From: Bacteroidetes bacterium GWF2_38_335
Lineage (GTDB): Bacteria > Bacteroidota > Bacteroidia > Bacteroidales > GWF2-38-335
Length of the DNA: 64,000 bases
Reading direction: 5' to 3'
NCBI GenBank assembly: GCA_001769535.1
Contig: MEOH01000005.1
Coordinates: forward strand, 1 to 64,000
Part shown: positions 1-64,000 of the stretch, in pieces
Position numbering within the stretch: the first letter of the stretch is position 1
Layout: the number at the start of each line of letters is the position of its first letter
Position numbers and translations under genes: made by a program
Notes under the pieces: generated by a model
Database searches by the model: none
Told to the model about the DNA's origin: nothing
Seen by the model: only the letters and a program-made list of their open reading frames with translations

Positions 1-329
1 ATTTTATATCTTTCATTGCCACCGGTTGAAAAACTCAACTTATCTTCCCCTGGATGATAAATACCAGTGTTTAGATCGCCCCAGAATGTAAAATCTGGTG
101 CTGAATGAGAGGAATACCCTGTGTTACCTTTGACCAAGGCACAGGTTGTAAATGTTGTGCCGCTTGTAAAAGCTGTGTAATCTCCTTTGATCAAATGGCT
201 TACCCACACACTTCCGGGATCAGTTGTACTCCCAATCGAAACTTTTCCTCCGGAAAACACCTTGATTTGAGCGTTACAAACCTGTAGCATAATAACAAAT
301 GCCACCAAAAACAAAATCGATTTTTTCAT
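1..329 (-). CDS. Secreted tail-fibre-like protein, 5' end only (runs off the left edge)
   Basis: The ATG at 329-327 opens a frame that stays open to base 1, giving 109 codons. The protein starts with a typical Sec signal peptide (MKKSILFLVAFVIMLQ, then VCNAQ) and continues into GSTTDPGSVW and then GYSSHSAPDFTFWGD followed by NTGIYHPGEDKLSFSTGG. That glycine- and aromatic-rich pattern is what I know from Bacteroidota proteins annotated as tail fibre domain-containing, which usually end in an S74 intramolecular chaperone. The C-terminus lies outside the window, so the chaperone cannot be seen. The upstream leader is the structured block at 385-525. The family is inferred from motif resemblance. 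The signal peptide and open frame are seen directly. Confidence 0.72.
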   Translation of the reverse strand, partial: MKKSILFLVAFVIMLQVCNAQIKVFSGGKVSIGSTTDPGSVWVSHLIKGDYTAFTSGTTFTTCALVKGNTGYSSHSAPDFTFWGDLNTGIYHPGEDKLSFSTGGNERYK

Positions 330-384
330 AGCTGAAAATAGTTTTTCTCCCTGTTGTCCCCCTCAAGGACGGTTTATATAACGA

Positions 385-525
385 AAAAGCGTGGGACTGT
401 AACTGTATTCGCTTTCGAGGCTCTCGCAAAGCCCACCATACAAATAAGGAACAACCCACGCCGTAACGTGAGCGTTGCACTTATTATTTTTGTATGGTTT
501 TGAAATTTGCGAGATTTCGAAAGCA
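385..525. other. Structured non-coding block with two interleaved inverted repeats
   Basis: GCGTGGG at 389-395 pairs perfectly with CCCACGC at 455-461. The segment enclosed by that stem, 411-449, is itself an imperfect inverted repeat of 481-524: GCTTTCGAG...CTCGCAAA mirrors TTTGCGAGATTTCGAAAGC, and CCATACAAATAA mirrors TTATTTTTGTATGG. A local hairpin also exists (GCTTT-CGAG-GCT-CTCG-AAAGC at 411-435). The two long pairings interleave, so they must be a pseudoknot or alternative folds. The block lies in the leader of the minus-strand gene starting at 329. No coding frame fits it convincingly. Confidence 0.55.
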
Positions 526-607
526 AAAATAAAAGCTAACGCTTTATACTATTAAAAGAACAACATGATCTTATATAATATTAAAATCATTTAGTTAACC
601 AAAATAA

Positions 608-1276
608 ATGAAAATCAATGTAAAAAGCAAGGAAATGACCAAAAAACAATACCCAGTCCATGCATCCCTTGACAAATCCCAACTTCAAGCCACTATTACA
701 AAAATCAAAAATAATTTGACCATAATAAATAATATTATTATGTTTGTAAAGGTTAAATATACCTCAGTAATGTTCAATTATACCAGTGTAAATATAAATT
801 GTGCCAATGTAAGTATTTATTCCGTCGTAGTAATTGCTTGCTTCTACAACCTAATTATAATATTATTCAACTTAAAAGTTAAATTTTACATCGTAATAGT
901 AAAATTCATCGTAGTAATTATTAATAATATCATCGCAATTATTAATTCCTGTGTGGTAAATGTCAATTGCGACTCAGTAATGGTCAATTGCGCCGCACAA
1001 ACCGATATACGCTCCGAAAAATCGGTCAGTACAGCCACACAGATGAAATGGTTCTGTTTGTTGTTTTTGTTGAACACTCTCCGTATTTACTTTACAGTGC
1101 AATACACTGAAATATCTGGGTATCTGCGTTGCAGATGTATAGAAAACCACGAAGTGGTTACCCAGTCATTACTGCGGATTTCAATCCGCAGAGATCAACC
1201 TATAAAAGGCTTATCTGGCATCTGTTACCCCAATAGGGAAATTACTTTCTACACTTTTTTAAAACATAACCAATGA
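608..1276 (+). CDS. Doubtful ORF spanning a 21-bp repeat and a palindrome cluster
   Basis: This is an open frame of 222 codons from ATG 608. The first 46 residues look protein-like (MTKKQYPVHASLDKSQLQ...). Residues 47-130 are twelve heptads of the form V-x-V-N-Y/C-x-S, encoded by an exact 21-bp period. From about residue 131 the frame runs through a short linker and then the palindromes at 1095-1191, where the translation is cysteine- and arginine-rich and looks like read-through of non-coding DNA. I recognise no family. It may be a real heptad-repeat protein whose 3' end has been overwritten by a repeat element, or the frame may be accidental because 21 is a multiple of three. Confidence in coding is low. 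Confidence 0.22.
   Translation: MKINVKSKEMTKKQYPVHASLDKSQLQATITKIKNNLTIINNIIMFVKVKYTSVMFNYTSVNINCANVSIYSVVVIACFYNLIIILFNLKVKFYIVIVKFIVVIINNIIAIINSCVVNVNCDSVMVNCAAQTDIRSEKSVSTATQMKWFCLLFLLNTLRIYFTVQYTEISGYLRCRCIENHEVVTQSLLRISIRRDQPIKGLSGICYPNREITFYTFLKHNQ
746..997 (+). repeat. Twelve degenerate 21-bp tandem repeats
   Basis: Twelve head-to-tail units of exactly 21 bp start at 746 and end at 997. The approximate consensus is GTAATNGTMAATTNYACCNC plus A. The best matches to one another are the units at 767, 956 and 977, and the middle units are eroded. Read in the plus frame they give heptads such as VKVKYTS, VMFNYTS, VNVNCDS and VMVNCAA. Read on the minus strand they give a pattern around QLTIT. 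No unit length varies, so the phase has been kept despite base changes. Confidence 0.8.
1095..1191. repeat. Cluster of short palindromes (REP-like)
   Basis: Four stems are packed in about 100 bp. CAGTG/CACTG lies at 1095-1109. CTGGGTA at 1116-1122 pairs with TACCCAG at 1159-1165 and encloses two hairpins, ATCTGC/GCAGAT (1122-1136) and AACCAC/GTGGTT (1145-1159). CTGCGGAT/ATCCGCAG with a TTCA loop lies at 1172-1191. This resembles the repetitive extragenic palindromes common in Bacteroidota genomes (inference from memory of such sequences). No transposase of the RAYT type is visible in the window. Confidence 0.7.
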
Positions 1277-1333
1277 AAAAAACACAACTAAAATCAACTA
1301 TTTCCCAAATATTAACCTTAATCCATAAAAATT

Positions 1334-1678
1334 ATGCTGATCTTCAATTCAGGCAGAATCTTCAAATTCCGCTCCATCAACAAAAAATATGCTTTTCTTA
1401 AAAAGCATGGTTTTACCCACTTCAAAGCGTCACATCTCCTCCAAACCTCGTGCAAGGGAATAACCTTCAAAGACCTCTTCACGCTGTGCCTTGTCCTTCG
1501 CTGTACTCCCAACGACCTTTTTGACCTTGGCAACGTTGAAATCCCCGCCGGTCACCCGCTACTTGCCCTCCGCAAGGAAGAACCCGATATGGACATCAAC
1601 ACCGAAATCCAAAACCTCTCGCTCGAAAAACTAAAGAAAATAACGCTGGCAATCAAGGAAATCAAAAACAATGAGTGA
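1334..1678 (+). CDS. Small HTH (Cro/C1-like) DNA-binding protein
   Basis: The protein has 114 residues. The core, roughly residues 8-65 (RIFKFRSINKKYAFLKKHGF, then ... KGITFKDLFTLCLVLRCTPNDLF), matches the layout of a small Bacteroidota helix-turn-helix family usually written RIFKAR...AFLRKAGF...L.LRCTPNDL. The invariant C-T-P-N-D-L ending of the recognition region is present. The C-terminal 45 residues are a charged amphipathic tail that may dimerise. The ATG at 1334 is chosen because it sits just before the conserved RIFK segment. It follows the palindrome cluster and is probably transcribed alone. Its target is unknown. It is likely a transcriptional regulator. Confidence 0.72.
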   Translation: MLIFNSGRIFKFRSINKKYAFLKKHGFTHFKASHLLQTSCKGITFKDLFTLCLVLRCTPNDLFDLGNVEIPAGHPLLALRKEEPDMDINTEIQNLSLEKLKKITLAIKEIKNNE

Positions 1679-1731
1679 AATACTGGGTTCTTGTGCTATT
1701 CCATAAGATCAAACTATATAAACGTGGTAGC

Positions 1732-1768
1732 AAAAAAAAGGCTGCCCTTTTGAGACAGCCTTTTTTTT
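1732..1768. terminator. Bidirectional intrinsic terminator
   Basis: AAAAAAAAGGCTG (1732-1744) faces CAGCCTTTTTTTT (1756-1768) with an 11-nt loop, giving a T-tract on either strand. It serves the HTH gene from the left and the convergent protease gene, whose stop lies at its right edge. Confidence 0.88.
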
Positions 1769-4700
1769 ATCTGGTTATTGAAATCCTTCGAGTATAAATA
1801 CTTCCGTTAATCTGCATCCGCAAAAGATACATTCCCTGATTGAGTTGCTCCAGATTAAGCTGGTACAATCCGGTACCATCTGTATTGAACTCTGAGTACA
1901 AACATTTTCCTGTCATATCGTACACCTTCATATTCAGTGATCTGACATCAATTGTGCTCAAATCAATATTAAACATTCCGGTTGACGGATTCGGGAAAAT
2001 GATTACTGTTTTGTCTTCAACCTCAAAATTGTCAATTCCTACAAGACACCCAACCGGCCTGATTGATGAGGATGTATGCACATTAAACAATTCAGTGGCA
2101 GTGTACCAGGAGCCTCCTTTTTGGCAGAACAGGGTGTTTTCGCCCGAAGTGCCTCTGTCAGGTGCCATGTAAACAGCAAAAGTGTCGGGCGCAGCGTATG
2201 AAATCTGGAATCCTACAAAGAAAATCCCATCCACTTCAATGGGTGTATCGAAATTGATTACATTGAACAAACCCGATGAAAGGGTGCTGACGTTTACCTG
2301 TTTAAAGCCAAGTATTGAATCGGGCTCGGCATCTCCGTTCCAAACTGTAAATTTAACCTTTCCTCCGCCCGAATATGATTTGGCAACCGGGAAAATAAAG
2401 GAGGAAATTTCAGATATCATATAATTTTCATGTCTGTCGGCATAGGCGGTCACAAACTTACCATTATGACCTGGCAGATATCCCCATGTAGAGGAAAGCT
2501 GCTGGAAAGTCAGACTTTCTCCTGCAAGTATATTTGTTATAGTATCGCAAATTTCATCCATTGGATAATCTGAAACCACAATATAATCGGTTTTGGTCAG
2601 TGATCCGGTTCCTGATGCATTGGTCGCGCTTAAGGTAACGGGATAAATACCGGGTGTGGTATAGGCAATCCCTGTTGGGTGTTGCAAGGTGGAACTTGCG
2701 GTTGCTGCTCCGGTGAAAGTCCAGTTCCATGAAACCGGAGTGAATGTAGAAAGATCTGTAAAATCTACTGTCTCGCCCGAGGTTATCAGTCTGGGTGCAG
2801 CTGTGAAATTTATTACAGGCACAGTTGTGCTTGTATCAATAACCACATGGATGTAATTTACTTTGGTAAGTGAATCTGAACCTGCTGCATTGGTCACTTT
2901 CAGTTTCACCGGATAAACGCCCGGAGTGCTGTAAAGTACGTCAAGCGGATCCTGAACAGTCGAGCTGGCAATGCCTGCTCCTGTAAATTCCCAATACCAA
3001 GAAGTTGGTACGTTCAGCGATAAATCAGTAAAATCAACGGTGTTTCCGGCAAGTACAGTTGTTGGTTCGGCCATGAAATCGGCTACGGGATCAACGGCTG
3101 TAGTCGGGGCAACAGTAATATAACCCGATTTGGTGGTTGTATGGGTATTGGTTCCGTCTGATACGGTCAAAGTCACATCATAACTTCCGGGATTATTATA
3201 AACAATACCGGCAGGATTTTCATCGGTTGAAGTGCCCGGCAATCCGCCATCAAAAGTCCAGCTCCAGGTTGTAACCGGACCAAATGAATTGTCGGTGAAA
3301 TCAACAAATTCAGTTTCCATGATGGTGGTTGGAACACCTGTGAAATCGGCCATAACAACCAATCCTTCTTCTACTACTGTATACGATTCAGATGCAGTAC
3401 AGCCATTGTCATCGGTAACGGTTACGGAGAAAGATCCGGCGCAAAGGTCGGTAATGTTCTGGGTGGTGGCGCTGTTGCTCCATGAATAGGTGTAGGGGCT
3501 TGCTCCGCCTGAAACAGTAATATTCACTGCACCGTCACATGCACCGGCTGAAGCATCAGTGATAGTTTCGGTAATGGTAATTGTGGTAGCAGTTCCAACA
3601 GTCCAGGTACCTGTTCCGGTTGCTCCGGTCGATTCGGTAACTGTAACAGAGTATGATCCTGCCGGTACTCCGCTAAGATCTTCTGTGGTTGCTGTGGTGC
3701 TCCAGGAATAAGTATATGGAGGTGTTCCTCCTGATGCAGTGATATTTATTCCGCCATCGCCTGTTCCGCCGCAGGTTTCATTGGTAACGGTGCCGGTAAC
3801 GTTTACTGTAACTGTTCCGCAAGTTGTGTAATCTTTTCCTTCCAGAAATAAAACGCCTGAATTTGTAGGATCAAGCCAGGGTTTTAACTGAGTTGCGGCT
3901 GTGGTTCCGTTTGACTCCCAGCTATAGGAGAATTTTCCATACATATCTGATTCGTCTGGAGTTGAACAATACGAACCACCACCGGTAAGGTCTCCGACAA
4001 TTAATTTATTCTGATTGAAAATGGGAGATCCCGATGAACCTCCTTCAGTTACACCATGACCATTAGCTGTTGCAACCCAGGTTACAAGCCAATGAGAAAG
4101 ATATCCGCTTCCATTCCATCCGGTAGTTGTAAGCGTTGTCGAAAAAGTCGAAATCTTTTTAATATCACCTGCCGGATGATGAATGCTTACACCACTTGTT
4201 GCTCCAACGTTTTCTCTGTTCCATCCGTTCCAATATGGGGTGTAAGAATCGGGAATTTCATCAGGTAGTTGTACAAGGTAAAAATCAGAGCCGTCATCGC
4301 CCATATTTCCACCATGGGCAATTAAAGAGCACCCATCAATGGTTTTATTGGCAAGAGTTCCTTCTGATGCGGGATTAGGACAGCCAGGGGCTTCATATAA
4401 AAAGTAAAATGTCCAGGAATTTAACTCGGATGAACTTGCAGGTGCTCCGCAATGGTCTGCAGTCAGCACATAAGGTGTGCAATCAAGATTTGTGTTGTTT
4501 AAAAGTGAACCTGAGCACCATCCGTAACCGCCGCCCGCAAGTAAAAGGATTCTAACAACGCCTCTTTTTTGATCGTCCCAGTTGTCACCTTCGGGGGAGC
4601 AGTTTGCGTTTACTTCGCAATCATCTGAAGTGCCAAATTCCTTAATGTCTTTGTACTGTTCAAGATGGGCATCTCTGTAAATGTAAGCAAGATGCTCAAT

Positions 4701-5222
4701 TTTGATTCTGGCTTTTTCTGTTGTTCCGGGTTGCTCATAATATTCAAGGGTAATCTCCTCACCTTGCAAAATTTCTGAACAAAAATAGCCATTATCGTTA
4801 TTGTTATAACTTGTATATCCTCCTATTATATGCTTTTTATTTGCATTATACAGATATAAAACAGAGTTGGTGGGTAAGTAGAAGTCATTATAGGTTACCC
4901 CAAGAGCTTCGGCTCCTTTACATTTGATAGTTAATCGCCATACTTTTCCGCCATCAGGTAAATCAGTCCATGTACCAAAATTTTCCATGTCGATGTCGGT
5001 ATAAACCGGACGGCCAATTTTATATAATTCGCCGTTTTTCTCGTCCTGGGCATCCTGAACGGTGATCAGACTCATATCCGGAGCAGGGACTTCAATCAGG
5101 TCAATGTCTTTATCAAGGTCGTAGTGAAAACTCACCGGAGTACCCCCAACACTGATCTGGGCATTGGAAATACCAATGAAAAAGAGAGAAATGATTAAAA
5201 GTAAAGTTAATTTCATATTCAT
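1767..5222 (-). CDS. Secreted trypsin-like serine protease with SprB and PKD repeats and T9SS sorting domain
   Basis: The protein has 1151 residues with a Sec signal peptide (about 1-21). The S1-type triad is visible: His257 in VLTADHCG, Asp313 in GSDFYLVQL and Ser397 in EGGSSGSP. The local motifs recall lysyl endopeptidase (Achromobacter protease I-like). Cysteine pairs around the active site suggest disulphides. After it come two SprB-type repeats (about 480-617, each with GG..PYTYSWS and AGS.SVTVT). Three PKD domains (about 622-905) follow, each marked by W.W.F (TWSWTF, SWYWEF, SWNWTF). Then comes a jelly-roll-like stretch and a sorting domain (about 1075-1151, IIFPNPSTGMFNID... to the terminal RRISITR). 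It is expected to leave through T9SS and act outside the cell or at its surface. The exact cleavage preference is not readable. Confidence 0.93.
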   Translation of the reverse strand: MNMKLTLLLIISLFFIGISNAQISVGGTPVSFHYDLDKDIDLIEVPAPDMSLITVQDAQDEKNGELYKIGRPVYTDIDMENFGTWTDLPDGGKVWRLTIKCKGAEALGVTYNDFYLPTNSVLYLYNANKKHIIGGYTSYNNNDNGYFCSEILQGEEITLEYYEQPGTTEKARIKIEHLAYIYRDAHLEQYKDIKEFGTSDDCEVNANCSPEGDNWDDQKRGVVRILLLAGGGYGWCSGSLLNNTNLDCTPYVLTADHCGAPASSSELNSWTFYFLYEAPGCPNPASEGTLANKTIDGCSLIAHGGNMGDDGSDFYLVQLPDEIPDSYTPYWNGWNRENVGATSGVSIHHPAGDIKKISTFSTTLTTTGWNGSGYLSHWLVTWVATANGHGVTEGGSSGSPIFNQNKLIVGDLTGGGSYCSTPDESDMYGKFSYSWESNGTTAATQLKPWLDPTNSGVLFLEGKDYTTCGTVTVNVTGTVTNETCGGTGDGGINITASGGTPPYTYSWSTTATTEDLSGVPAGSYSVTVTESTGATGTGTWTVGTATTITITETITDASAGACDGAVNITVSGGASPYTYSWSNSATTQNITDLCAGSFSVTVTDDNGCTASESYTVVEEGLVVMADFTGVPTTIMETEFVDFTDNSFGPVTTWSWTFDGGLPGTSTDENPAGIVYNNPGSYDVTLTVSDGTNTHTTTKSGYITVAPTTAVDPVADFMAEPTTVLAGNTVDFTDLSLNVPTSWYWEFTGAGIASSTVQDPLDVLYSTPGVYPVKLKVTNAAGSDSLTKVNYIHVVIDTSTTVPVINFTAAPRLITSGETVDFTDLSTFTPVSWNWTFTGAATASSTLQHPTGIAYTTPGIYPVTLSATNASGTGSLTKTDYIVVSDYPMDEICDTITNILAGESLTFQQLSSTWGYLPGHNGKFVTAYADRHENYMISEISSFIFPVAKSYSGGGKVKFTVWNGDAEPDSILGFKQVNVSTLSSGLFNVINFDTPIEVDGIFFVGFQISYAAPDTFAVYMAPDRGTSGENTLFCQKGGSWYTATELFNVHTSSSIRPVGCLVGIDNFEVEDKTVIIFPNPSTGMFNIDLSTIDVRSLNMKVYDMTGKCLYSEFNTDGTGLYQLNLEQLNQGMYLLRMQINGSIYTRRISITR

Positions 5223-5263
5223 AATTTTATGTGTTACAGATATTATTTCCTAAATACAAAAAT

Positions 5264-5296
5264 AAAAAAAAGGAGCATCTGTTGGATACTCCTTTG
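5264..5296 (-). terminator. Intrinsic terminator after hppA
   Basis: On the minus strand AAAGGAG...CTCCTTT forms a 7-bp stem (5268-5295 region) followed by a run of eight T. It lies between the hppA stop and the start of the protease gene and so separates the two transcripts. Confidence 0.75.
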
Positions 5297-5321
5297 TCAA
5301 TTATTGTGAAAAATATATCAA

Positions 5322-7817
5322 CTACTGATTAATTCTCATTTTATAGAATGATCTGTATACGAAATACAATGCAACAGCTAAGAAGCCAAATCCAACATAA
5401 GGAGCTATATCCCTGAATTGTTCGGCAATGGCAATTTCCATAGCCAGCAGACCAAATAATGTGGTGAATTTAATAATCGGGTTCAAAGCCACTGATGAAG
5501 TATCTTTGAAAGGATCACCAACAGTGTCTCCAACTACTGATGCAGCATGTAATTCAGTTCCCTTTTCACGGAGATCAACTTCAATAACTTTTTTAGCATT
5601 GTCCCATGCGCCACCGGCGTTTGCCATGAAAATGGCCTGATATAAACCAAAAAATGCTATTGATAACAGATAACCGATAAAAAGCGATATAGGAGCAGAA
5701 TATTGAACTACTTCAGCATGTTGTAAAAGTTGTGCATTTGTCATCAAATTGGTTGGAATATTTTTTCCGTTTTCCATTATTCCGCTTACCATCTCTGATG
5801 TTAAACCAACAGGAGCAGATAAAAATGCAAAAGCAAGTGCAAAGGAGAAAATGGCTATAAAAATATTCCACATCCCTTTTTGAGCATAAATGGTACAGAT
5901 TTTCACAACTTCCCTTGATTTTTCAACATCTGCCTTTTTGGGTGCATTGGGGTCGAGATTGATGTTTTTCTTAATAAAATCAACTGCTCTGGCTGCTCCG
6001 GTAGAAACGGCCTGAATAGAGGCGCCTGAAAACCAGTAAATAACAGCACCACCCAATAAAAATCCAAATACTGTGTATGGATTCAGAATGTTAAGAATCA
6101 ATTCGGGTTCAATACCCAAAGTTCCTTTTATCATCAAAATCAATGAGAAAATCATTGTTGTGGCTCCAACTACAGCGGTACCAATCAACACAGGTTTAGC
6201 TGTGGCTTTAAATGTGTTTCCAGCACCATCATTGGCTTCGAGATAATATTTTGCTTTTTCAAAATCGGGTTTGAAACCGAATTCTTTTTCTATTTCGGCA
6301 GATTTTACTTCAACATCTTCTTCAATCAATGAAAGTTCATAAATTGACTGGGCGTTATCGGTAACCGGACCATAGCTGTCAACGGCAATGGTAACCGGAC
6401 CCATGCCCAACATACCAAAGGCAACCAGACCAAAGGCGAAAATAGAGGGATAAACCATGAAATCACCCAATCCGAATGTAGAGGCGTAGTAAGCAATGAA
6501 CATCAGCAAAGCAAAAACCATTCCTTTCCAGAAAGCGCTGAAATTACCGGCAACCAGGCCAGATAAAATATTCAGGGAAGCACCACCTTTTTTAGAAGCT
6601 TCGACAACTTCGTTAACGTGGGCTGATTTTGGAGAGGTAAATAATTTAGTGAATTCAGGTATCAAAGCAGCACCCAATGTTCCGGCACTGATGATTACTG
6701 ATAGGGTAATCCATAAATCATTGGGAAGATCTTTGATAGTAAGATAACTGATAACAAAGGTTACAATAATTGAAAGGATAGAAGTAATCCAAACCAGATT
6801 GGTCAATGGTCGCTCAAAATCAATATCATCTTTTCCTGAATATCTGGCTTTGCTTATAAAACCGTTAATCCAGAATGACACAACAGAAGTGGCAATCATT
6901 AAAATCCTCATCAGGAAAATCCATGTTAACAACTGAACCTGAAATTCAACTCCGGTTACAGCAAGCAGAATAAAAGAAATAAGAGCAACACCGGTTACGC
7001 CGTAAGTTTCAAATCCGTCGGCAGTGGGACCAACGCTGTCACCAGCATTGTCACCAACACAGTCGGCAATGGTACCGGGGTTTCTTGGGTCGTCTTCGCC
7101 AATTTTGAAAATAACTTTCATCAGGTCAGATCCGATATCAGCAATCTTTGTGAAGATACCGCCGGCAATCCTTAAAACAGAAGCGCCAAGAGATTCACCA
7201 ATGGCAAATCCGATAAAACTTGCTCCGGCATATTCGCCCGGAACAAACAACAGGATGATAAGCATCATGATGAGTTCCAGTGAAATCAGCACAACGCCAA
7301 TACTCATACCAGCATTTAAGGGAATATTTAAAAGTTTAATAGGTTTTCTTTCAAGAGAGGCAAATGCCATACGTGAGTTGGCCAAAGTGTTCATTCTGAT
7401 TCCAAACCAGGCAACGCTGTAAGAACCAAGGATACCGATAATCGTCCATCCTAAAATTATTCCAACGCCTTCAATTCCGAAATTGGCTTCAGACAGAAAA
7501 CCAAAATAACATCCAACAGCAGTGCCAATAAATAAAAATAATATGGCTAAGAATTTTCCCTGTTGAATCAGATAGGTTTTTCCTGTTTCATAAATAACCT
7601 GGGCAACATCAAGCATGGATTTATGCGCTGGAAGTTTTTTTACTTTCAAAAATTGGTACAAACCAAACATAAAACCGGCGAAAGTAATCAGAAATCCCCA
7701 GTATAATATGGATTGGTCTCTAACGCCTTCGGGAATTACAAGGTCTGCCTCGCTGGCGAAGGTTAAAGTCGGGCTAAACAACCCCAGTAAAAGGGCTAAG
7801 GTCAATTTTCTTTTCAT
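5322..7817 (-). CDS. hppA: Membrane-bound ion-pumping pyrophosphatase
   Basis: The protein has 831 residues and many transmembrane helices. It hydrolyses pyrophosphate to pump H+ and/or Na+ across the inner membrane. Family motifs are in order: DIGSD (227-231), EDDPRNP (241-247), the acidic GDNAGDSVGPTADGFE block (255-270), VDSYGPVTDN (479-488), GNTFKATAK (533-541), and near the C-terminus GGAWDNAK and GDTVGDPFKDTS. At the site that separates K+-dependent (Ala) from K+-independent (Lys) enzymes it has Lys537, but three residues on it has Ala540 where the K+-independent group normally has Thr. A charged insertion of about 30 residues (about 497-530) follows the VDSYGP motif. A signal-like first helix precedes the core. 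It has a good AAGGAG ribosome site 5 nt before ATG, uncommon among its neighbours, and a promoter at 7908-7937. Confidence 0.96.
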   Translation of the reverse strand: MKRKLTLALLLGLFSPTLTFASEADLVIPEGVRDQSILYWGFLITFAGFMFGLYQFLKVKKLPAHKSMLDVAQVIYETGKTYLIQQGKFLAILFLFIGTAVGCYFGFLSEANFGIEGVGIILGWTIIGILGSYSVAWFGIRMNTLANSRMAFASLERKPIKLLNIPLNAGMSIGVVLISLELIMMLIILLFVPGEYAGASFIGFAIGESLGASVLRIAGGIFTKIADIGSDLMKVIFKIGEDDPRNPGTIADCVGDNAGDSVGPTADGFETYGVTGVALISFILLAVTGVEFQVQLLTWIFLMRILMIATSVVSFWINGFISKARYSGKDDIDFERPLTNLVWITSILSIIVTFVISYLTIKDLPNDLWITLSVIISAGTLGAALIPEFTKLFTSPKSAHVNEVVEASKKGGASLNILSGLVAGNFSAFWKGMVFALLMFIAYYASTFGLGDFMVYPSIFAFGLVAFGMLGMGPVTIAVDSYGPVTDNAQSIYELSLIEEDVEVKSAEIEKEFGFKPDFEKAKYYLEANDGAGNTFKATAKPVLIGTAVVGATTMIFSLILMIKGTLGIEPELILNILNPYTVFGFLLGGAVIYWFSGASIQAVSTGAARAVDFIKKNINLDPNAPKKADVEKSREVVKICTIYAQKGMWNIFIAIFSFALAFAFLSAPVGLTSEMVSGIMENGKNIPTNLMTNAQLLQHAEVVQYSAPISLFIGYLLSIAFFGLYQAIFMANAGGAWDNAKKVIEVDLREKGTELHAASVVGDTVGDPFKDTSSVALNPIIKFTTLFGLLAMEIAIAEQFRDIAPYVGFGFLAVALYFVYRSFYKMRINQ

Positions 7818-7822
7818 TTGTT

Positions 7823-7828
7823 CTCCTT
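7823..7828 (-). promoter_or_regulatory. Shine-Dalgarno site of hppA
   Basis: AAGGAG on the minus strand with 5 nt to the ATG. Most other starts in this window lack such a site, so hppA may be translated unusually strongly. Confidence 0.6.
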
Positions 7829-7907
7829 TTAATTAATTAGTGTTTCATTTTTTCCCTGAACCGAATTGCTCAGGTTTTTATTTATAATCATTTTATTTAA
7901 GCGGGTA

Positions 7908-7937
7908 CAAAAATATAATATCTTTACTTCACAACAA
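7908..7937 (-). promoter_or_regulatory. Bacteroidota-type promoter for hppA
   Basis: The -7 box TATTTTTG (7915-7908, minus) fits TAnnTTTG exactly. TTG (7937-7935) lies 19 nt upstream, within the usual spacing. It implies a leader of roughly 85 nt before the ATG at 7817. Confidence 0.6.
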
Positions 7938-8135
7938 CCATGTTTTTAAAAAAAAACACATTTATTTTACTGTAATTCAAATAGTATTGTTATTTTTGTA
8001 ACGAGGAAAAAGTTTCTGTTTTTGACGGAAGCTTTTTTTATTTCCACCAGTCGTATGTTTATTGTGATATATGTAGGATTTTGAATAAGTACTTAAAGTG
8101 AGCTAAAGTGCCTAAAGTACTTCGAGTTGAAAGTT

Positions 8136-8250
8136 TGTAAAGCCGGAAGCCGGAAGCCGGAAGCCGGAAGACCGAAGCCTGAAAGATTACCTTAAGCCAC
8201 AGCTCTGAGGGAGCTGAACAATAATAGCCCCGGCTTGCAAGCAGGGGTGT
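8136..8250. repeat. Dispersed repeat, copy 1: heptamer array plus palindrome module
   Basis: Six 7-bp units (GCCGGAA four times at 8142-8169, then GACCGAA and GCCTGAA) are followed by a block holding AGCTC/GAGCT and CCCCGGCTTGCAAGCAGGGG (8228-8247, one mismatch from a perfect palindrome). The same succession recurs at 10151-10278. The rest of the 7818-8260 spacer is AT-rich and, apart from the hppA promoter, shows a further heptamer-like stretch at 8090-8131 (AAAGTGCCTAAAGTACTTCG). Confidence 0.78.
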
Positions 8251-8260
8251 TTATTAATTA

Positions 8261-8785
8261 TTAAAGAATTATTCCAAAATTAATATCTCCCAAAAAACCA
8301 GTTAATGAGAAAGTCTGAAAATATGTTGCGCCTACACCTGCTGCAATATTCCAGTACCATTTTTTTCCAATGGTTCTTTGTATGCCTAGCATAGGACCGG
8401 TTTTTAAATAGTATTGTCCAAAACTTGGTGTGTGTCCAACTTGAATAATTATAGCTCCATATGCTCCTGAAAAATTGTCTGTTCGTTTTTCATCTGCTTT
8501 TCGTTTAAGCAAATTGCTATACAACCTTGATTCAAGATTAATATAAGGTTTGTAGTGCGTTCGGGCCACATAATAACCGTCATCCCTCCCTCTCGAAGTG
8601 TAACCAATTCCCGTATCAAAAACCAAGGTGAGGTTCCATTTAATTTTTTGCTCAACGCTAATTCCTAATGGAATCCCATGTAATCTGACTGTAGTATTTT
8701 TGCAATTTAAATCCTGATTAGTCTGGGAAATCCCATAATTAGTGAATGTAATCAAGCAAATTATTATCAGATACTTAAATTTCAT
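8261..8785 (-). CDS. Small outer-membrane beta-barrel-like protein
   Basis: The protein has 174 residues when started at the ATG at 8785. A TTG two codons upstream would also be possible. A signal peptide of about 20 residues ends near GISQ. The rest alternates polar and hydrophobic residues in strand-sized blocks (LTLVFDTGIGYTS, YINLESRLYSNL, YLKTGPMLGIQ, WYWNIAAGVGATYF). It ends in a strand finishing with hydrophobic residues (DINFGIIL), as small outer-membrane barrels do. It recalls DUF3575-like proteins, but I cannot assign a family. The start lies 2 bp past the stop of the PorP/SprF-like gene, so the two are almost surely co-transcribed and may work together at the outer membrane. Confidence 0.7.
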   Translation of the reverse strand: MKFKYLIIICLITFTNYGISQTNQDLNCKNTTVRLHGIPLGISVEQKIKWNLTLVFDTGIGYTSRGRDDGYYVARTHYKPYINLESRLYSNLLKRKADEKRTDNFSGAYGAIIIQVGHTPSFGQYYLKTGPMLGIQRTIGKKWYWNIAAGVGATYFQTFSLTGFLGDINFGIIL

Positions 8786-8787
8786 AA

Positions 8788-9687
8788 TCAAAAATTATAA
8801 GTAATATATCCGGCACTGATATTATTTAAGTTCAAAGCCATAAGTAGACTGAATTTATCAGCGATTTTAAAACCTAAAACAGGTATTATTTGCAACCTTG
8901 AATAATAATTGCTTGAATTTTTATAAATCAGATCAACGCCAAATAATATTTTATTCCAGGTTTCATACAGGTTTTTGACTTCAAGAATTTTATTTTCAGT
9001 AAAATTGAATACATCGTAAAAACAAACAGCACTTGTCAGACTGCTTATTGTATTTTTTGAAAATTTATTCAATATAAAGATGTTGAATTGGTTGGCAGGA
9101 AATCTTCTTAAAGTATCTCTTCCTATTGCCAATGCTTGTTCTGAATTATAGAAGCTCTCATCTGTAAGTCCGAGTAAAAAGGTTTTGTATTTAATGATAA
9201 ATCCAAAATCCAGATTTAATCCGGTTTCTTTAAGTTTAATATTTTCAATATTATTATTAATTGAAGAAATTTTGCCCTCATGGACATAATTTATAAGTGA
9301 AATATTTATTCCGGCAGAATAGGAAAAATTACTGTCTAAATCTCTTTGAATTGAATATTTGAAATCATAGTTATTTTCCTTCCTTGTATTACTAGACCAT
9401 TCGTATTGAGCATGTGAATACCTGAAACCAATACCAGATTGAATTTCTTTATTAAAATAATTTGCATTCATTGTATGATAGAAATTTGTCCTATTATTTA
9501 AAGCATACAAATCATAAGCTGAATAATTAATGTTATTATCCTTGTTTATTGCATAATATGCCGGATTCAAAACGGATAGGTCATAAACTGATTTTTCCTG
9601 GGCTTTTCCCTGTAATGCAGAGAAATATGCTGCAAGTAAAATGAATTTTAAACTGACATTAAAAAAAATCAGAAGGGTATTTCTCAC
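8788..9687 (-). CDS. PorP/SprF-like type IX secretion membrane protein
   Basis: The protein has 299 residues and appears to start at GTG (9687); no ATG lies near the signal peptide. After a hydrophobic leader it carries the family's opening LNPAYYA (normally NPAYAG). Then come repeated barrel strands, the LNLDFGFIIKY...FLLGLTDES segment typical of PorP/SprF, and a C-terminal strand ending GYITYNF. In known systems PorP/SprF proteins are outer-membrane partners of T9SS or of large secreted adhesins. No sprB-size adhesin gene is next to it here; its neighbour is the small barrel protein downstream. The assignment to the superfamily is fairly firm. The partner is unknown. Confidence 0.75.
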   Translation of the reverse strand: MRNTLLIFFNVSLKFILLAAYFSALQGKAQEKSVYDLSVLNPAYYAINKDNNINYSAYDLYALNNRTNFYHTMNANYFNKEIQSGIGFRYSHAQYEWSSNTRKENNYDFKYSIQRDLDSNFSYSAGINISLINYVHEGKISSINNNIENIKLKETGLNLDFGFIIKYKTFLLGLTDESFYNSEQALAIGRDTLRRFPANQFNIFILNKFSKNTISSLTSAVCFYDVFNFTENKILEVKNLYETWNKILFGVDLIYKNSSNYYSRLQIIPVLGFKIADKFSLLMALNLNNISAGYITYNF

Positions 9688-9965
9688 AAACTTTTTAAAT
9701 TTTTCACAATGATAAGAAAAATTAATATTTGGTGCAAAAGATTAATTTAAGACCAAGTTTATGATGTTTTATATCAATATATTATAGGGTATATGTTAAT
9801 TGTTGATAAATAGTATTGGCTTTTTGAAATATTTATTCCTATAAGAAAGATATTGAGACAAATAGATATTCAAAAAATTCTCCTTTGGATCAAATTTTCA
9901 TTTGGGTTAATTAATACTGAAAACCATTTCCTATTATTACGTTCATTGGTTAAATCAACTCCGCA

Positions 9966-10125
9966 GGAGCTGAACAATAATAGTCCCGGCTTGCAAGTCG
10001 GGGTTTTAATAATAAGCCTGTAGGGCTTAAATTATGGTAGCCCAGGGCAAACGCCCATGGGCCCGCCGGCCAAAAATCAATAAAAACCATGAATTCTGTC
10101 CCGGCGGAAATAAATGATGAATTTA
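9966..10125. repeat. Composite palindromic element, copy A
   Basis: GGAGCTGAACAATAATAG leads into a CCCGGCTTGCAAGTCGGG palindrome. Then come a TAAGCC/GGCTTA hairpin (10013-10029) and a GCCCAGGGC...GCCCATGGGC hairpin (10040-10062). A 45-bp unit bounded by CCGCCGG (10063-10069) and CCGGCGG (10101-10107) closes the block. The outer parts recur downstream in copy B (10238-10350). The remaining 9688-9960 spacer is very AT-rich with no gene that I can support. Confidence 0.75.
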
Positions 10126-10150
10126 ATTTAAAGGTAAGATAATAAAGTCC

Positions 10151-10350
10151 GTAAAGTTGGAAGTCCGAAGCCGGAAGCCGGAAGCCAGAAGTCGGAAGAT
10201 CGAAGCCTATAAGATTACCTTAAGCCACAGCTCTGAAGGAGCTGAACAATAATAGCCCCGGCTTGCAAGCCGGGGTGTATTGTCCGGGATACAGACCGCC
10301 GGCCGAAAAGCTTAAAGAACCATAAATTCAGTCCCGGCGGAAATGAATGA
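10151..10350. repeat. Heptamer array and composite palindromic element, copy B
   Basis: Seven 7-bp units (GTTGGAA, GTCCGAA, GCCGGAA twice, GCCAGAA, GTCGGAA, GATCGAA; 10156-10204) are followed by the same module as at 8184-8250. This includes a perfect 20-bp palindrome at 10256-10275. A second 45-bp unit bounded by CCGCCGG (10296-10302) and CCGGCGG (10334-10340) follows. The two 45-bp units have identical length and termini but diverged interiors. Confidence 0.78.
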
Positions 10351-10404
10351 TGCAGCTAAATCACCTCCCGGTTTGTCAATAATTTTACTAATCATATTTT
10401 TTTC

Positions 10405-10412
10405 TATCTTTG
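10405..10412 (+). promoter_or_regulatory. -7 promoter element before the first GldM-C-like gene
   Basis: TATCTTTG matches TAnnTTTG and lies 16 nt before the ATG at 10428. No TTG is found at standard spacing upstream (the nearest, at 10373-10375, is too far), so only the -7 part is supported. Confidence 0.45.
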
Positions 10413-10427
10413 CTAAAAGTCTTTAAT

Positions 10428-11063
10428 ATGAAAATGAAATTTGCCTTCCTCATCCTTATTGCCATTTCATCATTCTGCTTTTCGCAGGACAAAAAAGTCG
10501 TTGTTTCGGCCACAAAACTCAACGTGCTATACCGTGGTATCGAAAATCCCGTTGAACTGGGGGCTGAGGGCATCAGTTCCGACAAACTGATTGTTACAAT
10601 CACCAACGGAACCATCACAAAAAAAACAGGAACCGACTATGTAATCGTTCCCGGTGCAGGAGACTCGGTGGTTGTGATTTTATCTGAAAATAAAAAAGTA
10701 ATCGGGGAAAAGGTTTTTAGGGTGAAAAATGTTCCTGAACCAGTAATTGGACTTTGTGATAAAACGAATGGATCAATAGTAAGTAGAACTTTCTTAAGCA
10801 CTTGTAATGATATTTATGCAAAAAAACCTCCCGGATTTGAGTTGGAGTCAAATTACACAATACTGTCCTTTTCTGTGTCTGTGATAGATTCTCCCGGAGT
10901 TGTAAAAATAGAAAAAACAAAAGGAAATCATATATCTGCTAGCCAGGCATCTCTAATAGCCAAACAAGAATCTGGTGAACAGATTGTATTTACTGACATC
11001 CTGGTTGAATATTCTGACGGCAGAAGGGCTATAGCCCAGCCTCTTATCTTAACTCTTGATTAA
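10428..11063 (+). CDS. Stand-alone GldM C-terminal-like secreted protein (1)
   Basis: The protein has 211 residues from ATG 10428; the frame could open at TTG 10410, but the signal peptide MKMKFAFLILIAISSFCFSQ begins at the ATG. The mature part starts KVVVSATKLNVLYRGIENPV and continues with ...ITNGTITKK...GDSVVV...FRVKNVPEPV. This is the order of motifs in the periplasmic C-terminal domains of GldM, the T9SS motor stalk. A second domain with FELESNYTILSFSVSV follows, as in GldM's last domain. The N-terminal transmembrane helix and long stalk of true GldM are missing. It probably folds like the GldM tip and may be an accessory or periplasmic binding module. The gene 17 bp downstream is a paralogue. 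Confidence 0.72.
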   Translation: MKMKFAFLILIAISSFCFSQDKKVVVSATKLNVLYRGIENPVELGAEGISSDKLIVTITNGTITKKTGTDYVIVPGAGDSVVVILSENKKVIGEKVFRVKNVPEPVIGLCDKTNGSIVSRTFLSTCNDIYAKKPPGFELESNYTILSFSVSVIDSPGVVKIEKTKGNHISASQASLIAKQESGEQIVFTDILVEYSDGRRAIAQPLILTLD

Positions 11064-11080
11064 CCCAAAAAGATTCAATA

Positions 11081-11713
11081 ATGAGAATTATTTTTATATC
11101 CACAGTCCTTCTCTTTTTTCAATTATCATTAATTGCTCAGGAAAACAATCATGTAGTTGTAGGCGCTTCTTTTCAGAAAGTCCTTTACATCGGTGTTGAC
11201 AACCCCCTCGAAATTGTCATCCCCGGAGAAAAATGCAGCGATATATCAGCCACTATCAGCGACGGGACTTTGACCAGTCTGGGAAATGGGAAATACAATG
11301 TTGTTGTAAAGAATCGGGGGTTAAGCACAATTTATATTTCTTTAAAAAGCGAACTGATAGATTCAATTGTTTTTAAGATAAAGAGAATACCGGATCCTAT
11401 TCTTTTTTTTGGTCATCTTAAACAAGCGGATAAAATAAACATTGACACCTTGACAGCAGGCGAAGTGTTTGCCAATTCTCCTGAGGGATTTGACTATGAA
11501 TGTAATTGGAAAATAGTAAAGTTTCAAATCAGAGTTGCAATTGATAGCGTGTCACACAGGGAGTTCTGTGAAGGCAGCAAACTAACTGCCAAACAAATTG
11601 AATTGATGAAATCACAAAAATCAGGAAATTATATTGTTATCGATGAGATTTATTCAATTGATCCTTTGGGAGAAACAAGGAGATTGGTTCCCATGGTATT
11701 AATGGTGGAATAA
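11081..11713 (+). CDS. Stand-alone GldM C-terminal-like secreted protein (2)
   Basis: The protein has 210 residues with a signal peptide ending near LIAQ. It repeats the plan of the preceding gene: VVVGASFQKVLYIGVDNPLE, ISDGTLTSLGNGKY, FKIKRIPDPI, then a domain with FDYECNWKIVKFQIRV. Identity to the upstream paralogue is modest but the motifs are collinear. The 17-bp gap indicates one transcript. Its role is inferred only from likeness to the GldM tip domains. No gldK, gldL or gldN is present nearby. Confidence 0.7.
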   Translation: MRIIFISTVLLFFQLSLIAQENNHVVVGASFQKVLYIGVDNPLEIVIPGEKCSDISATISDGTLTSLGNGKYNVVVKNRGLSTIYISLKSELIDSIVFKIKRIPDPILFFGHLKQADKINIDTLTAGEVFANSPEGFDYECNWKIVKFQIRVAIDSVSHREFCEGSKLTAKQIELMKSQKSGNYIVIDEIYSIDPLGETRRLVPMVLMVE

Positions 11714-11890
11714 ATACAATGAATTTATTATCAGTTTATATTGCTTTAAATTCAATATCAAATCAATAAATCAGTAATTTTTCAATTATTTTTTACATTG
11801 TGTTTCTTAAGCCTGAATTAACGAATAACCTTGTAAAACTTAAGTCAGGTCTTTAATGATCTCAAAAAATCATGCACAACGAACAAAAGT

Positions 11891-11946
11891 CAAATTTCAA
11901 ACTCCGAACTCCGAACTCCAAACTTCAAACTTTGAACTAATAACTA
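11891..11946. repeat. Eight-unit 7-bp tandem array
   Basis: Units are CAAATTT, CAAACTC, CGAACTC, CGAACTC, CAAACTT, CAAACTT, TGAACTA and ATAACTA. The junction of units six and seven makes the TTTG that serves as the upstream element of the ahcY promoter. The rest of the 11714-11890 spacer is AT-rich without a supported gene. Confidence 0.8.
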
Positions 11947-11961
11947 ATTTCCCTATCTTTG
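11931..11961 (+). promoter_or_regulatory. Promoter of ahcY
   Basis: TTTG at 11931-11934 and TATCTTTG at 11954-11961 are separated by 19 nt, a full match to the Bacteroidota housekeeping promoter. Transcription should begin about 6-8 nt after the box, leaving a leader of about 110 nt before ahcY. Confidence 0.7.
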
Positions 11962-11987
11962 CATCCTCAAAAAAATAATTTAGAATT

Positions 11988-12065
11988 ATGAAATGCCCTT
12001 TATGTATAATGTTATCACAAACCGACATGATAAATAGGGCATTCCATGTGGCAAATAAAAATTAA
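11988..12065 (+). other. Possible leader peptide within a foldable ahcY leader
   Basis: A 25-codon frame starting ATG AAA TGC (MKCPLCIMLSQTDMINRAF...) ends 11 nt before the ahcY ATG. The same RNA can fold: AATGCCCT (11992-11999) pairs with AGGGCATT (12036-12043), and TTATCA (12012-12017) with TGATAA (12028-12033). The peptide is rich in Met (3) and has Cys (2), which would suit control of a methionine-cycle gene. There is no direct proof that it is translated, and it does not match a riboswitch class I can name. Confidence 0.4.
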
Positions 12066-12076
12066 AAAATAAACAC

Positions 12077-13498
12077 ATGAAATTTATTCAAGAAGAATTG
12101 CCTTATAAAATTAAGGATATGTCTCAGGCCGATTTTGGAAGAAAAGAAATTGAAATCGCTGAGCAGGAAATGCCCGGACTGATGTCTATCCGTGAAAAAT
12201 ACGCAAAGGAAAAACCTTTGGCTGGTGTCAGGATCTCCGGTTCGTTGCATATGACCATCCAGACTGCTGTTTTGATCGAAACCCTCGTAGCTCTTGGTGC
12301 CGATGTGCGCTGGGCAAGTTGTAATATTTTCTCCACTCAGGATCATGCTGCTGCGGCTATCGCTGCTGCCGGAATTCCGGTTTTTGCATGGAAAGGTGAA
12401 ACCCTCGAAGAATACTGGTGGTGTACCGTTCAGGCTCTTAATTTCCCCGGTGGAAAAGGCCCGCAGCTCATCGTTGACGATGGTGGCGACGCAACGCTTC
12501 TTATTCACAAAGGTTTTGCAGCAGAGAAAAACGCTGCAGTGCTCGACGTGAAACCCGGAAGCACAGAAGAAGCTATTGTTTTACAAACCCTGAAAACAAT
12601 TCTTGCCGAAGATAATAAAAAATGGACCCGTACCGTGGCTGAATGGAAAGGCGTTTCTGAAGAAACCACCACCGGTGTTCACCGCTTATATCAGATGAAG
12701 GAAGCCGGTGAACTTCTGATTCCTGCCATCAACGTGAACGACTCAGTTACAAAATCAAAATTCGATAACCTTTACGGTTGCCGTGAATCGCTTGCCGATG
12801 GTATCAAACGTGCCACCGACGTGATGATCGCAGGTAAAGTAGTTGTTGTTCTTGGTTACGGCGATGTCGGAAAAGGTTGTGCCCATTCCATGAGATCATA
12901 CGGTGCAAGAGTAATTGTTACCGAAATTGATCCCATCTGCGCTTTACAGGCCGCCATGGAAGGTTTCGAAGTTTCTCTTATTGAAGACGCTCTTCCCGAA
13001 GGAAATATCTATGTTACCACAACCGGAAACAAAGATGTTATCACCATTGACCATCTTGCTAAAATGAAAGACCAGGCCATCGTTTGTAATATTGGCCATT
13101 TCGATAATGAGATTCAGGTTGAAAAACTTGAAGCATTCCCCGGAATTAAAAAAATAACCATCAAACCTCAGGTTGATAAATATTTATTCCCCGATGGCCA
13201 TGCAATCTTCTTATTAGCCGAAGGTCGTTTGGTTAACCTCGGTTGCGCTACCGGTCACCCTTCATTTGTAATGAGTAATTCATTTTCAAACCAGACTCTG
13301 GCTCAGCTTGATTTATGGAAAAATAAAGATAAATACGCTGTTGATGTGTATCGCTTACCCAAAAAACTCGACGAAGAGGTAGCCCGTTTGCATCTTGCAA
13401 AAATCGGCGTAAAACTCACAAAATTATCCCAGATGCAGGCCGATTATATCGGTGTGCCAATGGATGGACCATATAAACCTGAGCATTATAGGTATTAG
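12077..13498 (+). CDS. ahcY: Adenosylhomocysteinase
   Basis: The protein has 473 residues, the usual bacterial length. It hydrolyses S-adenosylhomocysteine reversibly to adenosine and homocysteine in the cytosol, clearing the product inhibitor of methyltransferases and feeding the methionine cycle. Visible signatures include [39 protein letters not shown], the NAD site [17 protein letters not shown] (about 254-270), [19 protein letters not shown] and the C-terminal [11 protein letters not shown] that closes the partner's cofactor pocket. It has its own promoter and a foldable leader. The PLP enzyme of sulphur amino-acid metabolism at 26326-27507 is separate. Confidence 0.98.
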
Positions 13499-13499
13499 G

Positions 13500-13600
13500 A
13501 GGAAGTACTTCGAGTGCCTAGAGTTTAAAGTGCCTAAAGTTCAAGGAGTACATAAGTACTCTAAGTACTCTAGGCACTTTAAATACTTTAGGCACTTTTT
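13500..13600. terminator. Convergent spacer built from heptamer-like palindromic repeats
   Basis: The text between ahcY and the opposing gene is made of permuted words such as AAGTGCC, TAAAGTT, AAGTACT and CTAGGCACTTTA. Its right half is close to the reverse complement of its left half, so it can fold into a long hairpin ending in a run of T. The same words occur at 8090-8131. It probably stops transcription from both sides. Confidence 0.6.
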
Positions 13601-13872
13601 TATTCCTTACTAACCACAAAATCATTCTGCAGCATATAAATCACCATTCCGTCTTTGCTTTTCATTCTGCGAAGATCCTTAACCATTATGGCTGCCTGTG
13701 AGCGTGTTTCCACTTTTTTTGTAGCGAAAAGTTTCCATGGCCTGAAGTTCTTGGTTAACGGCGACAAACCCTGGTTGTGCGCTTTGATCCTGGTTTCCAA
13801 ATCTGAAGCAAACCCAAATTCAAAACGGTCATCATCCTTAATAGAAAACAGTATGTAAACAAAAATGTCCAT
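13600..13872 (-). CDS. GIY-YIG-like small protein, probably catalytically degenerate
   Basis: The protein has 90 residues, the size of the single-domain GIY-YIG proteins (YhbQ/UPF0213-like). It starts VYILFS, where the first conserved tyrosine-containing strand sits. But the second motif, normally YIG, reads EFG, and the GIY part is reduced to VYI. The conserved Arg/His region is kept (DLETRIKAHN). In the third helix the usual catalytic Glu (SEA..RE..LK) is replaced: AAIMVKDLRRMKS. PWKL and the basic C-terminus match the family. I infer a nuclease fold that has lost activity or changed role. It is transcribed alone towards ahcY. Confidence 0.72.
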   Translation of the reverse strand: MDIFVYILFSIKDDDRFEFGFASDLETRIKAHNQGLSPLTKNFRPWKLFATKKVETRSQAAIMVKDLRRMKSKDGMVIYMLQNDFVVSKE

Positions 13873-14065
13873 GGCTGCAAAAGTAATATTTCCCCTTCAA
13901 GTTGTTACATTCTTATATAAGTGTTTTTTGAAATTTGATGGGTTGATGGTTTTATCGTTAGCTCAGAAGCTCAGTCATTATATTTTCACTCAAACAAAAC
14001 AATTATTCAGGAATAGTTTCAATAAGTTTTTCTTATAGCTATATTTACGCTTTCTTTTTTGAGGT

Positions 14066-15487
14066 ATGAAATACTTACTTTTATTAATATTTGCTGTCTT
14101 TTCATTTGTTGCAAAGGCGCAGAAAACATGGTCTCTTGAAACATGTATTAATTACGCTCTGGAAAACAATATCCAGATAAAGCAACAACAATTGGGCACC
14201 GAATACAGCTCCATTTCCCTTACCCAGTCAAAGTATGAAATGCTTCCTTCACTTAATGCAAGTGGAAGTCAGAGTTTTTCCTTCGGACGTTCAGTTGATC
14301 CCTACACCAATGATTTTTCAAGCCAGAATTCCCGCTCAAACCAATTCGGAATAAGCAGCTCACTGGTTCTTTTTAATGGTTTTCAGGTAAAGAATACCAT
14401 TAAGAAAAATGAGATGACTTACCTTGCCGGGATGCAGGATCTGGAAAAAACAAAAAATGATGTGGCCCTGAATATTGCTTCGGCTTTTTTGCAGATTCTT
14501 TATAACCGCGAATATCTTGATATTACTGAACGCCAGACTGAAACAACCTTGTTGCAGGTTGAACGAACTGCTAAACTGGTTGAGGCCGAAAGCCTGGCCG
14601 AGGGCAATCTTTTTGAGATACAATCACAGCTTGCCGGTGAAGAACTTCAGGTGGTTAATGCGCGCAACCAGCTTGATATGGCTGTTTTAAATCTTGTTCA
14701 GCTGCTTGATCTGGATTCTGCTGAAAATTTTCAGATAGAAAAACCTTCCATTACCATTGAGGAGATCATTGAACCTCTTCCTTCAATAATGGATATTTAC
14801 AGCAATTCTGTATCAAATCTGCCACAAATTAAAAGTGCCGAATATTCATTGCGAAGTTCTGAATTTGCGCTTGCTGCTTCAAAGGGAGCAAGATTACCCA
14901 GGTTGTCAATAAATGCCTCTTATGGCACTGGCTATTCGAGTGCCAGGGATCGTTTTTCAAGCCCCATCATCCCTACGGTTTCTATAATGGAAATTCCCGG
15001 AGGTATTACCGAAAGTAATGAAAATGTGTATTTTTATAATTATTCCTACAACACTGAAGCATATCCATTCATGGATCAGATTAAGGATAATGCCAGCACA
15101 AATGTTTCTATCAGTCTGACAATCCCCATTTTTAATAATTGGAGAACCAGTGCCGGAGTGAAAAACGCTACTTTGAATATTATGAATTCAAAATATTCAC
15201 TCGAGCTGCAGGAAAAACAACTTCTTAAGGAGATACAGCAGGCTTACGCCGATGCATCCGGTGCTTATAAAAAGTACACTGCATCTAAAAAAGCTGTCGA
15301 AGCCATGGAGGAATCATTCAGATACACACAGCAAAAATTTGATGTGGGTTTGCTGAACAGCGTGGAGTATTATTTTTCAAAGAATCAACTTTTAAAAGCC
15401 CAATCAGAGCTTTTACAGTCAAAGTACGAATATATTTTTAAACTGAAAATCCTTGATTTTTATCAGGGAGAACCCATAAAACTTTAG
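14066..15487 (+). CDS. TolC-like outer-membrane efflux protein
   Basis: The protein has 473 residues and a signal peptide ending near FVAKAQ. The opening WSLETCINYALENNIQI is the standard start of the outer-membrane efflux protein fold. Two long helical repeats follow (about 25-225 and 260-470), with the beta-strand segments FGISSSLVLFNG and VSISLTIPIFNNW in equivalent places. These build the trimeric channel that spans the outer membrane and periplasm. It is followed 19 bp later by a membrane fusion protein, so the two form the outer and middle parts of a tripartite pump. No inner-membrane transporter gene follows. Confidence 0.92.
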   Translation: MKYLLLLIFAVFSFVAKAQKTWSLETCINYALENNIQIKQQQLGTEYSSISLTQSKYEMLPSLNASGSQSFSFGRSVDPYTNDFSSQNSRSNQFGISSSLVLFNGFQVKNTIKKNEMTYLAGMQDLEKTKNDVALNIASAFLQILYNREYLDITERQTETTLLQVERTAKLVEAESLAEGNLFEIQSQLAGEELQVVNARNQLDMAVLNLVQLLDLDSAENFQIEKPSITIEEIIEPLPSIMDIYSNSVSNLPQIKSAEYSLRSSEFALAASKGARLPRLSINASYGTGYSSARDRFSSPIIPTVSIMEIPGGITESNENVYFYNYSYNTEAYPFMDQIKDNASTNVSISLTIPIFNNWRTSAGVKNATLNIMNSKYSLELQEKQLLKEIQQAYADASGAYKKYTASKKAVEAMEESFRYTQQKFDVGLLNSVEYYFSKNQLLKAQSELLQSKYEYIFKLKILDFYQGEPIKL

Positions 15488-15506
15488 GATGTCTTAATTT
15501 CTTGAT

Positions 15507-16829
15507 ATGAAAAAAAGAAAAAACAATAAACTCAGGTATTTTGTTATTATTGCAGTAGTCCTTGTAATCCTGCTGCTCCTGGGAAAAAAATCAGGTTGTT
15601 TCGGCAAGGAGGAATTGGTTGAGGTTGAAACCGAAAAGCCTCAAAAAAGGGTTATTGTTGAAACCATTACCGCAAGCGGAAAAATCCAACCCGAAACCGA
15701 AGTGAAAATCAGTCCGGATGTTTCAGGTGAAATAGTAGAGTTAAATGTAGTTGATGGCCAAAAAGTAACAGAGGGTGATCTTCTTTTAAAGATAAGACCT
15801 GATATTTATCTGTCTAACCTGGACAGAATGAAAGCCACAGTTAATTCAGCAAAAGCACAGCACGAACAGGCCCGTGCCCAGCTTCTTGAGAGGGAAAGCA
15901 GCTATAACCGGATAAAAGAACTTTATGAAAGTAAAACTGTTTCCAAATCTGAATTTGAAGCTTCCGAATCGGCTTATAAAGTTGCCAAAGCCAATGCAGA
16001 TGCTGCAAACTATTCAGTAAAAAGCTCAGAAGCCAGTCTGAATGAAGCAGAGAAAAATCTCACAAAAACATCCATATATGCACCCATGTCGGGCATCATT
16101 TCTGCACTTAATGTGAAAAAAGGCGAAAGGGTAGTGGGTACTGTTCAGATGGCCGGAACCGAAATGTTGCGTATCGCCGACCTCACAAAAATGGAAGTTA
16201 AAGTTGAAGTAAATGAAAATGATATTGTGAAGGTTAGTCTGGGCGACACCGCAACCATTGAAATAGATGCATACCTTGATCATAAATTCAAAGGAATTGT
16301 GACCAATATTGCCAATTCGGCCAATACCACCGGAATCGCCAGCGACCAGGTTACCAGTTTTGATGTGAAAATAAGGATCCTGCCCGAGTCATATTCCGAT
16401 CTGCTTAAGCAAAATGAATATCCTTTCCGACCCGGTATGTCGGCCACTGTGGATATCCAGACACATACCGAATATAATGTGCTTTCAATTCCCATTCAGG
16501 CAGTTACCACCCGTTCCGATTCATTGCTGAAAGCTGAAGTGGAAAAGGAAGAGGAGGGAGGAGAATTTGAAAGAACTTCAGCAAAAAATCTGGATGAAAA
16601 GGATAAAAACAATGAAGAAATAAAAGAAATTGTTTTTATTTATGAAGATGGGATTGTCAAGGCGAGGGAAGTGAAAACAGGAATCCAGGATAATAATTTT
16701 ATACAGATTCTTAAAGGTTTATCTGAAAAGGATGAGGTAGTAGTTGCTCCTTATATTGCCATCTCCAAAAAGCTTAAAGACGGTTTGAATGTAAATAAAG
16801 TGGAAAAAGCAGAAATTGAAAAGGAATGA
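15507..16829 (+). CDS. Periplasmic adaptor (HlyD/MacA family) of an efflux pump
   Basis: The protein has 440 residues. A basic N-terminus and a single transmembrane anchor (about 9-26) lead to the first half of a lipoyl domain (KISPDVSGEIVELNVVDGQ). A long coiled-coil hairpin (about 105-190, with KSEFEASESAYKVAKAN) follows. The second lipoyl half (TSIYAPMSGIISALNVKKGE) and beta-barrel domains (PFRPGMSATVDI) come next. It joins an inner-membrane transporter to the TolC-like protein encoded just upstream. An unusually acidic and lysine-rich insertion (about 345-372) sits in the last domain. The end overlaps the next start by 4 bp (ATGA), so tsaB is translationally coupled to it. Confidence 0.93.
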   Translation: MKKRKNNKLRYFVIIAVVLVILLLLGKKSGCFGKEELVEVETEKPQKRVIVETITASGKIQPETEVKISPDVSGEIVELNVVDGQKVTEGDLLLKIRPDIYLSNLDRMKATVNSAKAQHEQARAQLLERESSYNRIKELYESKTVSKSEFEASESAYKVAKANADAANYSVKSSEASLNEAEKNLTKTSIYAPMSGIISALNVKKGERVVGTVQMAGTEMLRIADLTKMEVKVEVNENDIVKVSLGDTATIEIDAYLDHKFKGIVTNIANSANTTGIASDQVTSFDVKIRILPESYSDLLKQNEYPFRPGMSATVDIQTHTEYNVLSIPIQAVTTRSDSLLKAEVEKEEEGGEFERTSAKNLDEKDKNNEEIKEIVFIYEDGIVKAREVKTGIQDNNFIQILKGLSEKDEVVVAPYIAISKKLKDGLNVNKVEKAEIEKE

Positions 16830-17515
16830 TTTTAAGCATTGAAACCTCTTCGGATATTTGTTCTGTTTGCATTGCTGATGGTGAAAAATTGATTGACATC
16901 ATCGAAAGCAGTGAAAACCGCTCACATGCTTCTCATTTGTCTGTCTTCATCGACCGGATGATGAAAAAAAGCAATATCCCTTATTCTGAGCTTAAAGCAG
17001 TGGCAGTGAGCATGGGACCGGGTTCATACACCGGACTACGAATCGGGGTTTCCATGGCAAAGGGATTGTGTTACGGACTTAATATTCCGCTAATCTCGGT
17101 AAATACGCTTTATTCACTTGCTTTGGGATTTAAGGAAAGAAACAAAAATCTACAAAAGAATTCTTTGCTAATCCCAATGATTGATGCCCGTCGCATGGAA
17201 GTTTATACCTGCATTTATGATGAAAATCTGCTGCCAAAAACTGAAATTTCGGCCGAAATTATTGATGAAAACTCCTTTTCTGATTACTCAGCCAATAATA
17301 TGCTTTACTTTTTTGGTCCGGGTGCACCCAAATGCAGTTCTGTGATCAGAAATGAAAACGTCAATTTTATTGAAGATATTTTTCCCTGTTCACAGTTTAT
17401 TGCAAACGAAGCAAACCGAAAATTTAATTTAAAGGAATTTGAAGATGTCGCATATTTCGAACCCTTTTATTTAAAGGACTTCATAGCAAAAAAACCAAAA
17501 AACAAATTCTTCTGA
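16826..17515 (+). CDS. tsaB: tRNA threonylcarbamoyladenosine biosynthesis protein TsaB
   Basis: The protein has 229 residues. It belongs to the ASKHA fold and partners TsaD in the cytosolic complex that makes N6-threonylcarbamoyladenosine at position 37 of ANN-reading tRNAs. Recognisable segments are ILSIETSSDICSVCI at the start, AVSMGPGSYTGLRIG (about 66-81) and MIDARRMEVY (about 118-127). The C-terminus is the variable half. Its 4-bp overlap with the adaptor gene is unusual company for a tRNA modification gene. tsaD and tsaE are not in the window. Confidence 0.94.
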   Translation: MILSIETSSDICSVCIADGEKLIDIIESSENRSHASHLSVFIDRMMKKSNIPYSELKAVAVSMGPGSYTGLRIGVSMAKGLCYGLNIPLISVNTLYSLALGFKERNKNLQKNSLLIPMIDARRMEVYTCIYDENLLPKTEISAEIIDENSFSDYSANNMLYFFGPGAPKCSSVIRNENVNFIEDIFPCSQFIANEANRKFNLKEFEDVAYFEPFYLKDFIAKKPKNKFF

Positions 17516-17568
17516 AAAAAATACGGCACAGATTTTGACTTTAACTAATCGGAACATTTTTTAATATT

Positions 17569-18372
17569 ATGAAAACACTTGTTATTAACCTGATAATTGT
17601 ACTGGCAGCCGGAATAGGATTCCAGGCTTCGGTACCGGAGACAAAGATTATCCCCGAGAAACTTCCCAATAATTCCTACAAAGCAGGCGAATACCTGAAA
17701 TACAAAGTATATTATGGGTGGGTAAACGGAGGCACTGCCACTTTGACACTCACCGAAAAAACTGTTAGTGGAAAAACCATTCACTACGGAAGGGCTTATG
17801 CAAAAACTATCGGAACAGCCGACCAGCTTTTCAGTGTGCGTGATATTTATGAATCTTATATGGATCCTGAAACCGGACTATCTCTTAAATCTATTAGGAA
17901 TGTAAGGGAAGGAAACTATAAAAAGTATAACGAGGTTCTTTATAACCACAGCAACAATACAATAAAAAGCTTGCTTTCAGGAACCAAAGAGGTTCCCGAT
18001 AACATCCGCGATCTGGTGGGCGCTTTTTATTACTTCAGGAGATACGACCTGAACAGCATGAAAGTTGGAGAAAAAATTAAATTGGAAACCTACTTTGAGG
18101 ATAAAGTATATCCACTGGAACTAAAATTCAAAGGTATCGAAAGTGTGAAAACAAAAATCGGAACTTTTAAATGCATGAAAATGGTCCCGATTGTTGAAAC
18201 AGGCGGAGTTTTTGACGATGCTGAAGGCGACTTGACATTCTACATCTCTGCCGATAAAAACAAAATACCAATCAGGGTGCAGGTGGATTTTTTGGTGGGT
18301 TCATTCAAGTGCGACCTCATTGTTTACTCAGGTTTAAAGCACGAGTTGGCTAAAGAGGACATTTTAAAATAA
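17569..18372 (+). CDS. DUF3108 family secreted protein
   Basis: The protein has 267 residues with a signal peptide (MKTLVINLIIVLAAGIGFQA). The mature part carries the DUF3108 pattern: AGEYLKYKVYYGWVNGG near the start, SVRDIYESYMDPETGL in the middle, and a run of beta strands ending FYISADKNKIPIRVQV. Members are predicted exported beta-rich proteins of unknown function, widespread in Bacteroidota. The spacer to tsaB (53 bp) has no terminator, so it may be read with that operon. A strong terminator follows. There is no catalytic motif I can point to. Confidence 0.82.
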   Translation: MKTLVINLIIVLAAGIGFQASVPETKIIPEKLPNNSYKAGEYLKYKVYYGWVNGGTATLTLTEKTVSGKTIHYGRAYAKTIGTADQLFSVRDIYESYMDPETGLSLKSIRNVREGNYKKYNEVLYNHSNNTIKSLLSGTKEVPDNIRDLVGAFYYFRRYDLNSMKVGEKIKLETYFEDKVYPLELKFKGIESVKTKIGTFKCMKMVPIVETGGVFDDAEGDLTFYISADKNKIPIRVQVDFLVGSFKCDLIVYSGLKHELAKEDILK

Positions 18373-18393
18373 AACAATACGCGTAACCAATAT

Positions 18394-18428
18394 TTAACCC
18401 GGTGGTGGCTCTCATCATCGGGTTTTTT
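18394..18428 (+). terminator. Intrinsic terminator
   Basis: AACCCGGTGGT pairs with ATCATCGGGTT (with G-T pairs) and is followed by TTTTTT. It closes the tolC-adaptor-tsaB-DUF3108 run. Confidence 0.75.
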
Positions 18429-18502
18429 TGTCTATACATGGAATAATCTGTTTATTCTGCAAAAAAAACCAATTGGATTATATGTTATTTTAATGATTTG
18501 TA

Positions 18503-18510
18503 TAATTTTG
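18503..18510 (+). promoter_or_regulatory. -7 promoter element of efp
   Basis: TAATTTTG fits TAnnTTTG, 32 nt before the efp ATG. No TTG lies at the normal distance upstream. Confidence 0.45.
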
Positions 18511-18542
18511 CAGCCATTGAAAAACAACAATAGAATTTTTTT

Positions 18543-19112
18543 ATGGCAACAACAGCAGATTTTAAAAATGGTTTATGCATGGATTTTAATAATGACCTGT
18601 ATACAATCGTTGAATTTCAGCATGTGAAACCCGGAAAGGGAGGAGCATTCGTCAGAACTAAGATGAAAAGCCTTACCAACGGAAAAGTAATTGAACACAC
18701 TTTTACTGCAGGTGTAAAAATTAATGTAGCCCGCGTGGAAAGAAGGCCCCATCAGTTTTTATATCTTGATGATATGGGTTATAATTTTATGCATGTTGAA
18801 ACTTTCGAGCAGGTTAGCATACCCAAAAATCTAATTGAAAAGCCACTCTTGCTTAAAGAAGGAATGAATGTTGAAATCGTTTATCATGCCGATACTGAGA
18901 CTCCGCTCTCATGCGATTTACCTCCTTTTGTTGAAATGGAAATTACTTATACCGAGCCGGGATTAAGAGGTGATACAGCCTCATCTTCAGCGCTTAAGGC
19001 GGCTACTATTGAAACCGGAATGGAAATCAGGGTGCCACTCTTTATTCAGGTTGGCGACCGAATAAAAATCGATACCAGAGACAATTCATACGCCGAACGC
19101 GTTAAAAAATAA
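18543..19112 (+). CDS. efp: Elongation factor P
   Basis: The protein has 189 residues, full length, with three OB-type domains. It binds between the P and E sites of the ribosome and rescues stalling on polyproline. The tip loop reads KPGKGGA, with Lys32 at the place modified in other bacteria (Lys34 of E. coli). The ending TRDNSYAERVKK is the classic EF-P signature (E. coli has T..G.Y..R). It is a single-gene unit between a terminator on the left and another just downstream. No epmA or epmB-like gene is seen here, so the state of Lys32 is open. Confidence 0.98.
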   Translation: MATTADFKNGLCMDFNNDLYTIVEFQHVKPGKGGAFVRTKMKSLTNGKVIEHTFTAGVKINVARVERRPHQFLYLDDMGYNFMHVETFEQVSIPKNLIEKPLLLKEGMNVEIVYHADTETPLSCDLPPFVEMEITYTEPGLRGDTASSSALKAATIETGMEIRVPLFIQVGDRIKIDTRDNSYAERVKK

Positions 19113-19117
19113 ATTAC

Positions 19118-19146
19118 AAAAGCTAAGATTTTTCTTAGCTTTTTTT
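19118..19146 (+). terminator. Intrinsic terminator of efp
   Basis: AAGCTAAG - ATTTTT - CTTAGCTT followed by a T-tract. Confidence 0.88.
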
Positions 19147-19210
19147 GTTTTTGTCAAATAAGAATTATCTTTAAGAGACTTAATTTTAATCAGGAATAAT
19201 AGTTTGGTAT

Positions 19211-20446
19211 ATGAAAGAAAATAGAGCCTCTTTAAAACGACTTCAGCTTTCAAACTACAAATTGAAAACCCTGCTGAATATTACCCAGGCCATCAATGAT
19301 AATCAGTCAACTGAAGACCTCCTAAAAAAATACGAAAGAATTTTACGAAGTGAACTAAATATCGGAAGGGTATTACTTTTTAGCTTCAATGAAAAATGGG
19401 AATGTCGCCTTGCATCTGGTATTTTGGGTGAGTCATTCAGCAAAATTAAAGTTGAAAGGGATTTGCTTCAGTACACCGATATCTCTATTCTTTCATCGAC
19501 AGTAGACAGAAAAAGACTTCATGGGTTTGATGTAATTGTACCCGTTTATCACAAAGATATTCCCCTGGCTTATGTTTTGATCGGCGATATTGATGAGGAA
19601 CGCGATGGAATCAGTCCGACAATCAAACACTTGCATTTTGTGCAAACACTCACAAATGTTATTATCGTATCCATAGAAAACAAAAGATTGTTTAAGGAAA
19701 ATCTCCGACAGGCAAGGATCAAAAGGGAACTTGAACTGGCATCAAAAATGCAGGCCATGCTGATTCCGGATGCTTCAACCCTCCCGAAAAACGAAAAAAT
19801 CTCTGTTTCGGTTTATTATAACCCGCATTTTGAGGTGGGAGGGGACTATTATGATTTTCTTGAATTAAGTGAAAACGAATATGGATTTTGCATAGCTGAT
19901 GTTTCTGGTAAAGGAATATCAGCAGCTTTTCTGATGTCAAATTTTCAGGCCAGTTTAAGGGCTATGTTCAGTCAGGATACAAACCTCTCGGACCTTGTTT
20001 ATAAGCTCAACCACACTGTGACCTTGAATGCAAAAGGGGAAAAGTTTATTACTCTTTTTGTGGGAAAATATAATTATCTGACTAAGGTGCTTACCTATAT
20101 AAATGCCGGACATAATCCTCCTGTAATGTACGATCCTCAGACAAAAAAAATCAGCTTTTTGCAGGATGGATGTATCGGATTGGGTATGCTAGAAAAAATT
20201 CCCTCCATAAAAGTTGGTGAAATAAAAATTGCCCCCACTACCAAACTGCTTTGTTATACCGACGGGTTGGTCGAAACCGAAAATTTCGACAATATTGAGT
20301 TTGGAACTAAGGAAATAGAAAACTGTATTTCAAACAAAAAAAGCATTGGTAAAATAGTCGTGGATATTGTCAAAAAAGTTGAAAACCATAAAGGGGAAAA
20401 AACTTACTTCGATGATATTTCACTAATAGGAATAGAATTTCTTTAG
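19211..20446 (+). CDS. SpoIIE/RsbU-type serine phosphatase with N-terminal sensor
   Basis: The protein has 411 residues. The first 165 resemble a GAF-type sensor (LLNITQAINDNQSTEDLL..., VIVPVYHKDIPLAYVLIG), followed by a helical linker (RIKRELELASKMQAMLIP). The C-terminal PPM phosphatase domain (about 195-411) keeps its metal aspartates: VGGDYYDF (Asp212), IADVSGKG (Asp230), CYTDGLVE and FDDISLI. Such proteins dephosphorylate anti-sigma antagonists in partner-switching systems. No STAS or anti-sigma kinase gene is next to it. Its stop codon overlaps that of the convergent methyltransferase gene by 4 bp. Confidence 0.9.
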   Translation: MKENRASLKRLQLSNYKLKTLLNITQAINDNQSTEDLLKKYERILRSELNIGRVLLFSFNEKWECRLASGILGESFSKIKVERDLLQYTDISILSSTVDRKRLHGFDVIVPVYHKDIPLAYVLIGDIDEERDGISPTIKHLHFVQTLTNVIIVSIENKRLFKENLRQARIKRELELASKMQAMLIPDASTLPKNEKISVSVYYNPHFEVGGDYYDFLELSENEYGFCIADVSGKGISAAFLMSNFQASLRAMFSQDTNLSDLVYKLNHTVTLNAKGEKFITLFVGKYNYLTKVLTYINAGHNPPVMYDPQTKKISFLQDGCIGLGMLEKIPSIKVGEIKIAPTTKLLCYTDGLVETENFDNIEFGTKEIENCISNKKSIGKIVVDIVKKVENHKGEKTYFDDISLIGIEFL

Positions 20447-21369
20447 TTCATTAATGAAGCCAGATGGGCATGGCTGACTGCAAGAATTTCAGTTGATATT
20501 CCCTGATATTTTTTGTTGAGTTTAATTTTTTCCAGTTTTGAAATATCATATGGAAGAATTTCTTCCTCATTAATGGGAATTTCAAGTTCGTTGTATAATT
20601 TCCGGTAATCTGAAATTCTAAGTCTGTTCTGAGGCTGGACATTGTTATCAATGAATTTCCATCGTTTATCCGAAAATCTCAGAAAATTATATATGGTAAT
20701 TGATTTATCAAGGTGAGCAAAATGATCAGACATATCTATAAAATGACTCTGCACACCCCCGGGTTTAGACACTCTTTTAAATTCAGAGAGAATATCAATT
20801 AAAATTGAAGGATAAATATGCTCGAATGTGTTGTTTGAGGTGATCAGATCTATTTGGCTTTCACTGATTGGAAGTTTTCTGGCGTCACATATAAGTGTCT
20901 GAATATTTAATTTTTGCAATGTTTGCTGGCCGCTTTTGGTTTCTTCGTATGTTGACTTTATCAATTCAAACCTGCTTAAAATAACTTTCGGAAAAAGCTT
21001 CTGAAGTTTACCATTAGAAAAATATTCAATAAATTTTTCAATGGTAATATTTAGATTTTTTTCTTTGATAAGGTTTGAAATGTCCACAGTGATTATTCTG
21101 TCCGCTCCGGCTAAAAACATGCAAACAGGTATAACAGGAAACCAACCGGTTCCAAGTTCAAGAGTTGAATTTACCTCCCCCTTATTTATATTTAGCACAC
21201 GATAATAACCAAGATGTTTTTCTGCCTGTACTAATTTTGCTTCAAATAATTCATTGGTAAGTGTAACTCCTTTAGTAATATGCTTTTGAAAAAAGTAATT
21301 GATTTTATTGCTAAATGGCAGCCATGAAATTATTTTCTGAACGATTGCTTTAAGTACCCACTTTTTCAT
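20443..21369 (-). CDS. SAM-dependent methyltransferase of the polysaccharide operon
   Basis: The protein has 308 residues from ATG 21369; the frame also opens upstream at 21408, but that would overlap wzy by 59 bp rather than 20. The class I fold is shown by the SAM loop LELGTGWFPVIP (about 70-81), an acidic end of strand 2 (ITVDIS), DARKLP, and the motif DLITSNNTFEHIYP followed by LSEFKRVSKPGG. The substrate cannot be read. Position at the end of the wzz-wzz-wzy operon suggests modification of a polysaccharide or lipid-linked sugar. Its last bases are shared with the stop of the convergent phosphatase gene, leaving no room for a separate terminator. Confidence 0.85.
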   Translation of the reverse strand: MKKWVLKAIVQKIISWLPFSNKINYFFQKHITKGVTLTNELFEAKLVQAEKHLGYYRVLNINKGEVNSTLELGTGWFPVIPVCMFLAGADRIITVDISNLIKEKNLNITIEKFIEYFSNGKLQKLFPKVILSRFELIKSTYEETKSGQQTLQKLNIQTLICDARKLPISESQIDLITSNNTFEHIYPSILIDILSEFKRVSKPGGVQSHFIDMSDHFAHLDKSITIYNFLRFSDKRWKFIDNNVQPQNRLRISDYRKLYNELEIPINEEEILPYDISKLEKIKLNKKYQGISTEILAVSHAHLASLMN

Positions 21370-22813
21370 GATCAGAATCTGTTTTTTCCTTTTTATTGTG
21401 ATAGACATCCATGGCTACAAGTATTCCGATAAAACCCCAGAAAGGTGCTGATGCTTTATCAGTATCAAGGAAGTTATTTAAAAATCCATGCAGAAAATAT
21501 GTGGTCAGACTCAATAATAAAATCATGGAAATGAATTTAATCTTTCTGTCCTTGGTGTATGAATAAAGCTTGAGTGCGGTATAAATAGCAGTCCCTATGA
21601 TCAGTAATACAGAAAGCATTCCCAGAACTCCCGATTCAGAAAGCGGACCAATATATTCGCTATGAGCATTTCCCATGTCACCGGCATTGGTGCTGATTAT
21701 GGTTTTTTCATTGCTCGACTGAAACGCTGCATAGTTGAATTGATATGTGCCCGGACCCCATCCCATCAGTGGTTTTTCATTAAACATCCTGATTGCCGAT
21801 TTCCAGCGGTTGATTCTTTCAAGGTTTGAAGCATCCGATGACACATTGGATATAGATTGCATGTGCTCGGTCAGGTTTTTGGAAGAATCCTGTCTGTTCT
21901 GCTCCAATTCCATGATGATTTGTGTCTCAAATACAAAATATAGAGAAACTATCGTTACCAAACCAGTCAGAACAAAATAATACTTTATTCGGAGTTTCAT
22001 CACCGCCCACAAAGCAAAAGCAGCGGCAACACTGATCCACGCAGCACGGGTATATGAAAAAATTATGGCAGCAAGGATGAGTACGGTTGCAGATATAATC
22101 AGCAATCTTATTCTGGCTGAATAGTACCAGCTGTTCAACGCAAAACCTGCCAAAATGGGTACAAACATTCCTAAAATAGCTCCGTAGATTGTGTGGTCTT
22201 TGAAGAACGGAATCATAACCACATTAGCTTTTTCCTGATCAAAAAAACCATAGCTGGAATGACGAGCAAGCGTATAAATAATAACAATGCATAATGAAAT
22301 CACATACAGCCAGATATACCTGTTAATGTTTTTAAAATCCTTAAAGAGTTGGGTAGCCAGAAAATAAAATGAAGCCAGAAACCACATCCTGACAAGAAGA
22401 TATTTGAATGAGACAGATGGATAAGTGCTTGATATGCAAGTAATGAACATCCAAAACAAGTTGAAATATATTGCCCAGGAAACAGGGTGGTTCAAAATTT
22501 TGCGGTCAAAATTATTTTCCAGGATAAGTTTTATAATAAAAATCAGCAAAACAACCAGCAAAATGGGTTCGGTGGGCAAAAACATGTCGAAACTTTGCCC
22601 CGGCATGATGTAGCTGAGCGAAACTGAAAATGGGGTAAGAAAAACAAGAATCAGAATGAGTTTATCCAGGGCGAAAAGTGAAAATAGCAAGGCAACAAGT
22701 CCCAAAGGCAGTAATGCAAACAGGAATTGTTCCTGGGCAATAAACACAGCATTTATCAATACAAAAAGTACCGAAATAACATAAATCCAAATGATATTTT
22801 TCTTTTCAGACAA
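21350..22813 (-). CDS. O-antigen polymerase/ligase family protein (Wzy/WaaL)
   Basis: The protein has 487 residues with about 11-12 transmembrane helices. The start is TTG (22813), since no ATG precedes the first helix and the upstream stop is 7 bp away. The Wzy_C family is marked by FSYTRAAWISV (about helix 7) and a long outer loop with RINRWKSAIRMFNEKPLMG, GWGPGTYQF and NAHSEYIGPLSESGVLG. Such proteins join or polymerise undecaprenyl-linked glycans at the periplasmic face. Together with the two Wzz proteins upstream it probably sets length and assembly of a surface glycan. Ligase and polymerase cannot be told apart from sequence. Confidence 0.87.
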   Translation of the reverse strand: MSEKKNIIWIYVISVLFVLINAVFIAQEQFLFALLPLGLVALLFSLFALDKLILILVFLTPFSVSLSYIMPGQSFDMFLPTEPILLVVLLIFIIKLILENNFDRKILNHPVSWAIYFNLFWMFITCISSTYPSVSFKYLLVRMWFLASFYFLATQLFKDFKNINRYIWLYVISLCIVIIYTLARHSSYGFFDQEKANVVMIPFFKDHTIYGAILGMFVPILAGFALNSWYYSARIRLLIISATVLILAAIIFSYTRAAWISVAAAFALWAVMKLRIKYYFVLTGLVTIVSLYFVFETQIIMELEQNRQDSSKNLTEHMQSISNVSSDASNLERINRWKSAIRMFNEKPLMGWGPGTYQFNYAAFQSSNEKTIISTNAGDMGNAHSEYIGPLSESGVLGMLSVLLIIGTAIYTALKLYSYTKDRKIKFISMILLLSLTTYFLHGFLNNFLDTDKASAPFWGFIGILVAMDVYHNKKEKTDSDHEKVGT

Positions 22814-22819
22814 AACCGG

Positions 22820-23743
22820 TTATTTTGATTGCTTTTTACTTTCGATAAAGCTTAAAACCAGAATGCTTAATACAAGTGATCCGAGTATAGCAAAAATAAC
22901 ATAGACCAGTCTTTTGGGATACGAATTTTTATCGGCAATGTATGGTGAAGTAATTACATGTGTATAAGTTACATGTTTTTTGTAATCCCTTACATGTCCT
23001 TCATAGGTCTTTTTGTTTTCGTAATACATATTGGCTGATTCCCATAATAGTGAATCGGTTTCGAGATAGTCATTTTTAACTATTTCTGCATTTGTGATCC
23101 AATCCTTAGATTCAGGGGTAGCTCTTCCCTGAAGGATCGCTTCCATGTATTTTTCAACCTGAATATCAAAATTCAGCATCCCATATTCTTTCTGGTAACT
23201 CAATAATTTTGCTTTTAAGGAGTCGATTTCGTTTTTCTTTTTATTCACTTCATTTTTCCAGGTTAACATTGCTTCGAATGATTTGGAACCATGGAGTGAT
23301 TTAACTTTCTGATTATAATAACTGATAATTGAGTCGACAATCAGACAAGCTGTTTTTGGATCTTCATCAATAACGTTGATTTTTACTGCTTCGTTTTCAG
23401 TTTTGGTAAACGAAACATTGCTTTCAAATTCATTATTAAGGGCGGTATACCAGCCCTCACTGTTTGTATCAATTTCATAATGTTCGATAAGCTTAAAATC
23501 ATTGAAAACCTTGTCGCGTATGTCCTGAGATTGAATAATCTCCAGCATCTGCTCAGTTTCAGATTCTTCAGAAACCGGCAAAACATTTGCAGGATATACA
23601 ACAGCAAAGGATTCATATTTCTTTGAAATCAGGAATGTTGCTGCGTAAGCAGATACTGCTGCAATAACAGCAATAACAATAAGATGGTATTTCCATTTAC
23701 TGATCAGCAGTATAAAATTCTTGTTTCTGAAGTAATTTTCCAT
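22820..23743 (-). CDS. Wzz-type polysaccharide chain-length regulator (2)
   Basis: The protein has 307 residues. A transmembrane helix near the N-terminus (about 18-35) and another at the C-terminus (about 282-302) flank a periplasmic part with the Wzz opening (SKKYESFAVVYPANVLP) and a coiled-coil region (about 160-200). The final helix has the small-residue and proline-containing approach SYPKRLVYVIFAILGSL. It lies between a paralogue and a Wzy/WaaL gene in one operon. No tyrosine kinase domain is attached, so this is the Wzz rather than the Wzc form. Confidence 0.86.
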   Translation of the reverse strand: MENYFRNKNFILLISKWKYHLIVIAVIAAVSAYAATFLISKKYESFAVVYPANVLPVSEESETEQMLEIIQSQDIRDKVFNDFKLIEHYEIDTNSEGWYTALNNEFESNVSFTKTENEAVKINVIDEDPKTACLIVDSIISYYNQKVKSLHGSKSFEAMLTWKNEVNKKKNEIDSLKAKLLSYQKEYGMLNFDIQVEKYMEAILQGRATPESKDWITNAEIVKNDYLETDSLLWESANMYYENKKTYEGHVRDYKKHVTYTHVITSPYIADKNSYPKRLVYVIFAILGSLVLSILVLSFIESKKQSK

Positions 23744-23802
23744 GTTATCGTAGTTAAATAATATTAGATGTTCATTTTTAATCTTAAAATCAATTGGTTT
23801 GA

Positions 23803-24822
23803 TTACAAATGGATTTTTTTTTTAAAAAAGTCCCTGAAAAGAACAAACAGGAACAATGCAAAAATAAAAGATCCTATGGTTGACATTACCACAATGAGCC
23901 AGATAACCGGATAAGATTTTTTTTCAGCCGGCTCGGCGTTGTTTACAATATATCTGTGGGTAAGATCAGATTTGACGTCAAGTTTAGCTTCAGACAGCTT
24001 GGCTTCAAGATCGCTGAGCCTTTTAGCTTCGTATTGCAACAAGTCCCTGAGAAAAGTATAGGTTCCGCCATATTTCGAAAGAATTTCCTTATCTTTTTTG
24101 AAAATTTCGATGCTTTTCTGATCATTTTTTATTACCGCTTCAACATATCCGTTGTTAATTGCTTCAGCCTGGGTTTCATAATCATGAATACCCATCATTT
24201 GAATATATTTTAATGAATCCTTTAGTTCATTGATGTAATTTTTCAGATTTTTGAATTCATTCTCAACAATTGCAAGGGCTTTTTCTGACCGTTCCTTTTG
24301 CATATCATTCATAACCGAATCGAGCAGATTTCCAATATCGTTGGCAATATTGGATGCAAATTTCGGATCAGTATCGTATACCTCAATTTCAATTGAATTG
24401 AACTCTGTCCTTATAAATGAAATGTTGTCGTAATATTCATCAACAAGATTTGACCGGCTGAATTTTAATCCCGGAGTGATGTTGTAATGATCCATCAGGT
24501 TGTACTTTTCGATAATCCGATCACGGATGTAATTTGACTCAAGCACCTGAAGCATTTGCTCAACTTCTTCTTCCTCACCAAATTTAAGTATTTCCTTTTC
24601 AACATAATTGGCAGTAAGCAGGGATTGCGAAACTGAACTGGAGGAAGCAGGAAACAAAACAACGGTAGATTTATATTTCGGCTCAATCAACAGGGAAACT
24701 ACTAATGAAATAACGAATCCAAGTGCTGTAATAATGAGAATGGGCTTAAAATTCTCCCTGATCACATCCAGTAACTTGCCTGAATCAAAATTAAAATCTT
24801 TATTTTGCTTGTTTTCAGTCAT
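23803..24822 (-). CDS. Wzz-type polysaccharide chain-length regulator (1)
   Basis: The protein has 339 residues. Helix 1 (about 31-51) is followed by EPKYKSTVVLFPAS, the Wzz domain start. Then come a long helical region (about 150-285, coiled coil), and KKSYPVIWLIVVMSTIGSF entering the C-terminal helix. It is the first gene of the polysaccharide operon and has a good promoter 15-43 bp upstream. It shares layout and several motifs (EQMLQVLES/EQMLEIIQS, DRIIEKYNLMDHY/DKVFNDFKLIEHY) with the next gene, so the pair arose by duplication. Confidence 0.87.
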   Translation of the reverse strand: MTENKQNKDFNFDSGKLLDVIRENFKPILIITALGFVISLVVSLLIEPKYKSTVVLFPASSSSVSQSLLTANYVEKEILKFGEEEEVEQMLQVLESNYIRDRIIEKYNLMDHYNITPGLKFSRSNLVDEYYDNISFIRTEFNSIEIEVYDTDPKFASNIANDIGNLLDSVMNDMQKERSEKALAIVENEFKNLKNYINELKDSLKYIQMMGIHDYETQAEAINNGYVEAVIKNDQKSIEIFKKDKEILSKYGGTYTFLRDLLQYEAKRLSDLEAKLSEAKLDVKSDLTHRYIVNNAEPAEKKSYPVIWLIVVMSTIGSFIFALFLFVLFRDFFKKKIHL

Positions 24823-24836
24823 AAAAAAAAGAGCAT

Positions 24837-24865
24837 CAAAAATAGAAAAAATATCTGAACTGCAA
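24837..24865 (-). promoter_or_regulatory. Promoter of the wzz-wzz-wzy-methyltransferase operon
   Basis: TATTTTTG (24844-24837) with TTG (24865-24863) 18 nt upstream. The predicted start leaves a leader of only about 10 nt before the ATG at 24822. Confidence 0.6.
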
Positions 24866-24908
24866 TGCTGTGCGGGACAAATTCATGCAAAAAATATAAA
24901 ATATCCTT

Positions 24909-26186
24909 TTAAATGGCTCTGATAATGAAATTGTTCTTTTTTCCTTTTTGAACCAACATATATTTCTTGTTCATCAGAAACGTTTCATTGACAGTCATTT
25001 CGGCAGATTCAATTTTTTGTTTGTTGAGATTAACTCCTCCGCCCTGAATGGTTCTTCTAAGTTCACCTTTTGATGGAAATACCGATGCTTTTTCGGTCAG
25101 CAAGTCAAGGATGTTGATGCCTGATCTGAGTGAGTTGAATTCGATGTCAAAAACAGGAACACCTTCGAAAATAGACAAAAAGGTACTTTCATCTATTTTG
25201 CTTAGTGTTTCAGTTGTGCCTTTTCCAAAAAGAATTTCGCTGGCTTCAAGAGCTGACTCGTAATCTTCTTTGGAGTGAACCATGGTAGTTACCTCTTTTG
25301 CAAGTTCTTTCTGCAGAATTCTCATGTGAGGCTCTTTATCATGAGTTTCAATTAATGCATCAATTTCTTCTTTTGTTTTGAGGGTGAAAATCCGTATGTA
25401 ATTTTTAACATCATCATCAGCTGAATTGATCCAATACTGATAAAATTTATATGGAGATGTTCTGTCCTTATCAAGCCAGATATTTCCTTCCTCAGTTTTT
25501 CCGAATTTACTTCCGTCGGCTTTTTTAATCAATGGCGATGTAACGGCAAAAGCTTCACCACCGTCTTTTCTTCTGATTAGTTCAGTGCCAGTAACAATAT
25601 TTCCCCACTGGTCTGATCCTCCCAGTTGAAGTTTGCAGTTTTTATTTTTGTAAAGCCAGTAAAAATCATAACCCTGAACAAGCTGGTAGCTAAATTCCGT
25701 AAACGACATTCCGGATTCAAGTCTTTTTTGAACAGAATCTTTCGACATCATATAATTTACGGTAATGTGTTTGCCTACATCTCTGATGAAATCTAGAAAG
25801 GAAAAGTTTTCAAACCACTGGTAGTTATCAACTATTTCAGCAGAATTTGCCCCGCAGTTAAAATCGAGAAATTTTTCAAGTTGTTTTTTTACTCCGTTTA
25901 GATTGGCTTCGATAATCTCTCTGGTTAGAAGATTTCTTTCCTTTGATTTTCCTGATGGATCACCAACCATACCTGTAGCTCCTCCAACCAGGGCAAATGG
26001 TTTATGACCGCTTTTTTGCAGGTGTACCAGAATCATAATCTGAACCAGACTGCCAATATGCAATGAATCAGCTGTGGGATCAAACCCAATGTATCCAGAT
26101 GTCATTTCTTTTTTCATCTGTTCCTCTGTTCCGGGCATGATGTCGTGAATCATTCCTCTCCAGCGTAATTCTTCTATAAAATTCAT
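24909..26186 (-). CDS. tyrS: Tyrosyl-tRNA synthetase
   Basis: The protein has 425 residues. It charges tRNA-Tyr in the cytosol. The class I signatures are HIGS at 43-46 and KFGKT at 227-231 (the KMSKS equivalent in this enzyme group). GGSDQWGNI (189-197) and YQLVQGYDF are further family markers. An S4-like RNA-binding domain occupies about 350-425 ([13 protein letters not shown]...[15 protein letters not shown]). It stands alone between the polysaccharide operon promoter and the palindrome pair at 26207-26284. No T-box-like leader is apparent. Confidence 0.97.
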
Positions 26187-26206
26187 AATTTTTTATTATT
26201 AATGTG

Positions 26207-26284
26207 CAGAGACGCAAAATATTGCGTCTCTGAAATATATTGTCCAAATTTAATTTATTAGAGACGCAAAATATTGCGTCTCTA
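26207..26284. repeat. Two copies of a GAGACGCAA palindrome
   Basis: CAGAGACGCAA/TTGCGTCTCTG at 26207-26232 and TAGAGACGCAA/TTGCGTCTCTA at 26259-26284 are near-identical 26-bp palindromes with an AATA centre, 52 bp apart. They fill the space between the PLP enzyme gene and tyrS and could act as transcription barriers. The sequence resembles a repeat seen in many genomes (from memory). Confidence 0.82.
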
Positions 26285-26325
26285 CCTGTTGAAATGATTT
26301 TTCAAAAATACAAAATAATTTGTCT

Positions 26326-27507
26326 TTACACATTCGCCAGCGCCTGATCCAGATCTGCAATGATATCTTCCACATCTTCGATTCCAACTGAGAATCTAAC
26401 CAGATCATCGGTAATTCCGGCAGCCAATTTTTGCTCTTTGCTAACACCAGCATGAGTCATTGATGCGGGATGCTGAATCAATGTTTCAACTCCGCCCAAA
26501 GAAACGGCCAATGTAGCAAGTTTAACGCTGTTCATCAATGTTGCACCAGCATTAACATCGCCTTTAACTCCAAAGGAAATCATGGAACCGAATCCTTTCA
26601 TTTGGGTTTTAGCCAATTCGTACTGTGGATACGACTTTAATCCCGGGTATTTGATCCAGCTGATTTTCGGGTGTTTTTCAAGATGTTCTGCAACTTTCAT
26701 GGCATTTTGTTCAGATCTCTCCATTCTTAAAGCCAGTGTTTTTAATCCGCGGCTCACCATATAGGCCTGATGCGGATCCATGTTCCCCCCCATATAAACC
26801 ATAGTTTTTCTCAATTGGGCGTACAAATCCGGATCTTTGGCAATAATTGCTCCGCCTACTATATCAGCATGGCCATTAATAAATTTTGTCATGGAATGCA
26901 CTACTATGTCGATTCCGAAATCCAGGGGATTTTGAAGGTACGGACTACAGAATGTGTTGTCAACGCAGGTAATAATGCCGTTCTTTTTGGCAACTTCTAC
27001 CACTTTTTTCAGGTCAGTAAGTTGAATGGTAGGATTGGTGGGTGTTTCAATATAAATGAGTTTGGTACTCAAATTAATTGAATTTTCAATGTTTTCAATT
27101 TTTGAGGTATCAATGAAGGTGCTTTTTACCCCGAATTTCTCAAAATGTGAATTCAGGACAGCCCGGCTTGGCCCATAAACAGCATCGGTACTGACAACGT
27201 GTGCATGTTTATCGAGTAAAGTCATGTAAACCGCTGTAACAGCAGCCATTCCTGATGAAAGTACAATTCCTCTGTACCCGTTTTCAAGTGCAGCAAGCTT
27301 GTTTTCGAGAGCATCGATTGTGGGGTTTCCAATTCTGGTATAGATATATCCTTTATCTTTTCCTGCAAAACAGTTGGCACCATGCTGTGCATCCCGGAAC
27401 CTGAATGTAGAGGTTTGGTAAATAGGGGTTACGGCAGATCCAAGTTCATCATGAAAATCACCGGCGTGTATCAGTTTAGAGTTAAATCCCAGGTCTTTAT
27501 TTTCCAT
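26326..27507 (-). CDS. PLP-dependent Cys/Met metabolism enzyme (cystathionine gamma-synthase/lyase or methionine gamma-lyase type)
   Basis: The protein has 393 residues. The family signatures are YTRIGNPTIDALE (56-68), SSGMAAV (84-90), DNTFCSPYLQNPLDFG (183-198) and the PLP lysine Lys208 in HSMTKFINGH. It acts in the cytosol on sulphur amino acids. At the place where classical methionine gamma-lyase has the functional cysteine (YGCT), this protein has YGPS (111-114), so that activity cannot be assumed. A gamma-lyase or a synthase is equally allowed. A -7-like TACTTTTG lies at 27546-27539. ahcY, which makes homocysteine, is elsewhere in the window, so there is no operon support for a specific role. 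Confidence 0.88.
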   Translation of the reverse strand: MENKDLGFNSKLIHAGDFHDELGSAVTPIYQTSTFRFRDAQHGANCFAGKDKGYIYTRIGNPTIDALENKLAALENGYRGIVLSSGMAAVTAVYMTLLDKHAHVVSTDAVYGPSRAVLNSHFEKFGVKSTFIDTSKIENIENSINLSTKLIYIETPTNPTIQLTDLKKVVEVAKKNGIITCVDNTFCSPYLQNPLDFGIDIVVHSMTKFINGHADIVGGAIIAKDPDLYAQLRKTMVYMGGNMDPHQAYMVSRGLKTLALRMERSEQNAMKVAEHLEKHPKISWIKYPGLKSYPQYELAKTQMKGFGSMISFGVKGDVNAGATLMNSVKLATLAVSLGGVETLIQHPASMTHAGVSKEQKLAAGITDDLVRFSVGIEDVEDIIADLDQALANV

Positions 27508-27611
27508 TTCTTTTATTTATGTGGGTTTATTTTTAAATCAAAAGTAGAGGTTTTAACCATCATTTGAAAAAATGTATGTAAGTTTTTCAACATTTGAATA
27601 AATATTTGGAA

Positions 27612-28457
27612 ATGATGAGTACTTCATTTACATTTAACAAAACAATTATTGGTATGAAAGAATTGATCATATTTGCTCAAAAGCAATTGAATAATAAAGG
27701 ATTAAATGCTGGAAGTGCTGATGGATTAATTGGTTCGAAAACCATTGCGGCACTCTCAAAGGTATCTGGTATTGAAATTACATGGGAGCCTGAAAGAAAG
27801 ATAATAGCCTTTATTCAGTTATTGTGCAAAGAGAATAGCATTGAAACCGGAGTGGTTGATGGATTGCTCGGGCCAAAAACACAGGATGCCTATGAAAAAC
27901 TTGTTCATCTGACTGAAACAGGAAAAATTCCTGAACCATGGAGAAATGATACTGAGAATGCTGTTGTTTCACTTCCGGAAAAAACCATTTTCCCTTTGCA
28001 AAATTATAAGGATCTGGTTGCTTTTTATGGCGAAGTGGGTACAAATCAAACAAAGATTCAATTACCATATCCGAATTATCTTTCTTGGGAATTAAGCAAA
28101 AAAATAAGCAGTTTTTCATGTCATGAAAAAGTACATGATAGTTTGTTTAGAGTTTTAACCCGGGTTTTGGAACATTACGGGCAGGAAGAAATTTCGCGTC
28201 TCAAACTGGATGTTTGGGGAGGTTGTTTATCAGTGAGACAAATGCGTGGAGGCACCGATTACTCTATGCACAGTTGGGGAATTGCCATTGATTACGACCC
28301 GGTAAATAACCAGTTAAAATGGAACAAAGAAAAAGCTTCATTTGCAAAACCCGATTATAATGAGTGGTGGAAAATATGGGAAGATGAGGGCTGGGTAAGC
28401 TTGGGAAGAGCAAAAAATTACGACTGGATGCATGTGCAGGCGGCCAGGTTAAAATAA
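27612..28457 (+). CDS. Peptidoglycan-binding M15-type peptidase
   Basis: The protein has about 281 residues. The ATG at 27612 is chosen; the frame also opens at TTG 27594, and MKEL at 27654 is another candidate. Two short peptidoglycan-binding-like segments (about 15-50 and 58-98; ADGLIGSKT and VDGLLGPKT) precede a zinc peptidase domain of the M15 D-Ala-D-Ala carboxypeptidase/endolysin type. The zinc ligands are seen in SMHSWGIAIDYD and the final DWMHVQA. There is no obvious signal peptide, which recalls phage endolysins, but no phage genes are near. It probably cleaves the peptide stem of peptidoglycan. Confidence 0.85.
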   Translation: MMSTSFTFNKTIIGMKELIIFAQKQLNNKGLNAGSADGLIGSKTIAALSKVSGIEITWEPERKIIAFIQLLCKENSIETGVVDGLLGPKTQDAYEKLVHLTETGKIPEPWRNDTENAVVSLPEKTIFPLQNYKDLVAFYGEVGTNQTKIQLPYPNYLSWELSKKISSFSCHEKVHDSLFRVLTRVLEHYGQEEISRLKLDVWGGCLSVRQMRGGTDYSMHSWGIAIDYDPVNNQLKWNKEKASFAKPDYNEWWKIWEDEGWVSLGRAKNYDWMHVQAARLK

Positions 28458-28458
28458 A

Positions 28459-28486
28459 AAATCCGCCGAAAGGCGGATTTTTTTAT
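28459..28486. terminator. Bidirectional terminator
   Basis: AAATCCGCC-GAAA-GGCGGATTT followed by T on the plus strand and preceded by A-runs. It serves the M15 gene and the convergent frr, whose stop lies inside the structure. Confidence 0.9.
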
Positions 28487-29046
28487 ATTTTCATTATTTC
28501 CTGTTCTTTCTTTTCAAGAACAAGGTCAACTTTTTTAATGTAGTCATCAGTCATTTTCTGTACTTCGGTTTCTGAATTTTTTGCTGTATCCTCTGAAAGG
28601 CCGTCTTTTTTCAGTTTTTTGATTTCATCATTTGTTTCACGGCGTATGTTGCGAATTGCAACACGTGCATTTTCACCTTCATTTTTAACTTTTTTGACAA
28701 GGTCACGTCTTCTTTCTTCGGTAAGTGCCGGAACAACAAGTCTGATTACCTCTCCATTGTTTACCGGAGTCATGCCGATATTGGCAGCCATAATTGCTTT
28801 TTCAATAGGATCAATCATGTTTCTGTCCCATGGCTGAATAATCAGGGTTTTTGGATCGGGGGTATGAAGTGTTGAGGCTTGGGCAAGGGGAGTCCTGACT
28901 CCGTAGAAGTCAATGAAAATTCCGTCAAGCATACTTGGGCTTGCTTTGCCTGCCCTGATTTTTGTTAATTCATTTTCCAGGTGTTTCACCGAGCCATTCA
29001 TTCTTTCTTTACAGTCATCAAGAAATAATTGCAATTCTTCGTCCAT
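28483..29046 (-). CDS. frr: Ribosome recycling factor
   Basis: The protein has 187 residues, normal length. It splits post-termination ribosomes together with EF-G. The family markers are M.GSV.HLENELTKIRAGKASP near the start, YGVRTPLAQASTL, IQPWDRNMIDPIEKAI and RRDLVKKVKNEGENARVAIRNIRR. It lies 45 bp after pyrH and ends in the bidirectional terminator. The order pyrH-frr is the common bacterial one. Confidence 0.98.
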   Translation of the reverse strand: MDEELQLFLDDCKERMNGSVKHLENELTKIRAGKASPSMLDGIFIDFYGVRTPLAQASTLHTPDPKTLIIQPWDRNMIDPIEKAIMAANIGMTPVNNGEVIRLVVPALTEERRRDLVKKVKNEGENARVAIRNIRRETNDEIKKLKKDGLSEDTAKNSETEVQKMTDDYIKKVDLVLEKKEQEIMKI

Positions 29047-29091
29047 GATTTTTTTATTAAAAATGTTTAGCGATTCAATTGATAAAGATAT

Positions 29092-29799
29092 TTAATTCTT
29101 AACCAAAGTTCCAACTTTTTCGCCTAAAATTATTTTTTTAAGGTTGCCGTTTTTATTCATATCAAAAACCAGTACAGGCATATTATTTTCCTTGCACATG
29201 GTAAAAGCAGTAAGGTCCATAACGTTTAGTCCGCGTTTATATACCTCATCAAAAGTGATTTCTTCAAATTTAACAGCTTTGGGATCCTTTTCGGGATCAG
29301 CAGTATAGACACCGTCAACCCTGGTTCCTTTAAGAAACACCTCAGCTTCAATTTCAACTGATCTTAAAGAAGATGCAGTATCAGTGGTAAAGAAAGGATT
29401 TCCGGTACCTCCGGCTATGATAACAATTTCCTTTTGCTGCAACAAATCAACAGCTTTTTGTTTGGAGTAAAATTCACCTACCGGTTCCATTCTGATGGCA
29501 GTAAGTACCCGTGCTTTTACATTTTCGTTTTCAAGAGCCGATTGCAGGGCAATACTGTTAATAATGGTAGCCAGCATCCCCATAGAGTCGCCTTTTACTC
29601 TGTCAAAACCTTTATTGATGCCTGAGAGTCCCCTGAAAATATTTCCCCCACCGATCACAATAGCGATTTCAACACCCATTTCATGAATTTCCTTTATCTG
29701 AATAGCGTAATCTGTGAGCATTTTGCTGTCAATACCATATTTTTGGTCACCCATGAGGGCTTCACCTGAAAGTTTTAGAAGAATCCGTTTGTATTTCAT
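29092..29799 (-). CDS. pyrH: UMP kinase
   Basis: The protein has 235 residues. It phosphorylates UMP to UDP in the cytosol. Amino-acid-kinase motifs are YKRILLKLSGEAL at the start, VIGGGNIFRG (about 48-57), AGGTGNPFFTTD (about 133-144) and KGTRVDGVYTADP. The C-terminus (MNKNGNLKKIILGEKVGT) is typical of PyrH. It lies downstream of tsf but a terminator (29833-29859) stands between them, so pyrH-frr may have a separate promoter or depend on read-through. Confidence 0.98.
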   Translation of the reverse strand: MKYKRILLKLSGEALMGDQKYGIDSKMLTDYAIQIKEIHEMGVEIAIVIGGGNIFRGLSGINKGFDRVKGDSMGMLATIINSIALQSALENENVKARVLTAIRMEPVGEFYSKQKAVDLLQQKEIVIIAGGTGNPFFTTDTASSLRSVEIEAEVFLKGTRVDGVYTADPEKDPKAVKFEEITFDEVYKRGLNVMDLTAFTMCKENNMPVLVFDMNKNGNLKKIILGEKVGTLVKN

Positions 29800-29832
29800 T
29801 TTGTTTTGCTTAAAATGTCATGCAAAAATAAA

Positions 29833-29859
29833 AAAAGGGAGAATATAATCCTCCCTTTT
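29833..29859 (-). terminator. Intrinsic terminator after tsf
   Basis: On the minus strand AAAAGGGAG...CTCCCTTTTTTT forms an 8-9 bp stem with a T-run, directly after the tsf stop. Confidence 0.8.
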
Positions 29860-29880
29860 CATTTATAATATCAAAACTAA

Positions 29881-30708
29881 TTACTGTTTCAATGAGTAAT
29901 ATTTAAAAACTGTAACGGTAAGATCTTTGTCAATTGACTGCAAATATTGTTTTACTGTCATTTTTGAATCTTTCACAAAATCCTGATTTAACAAAGTGCT
30001 GTCTTTGTAAAATTTGTTCAGTTTTCCGATTGCGATTTTCTCAAGCATTTCTTCGGGTTTTCCTTCCTGACGAGCCTGTTCTTTTCCAATTTCAAGTTCC
30101 TTGTCGATAACTTTCTGAGGAACATCGTCTTTATCGATGGCAATGGGATACATTGCAGCCGCTTGCATGGCAACATCACGACTAACCTGAGGATCAACAA
30201 CTTTATTTAATCCAACCATGGTGGCAATCAAATTGCCCTGGTGAATGTATACGTTAACCTGATTAGCTGAAATGAAGTCGAAAAATGAAAGGTCAATTTT
30301 TTCTCCGATTTTACCTGTTTGGTCATTAACCTGATCAGCAATTGTTCTTCCGTTAATCTGAAGAGCTTTTAACTCATCAAGGTTGGCCGGACTTTTTTCA
30401 ATGGCGAGGTCAAGGATTGTTTTGGCGAAATTTACAAAGTCAACATTTTTTGCAACAAAATCAGTTTCGCAATTAAGAACAATCATAGTTCCTTTAGTGG
30501 CATCAGCATTGGTTTTAGCAAGAACAACACCTTGAGAAGCTTCTCTGTCGGCACGTTTGTTAGCCAAAGCCTGGCCTCTTTTTCTGATAATGTCAGTAGC
30601 AGCTTCGAAGTCGCCGTTTGCTTCAACGAGAGCTTTTTTGCAGTCCATCATTCCTGCGCCTGTCATATTGCGGAGTTTACTAACATCCGCAGCTTTTATT
30701 TCACTCAT
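29881..30708 (-). CDS. tsf: Elongation factor Ts
   Basis: The protein has 275 residues. It exchanges GDP for GTP on EF-Tu. The N-terminal UBA-like helices (VSKLRNMTGAGMMDCKKAL) and the TDF segment that contacts EF-Tu (LNCETDFVAKNVDF, about 74-87) are intact. HIHQGNLIA-like sequence (YIHQGNLIATMVGLN) marks the dimer/core domain. It follows rpsB by 47 bp in the standard rpsB-tsf pair. Confidence 0.98.
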   Translation of the reverse strand: MSEIKAADVSKLRNMTGAGMMDCKKALVEANGDFEAATDIIRKRGQALANKRADREASQGVVLAKTNADATKGTMIVLNCETDFVAKNVDFVNFAKTILDLAIEKSPANLDELKALQINGRTIADQVNDQTGKIGEKIDLSFFDFISANQVNVYIHQGNLIATMVGLNKVVDPQVSRDVAMQAAAMYPIAIDKDDVPQKVIDKELEIGKEQARQEGKPEEMLEKIAIGKLNKFYKDSTLLNQDFVKDSKMTVKQYLQSIDKDLTVTVFKYYSLKQ

Positions 30709-30755
30709 GATAATAACTTTAAATTTTTAATTAATTGTCGGAATCAATCCAAAGA

Positions 30756-31652
30756 CTATTCTTCATCATTTTTCTTTACAGGGGCTTTTTTAGCCGGAGC
30801 TTTTTTAGCTGTGGTGACTTTTTTTAGCGGAGCCTGTGGTACAACTTCAAGAATTTCTTCAGGTTCTTCAATAACGACAGTTATGTCTTTATTTTTTACT
30901 TCTTTTTTAAATTCTTTTCTTGGTGCTTTTTTCTCGTGAGCCGGAGCTTCTTTTTCTTTTTCAGACCTTCTTTCAGAAAGTCCTTCTTTAATAGCATCAG
31001 ATACGGTATCGATAATAATGGAGATTGATTTTGAAGCATCGTCGTTAGCCGGGATTACAAAATCAATTGGGTTGGGATCAGAATTTGTGTCAACTACTCC
31101 GAAAATTGGAATACTGAGTCTGCGGGCTTCCCTAACTGCAATATGTTCTTTTGATACATCAACAACAAAAATCGCTGCAGGAAGTCTGGTAAGATCAATA
31201 ATACTTCCAAGGGTTTTTTCCAGTTTTGCACGCTGACGGGTAATCTGGAGTTTTTCTCTTTTTGCAAGGTTGTCGAAAGTTCCGTCGGTTTCCATTTTGT
31301 CGATGGAAGTCATTTTCTTAACAGCTTTACGGATTGTGGGGAAATTTGTAAGCATACCACCTGGCCATCTTTCAGTAACATAGGGCATGTTGATTTCCTT
31401 AACTTTATCGGCAACAATTTGTTTGGCCTGTTTTTTTGTAGCAACAAACAGGATTTTTCTTCCTGATTTTGCAATTTGCTTGAGTGCATTTGCAGCTTCA
31501 TCAAGTTTAACAACAGTTTTATGGAGGTCAATAATGTGAATACCATTACGTTCCATAAAAATGTAAGGAGCCATTGCTGGGTTCCATTTTCTTTTCAGGT
31601 GACCAAAATGTACACCTGCTTCGAGTAATTCGTCAAAATTTCTTCTTGGCAT
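30756..31652 (-). CDS. rpsB: Small ribosomal subunit protein uS2
   Basis: The protein has 298 residues. The conserved S2 body (about 1-235) contains LLEAGVHFGHLKRKWNPAMAPYIF near the start, WPGGMLTNF, LPAAIFVVDV and IPIFGVVDTNSDP. A low-complexity tail of about 60 residues follows, rich in Lys, Glu and Ala (repeats of AKKAP), as in other Bacteroidota. It starts a two-gene unit with tsf. A hairpin with a T-run separates it from rpsI upstream. Confidence 0.98.
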   Translation of the reverse strand: MPRRNFDELLEAGVHFGHLKRKWNPAMAPYIFMERNGIHIIDLHKTVVKLDEAANALKQIAKSGRKILFVATKKQAKQIVADKVKEINMPYVTERWPGGMLTNFPTIRKAVKKMTSIDKMETDGTFDNLAKREKLQITRQRAKLEKTLGSIIDLTRLPAAIFVVDVSKEHIAVREARRLSIPIFGVVDTNSDPNPIDFVIPANDDASKSISIIIDTVSDAIKEGLSERRSEKEKEAPAHEKKAPRKEFKKEVKNKDITVVIEEPEEILEVVPQAPLKKVTTAKKAPAKKAPVKKNDEE

Positions 31653-31687
31653 TTTTTTTTAGTTTTTGTTTACATTCTTAAAAAAAC

Positions 31688-31728
31688 AATTGTTAAGTAG
31701 TCCCGGCAAGCCGGAAGTCTTAACAATT
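31688..31728 (-). terminator. Strong hairpin between rpsI and rpsB
   Basis: AATTGTTAAG (31688-31697) pairs with CTTAACAATT (31719-31728) over 10 bp, with an inner CCGG-CAAG-CCGG hairpin. On the minus strand it is followed by GTTTTTTAAG. It can end the rplM-rpsI transcript or act as an attenuator or processing site before rpsB. Confidence 0.65.
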
Positions 31729-31754
31729 TAGATACTAAACAATATAGTGTAGAC

Positions 31755-32141
31755 TTATCGTTTACTAAACTGGAATCTCTTACGAGCTTTGGGACGGCCC
31801 GGCTTCTTACGCTCAACTTCGCGTGGATCACGGGTCATGAAACCTTCTGCTTTTAAAGGAGGTTTGTTTTCTGCACTTATTTTTACAAGTGCTCTTGCTA
31901 TTGCAAGACGAAGCGCTTCGGCCTGTCCTGTAATACCACCACCGGTAAGATTTACTTTTATATCGTATTTGTCTTTTACTTTCAGAACGTTAAGCGGCTG
32001 TTCAACTACATAGTGAAGTAAATCTGATGGAAAATAGGATTTATAATCCCTTTTGTTTACGGTAATATTTCCTTTGCCTTCAGATAAATAAACCCTTGCA
32101 ATCGCTGATTTTCTTCTGCCAATAGCGTTAATAACTTCCAT
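31755..32141 (-). CDS. rpsI: Small ribosomal subunit protein uS9
   Basis: The protein has 128 residues, full length. Family markers are IGRRKSAIARVYL, the GGGITGQAEALRLAIARAL block (about 66-84) and the basic tail KKPGRPKARKRFQFSKR, which reaches into the ribosomal P site. It follows rplM by 18 bp in the usual rplM-rpsI pair. Confidence 0.98.
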   Translation of the reverse strand: MEVINAIGRRKSAIARVYLSEGKGNITVNKRDYKSYFPSDLLHYVVEQPLNVLKVKDKYDIKVNLTGGGITGQAEALRLAIARALVKISAENKPPLKAEGFMTRDPREVERKKPGRPKARKRFQFSKR

Positions 32142-32159
32142 AACTGTATATTAAATTCT

Positions 32160-32603
32160 TTAAAATTTTATTTCTTTTGGTTTCTGTCCTTCATGCGGAT
32201 GCTCTGTTCCTCCATATACATAAAGGTTTCTGAACATCTGACTGCCTAGCTTGGTTTTTGGAAGCATACCTTTTACTGCCTTTTCAACAACTGCAGTGGG
32301 CTTTTTCTTTAAAAGAGCCTCAGGGGTAATAAACTTTTGACCGCCGGGGTATCCTGAATGAGAAACATATTCCTTTTCAGTCATTTTATGACCGGTTAAA
32401 CGAACCTTGGCAGCATTGATGATAATTACATTATCTCCACAATCACAATGGGGAGTGTAACTGGTTTTGCGTTTGCCTCTTAATATCATTGCAACTTCTG
32501 CTGCAAGCCTTCCAAGGATCTGATTTTTTGCGTCAACCACAACCCATTCCTTAACTACAGTTTCCTTTTTAGCCGATACTGTTTTGTAACTTAATGTATC
32601 CAC
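32160..32603 (-). CDS. rplM: Large ribosomal subunit protein uL13
   Basis: The protein has 147 residues starting at GTG (32603), which gives the expected N-terminus MDTLSYKTVSAKK. Markers are WVVVDAKNQILGRLAAEVA, LRGKRKTSYTPHCDCGDNVIIINA and VKGMLPKTKLGSQMFRNL. It heads the rplM-rpsI unit and has a full promoter 53-81 bp upstream. Confidence 0.98.
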   Translation of the reverse strand: MDTLSYKTVSAKKETVVKEWVVVDAKNQILGRLAAEVAMILRGKRKTSYTPHCDCGDNVIIINAAKVRLTGHKMTEKEYVSHSGYPGGQKFITPEALLKKKPTAVVEKAVKGMLPKTKLGSQMFRNLYVYGGTEHPHEGQKPKEIKF

Positions 32604-32655
32604 TTTTTTGCTTTATTAATTGATTAATATATGTATACACCCAAAATTGGGACTG

Positions 32656-32684
32656 CAAAAATACAATTATTTTTCTGAAACAAA
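32656..32684 (-). promoter_or_regulatory. Promoter of rplM-rpsI
   Basis: TATTTTTG (32663-32656) with TTTG (32684-32681) 17 nt upstream on the minus strand, an exact match to the Bacteroidota consensus. Confidence 0.68.
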
Positions 32685-32778
32685 CAAGATATTTGTAATT
32701 AATTTTTAAAAATAATCGGGATACTGGTCAAATTTACCATTTTTCGAATTCAAAACTCATAAATTCTGTTTCATTTTA

Positions 32779-32786
32779 TACCTTTG
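32779..32786 (+). promoter_or_regulatory. -7 element immediately before a start codon
   Basis: TACCTTTG ends 4 nt before the ATG at 32791. If transcription begins the usual 6-8 nt after the box, the mRNA would be leaderless or nearly so. Confidence 0.45.
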
Positions 32787-32790
32787 TGGC

Positions 32791-34371
32791 ATGAATCTTT
32801 ATTCTGAGAAATTACACGACAGGATTTACATCATTTGCCTTACGGTTTTTGCCATCGTATTGCCCCTGTCTAATTTTATTACTACCGTTAATCTGGTTCT
32901 GATTGTTGTTAACTGGATCATTGGGGGGAGTTTTAGAAAAAAAATGAAAGTACTTTCTGAAAGAAAAGGCATCTTAATTTTTCTTCTTTTGTTTGTAATC
33001 CACCTCATTTGGCTTTTTAATACCAATGACTTTAATTATGCGTTTAATGATATTAAGGTGAAACTACCGTTGTTTTTTCTGCCTCTGGTTGTTGGAACTT
33101 CTGTTAGTCTGGACTTTAATGATATTCGCCGTGTTATTTACGCTCTCACTGTGGGATGTATCGTCGCTTCTATGGTTTCAATCTGGTATTATACCGGTCT
33201 TTCAGGAAAAGTAATTTATGATACCCGCGATATTTCTGTTTTTATGTCGCACATCAGGTTTTCTCTTATCATTAACTTTTCCTTTTTTGCTCTTCTTTAT
33301 CTGGCTTTGAAAAAGAATACCGGTCTGCCTCAGCGTGAGAAATTGTTTGTTATTATTGCTGCCCTGTGGCTGTTTATATTTCTTTTTATCCTGAAATCAT
33401 TCACCGGATTTTTTGTGCTTTTTTTTACCGGTTTTATGATTATTCTCATACTTACTTCAAAACAAAAATCAAGAATAATACAACTGCTTCTCCTCTTGCT
33501 TTTATTAGCCATTCCCATGATTCCCGGGTTATATCTGAAAAATCGACTGGATGATTTTTATGAAACCGAAATAACCGAGGATTTGTCAAAACTTGACAGC
33601 CTTACCGATGAGGGAAATGTTTACCTGAGGGAAATAAACCCATATCGTATTGAAAATGGTCATTATGTTGATATATACTTGTGTGAGGATGAGATGAGAC
33701 CTGCCTGGAATAAAAGAAGCAAACTTGATTATGATGGTAAGGATCTCAATTCGGGTGACTTAAAATTTACTCTGATCAGATATCTCACCTCTTTGGGTTT
33801 GAAAAAGGACGGGGTTTCTGTAAGAAGTCTTTCTGAACAGGATATAAAAAACGTTGAAAACGGAGTGGCTAATTATAAGTATCCCGATCCCTTAAGTTTG
33901 AATGCAAGGGTTTATCAGGTTATCTGGCAAATCGATGCATATATGAGAGGTGGATCACCCGATGGCCATTCAATTACACAAAGACTTGAATATTTAAAAG
34001 CTTCACGCAATATTATATATACAAATTTTTGGATCGGTGTGGGTACCGGCGATCTTAAAATTGCTTTTAAAACTGAATATGAAAAAATGGGGAGCAGTTT
34101 AAAAGAAAAATTTCGCTTGCGAGCACATAATCAGTTTGTTACATTTTGGATTGCTTTCGGCCTCATTGGGTTTCTGATTTGTATTTTTGCCTTGATGGCT
34201 CCTGTTGTAACCGAAAGAAAGTACAAAGACTATTTTTTCTTGGTCTTTATTGTGATTGCAATTTTGTCAATGCTTAATGAAGATACACTTGAAGGTCAGG
34301 CCGGAGTTGCATTCTTTTCATATCTTTATTCTATATTTGTCTTTGGGAAAAAAGACAACCATCGTTTATAA
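32791..34371 (+). CDS. Second O-antigen polymerase/ligase-like membrane protein
   Basis: The protein has 526 residues with about 11 transmembrane helices: eight in the first 250 residues, then a large extracytoplasmic region (about 255-425), then three more. Wzy_C features are the short ISVFMSHIRFSL segment, SFTGFFVL and, after the large loop, IIYTNFWIGVGTGDLKIAF and RAHNQFVTFWIAFGLIGF. The loop is longer than usual and has no recognisable domain. Its partner glycan is unknown; it lies apart from the wzz operon. It heads a plus-strand run with a deaminase, a glycosylase and miaA, with only 14 bp to the next start. Confidence 0.82.
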   Translation: MNLYSEKLHDRIYIICLTVFAIVLPLSNFITTVNLVLIVVNWIIGGSFRKKMKVLSERKGILIFLLLFVIHLIWLFNTNDFNYAFNDIKVKLPLFFLPLVVGTSVSLDFNDIRRVIYALTVGCIVASMVSIWYYTGLSGKVIYDTRDISVFMSHIRFSLIINFSFFALLYLALKKNTGLPQREKLFVIIAALWLFIFLFILKSFTGFFVLFFTGFMIILILTSKQKSRIIQLLLLLLLLAIPMIPGLYLKNRLDDFYETEITEDLSKLDSLTDEGNVYLREINPYRIENGHYVDIYLCEDEMRPAWNKRSKLDYDGKDLNSGDLKFTLIRYLTSLGLKKDGVSVRSLSEQDIKNVENGVANYKYPDPLSLNARVYQVIWQIDAYMRGGSPDGHSITQRLEYLKASRNIIYTNFWIGVGTGDLKIAFKTEYEKMGSSLKEKFRLRAHNQFVTFWIAFGLIGFLICIFALMAPVVTERKYKDYFFLVFIVIAILSMLNEDTLEGQAGVAFFSYLYSIFVFGKKDNHRL

Positions 34372-34385
34372 CCTATTTGCATACT

Positions 34386-34859
34386 ATGGAAAATTATAAC
34401 GAAAAATTCATGGATGAAGCAGTTCGTCTGTCTGTTGAAAATGTTAAGAAGGGCGGCGGTCCGTTTGGGGCAGTGATTGTAAAAAACGGAAAGATTATAG
34501 CCAGGGGGGTAAATATGGTAACCATGCTGAACGATCCTACCTGCCATGCTGAGGTAACTGCCATCAGGGAAGCTTCAGGAAAACTTAATAATTTTGATCT
34601 TTCGGGATGCGAAATTTACAGTTCATGTGAGCCATGTCCAATGTGCCTGGGTGCAATTTATTGGGCAAGAATTGATAAAATATATTTTGCCAATACGAAG
34701 ACTGATGCCCGCAATATCGGGTTTGACGATTCATTTATTTATGATGAGATGAAAATTCCTGCCGAAAAAAGGAAAATCCCAACTGTAAAAGTAATACACC
34801 AGTCGGCTATTGAAGCTTTTAAAAACTGGGATGAAAAAACAGATAAAACTGAGTATTAA
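34386..34859 (+). CDS. Guanine deaminase-like nucleoside/nucleobase deaminase
   Basis: The protein has 157 residues from ATG 34386; a TTG three codons earlier is less likely. The zinc deaminase motifs are CHAEVTAIREA (His and catalytic Glu) and SSCEPCPMCLGAIYWARI. The context NDPTCHAE and the last segment (YDEMKIP...) resemble bacterial guanine deaminase GuaD rather than tRNA deaminase TadA. It would convert guanine to xanthine in the cytosol. Its stop overlaps the next gene's ATG (TAATG). Confidence 0.88.
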   Translation: MENYNEKFMDEAVRLSVENVKKGGGPFGAVIVKNGKIIARGVNMVTMLNDPTCHAEVTAIREASGKLNNFDLSGCEIYSSCEPCPMCLGAIYWARIDKIYFANTKTDARNIGFDDSFIYDEMKIPAEKRKIPTVKVIHQSAIEAFKNWDEKTDKTEY

Positions 34860-35374
34860 TGAGAATCGGCCGGGATTTTTTTTTAAGAGATGTTTTGGAT
34901 GTCGCTCCGGATTTAATTGGAAAGAAAATTATCAGACTGTTCCCATCGGGCGAGCAAAAGGAATACGTTATCACTGAAACAGAAGCTTATCGGGGAGAAG
35001 AGGATCTTGCATGCCATGCCTGTAAGGGAAGAACTGCCAGGACAGAAGTAATGTACCATGAGGGTGGGGTGTGTTATGTTTATCTGATATACGGAATGCA
35101 CTGGATGCTAAACTTTGTGGTTTCGATAAATGATCATCCTCAGGCAGTATTAATCAGAAGTGTGAAGGGTTTTGAAGGTCCGGGAAGAGCTGCACGTGAA
35201 CTGGGTATTGACAAATCATTTTATGGAGAAAATCTGGTGTCTTCAAAAAGACTTTTTGTTGAAGACGGGAATGAAAAATATGAATATACAAGTCACCCGA
35301 GAATTGGGATTGACTATTCAGGCGAATATTGGAAGAATAAACCCTGGAGATTTGTAATTACCAATAAAATTTGA
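34859..35374 (+). CDS. DNA-3-methyladenine glycosylase (AAG/MPG type)
   Basis: The protein has 171 residues. It removes alkylated purines from DNA by flipping the base. The family markers are VAPDLIGKKII, the active-site region ITETEAYRGEEDLACHA (with the catalytic Glu in TEAY), MYHEGGVCYVYLIYGMHWMLN, QAVLIRSV and the ending RIGIDYSGEYW..KPWRF. It is slightly short but complete. It overlaps both neighbours by 1 and 4 bp, so it is translationally coupled in the deaminase-glycosylase-miaA run. Confidence 0.93.
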   Translation: MRIGRDFFLRDVLDVAPDLIGKKIIRLFPSGEQKEYVITETEAYRGEEDLACHACKGRTARTEVMYHEGGVCYVYLIYGMHWMLNFVVSINDHPQAVLIRSVKGFEGPGRAARELGIDKSFYGENLVSSKRLFVEDGNEKYEYTSHPRIGIDYSGEYWKNKPWRFVITNKI

Positions 35375-36273
35375 AAAACAGGCTAATCATAATAACTGGT
35401 CCGACAGGCGTGGGCAAAACAGATCTGAGCATTGAAATTGCCAGGATACTGGATACCGAAATTATTTCATGTGATTCAAGACAGTTTTTCAGAGAACTGA
35501 AAATTGGTACAGCGGTGCCCTCAGATGAACAGCTGAAAATCGTTCCGCATCATTTTATAAGACATATATCGGTGTGCGATTACTATAATGCATTTATGTT
35601 TGAAACTGATACGCTTTCTTTGCTCGAAAAACTTTTTAAAAATCATAATTCTGTTTTGATGACCGGAGGATCAGGAATGTACATTGATGCAGTATGTAAT
35701 GGCATTGATGATATTCCGGATGTTGATATGGACCTTAGGGAAGGATTGATAAAAAGGATGAATGAAGAGGGATTGGAAAGCCTTCGATTTGAACTTAAAA
35801 TTTTAGATCCTGAATCATATAATTTCATTGATCTGAAAAACGGACAAAGAATTTTAAGAGCGCTTGAAGTTAGTTTGCAAACGGGAAAGCCATATTCTTC
35901 ATTCAGAAAAGAAACTAAAAAGATAAGGCCTTTTGATATTGTAAAAATAGCTCTAAACAGGGATAGAAATGAACTTTACAGGAGAATTGATCTGAGGGTT
36001 GATCAAATGTTTGATTCGGGTCTGGTTGATGAAGCAAGTGAAGTTTTTTCTTTAAAAGGGACCTATGCATTAAAAACAGTCGGATACCGCGAACTGTTTG
36101 ATTATTTTGATGGAAAAACTTCATTGTCTGAAGCAAAAGATCTGATAAAAAGAAATTCACGACGATATGCTAAAAGACAAATTTCATGGTTGTTAAGAGA
36201 TAAAGAATACAGTTGGTTTCATCCTGATGATTTTGAAGGCATCCAAAACTTTATTGTGGTTACTATGAAGTAA
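35371..36273 (+). CDS. miaA: tRNA dimethylallyltransferase
   Basis: The protein has 300 residues. It adds an isopentenyl group to A37 of tRNAs reading UNN codons. The P-loop IITGPTGVGKTDLSIEIA begins at residue 6, so the TTG at 35371 must be the start; there is no ATG before the loop. Further markers are DSRQFFRELKIGTAVPS, GGSGMYIDAVCNGID, the GQRILRALEV segment and LKTVGYRELFDYF. The TTG overlaps the stop of the preceding gene (TTGA). It ends in a strong bidirectional terminator. Confidence 0.97.
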   Translation: MKNRLIIITGPTGVGKTDLSIEIARILDTEIISCDSRQFFRELKIGTAVPSDEQLKIVPHHFIRHISVCDYYNAFMFETDTLSLLEKLFKNHNSVLMTGGSGMYIDAVCNGIDDIPDVDMDLREGLIKRMNEEGLESLRFELKILDPESYNFIDLKNGQRILRALEVSLQTGKPYSSFRKETKKIRPFDIVKIALNRDRNELYRRIDLRVDQMFDSGLVDEASEVFSLKGTYALKTVGYRELFDYFDGKTSLSEAKDLIKRNSRRYAKRQISWLLRDKEYSWFHPDDFEGIQNFIVVTMK

Positions 36274-36291
36274 TATACAATAAGAGCGGAC

Positions 36292-36328
36292 AAAAAAAAG
36301 GCTGTAATTTAATTTACAGCCTTTTTTT
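36292..36328. terminator. Bidirectional terminator
   Basis: AAAAAAAAGGCTGTAA - TTTAAT - TTACAGCCTTTTTTT. Serves miaA (+) and the convergent sorting-domain protein gene (-). Confidence 0.92.
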
Positions 36329-36343
36329 ATTTAAAAATTATTA

Positions 36344-38215
36344 CTACTTGGCAATAATAACTTTTTTAGTTACTTTATAGTCACCAGCAACAATAGCACA
36401 ATAGTAAACGCCATTGCTTAATGAAGAAGTGTTGATGGTTGAAATGTTTTCACCAGCTACTCTGCTGTTTTCATTCTTTTTCATCAGACTTTTTCCGGTA
36501 ATATCAAAAATTTCAATTGAAACATTTGAATTGTCTTTAAGTTTGTAAGAAATCTGAACCTGAGTGCTTGCAGGATTTGGATATACATTAACACCAAAGA
36601 TGTTGTTTTCAACAATTTCTGAATTAACATATAAACCAGCATCATAACCTTCAAGATTCAATCTGATCATTGGCATTTGAGAAATATAATACCAGGTATC
36701 ACCAATTCTCAAAGCAGTTTCGATATTCCAGTAATGTTCATTTGATTTGTCTTGTCCAATTTCAAGAGTGTCAGTTCCGAAATAAAATTCAACACCAGCG
36801 GTATAATCACCAGCTAAAATGTTAAGTTCGCCTCCAACTTCTTCAATGAAAGGAAGAATGGCCCATCCGCCATTATCTGCTAAATCTGTGGTAATATCAA
36901 ATTCTTCGGTGGTTACAATTGCGTTATTATCAGCGTCAAAAAGATATCCGATCAAGGTTGTTCCGGCTGTTGTTGCAGGGTCAATATAAACGGCAACAGA
37001 ATTAATTGTTGCATCATTAGCTACCCAGTAGTTAACACCCATTACGTCTCCATCAGCACCATCTGAATAGTTGCCCACACCTGAAGATTGGTCGTAGGAA
37101 ATATCTCTTGCATAAACACCTGTTGTAAGTTGGAAGTTTGCAGGAATTAATTCATTATTGCTGCCGTCTTCATCAACCTCATCTGAACTTAATGTTAAAA
37201 CTGCGCTATAATTAAGTGTGCCTGCATCAGGCATAAAACCTAAAACAGAAAAACTATCATTTAATCCGGAAGCCCAGGTAATAACTGTTGAGTCAGCAAC
37301 CCATAATCCTTCATTAACATCAGCGGTCAAAGTCACATTTGACAGGTCGAGAAGACCATTGTTTACCACCATACCTTCATAAGAAACGTACATGATCTGG
37401 TCGGTTGGAACCATTGAGAAATAACCACCATTGGTGTAACCCATGTGAATTTGGTTGTCGAGTAATATTGCATCATACTGGTATGCTTCAATAAATTCAA
37501 CATCGTCAATTTGCCATCCGTAACCGCTACCATACATTCCTTGGCCAGAAACAAGTTCCGGACCGAACCAACGGAATCTTACTTTAACATTAGATTCACC
37601 GGCAACGTAATCGGTAATATTAATCTGATGATCCCTTTCGCCGTATGTATTAACAGTCAGTTCAGGGAATAATAACAATGAAGTAGGCCAGGTTAAACCA
37701 CCATCGGTACTGATTTCAAGGTAAGGCTCGTCACCATTATATTTTTTAAAAATCTGTTTCCATTTTACAAGTACGCCTGAAACGGAACTAAAATCCATGG
37801 TAGGTGTTGTAGCAAATGTATTTGTTTCCTGATAATCACCTGTTAACAAAAAGGTAATACCATCAACATATAACATAGGATCGCCTGAAGTAAATGGAGT
37901 TTCGTCTGCATTGACAAGATCACTGAGGTCGCCCATATAATCTGTCATGTTGGTTGTGGGAGAACCAACCTGATATTCATTGGTTCCAACACCAATTGTT
38001 CCAAATTCCCAACCGGTAACATCTGCAAAATCATAGCTATAGAGAACATCTCCACCTGCTTTGATAGATTTTGTTGGCTGAGCATGCATTTTTGATGTAT
38101 TAAAACCAGTTGCCTTTAATTGAGCTTTAGGCAAATTGTCTTTTGCAGATTGTTTCTGAGCAGAAGAAACAAATACAAAGAGTCCTAATAATAATAAAAG
38201 AGTAATTTTCTTCAT
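36344..38215 (-). CDS. Secreted multi-domain protein with T9SS sorting domain
   Basis: The protein has 623 residues with a signal peptide (about 1-19, ending SSAQ). The first half holds a jelly-roll-like domain of the MAM/cleaved-adhesin kind (VLVKWKQIFKKY..DEPYLEISTDGG, VRFRWFG, GYGWQIDDVEFIEA). The middle is made of beta-rich segments with no catalytic motif. The last 75 residues are a type A sorting domain (GVNVYPNPASTQVQISY... VSIEIFDITGKSL ... to VTKKVIIAK). It should be exported by T9SS and attached at the surface or released. The function is probably adhesion or ligand binding (inference). It has its own promoter and terminator. Confidence 0.9.
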   Translation of the reverse strand: MKKITLLLLLGLFVFVSSAQKQSAKDNLPKAQLKATGFNTSKMHAQPTKSIKAGGDVLYSYDFADVTGWEFGTIGVGTNEYQVGSPTTNMTDYMGDLSDLVNADETPFTSGDPMLYVDGITFLLTGDYQETNTFATTPTMDFSSVSGVLVKWKQIFKKYNGDEPYLEISTDGGLTWPTSLLLFPELTVNTYGERDHQINITDYVAGESNVKVRFRWFGPELVSGQGMYGSGYGWQIDDVEFIEAYQYDAILLDNQIHMGYTNGGYFSMVPTDQIMYVSYEGMVVNNGLLDLSNVTLTADVNEGLWVADSTVITWASGLNDSFSVLGFMPDAGTLNYSAVLTLSSDEVDEDGSNNELIPANFQLTTGVYARDISYDQSSGVGNYSDGADGDVMGVNYWVANDATINSVAVYIDPATTAGTTLIGYLFDADNNAIVTTEEFDITTDLADNGGWAILPFIEEVGGELNILAGDYTAGVEFYFGTDTLEIGQDKSNEHYWNIETALRIGDTWYYISQMPMIRLNLEGYDAGLYVNSEIVENNIFGVNVYPNPASTQVQISYKLKDNSNVSIEIFDITGKSLMKKNENSRVAGENISTINTSSLSNGVYYCAIVAGDYKVTKKVIIAK

Positions 38216-38247
38216 AATGTTAAATTTAAATTTAAGTTAATACCATA

Positions 38248-38277
38248 CAAAATTATAAAAAAAGATGATAAATCAAA
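38248..38277 (-). promoter_or_regulatory. Promoter of the sorting-domain protein gene
   Basis: TAATTTTG (38255-38248) with TTTG (38277-38274) 18 nt upstream on the minus strand. Confidence 0.62.
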
Positions 38278-38330
38278 CTTTTTTTAATAGACTACTTTTT
38301 TTGCTAAAAGGTTGTAAGCAAAATAAAATA

Positions 38331-38370
38331 ATTAGCAAATTAGCAGATTGGCAGATTGGCAGATTAATTG
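38331..38370. repeat. 8-bp tandem array
   Basis: ATTAGCAA, ATTAGCAG, ATTGGCAG, ATTGGCAG, ATTAATTG in direct succession, in the spacer between two divergent promoters. Confidence 0.7.
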
Positions 38371-38418
38371 AATTTGCTGATATGTAAATTGTCTTCATGT
38401 AAAATTAGTGCATTTTTT

Positions 38419-38448
38419 TTTGTAATTAAATATTAATATCTATCTTTG
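38419..38448 (+). promoter_or_regulatory. Promoter of the Crp/Fnr-type gene
   Basis: TTTG (38419-38422) and TATCTTTG (38441-38448) with 18 nt between them. Confidence 0.62.
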
Positions 38449-38481
38449 ATGTTTTAGAACACGTTTTGAAGATAAGATACT

Positions 38482-39183
38482 ATGATTCAGAAAGATAAAA
38501 TTTGTGAAAATTGCATCGATAACCATGATTCTGTTTTTTTCAGTTTGAATGAAAAGGAAAAAGAAATTTTAAAAAAGAATCATTTTTGCCAATTCTACAG
38601 AAAAGGAGATATAATTTTTAAGGAAGGCGATAAGCCAACCGGGCTTTTTTGTTTGGCCAGTGGTAAGGTAAAAATATTTAAGGAAGGAGTCGGAGGTCGC
38701 GAACAGATTGTCAGGATGGCGAAACCCGGAGGTTTTATTGGTTATAGGGCACTGTTTGCTGAAGAAAACTACAATTCATCCTCGGTAGCTCTTGAAGACT
38801 CTTCAGTTCTTGTCATTGATAAGGAAAGTCTGATGAAGATCCTGAAAACAAATCCCGAACTTACCCTTAAGATTATCAAAAAAATGGCAAGTGAACTTGG
38901 CTTTTCAAATAGCCGTACTGTTACACTTACCCAGAAACATATCAGGGGCAGACTTGCTGAGTCACTGTTATTTCTGAAAGAAACTTACGGGTTTGAGGAA
39001 GATGGCTCTACCATTAATGTTTATCTTTCACGTGAAGACATTGCCAACTTGTCGAATATGACAACTTCAAATGCTATAAGAACTTTGTCAACCTTTGCGA
39101 GTGAGGGTATTATAACAATTGACGGAAGGAAAATAAAAATTCTTGATCTTACAAAATTGGAAAGAGTTTCTGATTTGGGTTAA
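38482..39183 (+). CDS. Crp/Fnr family transcription regulator
   Basis: The protein has 233 residues. The cyclic-nucleotide-binding fold occupies about 20-140 (YRKGDIIFKEGDKPTGLFCL, SGKVKIFKEG, GGFIGYRALFAEE). The winged HTH occupies about 155-222 (RGRLAESLLFL, then LSREDIANLSNMTTSNAIRTL). The N-terminus has a CENC pair and one more cysteine at about residue 36. That is fewer than Fnr's four clustered cysteines, so an iron-sulphur sensor is not assured. The effector and targets are unknown. A hairpin terminator follows. Confidence 0.92.
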   Translation: MIQKDKICENCIDNHDSVFFSLNEKEKEILKKNHFCQFYRKGDIIFKEGDKPTGLFCLASGKVKIFKEGVGGREQIVRMAKPGGFIGYRALFAEENYNSSSVALEDSSVLVIDKESLMKILKTNPELTLKIIKKMASELGFSNSRTVTLTQKHIRGRLAESLLFLKETYGFEEDGSTINVYLSREDIANLSNMTTSNAIRTLSTFASEGIITIDGRKIKILDLTKLERVSDLG

Positions 39184-39221
39184 TTGTTTTCTAAGTATAA
39201 TTTTTTACAAATGAATATAAA

Positions 39222-39252
39222 TAAATGGCGGACACTGTCTGCCATTTTATTT
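39222..39252. terminator. Hairpin between convergent genes
   Basis: AAATGGCGGACA pairs with TGTCTGCCATTT (one G-T pair), followed by TTATTTTC. It lies between the Crp/Fnr gene and the glycosyltransferase stop. Confidence 0.72.
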
Positions 39253-39266
39253 TCATACCGGGTTGA

Positions 39267-40022
39267 TTATTTGTTTTTTTGAAGTTCCTTAATTTTCACG
39301 TATTTCAAAAAAGTAGCGTGTGAAGAAATCATGCTGATTATAAAACCGTAATATCCATCTGCAAAACCTGCCCGTCCGAAATAGTCATATAAAAATTTCC
39401 ACAGTGGTTTAATGAGTATTTTAAGGATGTTGCTTCTTTTTCCTTTTTTGTAAGCTGCCAGGGCGGCAATTTTGGTAAACTTGTTAACCTGGTTTATATG
39501 ATCTTCAATTGTGTAATATGAATAATGATAAAGATCGCCTTTAAGATAACCTTGAGTGCACCCCTCGGTCAATTCATACCTGTCGTGTGGATTTTCTCCC
39601 GTCCAACAACCTTTTCGGCTGTCCCACAATCTTAATTTTTTATCAGGATACCATCCGGTGTGTTTTATCCACTTGCCGCAATAATTGGTAAGGCGGTTAA
39701 ATCTGTAGCCTTCGTATTTCCAGTCATTTTTAACCATTAAAATTGAATCCCTGAGTTCGTCAGACAAAGCTTCGTCGGCATCCAGGGAAAGCACATGGGG
39801 GAATCTGGCCTGGGTAATTGCCCAATTTTTTTGCTCAATGTGGCCTTCAAAAGCATGGGTGATAAACCTCACTTCCAGTTTTTTGCAAATTTCTTCGGTG
39901 TGGTCGGTTGAAAAGGAATCAACCACCACAATGTCATCGGCAATTCCGTGTAATGACTTAATGCAGCGCTCAATATTGAGTTCTTCATTGTAGGTTATAA
40001 TGACTGCAGAAATTTGTGGCAT
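39267..40022 (-). CDS. Family 2 glycosyltransferase (WaaE/KdtX-like)
   Basis: The protein has 251 residues. The GT-A start is SAVIITYNEELNIERCI, with DDIVVVDSFSTDHTEEI and the metal-binding LSLDADEALS (about 78-87) as the DxD equivalent. RLWDSRKGCWTGENPHDRYE and the C-terminal segment HINQVNKFTKIAALAAYKKGKR are characteristic of the WaaE-type enzymes that add a sugar to the lipopolysaccharide core. It is cytosolic or membrane-associated. Its ATG lies 2 bp past the stop of murF-alr, with which it is co-transcribed. Confidence 0.9.
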   Translation of the reverse strand: MPQISAVIITYNEELNIERCIKSLHGIADDIVVVDSFSTDHTEEICKKLEVRFITHAFEGHIEQKNWAITQARFPHVLSLDADEALSDELRDSILMVKNDWKYEGYRFNRLTNYCGKWIKHTGWYPDKKLRLWDSRKGCWTGENPHDRYELTEGCTQGYLKGDLYHYSYYTIEDHINQVNKFTKIAALAAYKKGKRSNILKILIKPLWKFLYDYFGRAGFADGYYGFIISMISSHATFLKYVKIKELQKNK

Positions 40023-40023
40023 A

Positions 40024-42489
40024 TTATTCCTGATAATAAATACGTTTTACTCTTCGTGAAATTCCTGTCATCACTTCATAGGGAATAGTTCCAAGTTGGC
40101 GGGCAATTTCGGAAATGTGATAGTGATCTCCGAATATAACAACCTCATCGCCTTCTTTTACATCCATTCCGGTTACATCAATCATACACATATCCATGCA
40201 GATATTTCCGATGAATGGTGCAAATTCATTTTTAATCTGAACTTTTCCTACTCCGTTGCTGAGTTTTCTGTTTAACCCGTCGGCGTATCCGATGGGCAAT
40301 ACAGCGATAACCGTGTTGTTTTTGGCAACAGCTGTGCGGTTATATCCGATCGTATCTCCTTTCTTAAGTTTTTTTATCTGAGAAACAGAAGTTTTCAATG
40401 TTGTCACGTTTTGCACTTTAGACTGATCGCGTGAGCTAATTCCATAAAGTCCGATTCCAAGCCGGACCATATCAAATTGTGCTTCGGGAAATCTTTCAAT
40501 ACCAGCCGAGTTCAGGACATGTCTCATCACCGGATATTTAAGTGTATTGATGATGTCGTGGCTGTGTTTTTTAAACAAATCAATCTGTAAATTGGTAAAA
40601 GCATCTTCGTTGGTGTCTTCGGATGCGGCCAAATGGGTGAAAACTGATTTGACTGTAAACTGCGGGGTAATTTTTAGTAATCCGAGTAATTCAGGAATGT
40701 CTTCGGTTCTGAAACCAAGGCGGTTCATTCCGGTATCAAGTTTCAAATGGACATTAAAATTATTGAGGTGGTTTCGGATAATGGCATCCCTGAACAATTC
40801 AAAAACCCTGAAGGAATAAATTTCGGGTTCGAGGTTGTTTTCAATCATCAGGTCGAAACTTTGAATTTCGGCATTTAAAACAACAATTGGCAGTGTGATG
40901 CCTCCTTTTCTTAGTTCAACTCCTTCGTCGGGAAAAGCAACGCAAAGGTAATCGGTACGCTGAAACTGCAGCAGATTTGCTACTTCCAGGATTCCGCTTC
41001 CATAAGAAAATGCCTTAACCATAACCATTATTTTAACATCATGCCTAACCAGTGATTTAAAATAGTTAAGATTATTAGTTATTGCGGTCAGGTTAATTTC
41101 CAATACAGTTTCATGGACTTTATGCTGAAGAAGCCTGGATATTTTTTCAAATTCAAATTTTCTTGCTCCTTTAAGAAGAATAATGCTGTCGCGGATGTCA
41201 AGTGCATTAAGTTCTCCGATTAGTTCATCGGTGCTGAAAAAAAAGTTTTTTTTGACTTTAATGAGATCAGCATATTTGGAAATATTGGGTCCGATTCCGA
41301 TAAACCTGCTGATTTTCTTTTTATTGACAAGGTTGGCTACTTCTGAATACAAATGTTTTTCTTCTTTGCCCGATTGAAGGATGTCAGAAAGAATCAGGGT
41401 TTTTTCCTGAAGTTGTTGTTGTTGGTCAAGGAAGTCGAGTGCAATATTCAATGATCCGATATCTGAGTTGTAACTGTCGTTTATTATTACACAGTTGTTG
41501 TTGCCCTCTTTAAGTTCAAGTCGCATGGCCACAGGAGTAAGATGCATCATTCTTTCTGCAATGACCTCGTTTTCGTATCCCATGCAAAGCATCACCGACC
41601 AGCCATGAATGGCATTTTCGATTGAAGCATCGTCGGTAAAAGGAATTACTAAGTTAATATTCTTTCCCTTATGCTTACCGGAAATGGTTGTTTCGCTTTC
41701 TCCTTTCAGTTTTTTGGTTATGAACAAATCAGCAGGATATTTGGCTGACCAGTTAAAAAGTTTACAATCCTCAAAATTGGTGTTTGACTGGACCTGCATT
41801 TCAATTAGTTGATAATCTTTACAATAGATCAGATATTCAGCATCTTCAAAAAGTTTTATCTTTTCAGAGATTTTGTGCTTATAATCCATGAAGTTTTCCT
41901 GATGTGCCTCTCCAATGTTTGTAAACAGTCCGATTGTAGGTTTGATAATTTTTTGCAGGTTATTCATTTCCCCGGATTTTGATATACCGGCTTCGAAAAT
42001 ACCCATCTGTGTATCTTTTTCCAGCAACCAGACTGATAGTGGAACACCAATCTGGGAGTTATAACTTTTTGGGCTTCTGACAATATTGTGATCTTTTTGC
42101 AAAAGTTGGAACAGCCATTCTTTAAGTATTGTTTTGCCGTTTGATCCGGTAATACCGATTACGGGAATATCAAAAGAATCACGATGTCCGGCACTAAGTT
42201 TTTGCAATGCTTTCAGCGTATTGTCAGTTAATATGAAATTAGCTTCAGGGTATTCTTCTATGTTTGAAGGCAATTTGCTGACAACAAAATTTCTGACATT
42301 TTTCTGGTACAGGTCTTCAATGTAATTGTGTCCGTTGTGCCTGTCACCAACCAGAGCAAAAAACAGTGAATTGAGTGGAGAGGATAGAGAGCGGCTGTCG
42401 GTAAGCAGGTAATTGATTGTATAATCAAATCCTCCGGTGATTTTCCCCCCGATTATTTTAGTAATATCATTAATTGAATAGGATGGCAT
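40024..42489 (-). CDS. Fused MurF ligase and alanine racemase
   Basis: The protein has 821 residues from ATG 42489 (MPSYSINDITKIIGG). An upstream ATG at 42636 would lie inside tdk and is rejected. Residues 1 to about 455 are MurF (UDP-MurNAc-tripeptide:D-Ala-D-Ala ligase): GITGSNGKT at 112-120, RSPKSYNSQIGVPLS, GIFEAGISKSGEM and NDSYNSD. About 456-821 is alanine racemase: PLP Lys492 in VMVKAFSYGSG, RLGIGLYGIS and catalytic Tyr716 in IGYNRTA, followed by LPIGYADG. The enzyme makes D-alanine and also joins D-Ala-D-Ala to the peptidoglycan precursor, a fusion known in Bacteroidota. It starts 1 bp after the tdk stop. Confidence 0.96.
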   Translation of the reverse strand: MPSYSINDITKIIGGKITGGFDYTINYLLTDSRSLSSPLNSLFFALVGDRHNGHNYIEDLYQKNVRNFVVSKLPSNIEEYPEANFILTDNTLKALQKLSAGHRDSFDIPVIGITGSNGKTILKEWLFQLLQKDHNIVRSPKSYNSQIGVPLSVWLLEKDTQMGIFEAGISKSGEMNNLQKIIKPTIGLFTNIGEAHQENFMDYKHKISEKIKLFEDAEYLIYCKDYQLIEMQVQSNTNFEDCKLFNWSAKYPADLFITKKLKGESETTISGKHKGKNINLVIPFTDDASIENAIHGWSVMLCMGYENEVIAERMMHLTPVAMRLELKEGNNNCVIINDSYNSDIGSLNIALDFLDQQQQLQEKTLILSDILQSGKEEKHLYSEVANLVNKKKISRFIGIGPNISKYADLIKVKKNFFFSTDELIGELNALDIRDSIILLKGARKFEFEKISRLLQHKVHETVLEINLTAITNNLNYFKSLVRHDVKIMVMVKAFSYGSGILEVANLLQFQRTDYLCVAFPDEGVELRKGGITLPIVVLNAEIQSFDLMIENNLEPEIYSFRVFELFRDAIIRNHLNNFNVHLKLDTGMNRLGFRTEDIPELLGLLKITPQFTVKSVFTHLAASEDTNEDAFTNLQIDLFKKHSHDIINTLKYPVMRHVLNSAGIERFPEAQFDMVRLGIGLYGISSRDQSKVQNVTTLKTSVSQIKKLKKGDTIGYNRTAVAKNNTVIAVLPIGYADGLNRKLSNGVGKVQIKNEFAPFIGNICMDMCMIDVTGMDVKEGDEVVIFGDHYHISEIARQLGTIPYEVMTGISRRVKRIYYQE

Positions 42490-42490
42490 T

Positions 42491-43075
42491 TTAATATCTT
42501 TTTCCTGTTTCTTTAATATAACAAGTTCTGCAAAGCGGCTCGTACTCGTTTTTTTCACCCAGCAATACTTGTTTGTCATTTTTAACCAAACGATGCGAAT
42601 ACTGCGCCAAATCGCCGCACCGCATGCAAATAGCATGAACCTTGGTTACATATTCTGCTGTGGCAAGCAGTCCTGGTATAGGTCCAAAAGGTTTCCCAAG
42701 GAAATCCATATCCAGTCCGGCCACAATAACCCTAATTCCTGAAGAAGCCAGCTGGTTGCAGACATCAATAAGGCCATTGTCAAAAAACTGAGCCTCGTCA
42801 ATGCCTACCACATCAACATTGTTTGCCAGAAGCAGGATGTTTGTTGCGGAGTCAACAGGAGTAGACCTTATAGAAGTAGCGTTATGTGAAACCACTTCAA
42901 CTTCGGAGTATCTCACGTCGATTTTGGGTTTAAAAATTTCCACATTCATCCTGGCATATTCTGCACGCCTGAGTCTGCGTATGAGTTCCTCAGTTTTCCC
43001 CGAAAACATGGAACCAACTATCACCTCGATCCATCCTTTTTGATTTGACTTGTTTGATCTGCTTTCAAGAAACAT
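42491..43075 (-). CDS. tdk: Thymidine kinase
   Basis: The protein has 194 residues, type II family. It phosphorylates thymidine to TMP for salvage. Motifs are [18 protein letters not shown] (P-loop), [11 protein letters not shown] (about 89-99) and a zinc ribbon made by CMRCG and CRTCY (one CxxC pair in each). It is the first gene of tdk-murF/alr-glycosyltransferase. A -7-like TACTTTTG occurs at 43125-43118 on the minus strand, without a well-spaced upstream partner. Confidence 0.96.
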
Positions 43076-43213
43076 GTAAAATATTCTTCAGAAATTAAAA
43101 TTCAATCATTACTTTTACAAAAGTAAAAGAAAATACAATCTTGTATTTTTTTTACGTTACTTTAATAACAATTTTTATTAACAATTATTTCGGCTAAAAG
43201 CAAGAAAATATTT

Positions 43214-44029
43214 ATGGACAAACACGAAAAAACCGAAAAAATAAGGCAAAAACTGAACGAGGTAATAAATATGGTTGGCAGTGATATGTCGCTTATTGAG
43301 ACTGATATTGCCATGCAAAAGCTTCGTGATGTTTATGAAGATTTGAATTCGCTTAAAAGCAATTATGCAAATGAACCACAGCCACTGGTTCAGAAGACTT
43401 CCGGGGAAGATGATGATCTTCCTGATATTGAAGTTCAGATTCTTACTGGTGATGATGCGCCCTCCGGTGAAATAATTATTGAAGATGCACCTGTAAAGGA
43501 AACAAAAAAGCAGGAAAGTGAGATGAAGTTTGTCGAGCCTGTTGTTCAGCCTGTCGTTGAAAAAAAGGAAGTTATTGATTCATTTGAGCTGGACGAAGAA
43601 CCGTTTTTGCCCGAAGTTAAGAAAAAAGTTCATGTAGAGAAGGAACCTGAGCAGATCAAAACTACTGAAAAACCTGCTGTAGAAAAAGCACAGTCAAAAA
43701 CGGTTGCCGATCAGTATGAAACAAAAAAATCGCTCAACGATTTTGCAGCCATTAACAATAAGGTTAAGGATCTTGCAAGCAAAATTAAGGATCAGCCAAT
43801 AAAAGACCTGAAGGAGGCTATTAACCTGAATGAAAGATTTCTGTTTACCCGTGATCTTTTTGGGGGTAATGCTGAAAAATACGGCAAAACAATTGATGAA
43901 CTGAACAGGGTTAACGATCTTGATGAGGCAATGGCATACCTAAACAATAATTTTACCTGGGATATGGAGAAAGACAGTTTCAAAAAATTTCTTGAGCTGG
44001 TTTATCGCCGACACATCCCTGTTAAATAG
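43214..44029 (+). CDS. Conserved Bacteroidota protein with disordered middle, function unknown
   Basis: The protein has 271 residues with no signal peptide and no membrane segment. Residues 1-48 are helical and charged. About 55-175 is an acidic, Pro/Val/Lys/Glu-rich stretch expected to be disordered (repeated PVV, EKKE, EEPF). The C-terminal 95 residues form a compact, conserved-looking helical region: LKEAINLNERFLFTRDLFGG, YGKTIDELNRVNDLDEAM, and LNNNFTWDM...FLELVYRRHI. I recall similar C-termini in Bacteroidota hypothetical proteins but no function. It is 8 bp ahead of the M28 peptidase gene and probably co-transcribed with it. Confidence 0.8.
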   Translation: MDKHEKTEKIRQKLNEVINMVGSDMSLIETDIAMQKLRDVYEDLNSLKSNYANEPQPLVQKTSGEDDDLPDIEVQILTGDDAPSGEIIIEDAPVKETKKQESEMKFVEPVVQPVVEKKEVIDSFELDEEPFLPEVKKKVHVEKEPEQIKTTEKPAVEKAQSKTVADQYETKKSLNDFAAINNKVKDLASKIKDQPIKDLKEAINLNERFLFTRDLFGGNAEKYGKTIDELNRVNDLDEAMAYLNNNFTWDMEKDSFKKFLELVYRRHIPVK

Positions 44030-44037
44030 AAAAGGGT

Positions 44038-45282
44038 ATGTTAAAAATTTTTCTGGTTATCAATGTCCTTTTTTGGACTACTCTGGCTTCGCAAGATGTT
44101 GAATATGCAAAGAAAGTCATTGGGGATTTATCTTCTTCCGAATATCACGGAAGGGGTTATGAATACAACGGAGATAAGTTTGCGGCAAAGTATATCGCAG
44201 ATGAGTTGAAAAAAAACGGTGTACTCTCCTTTGCTTCCGATTACTTACAGTTATTTTCTATTAAAATCAATACTTTCCCATCTGAAGTTAAAATTAAGTT
44301 TGGAGATAAGACTCCTGAAAATGGGAAAGACTTTATAATCGATAAAATTTCCAGGGGTTGCAATGGAAAATTTGAATTGGTTTGGCTCGATAAAATTACC
44401 ATCAGCAAAGCAATGGAGATGGATCTTTCAAAAAAATTCATTGTAATTGATACCTCAAAAATTGATGATAAAAAATTTAAGGAAAATTTTCAGGCAGTTA
44501 AATATATTAATCCGTTAAAAGCTGCCGGAATTATTGAGATAATCAGTAAGAAACCATCTTCTTATCAATCGCAGTTGCAGGGGGCCTGTCCGGTTATTCA
44601 GGTTATAAATGGCGTTATAACTTCAGAAATGAAAGCACTAAATATTTCATTTAAAAACAAGTTAGAAAAGAATTATAAAACCCAGAATGTTTATGGATAT
44701 GTAAAAGGAGAGGTTGACTCATTTATTGTAATAGGAAGCCATTATGACCATCTGGGCCGTATGGGAAATATTTTTTTCCCGGGAGCAAATGACAATTGCA
44801 GTGGTGTTTCAATGACTCTGAATCTGGCCAAACATTTTGCCCAAAAAGAAAATGCACCTCATTATGGAATCATTTTTGTTTTTTTTACCGGCGAGGAAGT
44901 TGGTTTGCTCGGGTCAGATTTCTTTGTGAACAATGCTCCGGTTTCCCATGAAAAAATGAAATTAATGATCAATCTTGATCTGGTAGGTACCGGTGATGAC
45001 GGCATAACGATTGTAAACGGATCAGTTTTCAGGAAGGAATTTGAATTGTTTACTTCAATAAACAAAGAAAAGGGTTATCTTAAAGAAATCAAGGCGCGTG
45101 GAAAAGCGGCAAACTCCGATCATTACCCTTTTTCAGAAAAAGGCATCAGTTCGTTTTTTATTTATACCCGGGGCGGAGTTTCGGAGTATCACACTGTCGA
45201 CGATATTGCCGGTACATTGCCACTAACCGAATACGAAGATCTTTTCAGACTCATAACCGATTTTATTATAAAGTATGAGTAA
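44038..45282 (+). CDS. M28 family zinc aminopeptidase, secreted
   Basis: The protein has 414 residues with a short signal peptide (to about LASQ). The two-zinc peptidase core shows its ligands in order: GSHYDHLGR (His about 237, within the family's H.D), GANDNCSG (Asp), FTGEEVGLLGS (catalytic and ligand Glu), INLDLVGTG (Asp) and SEYHTVDD (His). A variable region of about 110 residues precedes the core where PA domains occur in some members. It acts in the periplasm or outside on peptides. It overlaps rsmI by 8 bp. Confidence 0.92.
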   Translation: MLKIFLVINVLFWTTLASQDVEYAKKVIGDLSSSEYHGRGYEYNGDKFAAKYIADELKKNGVLSFASDYLQLFSIKINTFPSEVKIKFGDKTPENGKDFIIDKISRGCNGKFELVWLDKITISKAMEMDLSKKFIVIDTSKIDDKKFKENFQAVKYINPLKAAGIIEIISKKPSSYQSQLQGACPVIQVINGVITSEMKALNISFKNKLEKNYKTQNVYGYVKGEVDSFIVIGSHYDHLGRMGNIFFPGANDNCSGVSMTLNLAKHFAQKENAPHYGIIFVFFTGEEVGLLGSDFFVNNAPVSHEKMKLMINLDLVGTGDDGITIVNGSVFRKEFELFTSINKEKGYLKEIKARGKAANSDHYPFSEKGISSFFIYTRGGVSEYHTVDDIAGTLPLTEYEDLFRLITDFIIKYE

Positions 45283-45949
45283 ACTAATTATTGTCCCCAC
45301 CCCGGTTGGAAACCTTGAAGATATGACTTTCAGGGCCATACGGATATTGAAGGAAGTCAGTCTTATTCTTGCCGAAGATACCCGGACTTCTTCATTTTTA
45401 CTAAAACATTATGGTATTGAAACACCCATGCAGTCTCATCACAAATTCAACGAGCACAGAACAGTTTCAGATATTGCTGCACGCATTTCCGGAGGCGAAA
45501 ACATTGCTCTGATTTCGGATGCCGGTACTCCGGGAATTTCTGATCCGGGATATCTGGTGGTAAGAGCATGTCTGGATGCCGGAGTTGAGGTTGAGTGCTT
45601 GCCCGGAGCAACAGCTTTTGTGCCGGCCCTGGTAGCATCCGGTTTACCGTGTGACAGATTTGTGTTTGAAGGATTTCTTCCACAGAAAAAGGGACGGCAG
45701 AAAAGACTTGGCGAACTGGCTGTTGAAACCCGTACCATGGTTTTTTATGAATCGCCGTTCAGACTGGTTAAAACACTGGAGCAACTGGCAGGGTTTTTAG
45801 GCAATGACAGACAAGCTTCGGTTTCGAGGGAGATTTCGAAAAAATTTGAAGAAATTCAACGGGGCACACTCGTTGAAATAGCCGCCTGGTTTTCTAAAAA
45901 AACCGTAAAAGGTGAGATTGTCATTTGTGTAAAAGGAAAAGATGATTAA
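45275..45949 (+). CDS. rsmI: 16S rRNA (cytidine1402-2'-O)-methyltransferase
   Basis: The protein has 224 residues of the tetrapyrrole-methylase fold. It methylates the ribose of C1402 in the decoding centre. Markers are LIIVPTPVGNLEDMTFRAI at the start, LILAEDTRTSSFLLKHY, HEHR-like NEHRTV, LISDAGTPGISDPGYLVV, VECLPGATAFVPALVASGLP and VFYESPFRLVKTL. It lacks the extra C-terminal domain of longer homologues. It overlaps both the M28 gene (8 bp) and the next gene (8 bp). Confidence 0.96.
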   Translation: MSKLIIVPTPVGNLEDMTFRAIRILKEVSLILAEDTRTSSFLLKHYGIETPMQSHHKFNEHRTVSDIAARISGGENIALISDAGTPGISDPGYLVVRACLDAGVEVECLPGATAFVPALVASGLPCDRFVFEGFLPQKKGRQKRLGELAVETRTMVFYESPFRLVKTLEQLAGFLGNDRQASVSREISKKFEEIQRGTLVEIAAWFSKKTVKGEIVICVKGKDD

Positions 45950-46559
45950 AAGAGTATTTTTTTTTCTGCTGTTCCTGTCAGCCTCAATTTCATTTTCACA
46001 GAATGCCGTAAAGAGCTTCTTTAAATTGAGCCGTCCCGAAAAATGCTGGGTTATTTTTCATCCATTCGCAGCCCTCAAAGTGATGGATTTGGCGGGTGTG
46101 GCAACTTATAGAGCCGATAGCCTGAAGTGCGATAAAACATTTGACGGAGATCTGAACGGAGGCCAGCTGGACGCATTCAGACATGCCTATTGGATGGCGT
46201 TGAATGTGCAAAAGATAAGCAGGAAAAAAGCAGAGAAACTTGGTGTCAAACACGAAAAAGGAAATTACCTTGATTTTAAAAAACGAAAAAATGAAGATTG
46301 TACCTTGCCTGACTCGGTAAGCTGTGCTATGGATTTATTTAATAATCGTGCCGGACTGGAAATTGGATTAAAAAACAGGGGATCATCGGAGCAGGAGCTT
46401 GTTGAAGCAGTAAAATCAGAAGTGTTGAATGGAAATCTTAAAAAGATTAAAAAAGATCAGCATGGAAATTTAATTGATTGTGATGGAAAATTAATTGAAA
46501 AAGAAGCTTTTAAGGCCAAATGGAATTCAACAAAATGTTTGATTAAATCCAATGAATAG
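45942..46559 (+). CDS. Secreted DUF6973-like protein
   Basis: The protein has 205 residues with a signal peptide ending near SISFSQ. The conserved patch is GGQLDAFRHAYWMAL (about 65-80) with a later MDLFNNRAGLEIGLKN. This Asp-x-x-Arg-His and N-x-x-G pattern fits the DUF6973-like group as I know it. The remainder is lysine-rich. Function is unknown. The paired acidic/His residues could be a metal or catalytic site, but that is inference. It ends the M28-rsmI run. Confidence 0.65.
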   Translation: MIKRVFFFLLFLSASISFSQNAVKSFFKLSRPEKCWVIFHPFAALKVMDLAGVATYRADSLKCDKTFDGDLNGGQLDAFRHAYWMALNVQKISRKKAEKLGVKHEKGNYLDFKKRKNEDCTLPDSVSCAMDLFNNRAGLEIGLKNRGSSEQELVEAVKSEVLNGNLKKIKKDQHGNLIDCDGKLIEKEAFKAKWNSTKCLIKSNE

Positions 46560-46690
46560 CAGATGCAGGCTAATTTGTACAGATAAGTTTTTATAAGTAT
46601 TGCCATCAAAATCCGAAAATATTCTTAATTTAGTAGTGGCGAGCATTTTGTGCTTAACATAAGTGGATTTTAAAGTGTATTTAAAACAGA

Positions 46691-49081
46691 ATGGAAAAAA
46701 CAAAATGTGAGATTACCGGGCTTGATCAGGAAAAAGATAAATGGGTGTTTATTTCTGAAGACAAGACGTATTCTCTTTCAATAAGTGTTATCAACAAAAA
46801 CATTTATTTAATAAAGCCAAAGGGTATAGGGAAAATCAAAACACATTTGGAAAGTTTTCCTGTTCTGGAAAGCGTTTATAAATCAATCGACGAAAGCAAT
46901 AAAGCTTATATTATTCATGATTACTCAGAGCTTGCAAGCACCGATATGGCTGCGCGCAGGCATTATACCAGATGGGTATTAAAAAACTTCCACAAAACCC
47001 ATTTTGTTATATTTTGTAATGTCAACAGAAGCATTACAATAATGGTAAAAACAGGCAAATTTATTTCCAAGGTCTTTGAAAAAGTTTATCTGAAAAAAAA
47101 TCTGGAAGACTCTTTGAATTTCTGCTTGTTACATGCTGTTGAAAATCAAGTGGATATTCCAGATAAAACATCTCTTAAAAAATTTAACGAACTCTGGAAA
47201 GAAACAGCCGAGTATTTTTCCTATACTAATGGTCAGCTCAAAATAATCAGAAAAAATGATTGGAAACTTGTTGTCAAGGATGATTTCATGGCTGAATATT
47301 CAGTGATTGATAAAAACATTATCACAGTAAAATTCAAAGGGATATACCGAAAGGGGTATTCGAAAATAGTTGGTGAAAAGCTGCTGGATGTGAAAAGTGA
47401 AGTTTGCGAGGAAAATGAAAAAATTTATGCATTATATGATGTGGAATCGTTGGTAAAACTTCCATTACCGGCTCGCTCTGAGGTAACCCGATGGCATCTC
47501 GATCACATGGATATTTTTAATGCTGTAATATTTTCCAGTCTGAACGCCTCCCAAAGAGCCAATGTTACTTTTGCAAAAAGACTCTACAGCAAATTAAAAG
47601 ACAGAATTTATACTGTGCCTGATATTGAATCTGCCCTTTTGCTTGCCATTGATTTGAAAAACGGAAGAAAAGAAGGAAGAAAGGCATACCCGAAAATAAA
47701 AAAAATATCAAAGGAAGAGCTTATTCGTGAAAATATTGAGCTTAAAGGTAAACTCTCAGGTTTAATTGATAACCAAAACAGGAAAATTCAGGATCTTATT
47801 TCGTCTTTAGGCAGGGTGACCTGGGATGAAGCTTTTAAGCAGGTGAATTTTAAGATTGATGATGAAAACGATTCATTTGCTGATCTATATGAAACAGCCA
47901 ATATGGTTATCGGAGATATCCAGGAAATAATCGATGAAAAGGAGCACAATATTAAAAGAGCCCATGCTGCAGAGAAGCTGAAATCTGCATTTTTGGCAAA
48001 CATGTCACATGAAATCCGCACGCCCATTAATTCAATTCTTGGTTTTTCAGAGTTGCTTCTTGAAAGGGATGATCTTGATGACAAAGCAAAATACTATCTC
48101 AAAATAATCACATCAAATTCTGACCAACTGCTTAAGCTGATTAATGATATACTTGACTTGTCAAAGATTGAATCCGAAATGCTCAAGCTAAAATATGAGT
48201 CTCATTGTCTTAATCACCTGCTCGAAGAAATTGCTCTTTCAGCAAGTTCATATCTCGAAAAAAGAAAAGGTGAAATTGAAATAAAAACCGAATTTGCATT
48301 GCAAAATGGTGAGTCGGTAATGATTATTGATAGAACGCGATTGCGCCAGATTGTCGAAAATCTGGTCAACAATGCCATGAAATTTACCGAAAAGGGTATA
48401 ATTACTATTGGGTATGAAGTTTCTGAAAACCAAATGACCATTTGGGTAAAAGATACCGGAATTGGAATTTCGGCTGAAAACCAGCGTATTATTTTTGATC
48501 GTTTTACTCAGGTAAATAACACTATGTCAAATATATATAGGGGAACTGGTTTGGGGCTTGCTATTTCAAAGCATTTGGCAGAAATGATGAAGGGGAAAAT
48601 ACGGGTTGTTTCTGAAAGCGGAAAAGGATCAGCATTTTATCTTACGCTGCCTTATAGGGTTTCCAAAGCTGATCTGGAGCAACTTTCAGAAAATGAGTCT
48701 GTGGTTATTTCAGATCTTATAAGAAACAAGGGTATTTTAGTGGTTGAGGATAACCATGATAATTTTGAGTTGATTCACAATTATCTTTATCCTGATCAGA
48801 ACAGGATATATCGTGCAATTACAGGTCGTGATGCTATTGAATTATGCCGCGCATATAATATCGATCTTATATTAATGGATATCAACATTCCCGAAATGGA
48901 TGGTTTTGAAACAACCAAATTAATTAAACAGGAATTTCCTATGATACCGGTTATTGCTCAATCGGCCAATGTACTTGAAGAAGATATCACCAAGGCCTTC
49001 AATGCCGGCTGTGACAATTACATTACAAAACCCATCAAGCGTGAAGCGCTGCTCCGAATGATCTCAATGGTATTAAAATAA
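46691..49081 (+). CDS. Hybrid histidine kinase with duplicated N-terminal domain
   Basis: The protein has 796 residues and no membrane helix, so it is cytosolic. Two copies of an unassigned alpha/beta domain (about 12-155 and 185-325) open it. Shared landmarks are S-V-I-N/D-K-N-I, A-R-R/S...TRW and H/N-x-VIF..x-N. The layout recalls STAS/SpoIIAA-like folds. A helical coiled coil (about 335-430) leads to the HisKA domain with FLANMSHEIRTP (His440). Then come the ATPase with NLVNNAMKFTEKG, DTGIGIS and GTGLGLAISKHLA, and a receiver domain with ILVVEDN, LILMDINIPEMDG (Asp730) and ITKPI. No DNA-binding output domain or cognate regulator is adjacent. It begins after a 131-bp spacer. Confidence 0.92.
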   Translation: MEKTKCEITGLDQEKDKWVFISEDKTYSLSISVINKNIYLIKPKGIGKIKTHLESFPVLESVYKSIDESNKAYIIHDYSELASTDMAARRHYTRWVLKNFHKTHFVIFCNVNRSITIMVKTGKFISKVFEKVYLKKNLEDSLNFCLLHAVENQVDIPDKTSLKKFNELWKETAEYFSYTNGQLKIIRKNDWKLVVKDDFMAEYSVIDKNIITVKFKGIYRKGYSKIVGEKLLDVKSEVCEENEKIYALYDVESLVKLPLPARSEVTRWHLDHMDIFNAVIFSSLNASQRANVTFAKRLYSKLKDRIYTVPDIESALLLAIDLKNGRKEGRKAYPKIKKISKEELIRENIELKGKLSGLIDNQNRKIQDLISSLGRVTWDEAFKQVNFKIDDENDSFADLYETANMVIGDIQEIIDEKEHNIKRAHAAEKLKSAFLANMSHEIRTPINSILGFSELLLERDDLDDKAKYYLKIITSNSDQLLKLINDILDLSKIESEMLKLKYESHCLNHLLEEIALSASSYLEKRKGEIEIKTEFALQNGESVMIIDRTRLRQIVENLVNNAMKFTEKGIITIGYEVSENQMTIWVKDTGIGISAENQRIIFDRFTQVNNTMSNIYRGTGLGLAISKHLAEMMKGKIRVVSESGKGSAFYLTLPYRVSKADLEQLSENESVVISDLIRNKGILVVEDNHDNFELIHNYLYPDQNRIYRAITGRDAIELCRAYNIDLILMDINIPEMDGFETTKLIKQEFPMIPVIAQSANVLEEDITKAFNAGCDNYITKPIKREALLRMISMVLK

Positions 49082-49083
49082 AA

Positions 49084-49110
49084 CACAGAGAAAAAAGTAA
49101 TTCTCTGTGC
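49084..49110. terminator. Hairpin between convergent genes
   Basis: CACAGAGAA (49084-49092) pairs with TTCTCTGTG (49101-49109), followed by a weak T-rich tract. Confidence 0.6.
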
Positions 49111-49150
49111 TTATTTATTTTCCGTTAACCGGATTGTGTTTTATACCCTT

Positions 49151-51205
49151 TTACCAGATTTTTGCCCGACTTTCGACAGGAATAAACATTTTATCGTTTT
49201 CGGTAATATTGAAGGCTTCATAAAATTCCTGAATATTCGGCAGTGGTCCATTAACCCTAAGCTTTCCAAGGGAATGTGGGTCTTCTTTTGTTCTGCGCAA
49301 TATTTCTTCGTTTTTAATATTCTGAGCCCAAACATGAGCATAGGCAAGGAAAAATCTTTGTTCCGGAGTAAACCCGTCAATATTTTCTTTAACAGGATTT
49401 TCTTTCAATACTTTCTGCAAAGCGGTGTAAGATATGCAAAGTCCTCCAAGATCGGCAATATTTTCGCCCAGTGTAAATTCACCATTGGCATGCACATTGT
49501 CTAAAACCACGTAAGAATTGAACTGGTCGACCAGCACTTTTGATTTTGCATCGAACTTTGAGACGTCTTCGTCGGTCCACCAGTTATTCAGATTGCCATT
49601 CAGGTCATATTTTTTGCCCTGATCATCAAACCCGTGTGTCATTTCATGTCCGATTACCACACCAATAGCTCCGTAATTTACAGCATCATCCGCATCAAGG
49701 TAGAAGAACGGGGGTTGCAGGATGGCAGCCGGGAAAACAATTTCATTCATGGAAGGTTCATAGTATGCATTAACCATTTGTGGAGGCATAAACCATTCTT
49801 CTTTATTTACCGGCTTGTTTATTTTGCCAATCATATATTTGAATTCAAATTCATTGGCACGCAAAACATTCATTACGTAATAGTCATTTTTTATTTCGAG
49901 AGCCGAATAGTCGCGCCATTTATCAGGATATCCAACTTTTACATTTATTTTTTCAAGTTTCTGAAGCGCTTTTTGTTTGGTTTCATCACTCATCCAGTCA
50001 AGGTTTTTTATTCTGTCGGCAAACGCAGATTTGAGGTTTGCAACGAGTTTGAGCATTTTTTCCTTAGCTTTTGGAGGGAAGTGTTTTTCCACATATAATT
50101 TTCCGACAGATTCACTCATGGATGAATTGACAATATTGACTACACGTTTCCACCGGGGTTGAATTTCATTGACACCCGAAAGTGTTTTTCCGTAGAAAGA
50201 AAAAGTTTCGTTTACAAAATCATCGTTAAGGTAAGATGCAACAGCCCTCAGGTAGTTCCATTTCAGATAAAGTTTCCAGGTTTCAACAGGAATTTCTTTT
50301 TGCATTTTGCCGATTGCCTTAAAAAAATCAGGCTGACCAACATTGACCTCACCGGGATTGTCAAGTCCGATAATTGAAAAATATCCTTTCCAATCAAATT
50401 CAGGACAATTTTCGCTTAGCTGCGCCACAGTCATTTTATTGTAAGTTTTGTGCGGATCGCGGCGGTCGGTAAGTTTCATGGAAGCTTTTGCGAGTTTATA
50501 TTCAAAAGAAAAAATCTTATCGGCTATTTCTTTGCCGTTTTTTGTGCCGGTAAGATCAAATATTTTCGCGATATAGTTTTTATATGCATCGATGATTCCT
50601 TTTGAAGATTCATCTGTTCCCAGATAGTATTCCCTTTCAGGAAGACCGATACCGCCTTGCGACAATTGGCCCAATACCATGGTGCTGTTTTTACTGTCGG
50701 CATCAGCATAAATATTAAATAAGGGAGAAATATCTTGTTTGTGCAACAGGGCAATATGTTTCTGGATATCTTCGATGGTGGCAAGACCATCGATTTTAGC
50801 CAATTCTTCCTGTACAGCCTTTAACCCGTCGCTTTCAATTTTTGCAGAATCCATTCCCATTGAATACAGCAAGCCAATTTTATATTGGTCGGTCCCGTTT
50901 TTATGTTTCTTTTTTGAAAGGTCTTCGATCAGAGCCCTGACTTGTTTCTGACCCACATCAGCCAGCTGGTCAAATGCCCCGTAACGACTTTTATCGGAGG
51001 GCATTGGATTGTTTTTCATCCAGCCGCCGTTGGCAAACTGATTGAAGTCTTCACCGGGCGAAACCGATTTGTCAAGGTCAGCCGGATTGATGGCTAAAAT
51101 TTTTTCTTCCTTCATTTTTTCATTTTCTTTTTTTGATTTTTCTGCAGTTTCGTTGCATGCAATAAATAGGGGTAAGCAGAGAGAGAGAATAATATATTTT
51201 TTCAT
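49151..51205 (-). CDS. M13 family (neprilysin-like) metallopeptidase, lipoprotein
   Basis: The protein has 684 residues from ATG 51205 (MKKYIILSLCLPLFIAC). An upstream ATG seven codons earlier would only extend the signal. The lipobox FIAC puts the lipid-bearing Cys at about residue 17. The M13 core has VIGHEMTHGFDDQG (zinc site HEMTH at 520-524), ENIADLGG (third ligand Glu), NAYYEPSMNEIVFPAAILQPPF and RVNGPLPN near the end. The N-terminal half carries SPGEDFNQFANGGWMK, the usual family opening. It is an envelope oligopeptidase, probably in the periplasm. Substrate unknown. Confidence 0.95.
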   Translation of the reverse strand: MKKYIILSLCLPLFIACNETAEKSKKENEKMKEEKILAINPADLDKSVSPGEDFNQFANGGWMKNNPMPSDKSRYGAFDQLADVGQKQVRALIEDLSKKKHKNGTDQYKIGLLYSMGMDSAKIESDGLKAVQEELAKIDGLATIEDIQKHIALLHKQDISPLFNIYADADSKNSTMVLGQLSQGGIGLPEREYYLGTDESSKGIIDAYKNYIAKIFDLTGTKNGKEIADKIFSFEYKLAKASMKLTDRRDPHKTYNKMTVAQLSENCPEFDWKGYFSIIGLDNPGEVNVGQPDFFKAIGKMQKEIPVETWKLYLKWNYLRAVASYLNDDFVNETFSFYGKTLSGVNEIQPRWKRVVNIVNSSMSESVGKLYVEKHFPPKAKEKMLKLVANLKSAFADRIKNLDWMSDETKQKALQKLEKINVKVGYPDKWRDYSALEIKNDYYVMNVLRANEFEFKYMIGKINKPVNKEEWFMPPQMVNAYYEPSMNEIVFPAAILQPPFFYLDADDAVNYGAIGVVIGHEMTHGFDDQGKKYDLNGNLNNWWTDEDVSKFDAKSKVLVDQFNSYVVLDNVHANGEFTLGENIADLGGLCISYTALQKVLKENPVKENIDGFTPEQRFFLAYAHVWAQNIKNEEILRRTKEDPHSLGKLRVNGPLPNIQEFYEAFNITENDKMFIPVESRAKIW

Positions 51206-51299
51206 CTTAAATATTTTAAGATACAAAAATAGTAAAACGTGGGCTAAGAAAAAAAGGAATGAAAGGAATTGTAGCAGACTTTGTTTTTTCAGACAGCTA

Positions 51300-51893
51300 T
51301 TATTTCTTTTCTTCGGGATTCAGCATCTTTCCAACAGTTTTATATCTGCCATATCCCACGTATTTATTTCCCTGATCGTCAACTGCAATATAGTACCAAA
51401 GTCCGTTACGGGGAGTAAGGTCTTTTCGTTTTATACTGTAATTGGTGTTGTCGATATACTCAACTCCTTTTTCAAGTCGGCCACCTTTGCAGAATCCAAG
51501 AATCTTGGGACCGTCTTTTTTCTGGTACCACATTTCAAAATGCTCTTTGGAGAATGGTGTTTTGGTGTAATTTCCGAGTCTCCATTTGCCATCAATGAAG
51601 TTCATGGTTCCGAATTCGACAATCTGAAGGTCTGAAACGGTTGCTTTGACTATTGTTTTGTGTTTCCAGATAAAATAGGAGGAATCCTTTTCGTAAACTT
51701 CGGCATACATTTCATTGGGAATATGAGTTACTTCAATTCCGACCGGAAGGCCTTTGACTACCTCAGGAAGATTTTCTTCCTCTTTGGTATTTTTCTGTTC
51801 TTCATTGCTGTTGCAAGAAGTAAAAAATACGGTGAGAATGGTTAATATCATTAATATTAACCTTGCTCCTGTATGATGTTTTATTGTTTTCAT
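51300..51893 (-). CDS. Predicted lipoprotein of unknown function
   Basis: The protein has 197 residues. The signal ends in a lipobox (VFFTSC, Cys at about residue 27), then an Asn/Glu/Lys-rich linker and a beta-rich domain with FIWKHKTIVKA, VEFGTMNFIDGKWRLGN and GLWYYIAVDDQGNKYVGYGRYK. The last motif gives a YVGYG..K ending. I recognise no family. It stands alone between the dacB and M13 genes with A+T-rich spacers of 85 and 94 bp, and shows no operon partner. Confidence 0.78.
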   Translation of the reverse strand: MKTIKHHTGARLILMILTILTVFFTSCNSNEEQKNTKEEENLPEVVKGLPVGIEVTHIPNEMYAEVYEKDSSYFIWKHKTIVKATVSDLQIVEFGTMNFIDGKWRLGNYTKTPFSKEHFEMWYQKKDGPKILGFCKGGRLEKGVEYIDNTNYSIKRKDLTPRNGLWYYIAVDDQGNKYVGYGRYKTVGKMLNPEEKK

Positions 51894-51978
51894 ATTTTAG
51901 GTTTCTTTTATGACAATTAAAACAGGTAAATAGTTGCATTTATTGTCTGTATTACAAAACACAGTTAAAAACGAAACA

Positions 51979-53478
51979 TTATTTCTGCGACAGAGTCACA
52001 AGAACTTTTTCCATTTTTGTTTTCATTTTACCCGAACTGCAATTGTAGTTGTTTACAATGAAAGCGAATACTATTTCTTTTCCTGATGTTGTTTTTACAT
52101 ATCCTGCATAGCTCCTGACTCTTGTCATGGAACCAGTTTTTGCAACCAGGCGGCCTTCGGCGGTTGTTCCATCGCCAAAACTGCTCATGGTACCTGATTT
52201 TCCGGCAACCGGAAGTGATTTAAAAAAAGCTTCACTGTTGCCCGATGATTTCATATATTTCAATACCCCTGCCAACTGGCGGGCAGTGACAACGTCCATT
52301 CTGGATAGTCCGCAGCCGTCATTTACATACATTCCTTTTGTATTGATTCCTTTTGAGTCCCAATAAGCTTCAATGGCTTTTGATCCTGAAAAGGCTTCGC
52401 CCGAGCCATATTTTTTCAATCCAATCAGATAAAGTAAATGTTCTGCATAAAGATTATAGCTGATCATGTTTGTCTGGTTGATTATCTGAATCAGTGAAGG
52501 TGAAGAGGAAACCACTAACTTTTTTCCCGGAAGGGTATCGATAATTTTATCCAGGCGCATCTGTCTTTTAGTTGAAGGTTCGGCAGTGCATGACACACCC
52601 GCAGCTACCAGTCTGTTTTGCAACTCGGTTGCTGCATATAGGGCCGGATCGGGCATGGATGCCCTGACATTGAAATGGTCTTTTCCTTTCGGGATGGTGC
52701 CTGTAGCTATTCTGTAATTGCTGAATGGTGCCCCGTAGATGTAAGCATTATCGGCACTTTCATTGGATGCTTTCACGAAATTGTCCAGAATCAGTCCGGG
52801 CATCGGCGGAACAACACTGTCAACCCATGTTGAATCGCCATGGTTTGGGCCTGATGAAAAAATGATTTCGAATGTATTGTCATAAATTGTTAAGCCACAG
52901 GGTGATGCGCCAAAATAGTTGCCAATATCACTCCACATCCAGGAGCCAGGGACAACCGGAAGGGGAAAAACAGAGTCATCGCCAACAATTTTTCCTTTCA
53001 CTGATTTGATTCCTGCTTTTTTGATCGAATCAACCCATGTTTGCATGAAATCGGGGCTTGACCAGTAATTGTCAAAATATTTTGAACCCAGAGTAGGGTC
53101 GCCACCGCCACGAATATAGATGTTTCCGTGTAGCACTCCTTCAGTGTCAATATTGCCGGTATATTCGATGGTGGTTTTAAAGCGGTGGCCTGCGCCAAAA
53201 AGTTCCAATGCTGTTGCAGTTGTCAGGACCTTTTGAACTGAGGCGGGAACAAGGCTCATGTCGGGATTAAGCTCCGCGACATTTTCGCCTGATTTGATAT
53301 CGATGGCAATAAAACCGATTGATGCGTTTTTCAGGTCTGAATCTTTTTCCAGGATATCAAGCTGGGCTTTAACCAATTCAGTTGTTTCTGTTATTGATTT
53401 TGCTAAGGTTTTAGCTGTAGTCTGAGCTTGAGAACAGACAAAAAAGAGGGCAAATATGAACAGAAAAAACAGTTTCAT
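51979..53478 (-). CDS. dacB: D-alanyl-D-alanine carboxypeptidase/endopeptidase (PBP4, DacB type)
   Basis: The protein has 499 residues with a signal peptide (to about SQAQ). It trims or cuts peptidoglycan peptides in the periplasm. The class C PBP motifs are ASVQK (Ser80, Lys83), SYN in NMISYNLYAEHLL, and KTG in LVAKTGSM. The large insert between motifs 1 and 2 typical of DacB is present (IYIRGGGDPTLGS, WMWSDIGNYFGA). Its ATG abuts the stop of ribAB. It is the last gene of the lptF/G-GT4-GT2-ribAB-dacB operon. Confidence 0.95.
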   Translation of the reverse strand: MKLFFLFIFALFFVCSQAQTTAKTLAKSITETTELVKAQLDILEKDSDLKNASIGFIAIDIKSGENVAELNPDMSLVPASVQKVLTTATALELFGAGHRFKTTIEYTGNIDTEGVLHGNIYIRGGGDPTLGSKYFDNYWSSPDFMQTWVDSIKKAGIKSVKGKIVGDDSVFPLPVVPGSWMWSDIGNYFGASPCGLTIYDNTFEIIFSSGPNHGDSTWVDSVVPPMPGLILDNFVKASNESADNAYIYGAPFSNYRIATGTIPKGKDHFNVRASMPDPALYAATELQNRLVAAGVSCTAEPSTKRQMRLDKIIDTLPGKKLVVSSSPSLIQIINQTNMISYNLYAEHLLYLIGLKKYGSGEAFSGSKAIEAYWDSKGINTKGMYVNDGCGLSRMDVVTARQLAGVLKYMKSSGNSEAFFKSLPVAGKSGTMSSFGDGTTAEGRLVAKTGSMTRVRSYAGYVKTTSGKEIVFAFIVNNYNCSSGKMKTKMEKVLVTLSQK

Positions 53479-54744
53479 TTATTCTTTTGGGTTTTCGTTG
53501 TCTTTTTCATCGGCGAATTCAAGAAAATGGCCCATTTTTGATTTTTTTGTTTCCAGGTAAAAATGGTTATGCACATTGGGTGGAATCTCATCTTTAATGA
53601 TTTCAACAATTTCAAGTCCGTAACCCTCAAGTCCGGCACGTTTAACAGGATTATTGGTAATCAGCCTGATTTTGCAAATTCCCAGAGCCCTGATAATCTG
53701 AGCACCTACTCCGTAATCACGTTCATCGGGTTTGAAACCAAGTTCAATGTTTGCTTCAACGGTATCTTTTCCCTGTTCCTGCAATTTATATGCTTCGATT
53801 TTTTTAAACAACCCGATACCTCTTCCTTCCTGATTCATATAAATGATAACGCCCTTGCCTTCCTTTTCAATCATTTTCATGGCTTTAACAAGCTGTGGAC
53901 CGCAGTCGCAGCGAAGAGAGCCAAAAATATCTCCGGTAACGCATGAAGAATGTACCCTAACCAAAACAGGTTCATCTTTTTCCCACTTACCTTTGATGAG
54001 CGCCGAATGTTCAAGTCCATTTGATATTTGCTTGAACGGCACCAGATCAAAGTTTCCGTGAATGGTGGGTAGTTTCACTTTTGTACCTGTTTCAATGAGC
54101 GATTCCTTTTTAATTTTGAATTTAATAAGGTCTTCAATGGAAATAATTTTCAAACCAAATTTATCTGCAATTTCAAAGAGTTGTGGAAGGCGCGCCATGG
54201 TTCCATCTTCGTTCATGATTTCAACCAAGGCACCGCCTGGTCTGAGCCCTGCCAGGGATGTAAGATCCACAGTGGCTTCGGTGTGACCGGCGCGGCGCAA
54301 AACGCCCTTATTTTTTGCTTTAAGCGGAAAGATGTGACCCGGACGGGCAAGGTCTTCAGGTTTTGTGGACGGATCGACCAGTGCCTTAATGGTCTTGGCA
54401 CGATCGGCAGCCGATATTCCTGTTGTACAACCGTATCCGATGAGATCAACCGAAATGGTAAACGGAGTATCATGCAGAGCAGTATTTTTCCCTACCATCA
54501 GTTCCAATTCCAGTTCGTTGCAGCGGTCTTCGGTTATAGATGCGCATATTAAACCTCGTCCGTGTGTAGCCATAAAGTTGACTATTTCAGGCGTAATTTT
54601 TTCAGCGGCAGCAATAAAATCGCCTTCATTTTCACGATCCTCATCATCCACAACAATGATTACTTTTCCATTGCGTAAATCTTCAACTGCTTCCTCAATG
54701 GTGTTTAATTTCCTATTGATTTCTTTTTGTTGGTTTCCAGACAT
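53479..54744 (-). CDS. ribBA: Bifunctional DHBP synthase / GTP cyclohydrolase II
   Basis: The protein has 421 residues from ATG 54744 ([15 protein letters not shown]); a TTG three codons earlier is less likely. The N-terminal half makes 3,4-dihydroxy-2-butanone 4-phosphate: [31 protein letters not shown], and PGHIFPL with HTEATVDL. The C-terminal half opens GTP for riboflavin synthesis: [20 protein letters not shown] (zinc cysteines), [17 protein letters not shown] and [12 protein letters not shown]. It overlaps the upstream glycosyltransferase gene by 32 bp, a clear sign of one transcript although its pathway is unrelated. Confidence 0.97.
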
Positions 54745-55882
54745 TTGATTCAATTCCTTTAAAATATTTGATAAATCCTGAGAATAAAGCCAGATTCATT
54801 CCGAAAAAATGGGTAATAAATCTCAGGAGAATGATATGAATATTAATTTTCTTGAGTAAAAAATCCGCCAATGGCAATAAAAGCACAAAGCAATAAGCCA
54901 TCAGCAGGTAATCGTAAAATTTTATTTCCATAGCCATCTGAACATTCAGATAAAACGACAGAATGATAAAAAACGGGGTAAGCCACCGCAGTACTTTGTG
55001 TGAAAAAAAACAAAAGGCTATACCAGTGAAGGGAGGCCAAAGCAACCCCTTAAATATTTGAAGGTTTTGGAAATTACCTGAGGCAATTCTTACTTTTCTT
55101 CTGAATTCGTGCTGAATATTGTTCGAAACATCTTCATAAACAATAGCTTCCAGGTCGTTGATGGCTTTTTTTCCTTTTTCGAGCACCTTCATGCTGATGT
55201 AAAAATCATCAACTGTAAAATTAGCAGGGACTACAGAAAATAATTCTTTTCTGATGGCGTAGCATCCGCCAAACGGACCAATCATTGTTCCCCAGATTTT
55301 GCTTTCACGGTTCTTGATTTTCATCTCACGCGAGTTATAGGCATTTTCCTGAATGGAAATACCTTCTTTTTTTAATCCGATATTCATCATGTGTGAATCA
55401 ACCAGTCCGATTTCGGGGTTGTTGAAATGACGTGTCAGGCTTATCAGGGTATCGGGAGTGAAAATTACATTTGCGTCGGTAATAACCAATATGTCGTATT
55501 TTGATTTCCCTGCCAATATATTTATAATAGCAGGTTTTCCCTGTCTTTGGGTAAAGGAGATAAATTGAATATTTGAAAACTCTTTTTGAAGTTTTTCAAT
55601 AATATTGTTTGTGTTGTCTGAAGAATTATCAGAGCCAATAAGTACCTCAATTTTGTGGAGGGGATAACCGGTTTTGAAAATACTCCTGATTTTTTCTTCA
55701 ATAATTACTTCCTCATTAAAAGCCGACATAAGAATACTTACTCCGGGCAGGTTTTCATCAGGAACAGTTGGAGCCGGGTTGTTTTTTTTGCCCGATAATG
55801 CCCACAAAATTACCGGATACAGCACGTAAGTGTGAAATATCAGAAAAATCAAAAGCCAGAAAATTACCTGGGCAACAATCAT
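54713..55882 (-). CDS. Membrane glycosyltransferase, family 2
   Basis: The protein has 389 residues. An N-terminal membrane helix (about 3-26) precedes the GT-A domain: [44 protein letters not shown] (the D-A-N metal site), [14 protein letters not shown] and [15 protein letters not shown]. Three or four helices close the protein (about 285-370). The architecture is that of processive or polyprenyl-linked sugar transferases of the CESA-like group. It overlaps the GT4 gene by 4 bp and ribAB by 32 bp. Product unknown, probably a surface glycan or lipid. Confidence 0.9.
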
Positions 55883-57081
55883 ACCGCGGTTTTAAAAAAG
55901 TCGGTTAATGTCTTTGCAATTTTATTATTGTCATAAAATTGACTTACAAAGGTAGCTGCATTTTTTCCAATTTCCTTGAAAAATGTCACGTTTGCTAAAC
56001 ATATTTTAATTTGTGAAACAAATTCTTCAGGACTATCAGCGATAAGAATATTGAGGTTGTTTGTAGTTTCGATGCCTTCGGAGCCGATTGAGGTGGTGAT
56101 AATAGTTTTACCAAGAGCCATGCCTTCAATAATTTTGATGCGCATACCACTGCCGGATAAAAGCGGAACAACCATAATTGCCTTGGAGTTCATAAAATCA
56201 GTTGCGCTGTCAACTTCACCAAGGTATTCAATGTTGCTTTCTTTGATTTTGTTCACAAAACTCTCAGGAGCGTTTCTTCCGGCGATATAGAATTTCAGGT
56301 CTGGATGATTATCATGGATTTTGCCCCAGCAATTACTGATAAACCAAATCAGTCCTTCCTGATTGGGCGGCCAGTCAAGTGCTCCAATATGAAATAGAGA
56401 TGGAAATTCAATGGATTGATTGGCAACAGTCATGTTTGAGGTGTCAATACCGGTTGGTGTTACGCAAAATGGTTTGTTGTTTCCCAACTTGTTGAGGATG
56501 TCGCAATCACGCTTGGTAATGGCAACCAATGAATCATATTTGTTAAGAAATCCCAGTTCAAGTTTCTTGATTCTTTTGGCCAGAATTTTAAGATATTTTT
56601 TTTTGAGAAAATTTTCCTGGTTGGCTACAGTCCGTTCCCATATTTCATGCTCAATATTGTGAGCCCGGTAAGAAACATGTGCTTTGGAGTGTTTTCTGAT
56701 TGTTTTCAGATAAAATCCCAGATACAGGCCTTCAAGCTGAATAACATCGAAAGTATGGGTTTTAAGCAGTTCGGTAAGCCGGACATCAAAATTTCTGTTT
56801 ATAAATCTTACGGCATTATAGGGTAAGCCAGAGAAAACAAGATTGAGAATCGCAGTCAGCGGATTGATGGTTGTTCTGACATAAACATCAATAAAGTTTA
56901 TTTTTGAACTTAAATCAGCGGGCAGGTTTTTAAGATCAAAATAATGTTTGGAGGTATTCATGGCCAAAATGGTGACCTCATTACCTGCATTTGCCAAGCC
57001 GCTTGCCATGTTTAAAGTTGCAATGGCACCACCGTCTTTTGGAGGGTAGGGGACTTTATTTGTGATCAGCAGGATTTTCAT
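55879..57081 (-). CDS. Glycosyltransferase, family 4-like (GT-B)
   Basis: The protein has 400 residues. The GT-B N-domain begins KILLITNKVPYPPKDGGAIA with a glycine-rich acceptor loop, and HVSYRAHNIEHEIWER is a known family patch. The C-domain has LFHIGALDWPPNQEG, VVPLLSGSGMRIKIIEGMALGK and TSIGSEGIE, the nucleotide-sugar region with its E-x7-E-like helix. The second gene of the lpt operon, it overlaps lptF/G by 4 bp and the GT2 gene by 4 bp. It likely builds an envelope glycan together with its neighbour. Confidence 0.91.
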   Translation of the reverse strand: MKILLITNKVPYPPKDGGAIATLNMASGLANAGNEVTILAMNTSKHYFDLKNLPADLSSKINFIDVYVRTTINPLTAILNLVFSGLPYNAVRFINRNFDVRLTELLKTHTFDVIQLEGLYLGFYLKTIRKHSKAHVSYRAHNIEHEIWERTVANQENFLKKKYLKILAKRIKKLELGFLNKYDSLVAITKRDCDILNKLGNNKPFCVTPTGIDTSNMTVANQSIEFPSLFHIGALDWPPNQEGLIWFISNCWGKIHDNHPDLKFYIAGRNAPESFVNKIKESNIEYLGEVDSATDFMNSKAIMVVPLLSGSGMRIKIIEGMALGKTIITTSIGSEGIETTNNLNILIADSPEEFVSQIKICLANVTFFKEIGKNAATFVSQFYDNNKIAKTLTDFFKTAV

Positions 57082-59174
57082 GAATTATTTTCCCTTTCAA
57101 TATCTGTAAGCGTTTTCTGAAGAATATTGCCGGTTCTGATCAATAAGTCTTTCAATCGTTTTCTTTTCTTATAACGGGTATAGAAAATAAATATTCCAAA
57201 TGGAAATAAAATCAGGGCAAGAAGGTTTATGATGAACAGCAGCCGGGTAGAATGAATTGTTATTTCAGGAAATGGTACAAGATTTTTAATATTCCTTTTC
57301 AGATTATAGTCATCGCCGGCATGTGTGATGAGCAATTTAAGAAGAGCTTTGTATTGTTTGTTGAGTTCGGAATAACTCAGGTAAGTTGAATTTTTTATAA
57401 GGAAAAGGGATTTGAATAATGAAACAGAGCCAATTTCAGTACTGGTGAAATTTTTTAGGGAAGGGATGAATTCCTTCAGTTTAGATTTTACTTCATCGCC
57501 TGTGATGTTGATGAATTCAAATTTATTAACAGAAACAGCATCCAGGATACTGTTTGAAGTTTTTCGCGATCCAAAAATTTTCGAGAAAAAGGCAGCGTAA
57601 GATTCTGTATTGAAAAGGGTTGAATCGGTTGTTGCTTTATAGGTGAGGAACATGCCAATGGGAAGGAGGATCATTGAGGGCATCCACATTCCAAAATAGG
57701 CAGTGGTTACAAATTCTTTAACAAATTTCTCTCCGACTATTGTCAGGATATAGTAAAGAATAAAAAACAGAACTGAAACAACAACAGGCATTCCGAACCC
57801 TCCTTTTCGGATAATGGCACCAAGAGGAGCCCCGATAAAGAACAACAGCAGGCAGGCAAGAGAAACGGTAAACTTTCGGTGAAGTTCAATCTCATGTTTT
57901 TTAATCCAGGTAAGGCGGCCTTCGTGATCGGCTTTTACTCCTTCGGCGTGTCTTTTTATTGAACGACAGGTTTCGGAGGCCTGCTCAATAAATTTGCTTT
58001 TTTCGTCGGGCGGAAAAGAGTTAAACAGACTGTCGTAATCAAATGTTACAGCCTGAGTAACAGTTTTTTGAGTATCATAGTTTTTTACTCCGGTTGAAAC
58101 ATATTGGTCAGATACAACAGGCTTTCTGAAAGTATTGGGTATTGGTTGCGACATTTTAATTTCAGGATCTTTTTTGTCGGAATACCTGTAAATTCTGAGC
58201 ATCCTATCGAGGGAATACTCATAATTTATGAAAGTCACTACTTTTTTAATGAAGAGTTGGTTTTTTTTCTCTTTTTTAAAATAATGGCTTCTTTTAAGAT
58301 TTAGTGCAAAGTTTGCCACCCTTTTGTCATAAGAGATGTAGAGAGAATCAATTTTTGAATACAGTTGGGCCACATTGAGCATGCGGTGGTGGTCCTGATA
58401 AACTTTTTCATCGGTGCGTTCAAACTCGAAGCTGGTAAGGGCAAGGAGAATGGTTTCGCGTTTAAACTTATCCCTTCTGAAAGGAATTGTTCGTAAGTCA
58501 ACCCTGATTTGATCTTCATCCATCTCCTCGTAATTATAACCGTTGTACATTGTAAGGATCAGGTACTTATTATCCTTAGTCATGTGCATGGTTCCCGAAT
58601 CGGCAATCATAAGGTACACATTTCCTTTTCTTTTGGTGTGGTTATAGATCATCACATCACGGAGGATACCGGTTTTAGTATTTTTCTTTCCGATTTTGAT
58701 AGAATAGTCATCAATTTCGTCATAAAAAACCCCTTCCTTGATGTTCAATTCAGGTCTTTGGGTTTTAATATCACCCATGAGTGCCCAGAATTTCAGATTT
58801 GTGTAGGGGATAACGTAATTGGAGAAGAAAAAAGCTGAAATAGAAATGGCCAGTATAAAAATAATAAGGGGGCGCATAACTTTTTGAAGAGAAATGCCCG
58901 AAGATTTAAGAGCCACGAGTTCGTATTTTTCGCCCAGATTTCCGAAAGTCATGATTGAGGAAAGCAGAATAGCCAAAGGCAAAGCCATGGGAACCAATCC
59001 GGCCGAAGCATAAGCCAGCAATTCGGCAATAATTCCCCAACTCAGGCCTTTTCCCACCAGGTCGTCGATGTAAGTAAAGATAAATTGTAAAAGCAGAATA
59101 AAAAGGGCAATAAAAAAAGTAAGGATAAAAGGTCCTATGTAAGATTTAAGTACAAATATGTGAACTTTTTTCAT
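57078..59174 (-). CDS. LptF/LptG family permease with C-terminal extension
   Basis: The protein has 698 residues, roughly twice the length of E. coli LptF or LptG. The YjgP/YjgQ fold is split: three N-terminal helices (about 10-125, with VPMALPLAILLSSIMTFG and KYELVALKSSGIS). A large periplasmic domain follows (about 130-440), then three helices (about 440-545, with KFTVSLACLLLFFIGAPLGAIIRKGG). Beyond that is an extra region (about 545-698) with no counterpart I know. It holds one more helix (LLFIINLLALILFPFGIFIF) and a basic tail. It should extract lipopolysaccharide from the inner membrane with LptB/LptC. It heads the five-gene operon. Confidence 0.9.
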   Translation of the reverse strand: MKKVHIFVLKSYIGPFILTFFIALFILLLQFIFTYIDDLVGKGLSWGIIAELLAYASAGLVPMALPLAILLSSIMTFGNLGEKYELVALKSSGISLQKVMRPLIIFILAISISAFFFSNYVIPYTNLKFWALMGDIKTQRPELNIKEGVFYDEIDDYSIKIGKKNTKTGILRDVMIYNHTKRKGNVYLMIADSGTMHMTKDNKYLILTMYNGYNYEEMDEDQIRVDLRTIPFRRDKFKRETILLALTSFEFERTDEKVYQDHHRMLNVAQLYSKIDSLYISYDKRVANFALNLKRSHYFKKEKKNQLFIKKVVTFINYEYSLDRMLRIYRYSDKKDPEIKMSQPIPNTFRKPVVSDQYVSTGVKNYDTQKTVTQAVTFDYDSLFNSFPPDEKSKFIEQASETCRSIKRHAEGVKADHEGRLTWIKKHEIELHRKFTVSLACLLLFFIGAPLGAIIRKGGFGMPVVVSVLFFILYYILTIVGEKFVKEFVTTAYFGMWMPSMILLPIGMFLTYKATTDSTLFNTESYAAFFSKIFGSRKTSNSILDAVSVNKFEFINITGDEVKSKLKEFIPSLKNFTSTEIGSVSLFKSLFLIKNSTYLSYSELNKQYKALLKLLITHAGDDYNLKRNIKNLVPFPEITIHSTRLLFIINLLALILFPFGIFIFYTRYKKRKRLKDLLIRTGNILQKTLTDIERENNS

Positions 59175-59328
59175 TTAGTATTATTGCCAAAAACGTACAA
59201 AATTAGTTTTTATTCCTTAGAATGGGGAAGTGTTTTGTAAAAAAGTAGGATGTGAAGACTAAAACAGCAATAATTATTATCAGGTTTAAATGACACAAAG
59301 GGCAGGTAAGTGGCAGAGTGGCTTAATA

Positions 59329-59712
59329 CTATGTGCCGATCACCCTTTTAAGATTTGCCACAGAGTTATCCCAAAGGTCAACGGCATCTTCTTTGCCATC
59401 GGGGTCAACAAAATCGGTAATAATAAGGGCAAGATCACCTGTGAGCTCTTCGATATTGATTTTAAGTTCGAAATAAGCTTCATCGTCATCTTCATTTAAC
59501 CATCTGAATTTAACGAATTTATTATCTTTTTTACTGATAAGTTCAGCTTTTTCCTCGGATTTATCCCAGAAAAAAGTATAAATTTTCCCTCTGACATTAA
59601 CATCTTTGGCAAACCATTCAGACAATCCTGAAGGGGTGCTTAACCTATTAAACAGCACTTTAGGTGAGGAGTTGAACGTATATTCCAGTGTTATTTTCTC
59701 TTTATATATCAT
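59329..59712 (-). CDS. START-like (AHSA1-related) domain protein
   Basis: The protein has 127 residues. It resembles the START-like small proteins of Bacteroidota: KITLEYTFNSSPKVLFNRLSTPSGLSEWFA at the front and LWDNSVANLKRVIGT at the end, with alternating strands between. This fold usually binds hydrophobic ligands or partner proteins; no ligand can be inferred. It sits alone between lptF/G and the tRNA, reading away from the tRNA terminator. Confidence 0.8.
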   Translation of the reverse strand: MIYKEKITLEYTFNSSPKVLFNRLSTPSGLSEWFAKDVNVRGKIYTFFWDKSEEKAELISKKDNKFVKFRWLNEDDDEAYFELKINIEELTGDLALIITDFVDPDGKEDAVDLWDNSVANLKRVIGT

Positions 59713-59760
59713 CAGAAAATGAGTTTGTTGATTGTTGCAATATAATGAAAAATAATTAGA

Positions 59761-59792
59761 AAAAAAAGGTATTCAATTTTGAATACCTTTTT
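59761..59792 (-). terminator. Terminator of the tRNA gene
   Basis: AAAAAAGGTATTC - AATTTT - GAATACCTTTTTT, a 13-bp stem, lying 2 nt beyond the tRNA 3' end. Confidence 0.92.
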
Positions 59793-59793
59793 T

Positions 59794-59867
59794 GTAGCGA
59801 GAGGCGGGGATGATCCGCCGACCTCATGATTATGAATCATGCGCTCTAACCAGCTGAGCTACCTCGC
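59794..59867 (-). tRNA. tRNA-Met (CAT), elongator type
   Basis: The gene is 74 nt and folds fully: acceptor GGCGAGG with TCTCGCT (G-T pairs at both ends), D arm GCTC-AGCTGGTTA-GAGC, anticodon arm CATGA-TTCATAA-TCATG and T arm GGCGG-ATCATCC-CCGCC. The discriminator is A and CCA is not encoded. The first acceptor pair and the D arm resemble elongator rather than initiator tRNA-Met, which has an unpaired first base and a GGG/CCC anticodon stem. The T loop is odd: A at position 54 and T at 58 instead of T54 and A58. Confidence 0.92.
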
Positions 59868-59970
59868 CATCAATAAAAAAACCTTTTTTAAAGAGGTGCA
59901 AAGATAATATCTTTTTTTTTACTGTCAATAGTGTCTTAAAAAAACTTTTCTGATAAATCAAATAAACAAT

Positions 59971-60162
59971 TCATTTGTTAGATTCAGATCCTTCTCCTGC
60001 AATCTTATTATATTGACCTTTGGTAATAAATATCCTTTGATGAAAGGGATCAGAAAGTGTTTGGGCAAGTCCTTGTCTTTGGTCATAGTCCCATTTTATT
60101 ATGCGCATGTTTTTTAAATCCAGGTCTATGTAATAGCGGGTATCTTTGTTTTTTGGTTTCAT
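59971..60162 (-). CDS. Small conserved protein of unknown function
   Basis: The protein has 63 residues, lysine- and aspartate-rich: MKPKNKDTRYYIDLDLK, MRIIKWDYDQRQGLAQ and FHQRIFITKGQYNKI. The mixture of aromatic and charged residues and the ATG 52 bp downstream of the TPR-CHAT stop fit a real gene. I recall similar tiny proteins in Bacteroidota. No function is known to me. It may share the transcript of the TPR-CHAT gene. Confidence 0.6.
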   Translation of the reverse strand: MKPKNKDTRYYIDLDLKNMRIIKWDYDQRQGLAQTLSDPFHQRIFITKGQYNKIAGEGSESNK

Positions 60163-60214
60163 ATTCTGATTTTTTTCCGAACGATAATGTTTTTAAGATT
60201 GATTCTGCCTGATC

Positions 60215-63200
60215 TTATTCCACCAGCACAAAAGCCGCCCAAAAATAAGGATCATATTTTGCCTGCATTTCTTTTTGGGTTTCATTGAAAGCATTTCTGA
60301 TATCTTTGAGTTTAATCAGTTTGGAATAAAACAAAGTCATAAACTCTGCAGTTTCCTTATCGGGCACCTGCCACAGACTCATAACAAGATATCGGGCACC
60401 TGCCATTTTAAAAGCCCGCTGCAGGCCATAAACACCTTCACTGCCTTTGATGTCGCCAAGTCCTGTTTCGCATGCCGAAAGGACAACGAGTTCAGTACCG
60501 GCCATGTTTAGCTGTGATACTTCACGGGCTGTCAGTACACCGTCATTGTCAGTGCCGGTTGATGTTTCATACCAAACCCGGTTTCCGCCCGACATGACCA
60601 GCCCGGCCCGCATCATCGGATTTTTATTTTCCACAAACTGCCAGTTGCCAAAACCTCTTACACCTCTGAAAATCACCTCTTCGGTTTGCTCTTTCCTGGT
60701 GGTGTCTTTAAACAAAATATCAAGGGAGGGAAGTCCTCTGAATAATCCGGATGATGATTCTGAAGCGGGATTTAGCTGTTCGGGATCGGGGTAGAAAAAT
60801 CCATGGGTGGCTATATGGACCATGGTTGGGTGATTATTCTTTCCGGCAAACATATTTTTGAAAATGGGTTCTGAAGCATCTCTTCCGGAAAATGCGGAAA
60901 CTGTGACTTTGCTCTTTTTCAGCTGTTTTTCAATGGCCTCTTTTTCTGCAAGGGTGGCCGGAAGGTAGGGCCAGTATTGTGTGGGTTTTTCACCGTTTGT
61001 TAGTGTGGTATCAGATTTTTCATAGGAATAATCAATCCCGCCAAACAGGGCAATGGAAATGTTTTTTTCCAGTGAGAATTTATCATCAGCAATCAGTTTG
61101 CCGGTGGAACTTACCTGCTGCAGGTTGTATTGGTCGCATAAAAGGTTTTCGGATCCAATGGCAGCAAAGGAAATTTTGTTTAATATTCCTGTTGGAGCAT
61201 AAAAAACTGTATTAATTCCGCTTAGGTATTTTTCCAAAGGAGCCCAAATCAAACTATAAAGTTTATTTGCAGATGTTTGCCCATTGTCCCTGCGGCCGTA
61301 TATCCCATTTATGTATTCGAAATTGTTGACAGCATATTCGCCGATTATTTTTATCATTTGTGACTCTTCAAACAATTTGATAGTCAGGGGATGGTCAGAT
61401 TCTGCAGTCAGAATAAGTGCACCGTAAAAAACGGAATCATTTTTTTCATAACTGACAAATTCAATTGCGGCTTCATTTCCGCGAAGATTTTTTTTAACAT
61501 CGGTCCAACTGGCATAGAAAAGTTTTTGAATGCCTGCAAATTCAGAAGACAGTCTGATCATTTGTTTTTCCAGATCATCCGCTTCCTTTTCCATTTTTTT
61601 AAATTCTTTTTCTGTTTCTGAATGGCTTGTATTTTCCAATGAGGATAATTCTTCACGCAATTGTTTCAATCTGAAAAATACATTTTGGATTGTAGTGTCA
61701 CTGCTGTTGCTCACAGCATCCAAAACGCTACGGGAGCTTTTTAGAAGCAATCCTTTTAAAATTAGTTCATTATTAAAGCAAATTCCAGATAAACTGTCAT
61801 ATTTTTCTCCATGGTCAATGTTAAAAGCAGTAATTTCGTTAAAAACCTCTTTTGTCCTTTCAAGATAGCTTTCCCTGTCTTTTTCACCCAAAATGGAGAA
61901 ATTGGCCGAAAGTAAGCTTATGGTCAGGTTGTTTGATTTAATCAGCATGTTATGAGCCAGATCATATCGGTGCAGTTTGGTCATGGTTTGGGAGGCTGAG
62001 CAGTAACCTGAGGCAAGCATATCCCGAGCTCCGATTTCGGCACGCATTCTCAGTGATTCTTCAAAGTAACCTGCCGCCGTCACCAATTCATTCAGATTTG
62101 TAGTAACCATGCCGAGATTGTTCAGGCAAAGTGAAATATCTGCCTTATCGTTTATTTCTCTGGCAATATTCAAAGCTTTTTCAAAGTATTCTTTTGCGTC
62201 GGCAGGTCTTTGGGCTTTTAAATAAATAGACCCGATATTGATCAGACTGTTTGATACACCTTTTTTGTCGAGCAGTTCTTCGGCAATTGACATGGCTTTT
62301 GCGTAGCAATCACGTGCCAGGTCAAAGCGGCCCAAATCGGCATAAGCCACACCCAGGTTGTTGAGGCACCCCGCAAAGCCTCGTTTATCGCCGATCTCAT
62401 CTTTGATTTTAAGTGCTTTTTCAAGAACATCCACCGCTCGAAAATAATTTCCCTGGTCAGTCAGGATGCTTCCCATATTGATGAGAATACCCGAAATATT
62501 CAATTTATTGCCCACATCTTCGGCAATTTTAAGCGCACGTTCAAAATAGCCAATGGCCGAGGGGTAGTTTCCCTGATTATAGGAAACAAGTCCCAGATTG
62601 TTGAGACAGTTTGAAATTCCTTTAACAAATCCCGATTCTTCGGCAAGTTTTAATGCTTTTTCATAAAACTCAATAGCTTTTTCATAATTGCATAAACTGC
62701 GGTTGATGATGCCGAGGTTTGTGATGCCAATGGATAAATATCTTTTATCACCAAGCTCGTTAAACAAACTGACAGATTTTTCATAGTATTCACGGGCACG
62801 GGCATAAAAACCCTGATACCGGAATATATTGCCTAATCCTGTCATACAGCTAGCCACAGCATTTTTGTTTCCAATAAGTTCGGCGTTTTTAAGGCCCTTC
62901 ATAAAATATTTTCCTGCTTCGGGATAATCACTCAGATAAAAAAATGAGGTAGCAAGATTATAATAATAGGTGGACAGGTTTTTTCTGTCATCAAGCACTT
63001 CAAAAATTGCCACCGATTTTTTGTAATAATACGAAGCGTTGATAAAATCGCCTTTATCATGGTAAACAACCCCTGCATAAGCCAAGGCAGAACCGCAGAT
63101 TCCGGCGTGCCTGGGGTTTGCAGCAAGATGCTCAGCAGCAGTGATGGTATCAGCCACTGATAAGTACCAGTATAAAGCTGAATCGGGATTTTCCTGTTCG

Positions 63201-63373
63201 TAAAAATCACCAATTTTGAGGCAAGTAAGCATGAAAGATGAATCGGCATCTGTATGGTTTGGTGGTGGCAAATGTTTAAGCACTCCAAGCAAAGAGTCAA
63301 GCACTTGCGTGTTTTGGGCTTTTAGTACCGGGGTAAAAATAATGATCAAAAAATAGAATAAAAAGCGTTTCAT
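60215..63373 (-). CDS. Secreted TPR-CHAT domain protein with intact His/Cys pair
   Basis: The protein has 1052 residues with a signal peptide (about 1-19, ending VLKAQ). About 35-500 consists of roughly eleven TPR units of the 40-residue type: repeats of NLG..Y...G.Y..A...YEKAL.I. A helical linker (about 530-630) contains a coiled coil (LKQLREELSSLE, KMEKEADDLEKQM). The C-terminal CHAT domain (about 640-1052) is a caspase-like peptidase fold. Both catalytic residues are present: His857 in VHIATHGFF and Cys968 in VVLSACETGLG. The end reads YDPYFWAAFVLVE as usual. The TPR part probably recognises a partner. Export of such a protein to the periplasm or beyond is the notable point. It is divergent from a probable S8 protease gene. 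Confidence 0.92.
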   Translation of the reverse strand: MKRFLFYFLIIIFTPVLKAQNTQVLDSLLGVLKHLPPPNHTDADSSFMLTCLKIGDFYEQENPDSALYWYLSVADTITAAEHLAANPRHAGICGSALAYAGVVYHDKGDFINASYYYKKSVAIFEVLDDRKNLSTYYYNLATSFFYLSDYPEAGKYFMKGLKNAELIGNKNAVASCMTGLGNIFRYQGFYARAREYYEKSVSLFNELGDKRYLSIGITNLGIINRSLCNYEKAIEFYEKALKLAEESGFVKGISNCLNNLGLVSYNQGNYPSAIGYFERALKIAEDVGNKLNISGILINMGSILTDQGNYFRAVDVLEKALKIKDEIGDKRGFAGCLNNLGVAYADLGRFDLARDCYAKAMSIAEELLDKKGVSNSLINIGSIYLKAQRPADAKEYFEKALNIAREINDKADISLCLNNLGMVTTNLNELVTAAGYFEESLRMRAEIGARDMLASGYCSASQTMTKLHRYDLAHNMLIKSNNLTISLLSANFSILGEKDRESYLERTKEVFNEITAFNIDHGEKYDSLSGICFNNELILKGLLLKSSRSVLDAVSNSSDTTIQNVFFRLKQLREELSSLENTSHSETEKEFKKMEKEADDLEKQMIRLSSEFAGIQKLFYASWTDVKKNLRGNEAAIEFVSYEKNDSVFYGALILTAESDHPLTIKLFEESQMIKIIGEYAVNNFEYINGIYGRRDNGQTSANKLYSLIWAPLEKYLSGINTVFYAPTGILNKISFAAIGSENLLCDQYNLQQVSSTGKLIADDKFSLEKNISIALFGGIDYSYEKSDTTLTNGEKPTQYWPYLPATLAEKEAIEKQLKKSKVTVSAFSGRDASEPIFKNMFAGKNNHPTMVHIATHGFFYPDPEQLNPASESSSGLFRGLPSLDILFKDTTRKEQTEEVIFRGVRGFGNWQFVENKNPMMRAGLVMSGGNRVWYETSTGTDNDGVLTAREVSQLNMAGTELVVLSACETGLGDIKGSEGVYGLQRAFKMAGARYLVMSLWQVPDKETAEFMTLFYSKLIKLKDIRNAFNETQKEMQAKYDPYFWAAFVLVE

Positions 63374-63612
63374 TTTTATTGCTTTTGCCTTACGAAGATA
63401 GGAAAAAATAAAGAAGCCCGAAACAATATTATCAAAATGAAATGAGTGGGTATCAATTTATTTATCCATTTATGAAATATGGTTTAAAAACTTTCTGACT
63501 CACAGCTTGTTTTTTTTGTTTTATTATTGTAGAATTGTATTCGAAATTGCTAATCACAGCCATTAATAAGTTGTTTTTTTGAAATAATTTGAAACGTTGA
63601 TTTATTATTTTT

Positions 63613-64000
63613 ATGAATAAAACAATTAAGCAATTGTTCATGCAAAATAAAATAAATTTCAAAGTGAAAAAGTACTTTAATTCATTAAGGTTTCTCTGTT
63701 TTGCTTTATTGTGTTTTTTAAGTATAAATGCAGTGGCTCAGAATGCATATGCGGAGAACAGAATTCTCGTCAGGTTTAAGGAAAAGTGCATTTCACAAAA
63801 GAATACTCCGGTTTTTGAGATTCCTGAAAAAATTAGAAAATTATGTACAAAGGGCAGCATCAGTGAAATGCGTCCTCTTCATCCTCTTTTAAATAAACAA
63901 TCAGGATATTTTGCATGTAATACTTTTGTCATAGTGTTTAATTCACCTCAGGATATTATGGCAATGAAAAGCAGGTTAATGGAAACGGCTCTGTTTAAGT
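63613..64000 (+). CDS. Probable subtilisin-like (S8) protease, N-terminal part only
   Basis: The ATG at 63613 starts a frame open to the right edge (129 codons). A second ATG at 63640 is possible. After a basic N-terminus comes a hydrophobic signal (FLCFALLCFLSINAVAQ) and then NRILVRFKEKC, the typical first strand of a subtilase propeptide. HPLLNKQSGYFACNTFVIVF and SPQDIMAMKSRL follow, consistent with an inhibitor-type prodomain. The catalytic domain lies outside the window, so the class is inferred from the propeptide only. Confidence 0.6.
   Translation, partial: MNKTIKQLFMQNKINFKVKKYFNSLRFLCFALLCFLSINAVAQNAYAENRILVRFKEKCISQKNTPVFEIPEKIRKLCTKGSISEMRPLHPLLNKQSGYFACNTFVIVFNSPQDIMAMKSRLMETALFK

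Follow-up and report, generated by a model that had tools for sequence, protein, structure and literature searches.

The window (the whole 64,000-nt stretch of Bacteroidetes bacterium GWF2_38_335 DNA that was analysed) holds two consecutive genes whose products resemble the tip domains of the T9SS protein GldM, lying divergently from a pair of putative barrel genes, and this raises the question of what GldM tips might do when they are free and whether the barrel pair belongs with them. The initial annotation described a detached T9SS-like set of four open reading frames, which were indeed found at 8261-8791 (−), 8788-9687 (−), 10410-11063 (+) and 11081-11713 (+). The features discussed here are:

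8140..8250, + strand: 111-nt dispersed intergenic repeat, copy 1
8261..8785, − strand: small putative barrel protein, 174 aa from the likely ATG, beginning immediately past the PorP-like stop (176 aa for the open reading frame as listed)
8788..9687, − strand: very divergent PorP/SprF-like protein, 299 aa; an orphan, probably outside the tip module
10168..10278, + strand: 111-nt repeat, copy 2 (94%)
10405..10412, + strand: promoter-like box TATCTTTG, fitting TAnnTTTG and starting 23 nt ahead of tip A
10428..11063, + strand: tip A, predicted exported GldM D3-D4 protein of 211 aa, with the probable ATG as its start
11081..11713, + strand: tip B, predicted exported GldM D3-D4 protein, 210 aa, starting 17 nt past tip A

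For tip A the ATG at 10428 is preferred to the TTG at 10410, with which the listed frame opens, on account of the promoter-like box at 10405.

Pfam returned GldM_3rd and GldM_4th for tip A (E 9.8e-16 and 1.4e-7) as well as for tip B (E 2.6e-11 and 1.5e-4, the latter slightly below the Pfam cut-off), and neither GldM_1st (D1) nor GldM_2nd (D2) for either protein. Against the NCBIfam GldM model TIGR03517 the tips score 83.8 and 67.8 bits, respectively, well under the family cut-off of 180, and both alignments start at model position 322, with that of tip B spanning 322-516. The fold was modelled for tip A only (AF2, pLDDT 88), and every one of the model's best seven PDB matches is a PorM or GldM structure (E 4e-14 to 6e-12), so that the GldM-like fold on which the initial annotation had staked its reading was found. 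Pfam, NCBIfam and the PorM-matching model agree that tip A and tip B consist of GldM domains D3 and D4 and nothing more, which together with their signal-peptide-like N-termini (judged by eye) bears out their description as GldM tips with a signal peptide. Like GldM and PorM (TIGR03517; PDB 6ey4, 6ey5, 6ey6 and 7cmg) they have D3, D4 and the fold, with the Y, G and NP residues that are best conserved in D3 and with the P-x-P joint; unlike them, they lack the membrane helix, D1 and D2, have a signal-peptide-like start of their own, stand in tandem in the source genome and are encoded outside the gldKLMN operon. As neither tip has D1, D2 or the GldM membrane helix, there would be no part for GldL to turn. 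The core gldK-gldL-gldM-gldN set is at C27 of the source genome and the tip A/B pair on C5, and phmmer found nothing related to GldK, GldL or GldN in the window. Across tip-only proteins the GldM majority residue is retained at a mean of 57% over 17 conserved D4 columns and of 43% over 44 D3 and linker columns. The C-terminal sorting domain of T9SS cargo is present in a window neighbour at 1767-5222; Pfam and NCBIfam found none in tip A, tip B, the PorP-like protein or the 174-aa protein.

Our leading, if tentative, reading is that the window pair are free periplasmic GldM tips whose A-B heterodimer docks on the ring as a motor-free adaptor or competitor. In such a model tip A and tip B would be exported to the periplasm as free tips, would form a heterodimer replacing the GldM homodimer tip via the D3 strand swap known from GldM crystals, and would dock by D4 on GldN of the cell's own GldK/GldN ring. 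The docked pair could then modulate GldLM motor-ring engagement or, alternatively, tether other exported proteins to the ring. We infer the docking step from published PorM-D4 results: in the accessible part of PMC5790014 D4 by itself suffices for PorN binding in a two-hybrid assay and the PorM D3 domains exchange a strand, and in that of PMC12421860 PorM S460 cross-links to PorN, a residue that maps by counting to a hairpin retained around S161 of the tip A model. Conservation provides no test of docking, since the PorN-facing surface of PorM is not substantially conserved according to the accessible part of PMC12635249. GldN genes occur in the source genome only within the single core set. 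An accessory envelope role for the tips, as initially proposed, is the one that we judge likeliest.

In three Flavobacterium-type genomes a single locus with like neighbours carries both tips, A and B, which at 31-39% identity are old paralogues. The tree puts the first genes of these loci in one clade (100/100) and the last in a second (82/79, not starred), and dN is below dS in 6/6 within-clade comparisons. The retained paralogue pair favours an obligate pair in place of the GldM homodimer tip, and because tips are conserved as matched pairs in these relatives they may attach to the machine but not drive it. The source genome has three tip pairs (on C5 in the window, on C4 and on C19), the other two with a similar promoter-like box at −27 and −25. 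The TAnnTTTG motif, which we take to be the Bacteroidota −7 consensus, has a chance expectation of 0.0076 in 11 positions.

Several observations speak against a docking pair. At least 14 of the 295 genomes of the order have stand-alone tips, which in 10 of the 14 are single rather than paired. Nor do the source-genome pairs follow A and B lineages: window tip A pairs with the C4 A tip in the tree, and C19 A groups with C19 B, for which reason one lineage split common to all pairs was rejected; much of the wider tip tree is without clear branching. The promoter-like box is inconsistent at 13 further tip loci, being absent within 150 nt in 7 and placed at −23 to −27 in only 1. No relative of GldK, GldL or GldN was found by phmmer in any of 26 stretches with stand-alone tips, some of them shorter than 5 kb, and PorK binding required D2-D3 and D4 of PorM in the accessible part of PMC5790014. 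The sole other genome of the genus has a full GldM but no further tip, which makes the tip module dispensable; a tip A query of named genomes found no relative. In the phylum search at most seven candidates per genome were scored, so that tips are missed, and its results are taken as tip presence only.

The source genome also encodes lipoprotein-like proteins with only D1-D2 (L023, L024). A split GldM, in which free D1-D2 and free D3-D4 reassemble, was rejected, as extra GldM_1st genes show no link with tips. They occur in 8 of 30 genomes picked for tips or tip fusions versus 6 of 22 controls with one GldM_3rd match each, and in 3 of the 20 genomes that have stand-alone tips. Among the 8 are G047, where GldM_1st and the tip are on one broken gene, and G166, where one of two GldM_1st matches is without Pfam confirmation (L107).

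That GldM pieces recur alongside nSTAND1, BlaR1/M56 and SpoIIE domains, as well as within ECF-sigma/FecR operons, makes a signalling role the main rival, in which free tips would be periplasmic partners of signalling proteins, unrelated to secretion, and would dimerise with tip-bearing sensors such as the nSTAND1-TM-D3-D4 protein on C10 of the source genome. GldM D3-D4 does appear portable, with nSTAND1 joined to GldM_3rd at L099 (D3 only by Pfam) and two adjacent frames of a broken gene at L070 that between them carry nSTAND1, GldM_3rd and GldM_4th; these proteins have the D3-D4 module in common with the window tips but join it to a cytoplasmic-type NTPase and a membrane helix, whereas the window tips are free and predicted to be exported. 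Furthermore, an M56/BlaR1-type protein with two GldM_3rd stretches adjoins a penicillinase-repressor gene (L104), tip proteins of ∼345 aa adjoin ECF sigma and FecR genes (L071, L100, L102, L103) or an STN-domain gene (L101), and tip genes lie next to exported CHAT and caspase proteins at L022 and L060. However, a genome-wide link is lacking: nSTAND1-tip fusions were found in just 3 of the 295 order genomes, plus G047 where the gene is cut by the contig end, 40 further exported WD40-caspase stretches held a tip in no case and a CHAT gene in five (among the matches listed), and no signalling gene adjoins the window pair. We consider such partners possible but unlikely; a general cassette of tip, CHAT and caspase was rejected, the combination being confined to two loci. 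It is improbable that the tips are leftover pieces of duplicated GldM genes that drift and have no function of their own, as their patchy occurrence, absence from the sister genome and high divergence, a truncated 129-aa copy (L055) and a copy with stops found by the phylum search (G385) might suggest, given that their frames are open, their starts are signal-peptide-like, a promoter-like box precedes all three own pairs and Flavobacterium-type genomes retain the pair with dN below dS.

A module of all four genes, in which the tips would have the PorP-like barrel as their partner in the outer membrane, seems very improbable, even though the genes are adjacent and the barrel has some PorP character. 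The protein at 8788-9687 has no Pfam match and no PorP match in NCBIfam, and it is missing from the 27 proteins that TIGR03519 matches in the source genome at E ≤ 10; the 22 of these that exceed the cut-off are ordinary PorPs encoded elsewhere. It has an LNPA-type stretch near the N-terminus (by eye), and an HMM built from ten own-genome PorPs finds it at E 1.4e-4, as one of two hits among 54 sequences scanned; hhalign against PorP gives E 0.012 with a probability of 3.5%, and AF2 without relatives gave no usable model (pLDDT 34). Any kinship of the protein with PorP would thus be very remote. The 174-aa protein has a signal-peptide-like start (by eye) and no Pfam or NCBIfam match. SprF is linked to GldK by C-tail cysteines in the accessible part of PMC12635249, whereas the PorP-like protein has a single Cys, at 222, and none in the C-tail; such a cysteine does not mark every PorP, as it is near the end in 3 of five ordinary own-genome PorPs and missing from 2. 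Among the matches listed, the one strong match to the PorP-like protein in the 295 order genomes is itself, besides which there are three weak, partial ones (E 3e-4 to 2.6e-3). No relative of either barrel-pair protein was found by phmmer at other tip loci (L001-L105 and the 26 tip stretches), neither of the source genome's remaining tip pairs has such a neighbour, and L074 is the only other locus with an ordinary PorP close to a tip (∼4.3 kb off). As the two gene pairs do not co-occur, the four-gene set of the initial annotation falls away. The G+C content is also unlike (27.8% versus 39% and 36%), and the two best copies of the dispersed repeat flank the barrel pair at 8261-9687. These repeats had been taken to suggest a rearranged region; they are present, but members of the family are scattered across the genome (15 matches, mostly partial) and give no sign of special rearrangement.

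Could the tip of the T9SS motor arm be a general reader of the ring? In this rather unlikely scenario free pairs, nSTAND1 and BlaR1-type sensors and the tips of ECF-sigma operons would all dock on GldK/GldN and relay the state of secretion or gliding to cytoplasmic signalling, with the window pair as soluble competitor or gate. The recurrence of GldM and GldL pieces in signalling proteins would indicate that secretion and gene regulation are linked, something that we did not find described in the literature searched. If instead the window pair is a motor-free docking pair, cells would have passive copies of the very part with which the T9SS motor grips the ring, and the Flavobacterium A/B pair, carried for example by F. 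swingsii DSM 21789, makes this idea testable in laboratory strains. Such tips would offer gliding and T9SS research a natural handle on motor-ring engagement.

The region 8261-11713 is filled by four ORFs, two on each strand:

8261-8791, minus strand, small neighbour of the PorP-like gene
8788-9687, minus strand, PorP-like gene
10410-11063, plus strand, tip A
11081-11713, plus strand, tip B

Both plus-strand products are tips, here meaning proteins with GldM domains D3 and D4 but neither D1 nor D2: each matches Pfam GldM_3rd and GldM_4th and no other Pfam GldM domain, and the NCBIfam model TIGR03517 matches them from its position 322 onward only, far under its cut-off. Tip A matches GldM 6ey4 (E = 9.5e-12, phmmer) as well as PorM chains, and its predicted structure (pLDDT 88, 19-row alignment) has PorM or GldM as all of its best seven PDB matches (TM-score 0.67-0.76 by query length). 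By eye, both N-termini carry a signal-peptide-like stretch. The two genes are separated by 17 nt, and the most likely start of tip A, ATG 10428, lies 23 nt past the start of a box, TATCTTTG, at 10405. This box is the sole TAnnTTTG, the Bacteroidota -7 consensus, on either strand (scanned over 9601-10450 on the plus and 9501-10450 on the minus strand). Elsewhere in the window, the protein encoded at 1767-5222 shows PKD, SprB-repeat and weak trypsin-like matches together with a T9SS type A sorting domain, and is likely a T9SS cargo.

The PorP-like protein has no Pfam match, no match to the NCBIfam PorP model and no convincing PDB match (best E = 0.55); an HMM of ten PorPs from the same genome matches it with E = 1.4e-4 (set of 54 sequences), and hhalign gives E = 0.012 at a probability of 3.5%. 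It is thus a remote PorP relative at best. Its C-terminal tail contains no cysteine. Among the matches listed for the 295 genomes of the order, strong matches to it occur in its own genome only, with weak partial ones in three others. At 27.8%, the G+C content of the gene is lower than that of the two tip genes (39% and 36%), and it is bracketed by two 111-nt repeats of a family with 15 matches genome-wide. The initial annotation had grouped all four genes as a detached T9SS-like set, either an accessory module or a separate envelope complex; its reading of the tips is borne out by their D3-D4 domains and, for tip A, by the PorM/GldM fold, while the four genes do not form a unit.

Across its 5.27 Mb and 29 contigs, the genome itself shows eight GldM_3rd matches; none of the other genomes among the 295 of the order exceeds five, and in the one other genome of the genus a full GldM is the sole match. 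A full GldM on contig C27 adjoins gldK-, gldL- and two gldN-type genes, contig C10 encodes one nSTAND1-TM-tip protein, and three tip pairs lie on C5 (the window), C4 and C19. Each of the three pairs has a TAnnTTTG box ahead of it, the offsets being -23, -27 and -25; 0.0076 such boxes would be expected by chance in 11 positions. At 13 further tip loci the box is absent within 150 nt in seven and present in six, at -25 in one, so that it is not a general mark of tip genes.

A GldM_3rd match is present in 264 of the 295 order genomes, and stand-alone exported tips were identified in at least 14. For this count we re-listed the 34 genomes, besides the own genome, with two or more matches and read the ORFs of 20 + 7 stretches; as it covers genomes with several matches, it is a lower bound. 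The 14 comprise the own genome, G245, G027, G161, G140, G226, G051, G158, G173, G107, G086 and G037, plus G260 and G184, which were counted although their Pfam GldM_3rd scores fall below cut-off; excluded were G263 (membrane-anchored), G168 (weak) and, as fragments or cut by a contig end, G058 and G252. Tip pairs occur in four of them (own, G226, G173 and G086, the second gene of G086 being found solely by an HMM of eight own-genome D3-D4 sequences). A phylum search of 395 genomes and a further search added at least six more genomes of the class with tips, among them G351 with a tip pair.

Using the second G351 tip as a query against named genomes, we recovered two: Flavobacterium swingsii DSM 21789, and a genome assembled from a metagenome under the label Limnohabitans, which like G351 was treated as Flavobacterium-like, judged by content. 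All three loci carry tandem tips (two, two and three genes) with neighbours that are alike by eye. The first tip genes form one clade (100/100) and the last another (82/79, not starred), with 31-39% identity between first and last genes; neither clade includes the middle gene of the three-gene locus in the third genome. Within clades dN is 0.23-0.44 and dS 0.78-1.85, some values being near saturation. Of all the findings, these tandems argue most strongly that two distinct tips are needed together. The own-genome pairs do not show this first-gene/last-gene split.

GldM pieces are also reused in signalling-type proteins. The composite proteins and gene sets found, by DNA stretch (L), are:

L020:7142-9238, own genome (C10), GldM D3-D4 preceded by an nSTAND1 NTPase and a membrane helix; adjoins an nSTAND1-WD40 protein
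L063:5489-7194, membrane helix, then GldM_1st, GldM_2nd, assembly Ns and a tip (D3-D4)
L104:5183-6748, two GldM_3rd stretches in an M56/BlaR1-type protein; adjoins a penicillinase-repressor gene
L106:5489-7702, GldM_1st, SpoIIE phosphatase domain and weak GldL_N match in one protein
L108:4054-5514 and L109:6314-7786, GldL_N and GldM_1st in a single protein; adjoin PadR regulators
L023:7145-9226, own genome, lipoprotein-like, GldM D1-D2
L024:6265-7290, own genome, lipoprotein-like, GldM D1-D2 (D1 only by Pfam); adjoins a SpoIIE protein
L105:1698-5662, GldL_N gene, then two full-length GldM-like genes (Pfam on the first)

L099 holds an nSTAND1-tip fusion like that of C10 (D3 only by Pfam), and in L070 nSTAND1 and tip lie in two different frames of a broken gene. 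The L063 tip groups with the C10 tip (98/92); its contig ends before the N-terminus, and any NTPase part would lie beyond it. In L108 and L109 motor parts are joined in one chain. Exported proteins of 342-354 aa with a terminal GldM tip adjoin ECF sigma and FecR genes in L071, L100, L102 and L103, and an STN gene at the contig end in L101. Among the matches listed, we found no account of free tips or GldM-signalling fusions in the open literature on GldM paralogues, on proteins of the GldM family or resembling it, and on GldM in connection with domain architecture, nSTAND, SpoIIE or FecR; excerpts of one paper mention extra porM orthologues in F. johnsoniae (PMC5790014), and a figure legend calls the GldM size distribution 'rather uniform' (PMC9389320).

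The main alternative, that the free tips are signalling partners, is the less likely of the two readings but keeps an appreciable probability. Alongside these fusions, two genomes from different families have tips next to an exported TPR-CHAT protein and an exported WD40-caspase protein (L022 and L060), with differing gene order; the WD40-caspase protein is present in at least 36 of 393 genomes, and 40 further stretches containing it hold no tips. Docking on the T9SS ring, the reading we tentatively prefer, draws on what is reported of GldM itself: a dimer with a strand swapped between D3 domains, and PorN bound by PorM D4 alone in two-hybrid assays (both from excerpts of PMC5790014), with a D4-PorN contact cross-linked at PorM S460 (excerpt of PMC12421860). 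Placed by counting on 7cmg with an assumed offset of nine and then by alignment with the tips, S460 falls in a hairpin kept by the tip A model (strands 150-159 and 165-171; S161). In a set of 24 tip proteins, retention of the GldM majority residue averages 43% over 44 columns of D3 and the linker, and 57% over 17 columns of D4. Free tips could thus pair and occupy the ring motor-free. The PorM surface is described, in the excerpt consulted, as not substantially conserved (PMC12635249), so that docking lies beyond what sequence can settle, and we infer it. GldN genes in the own genome are confined to a single core set, and the 26 stretches with stand-alone tips contain no GldK, GldL or GldN relatives. 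Possibly, though at somewhat less than even odds in our judgement, these proteins are free, probably paired, motor-less GldM tips that dock on the T9SS ring.
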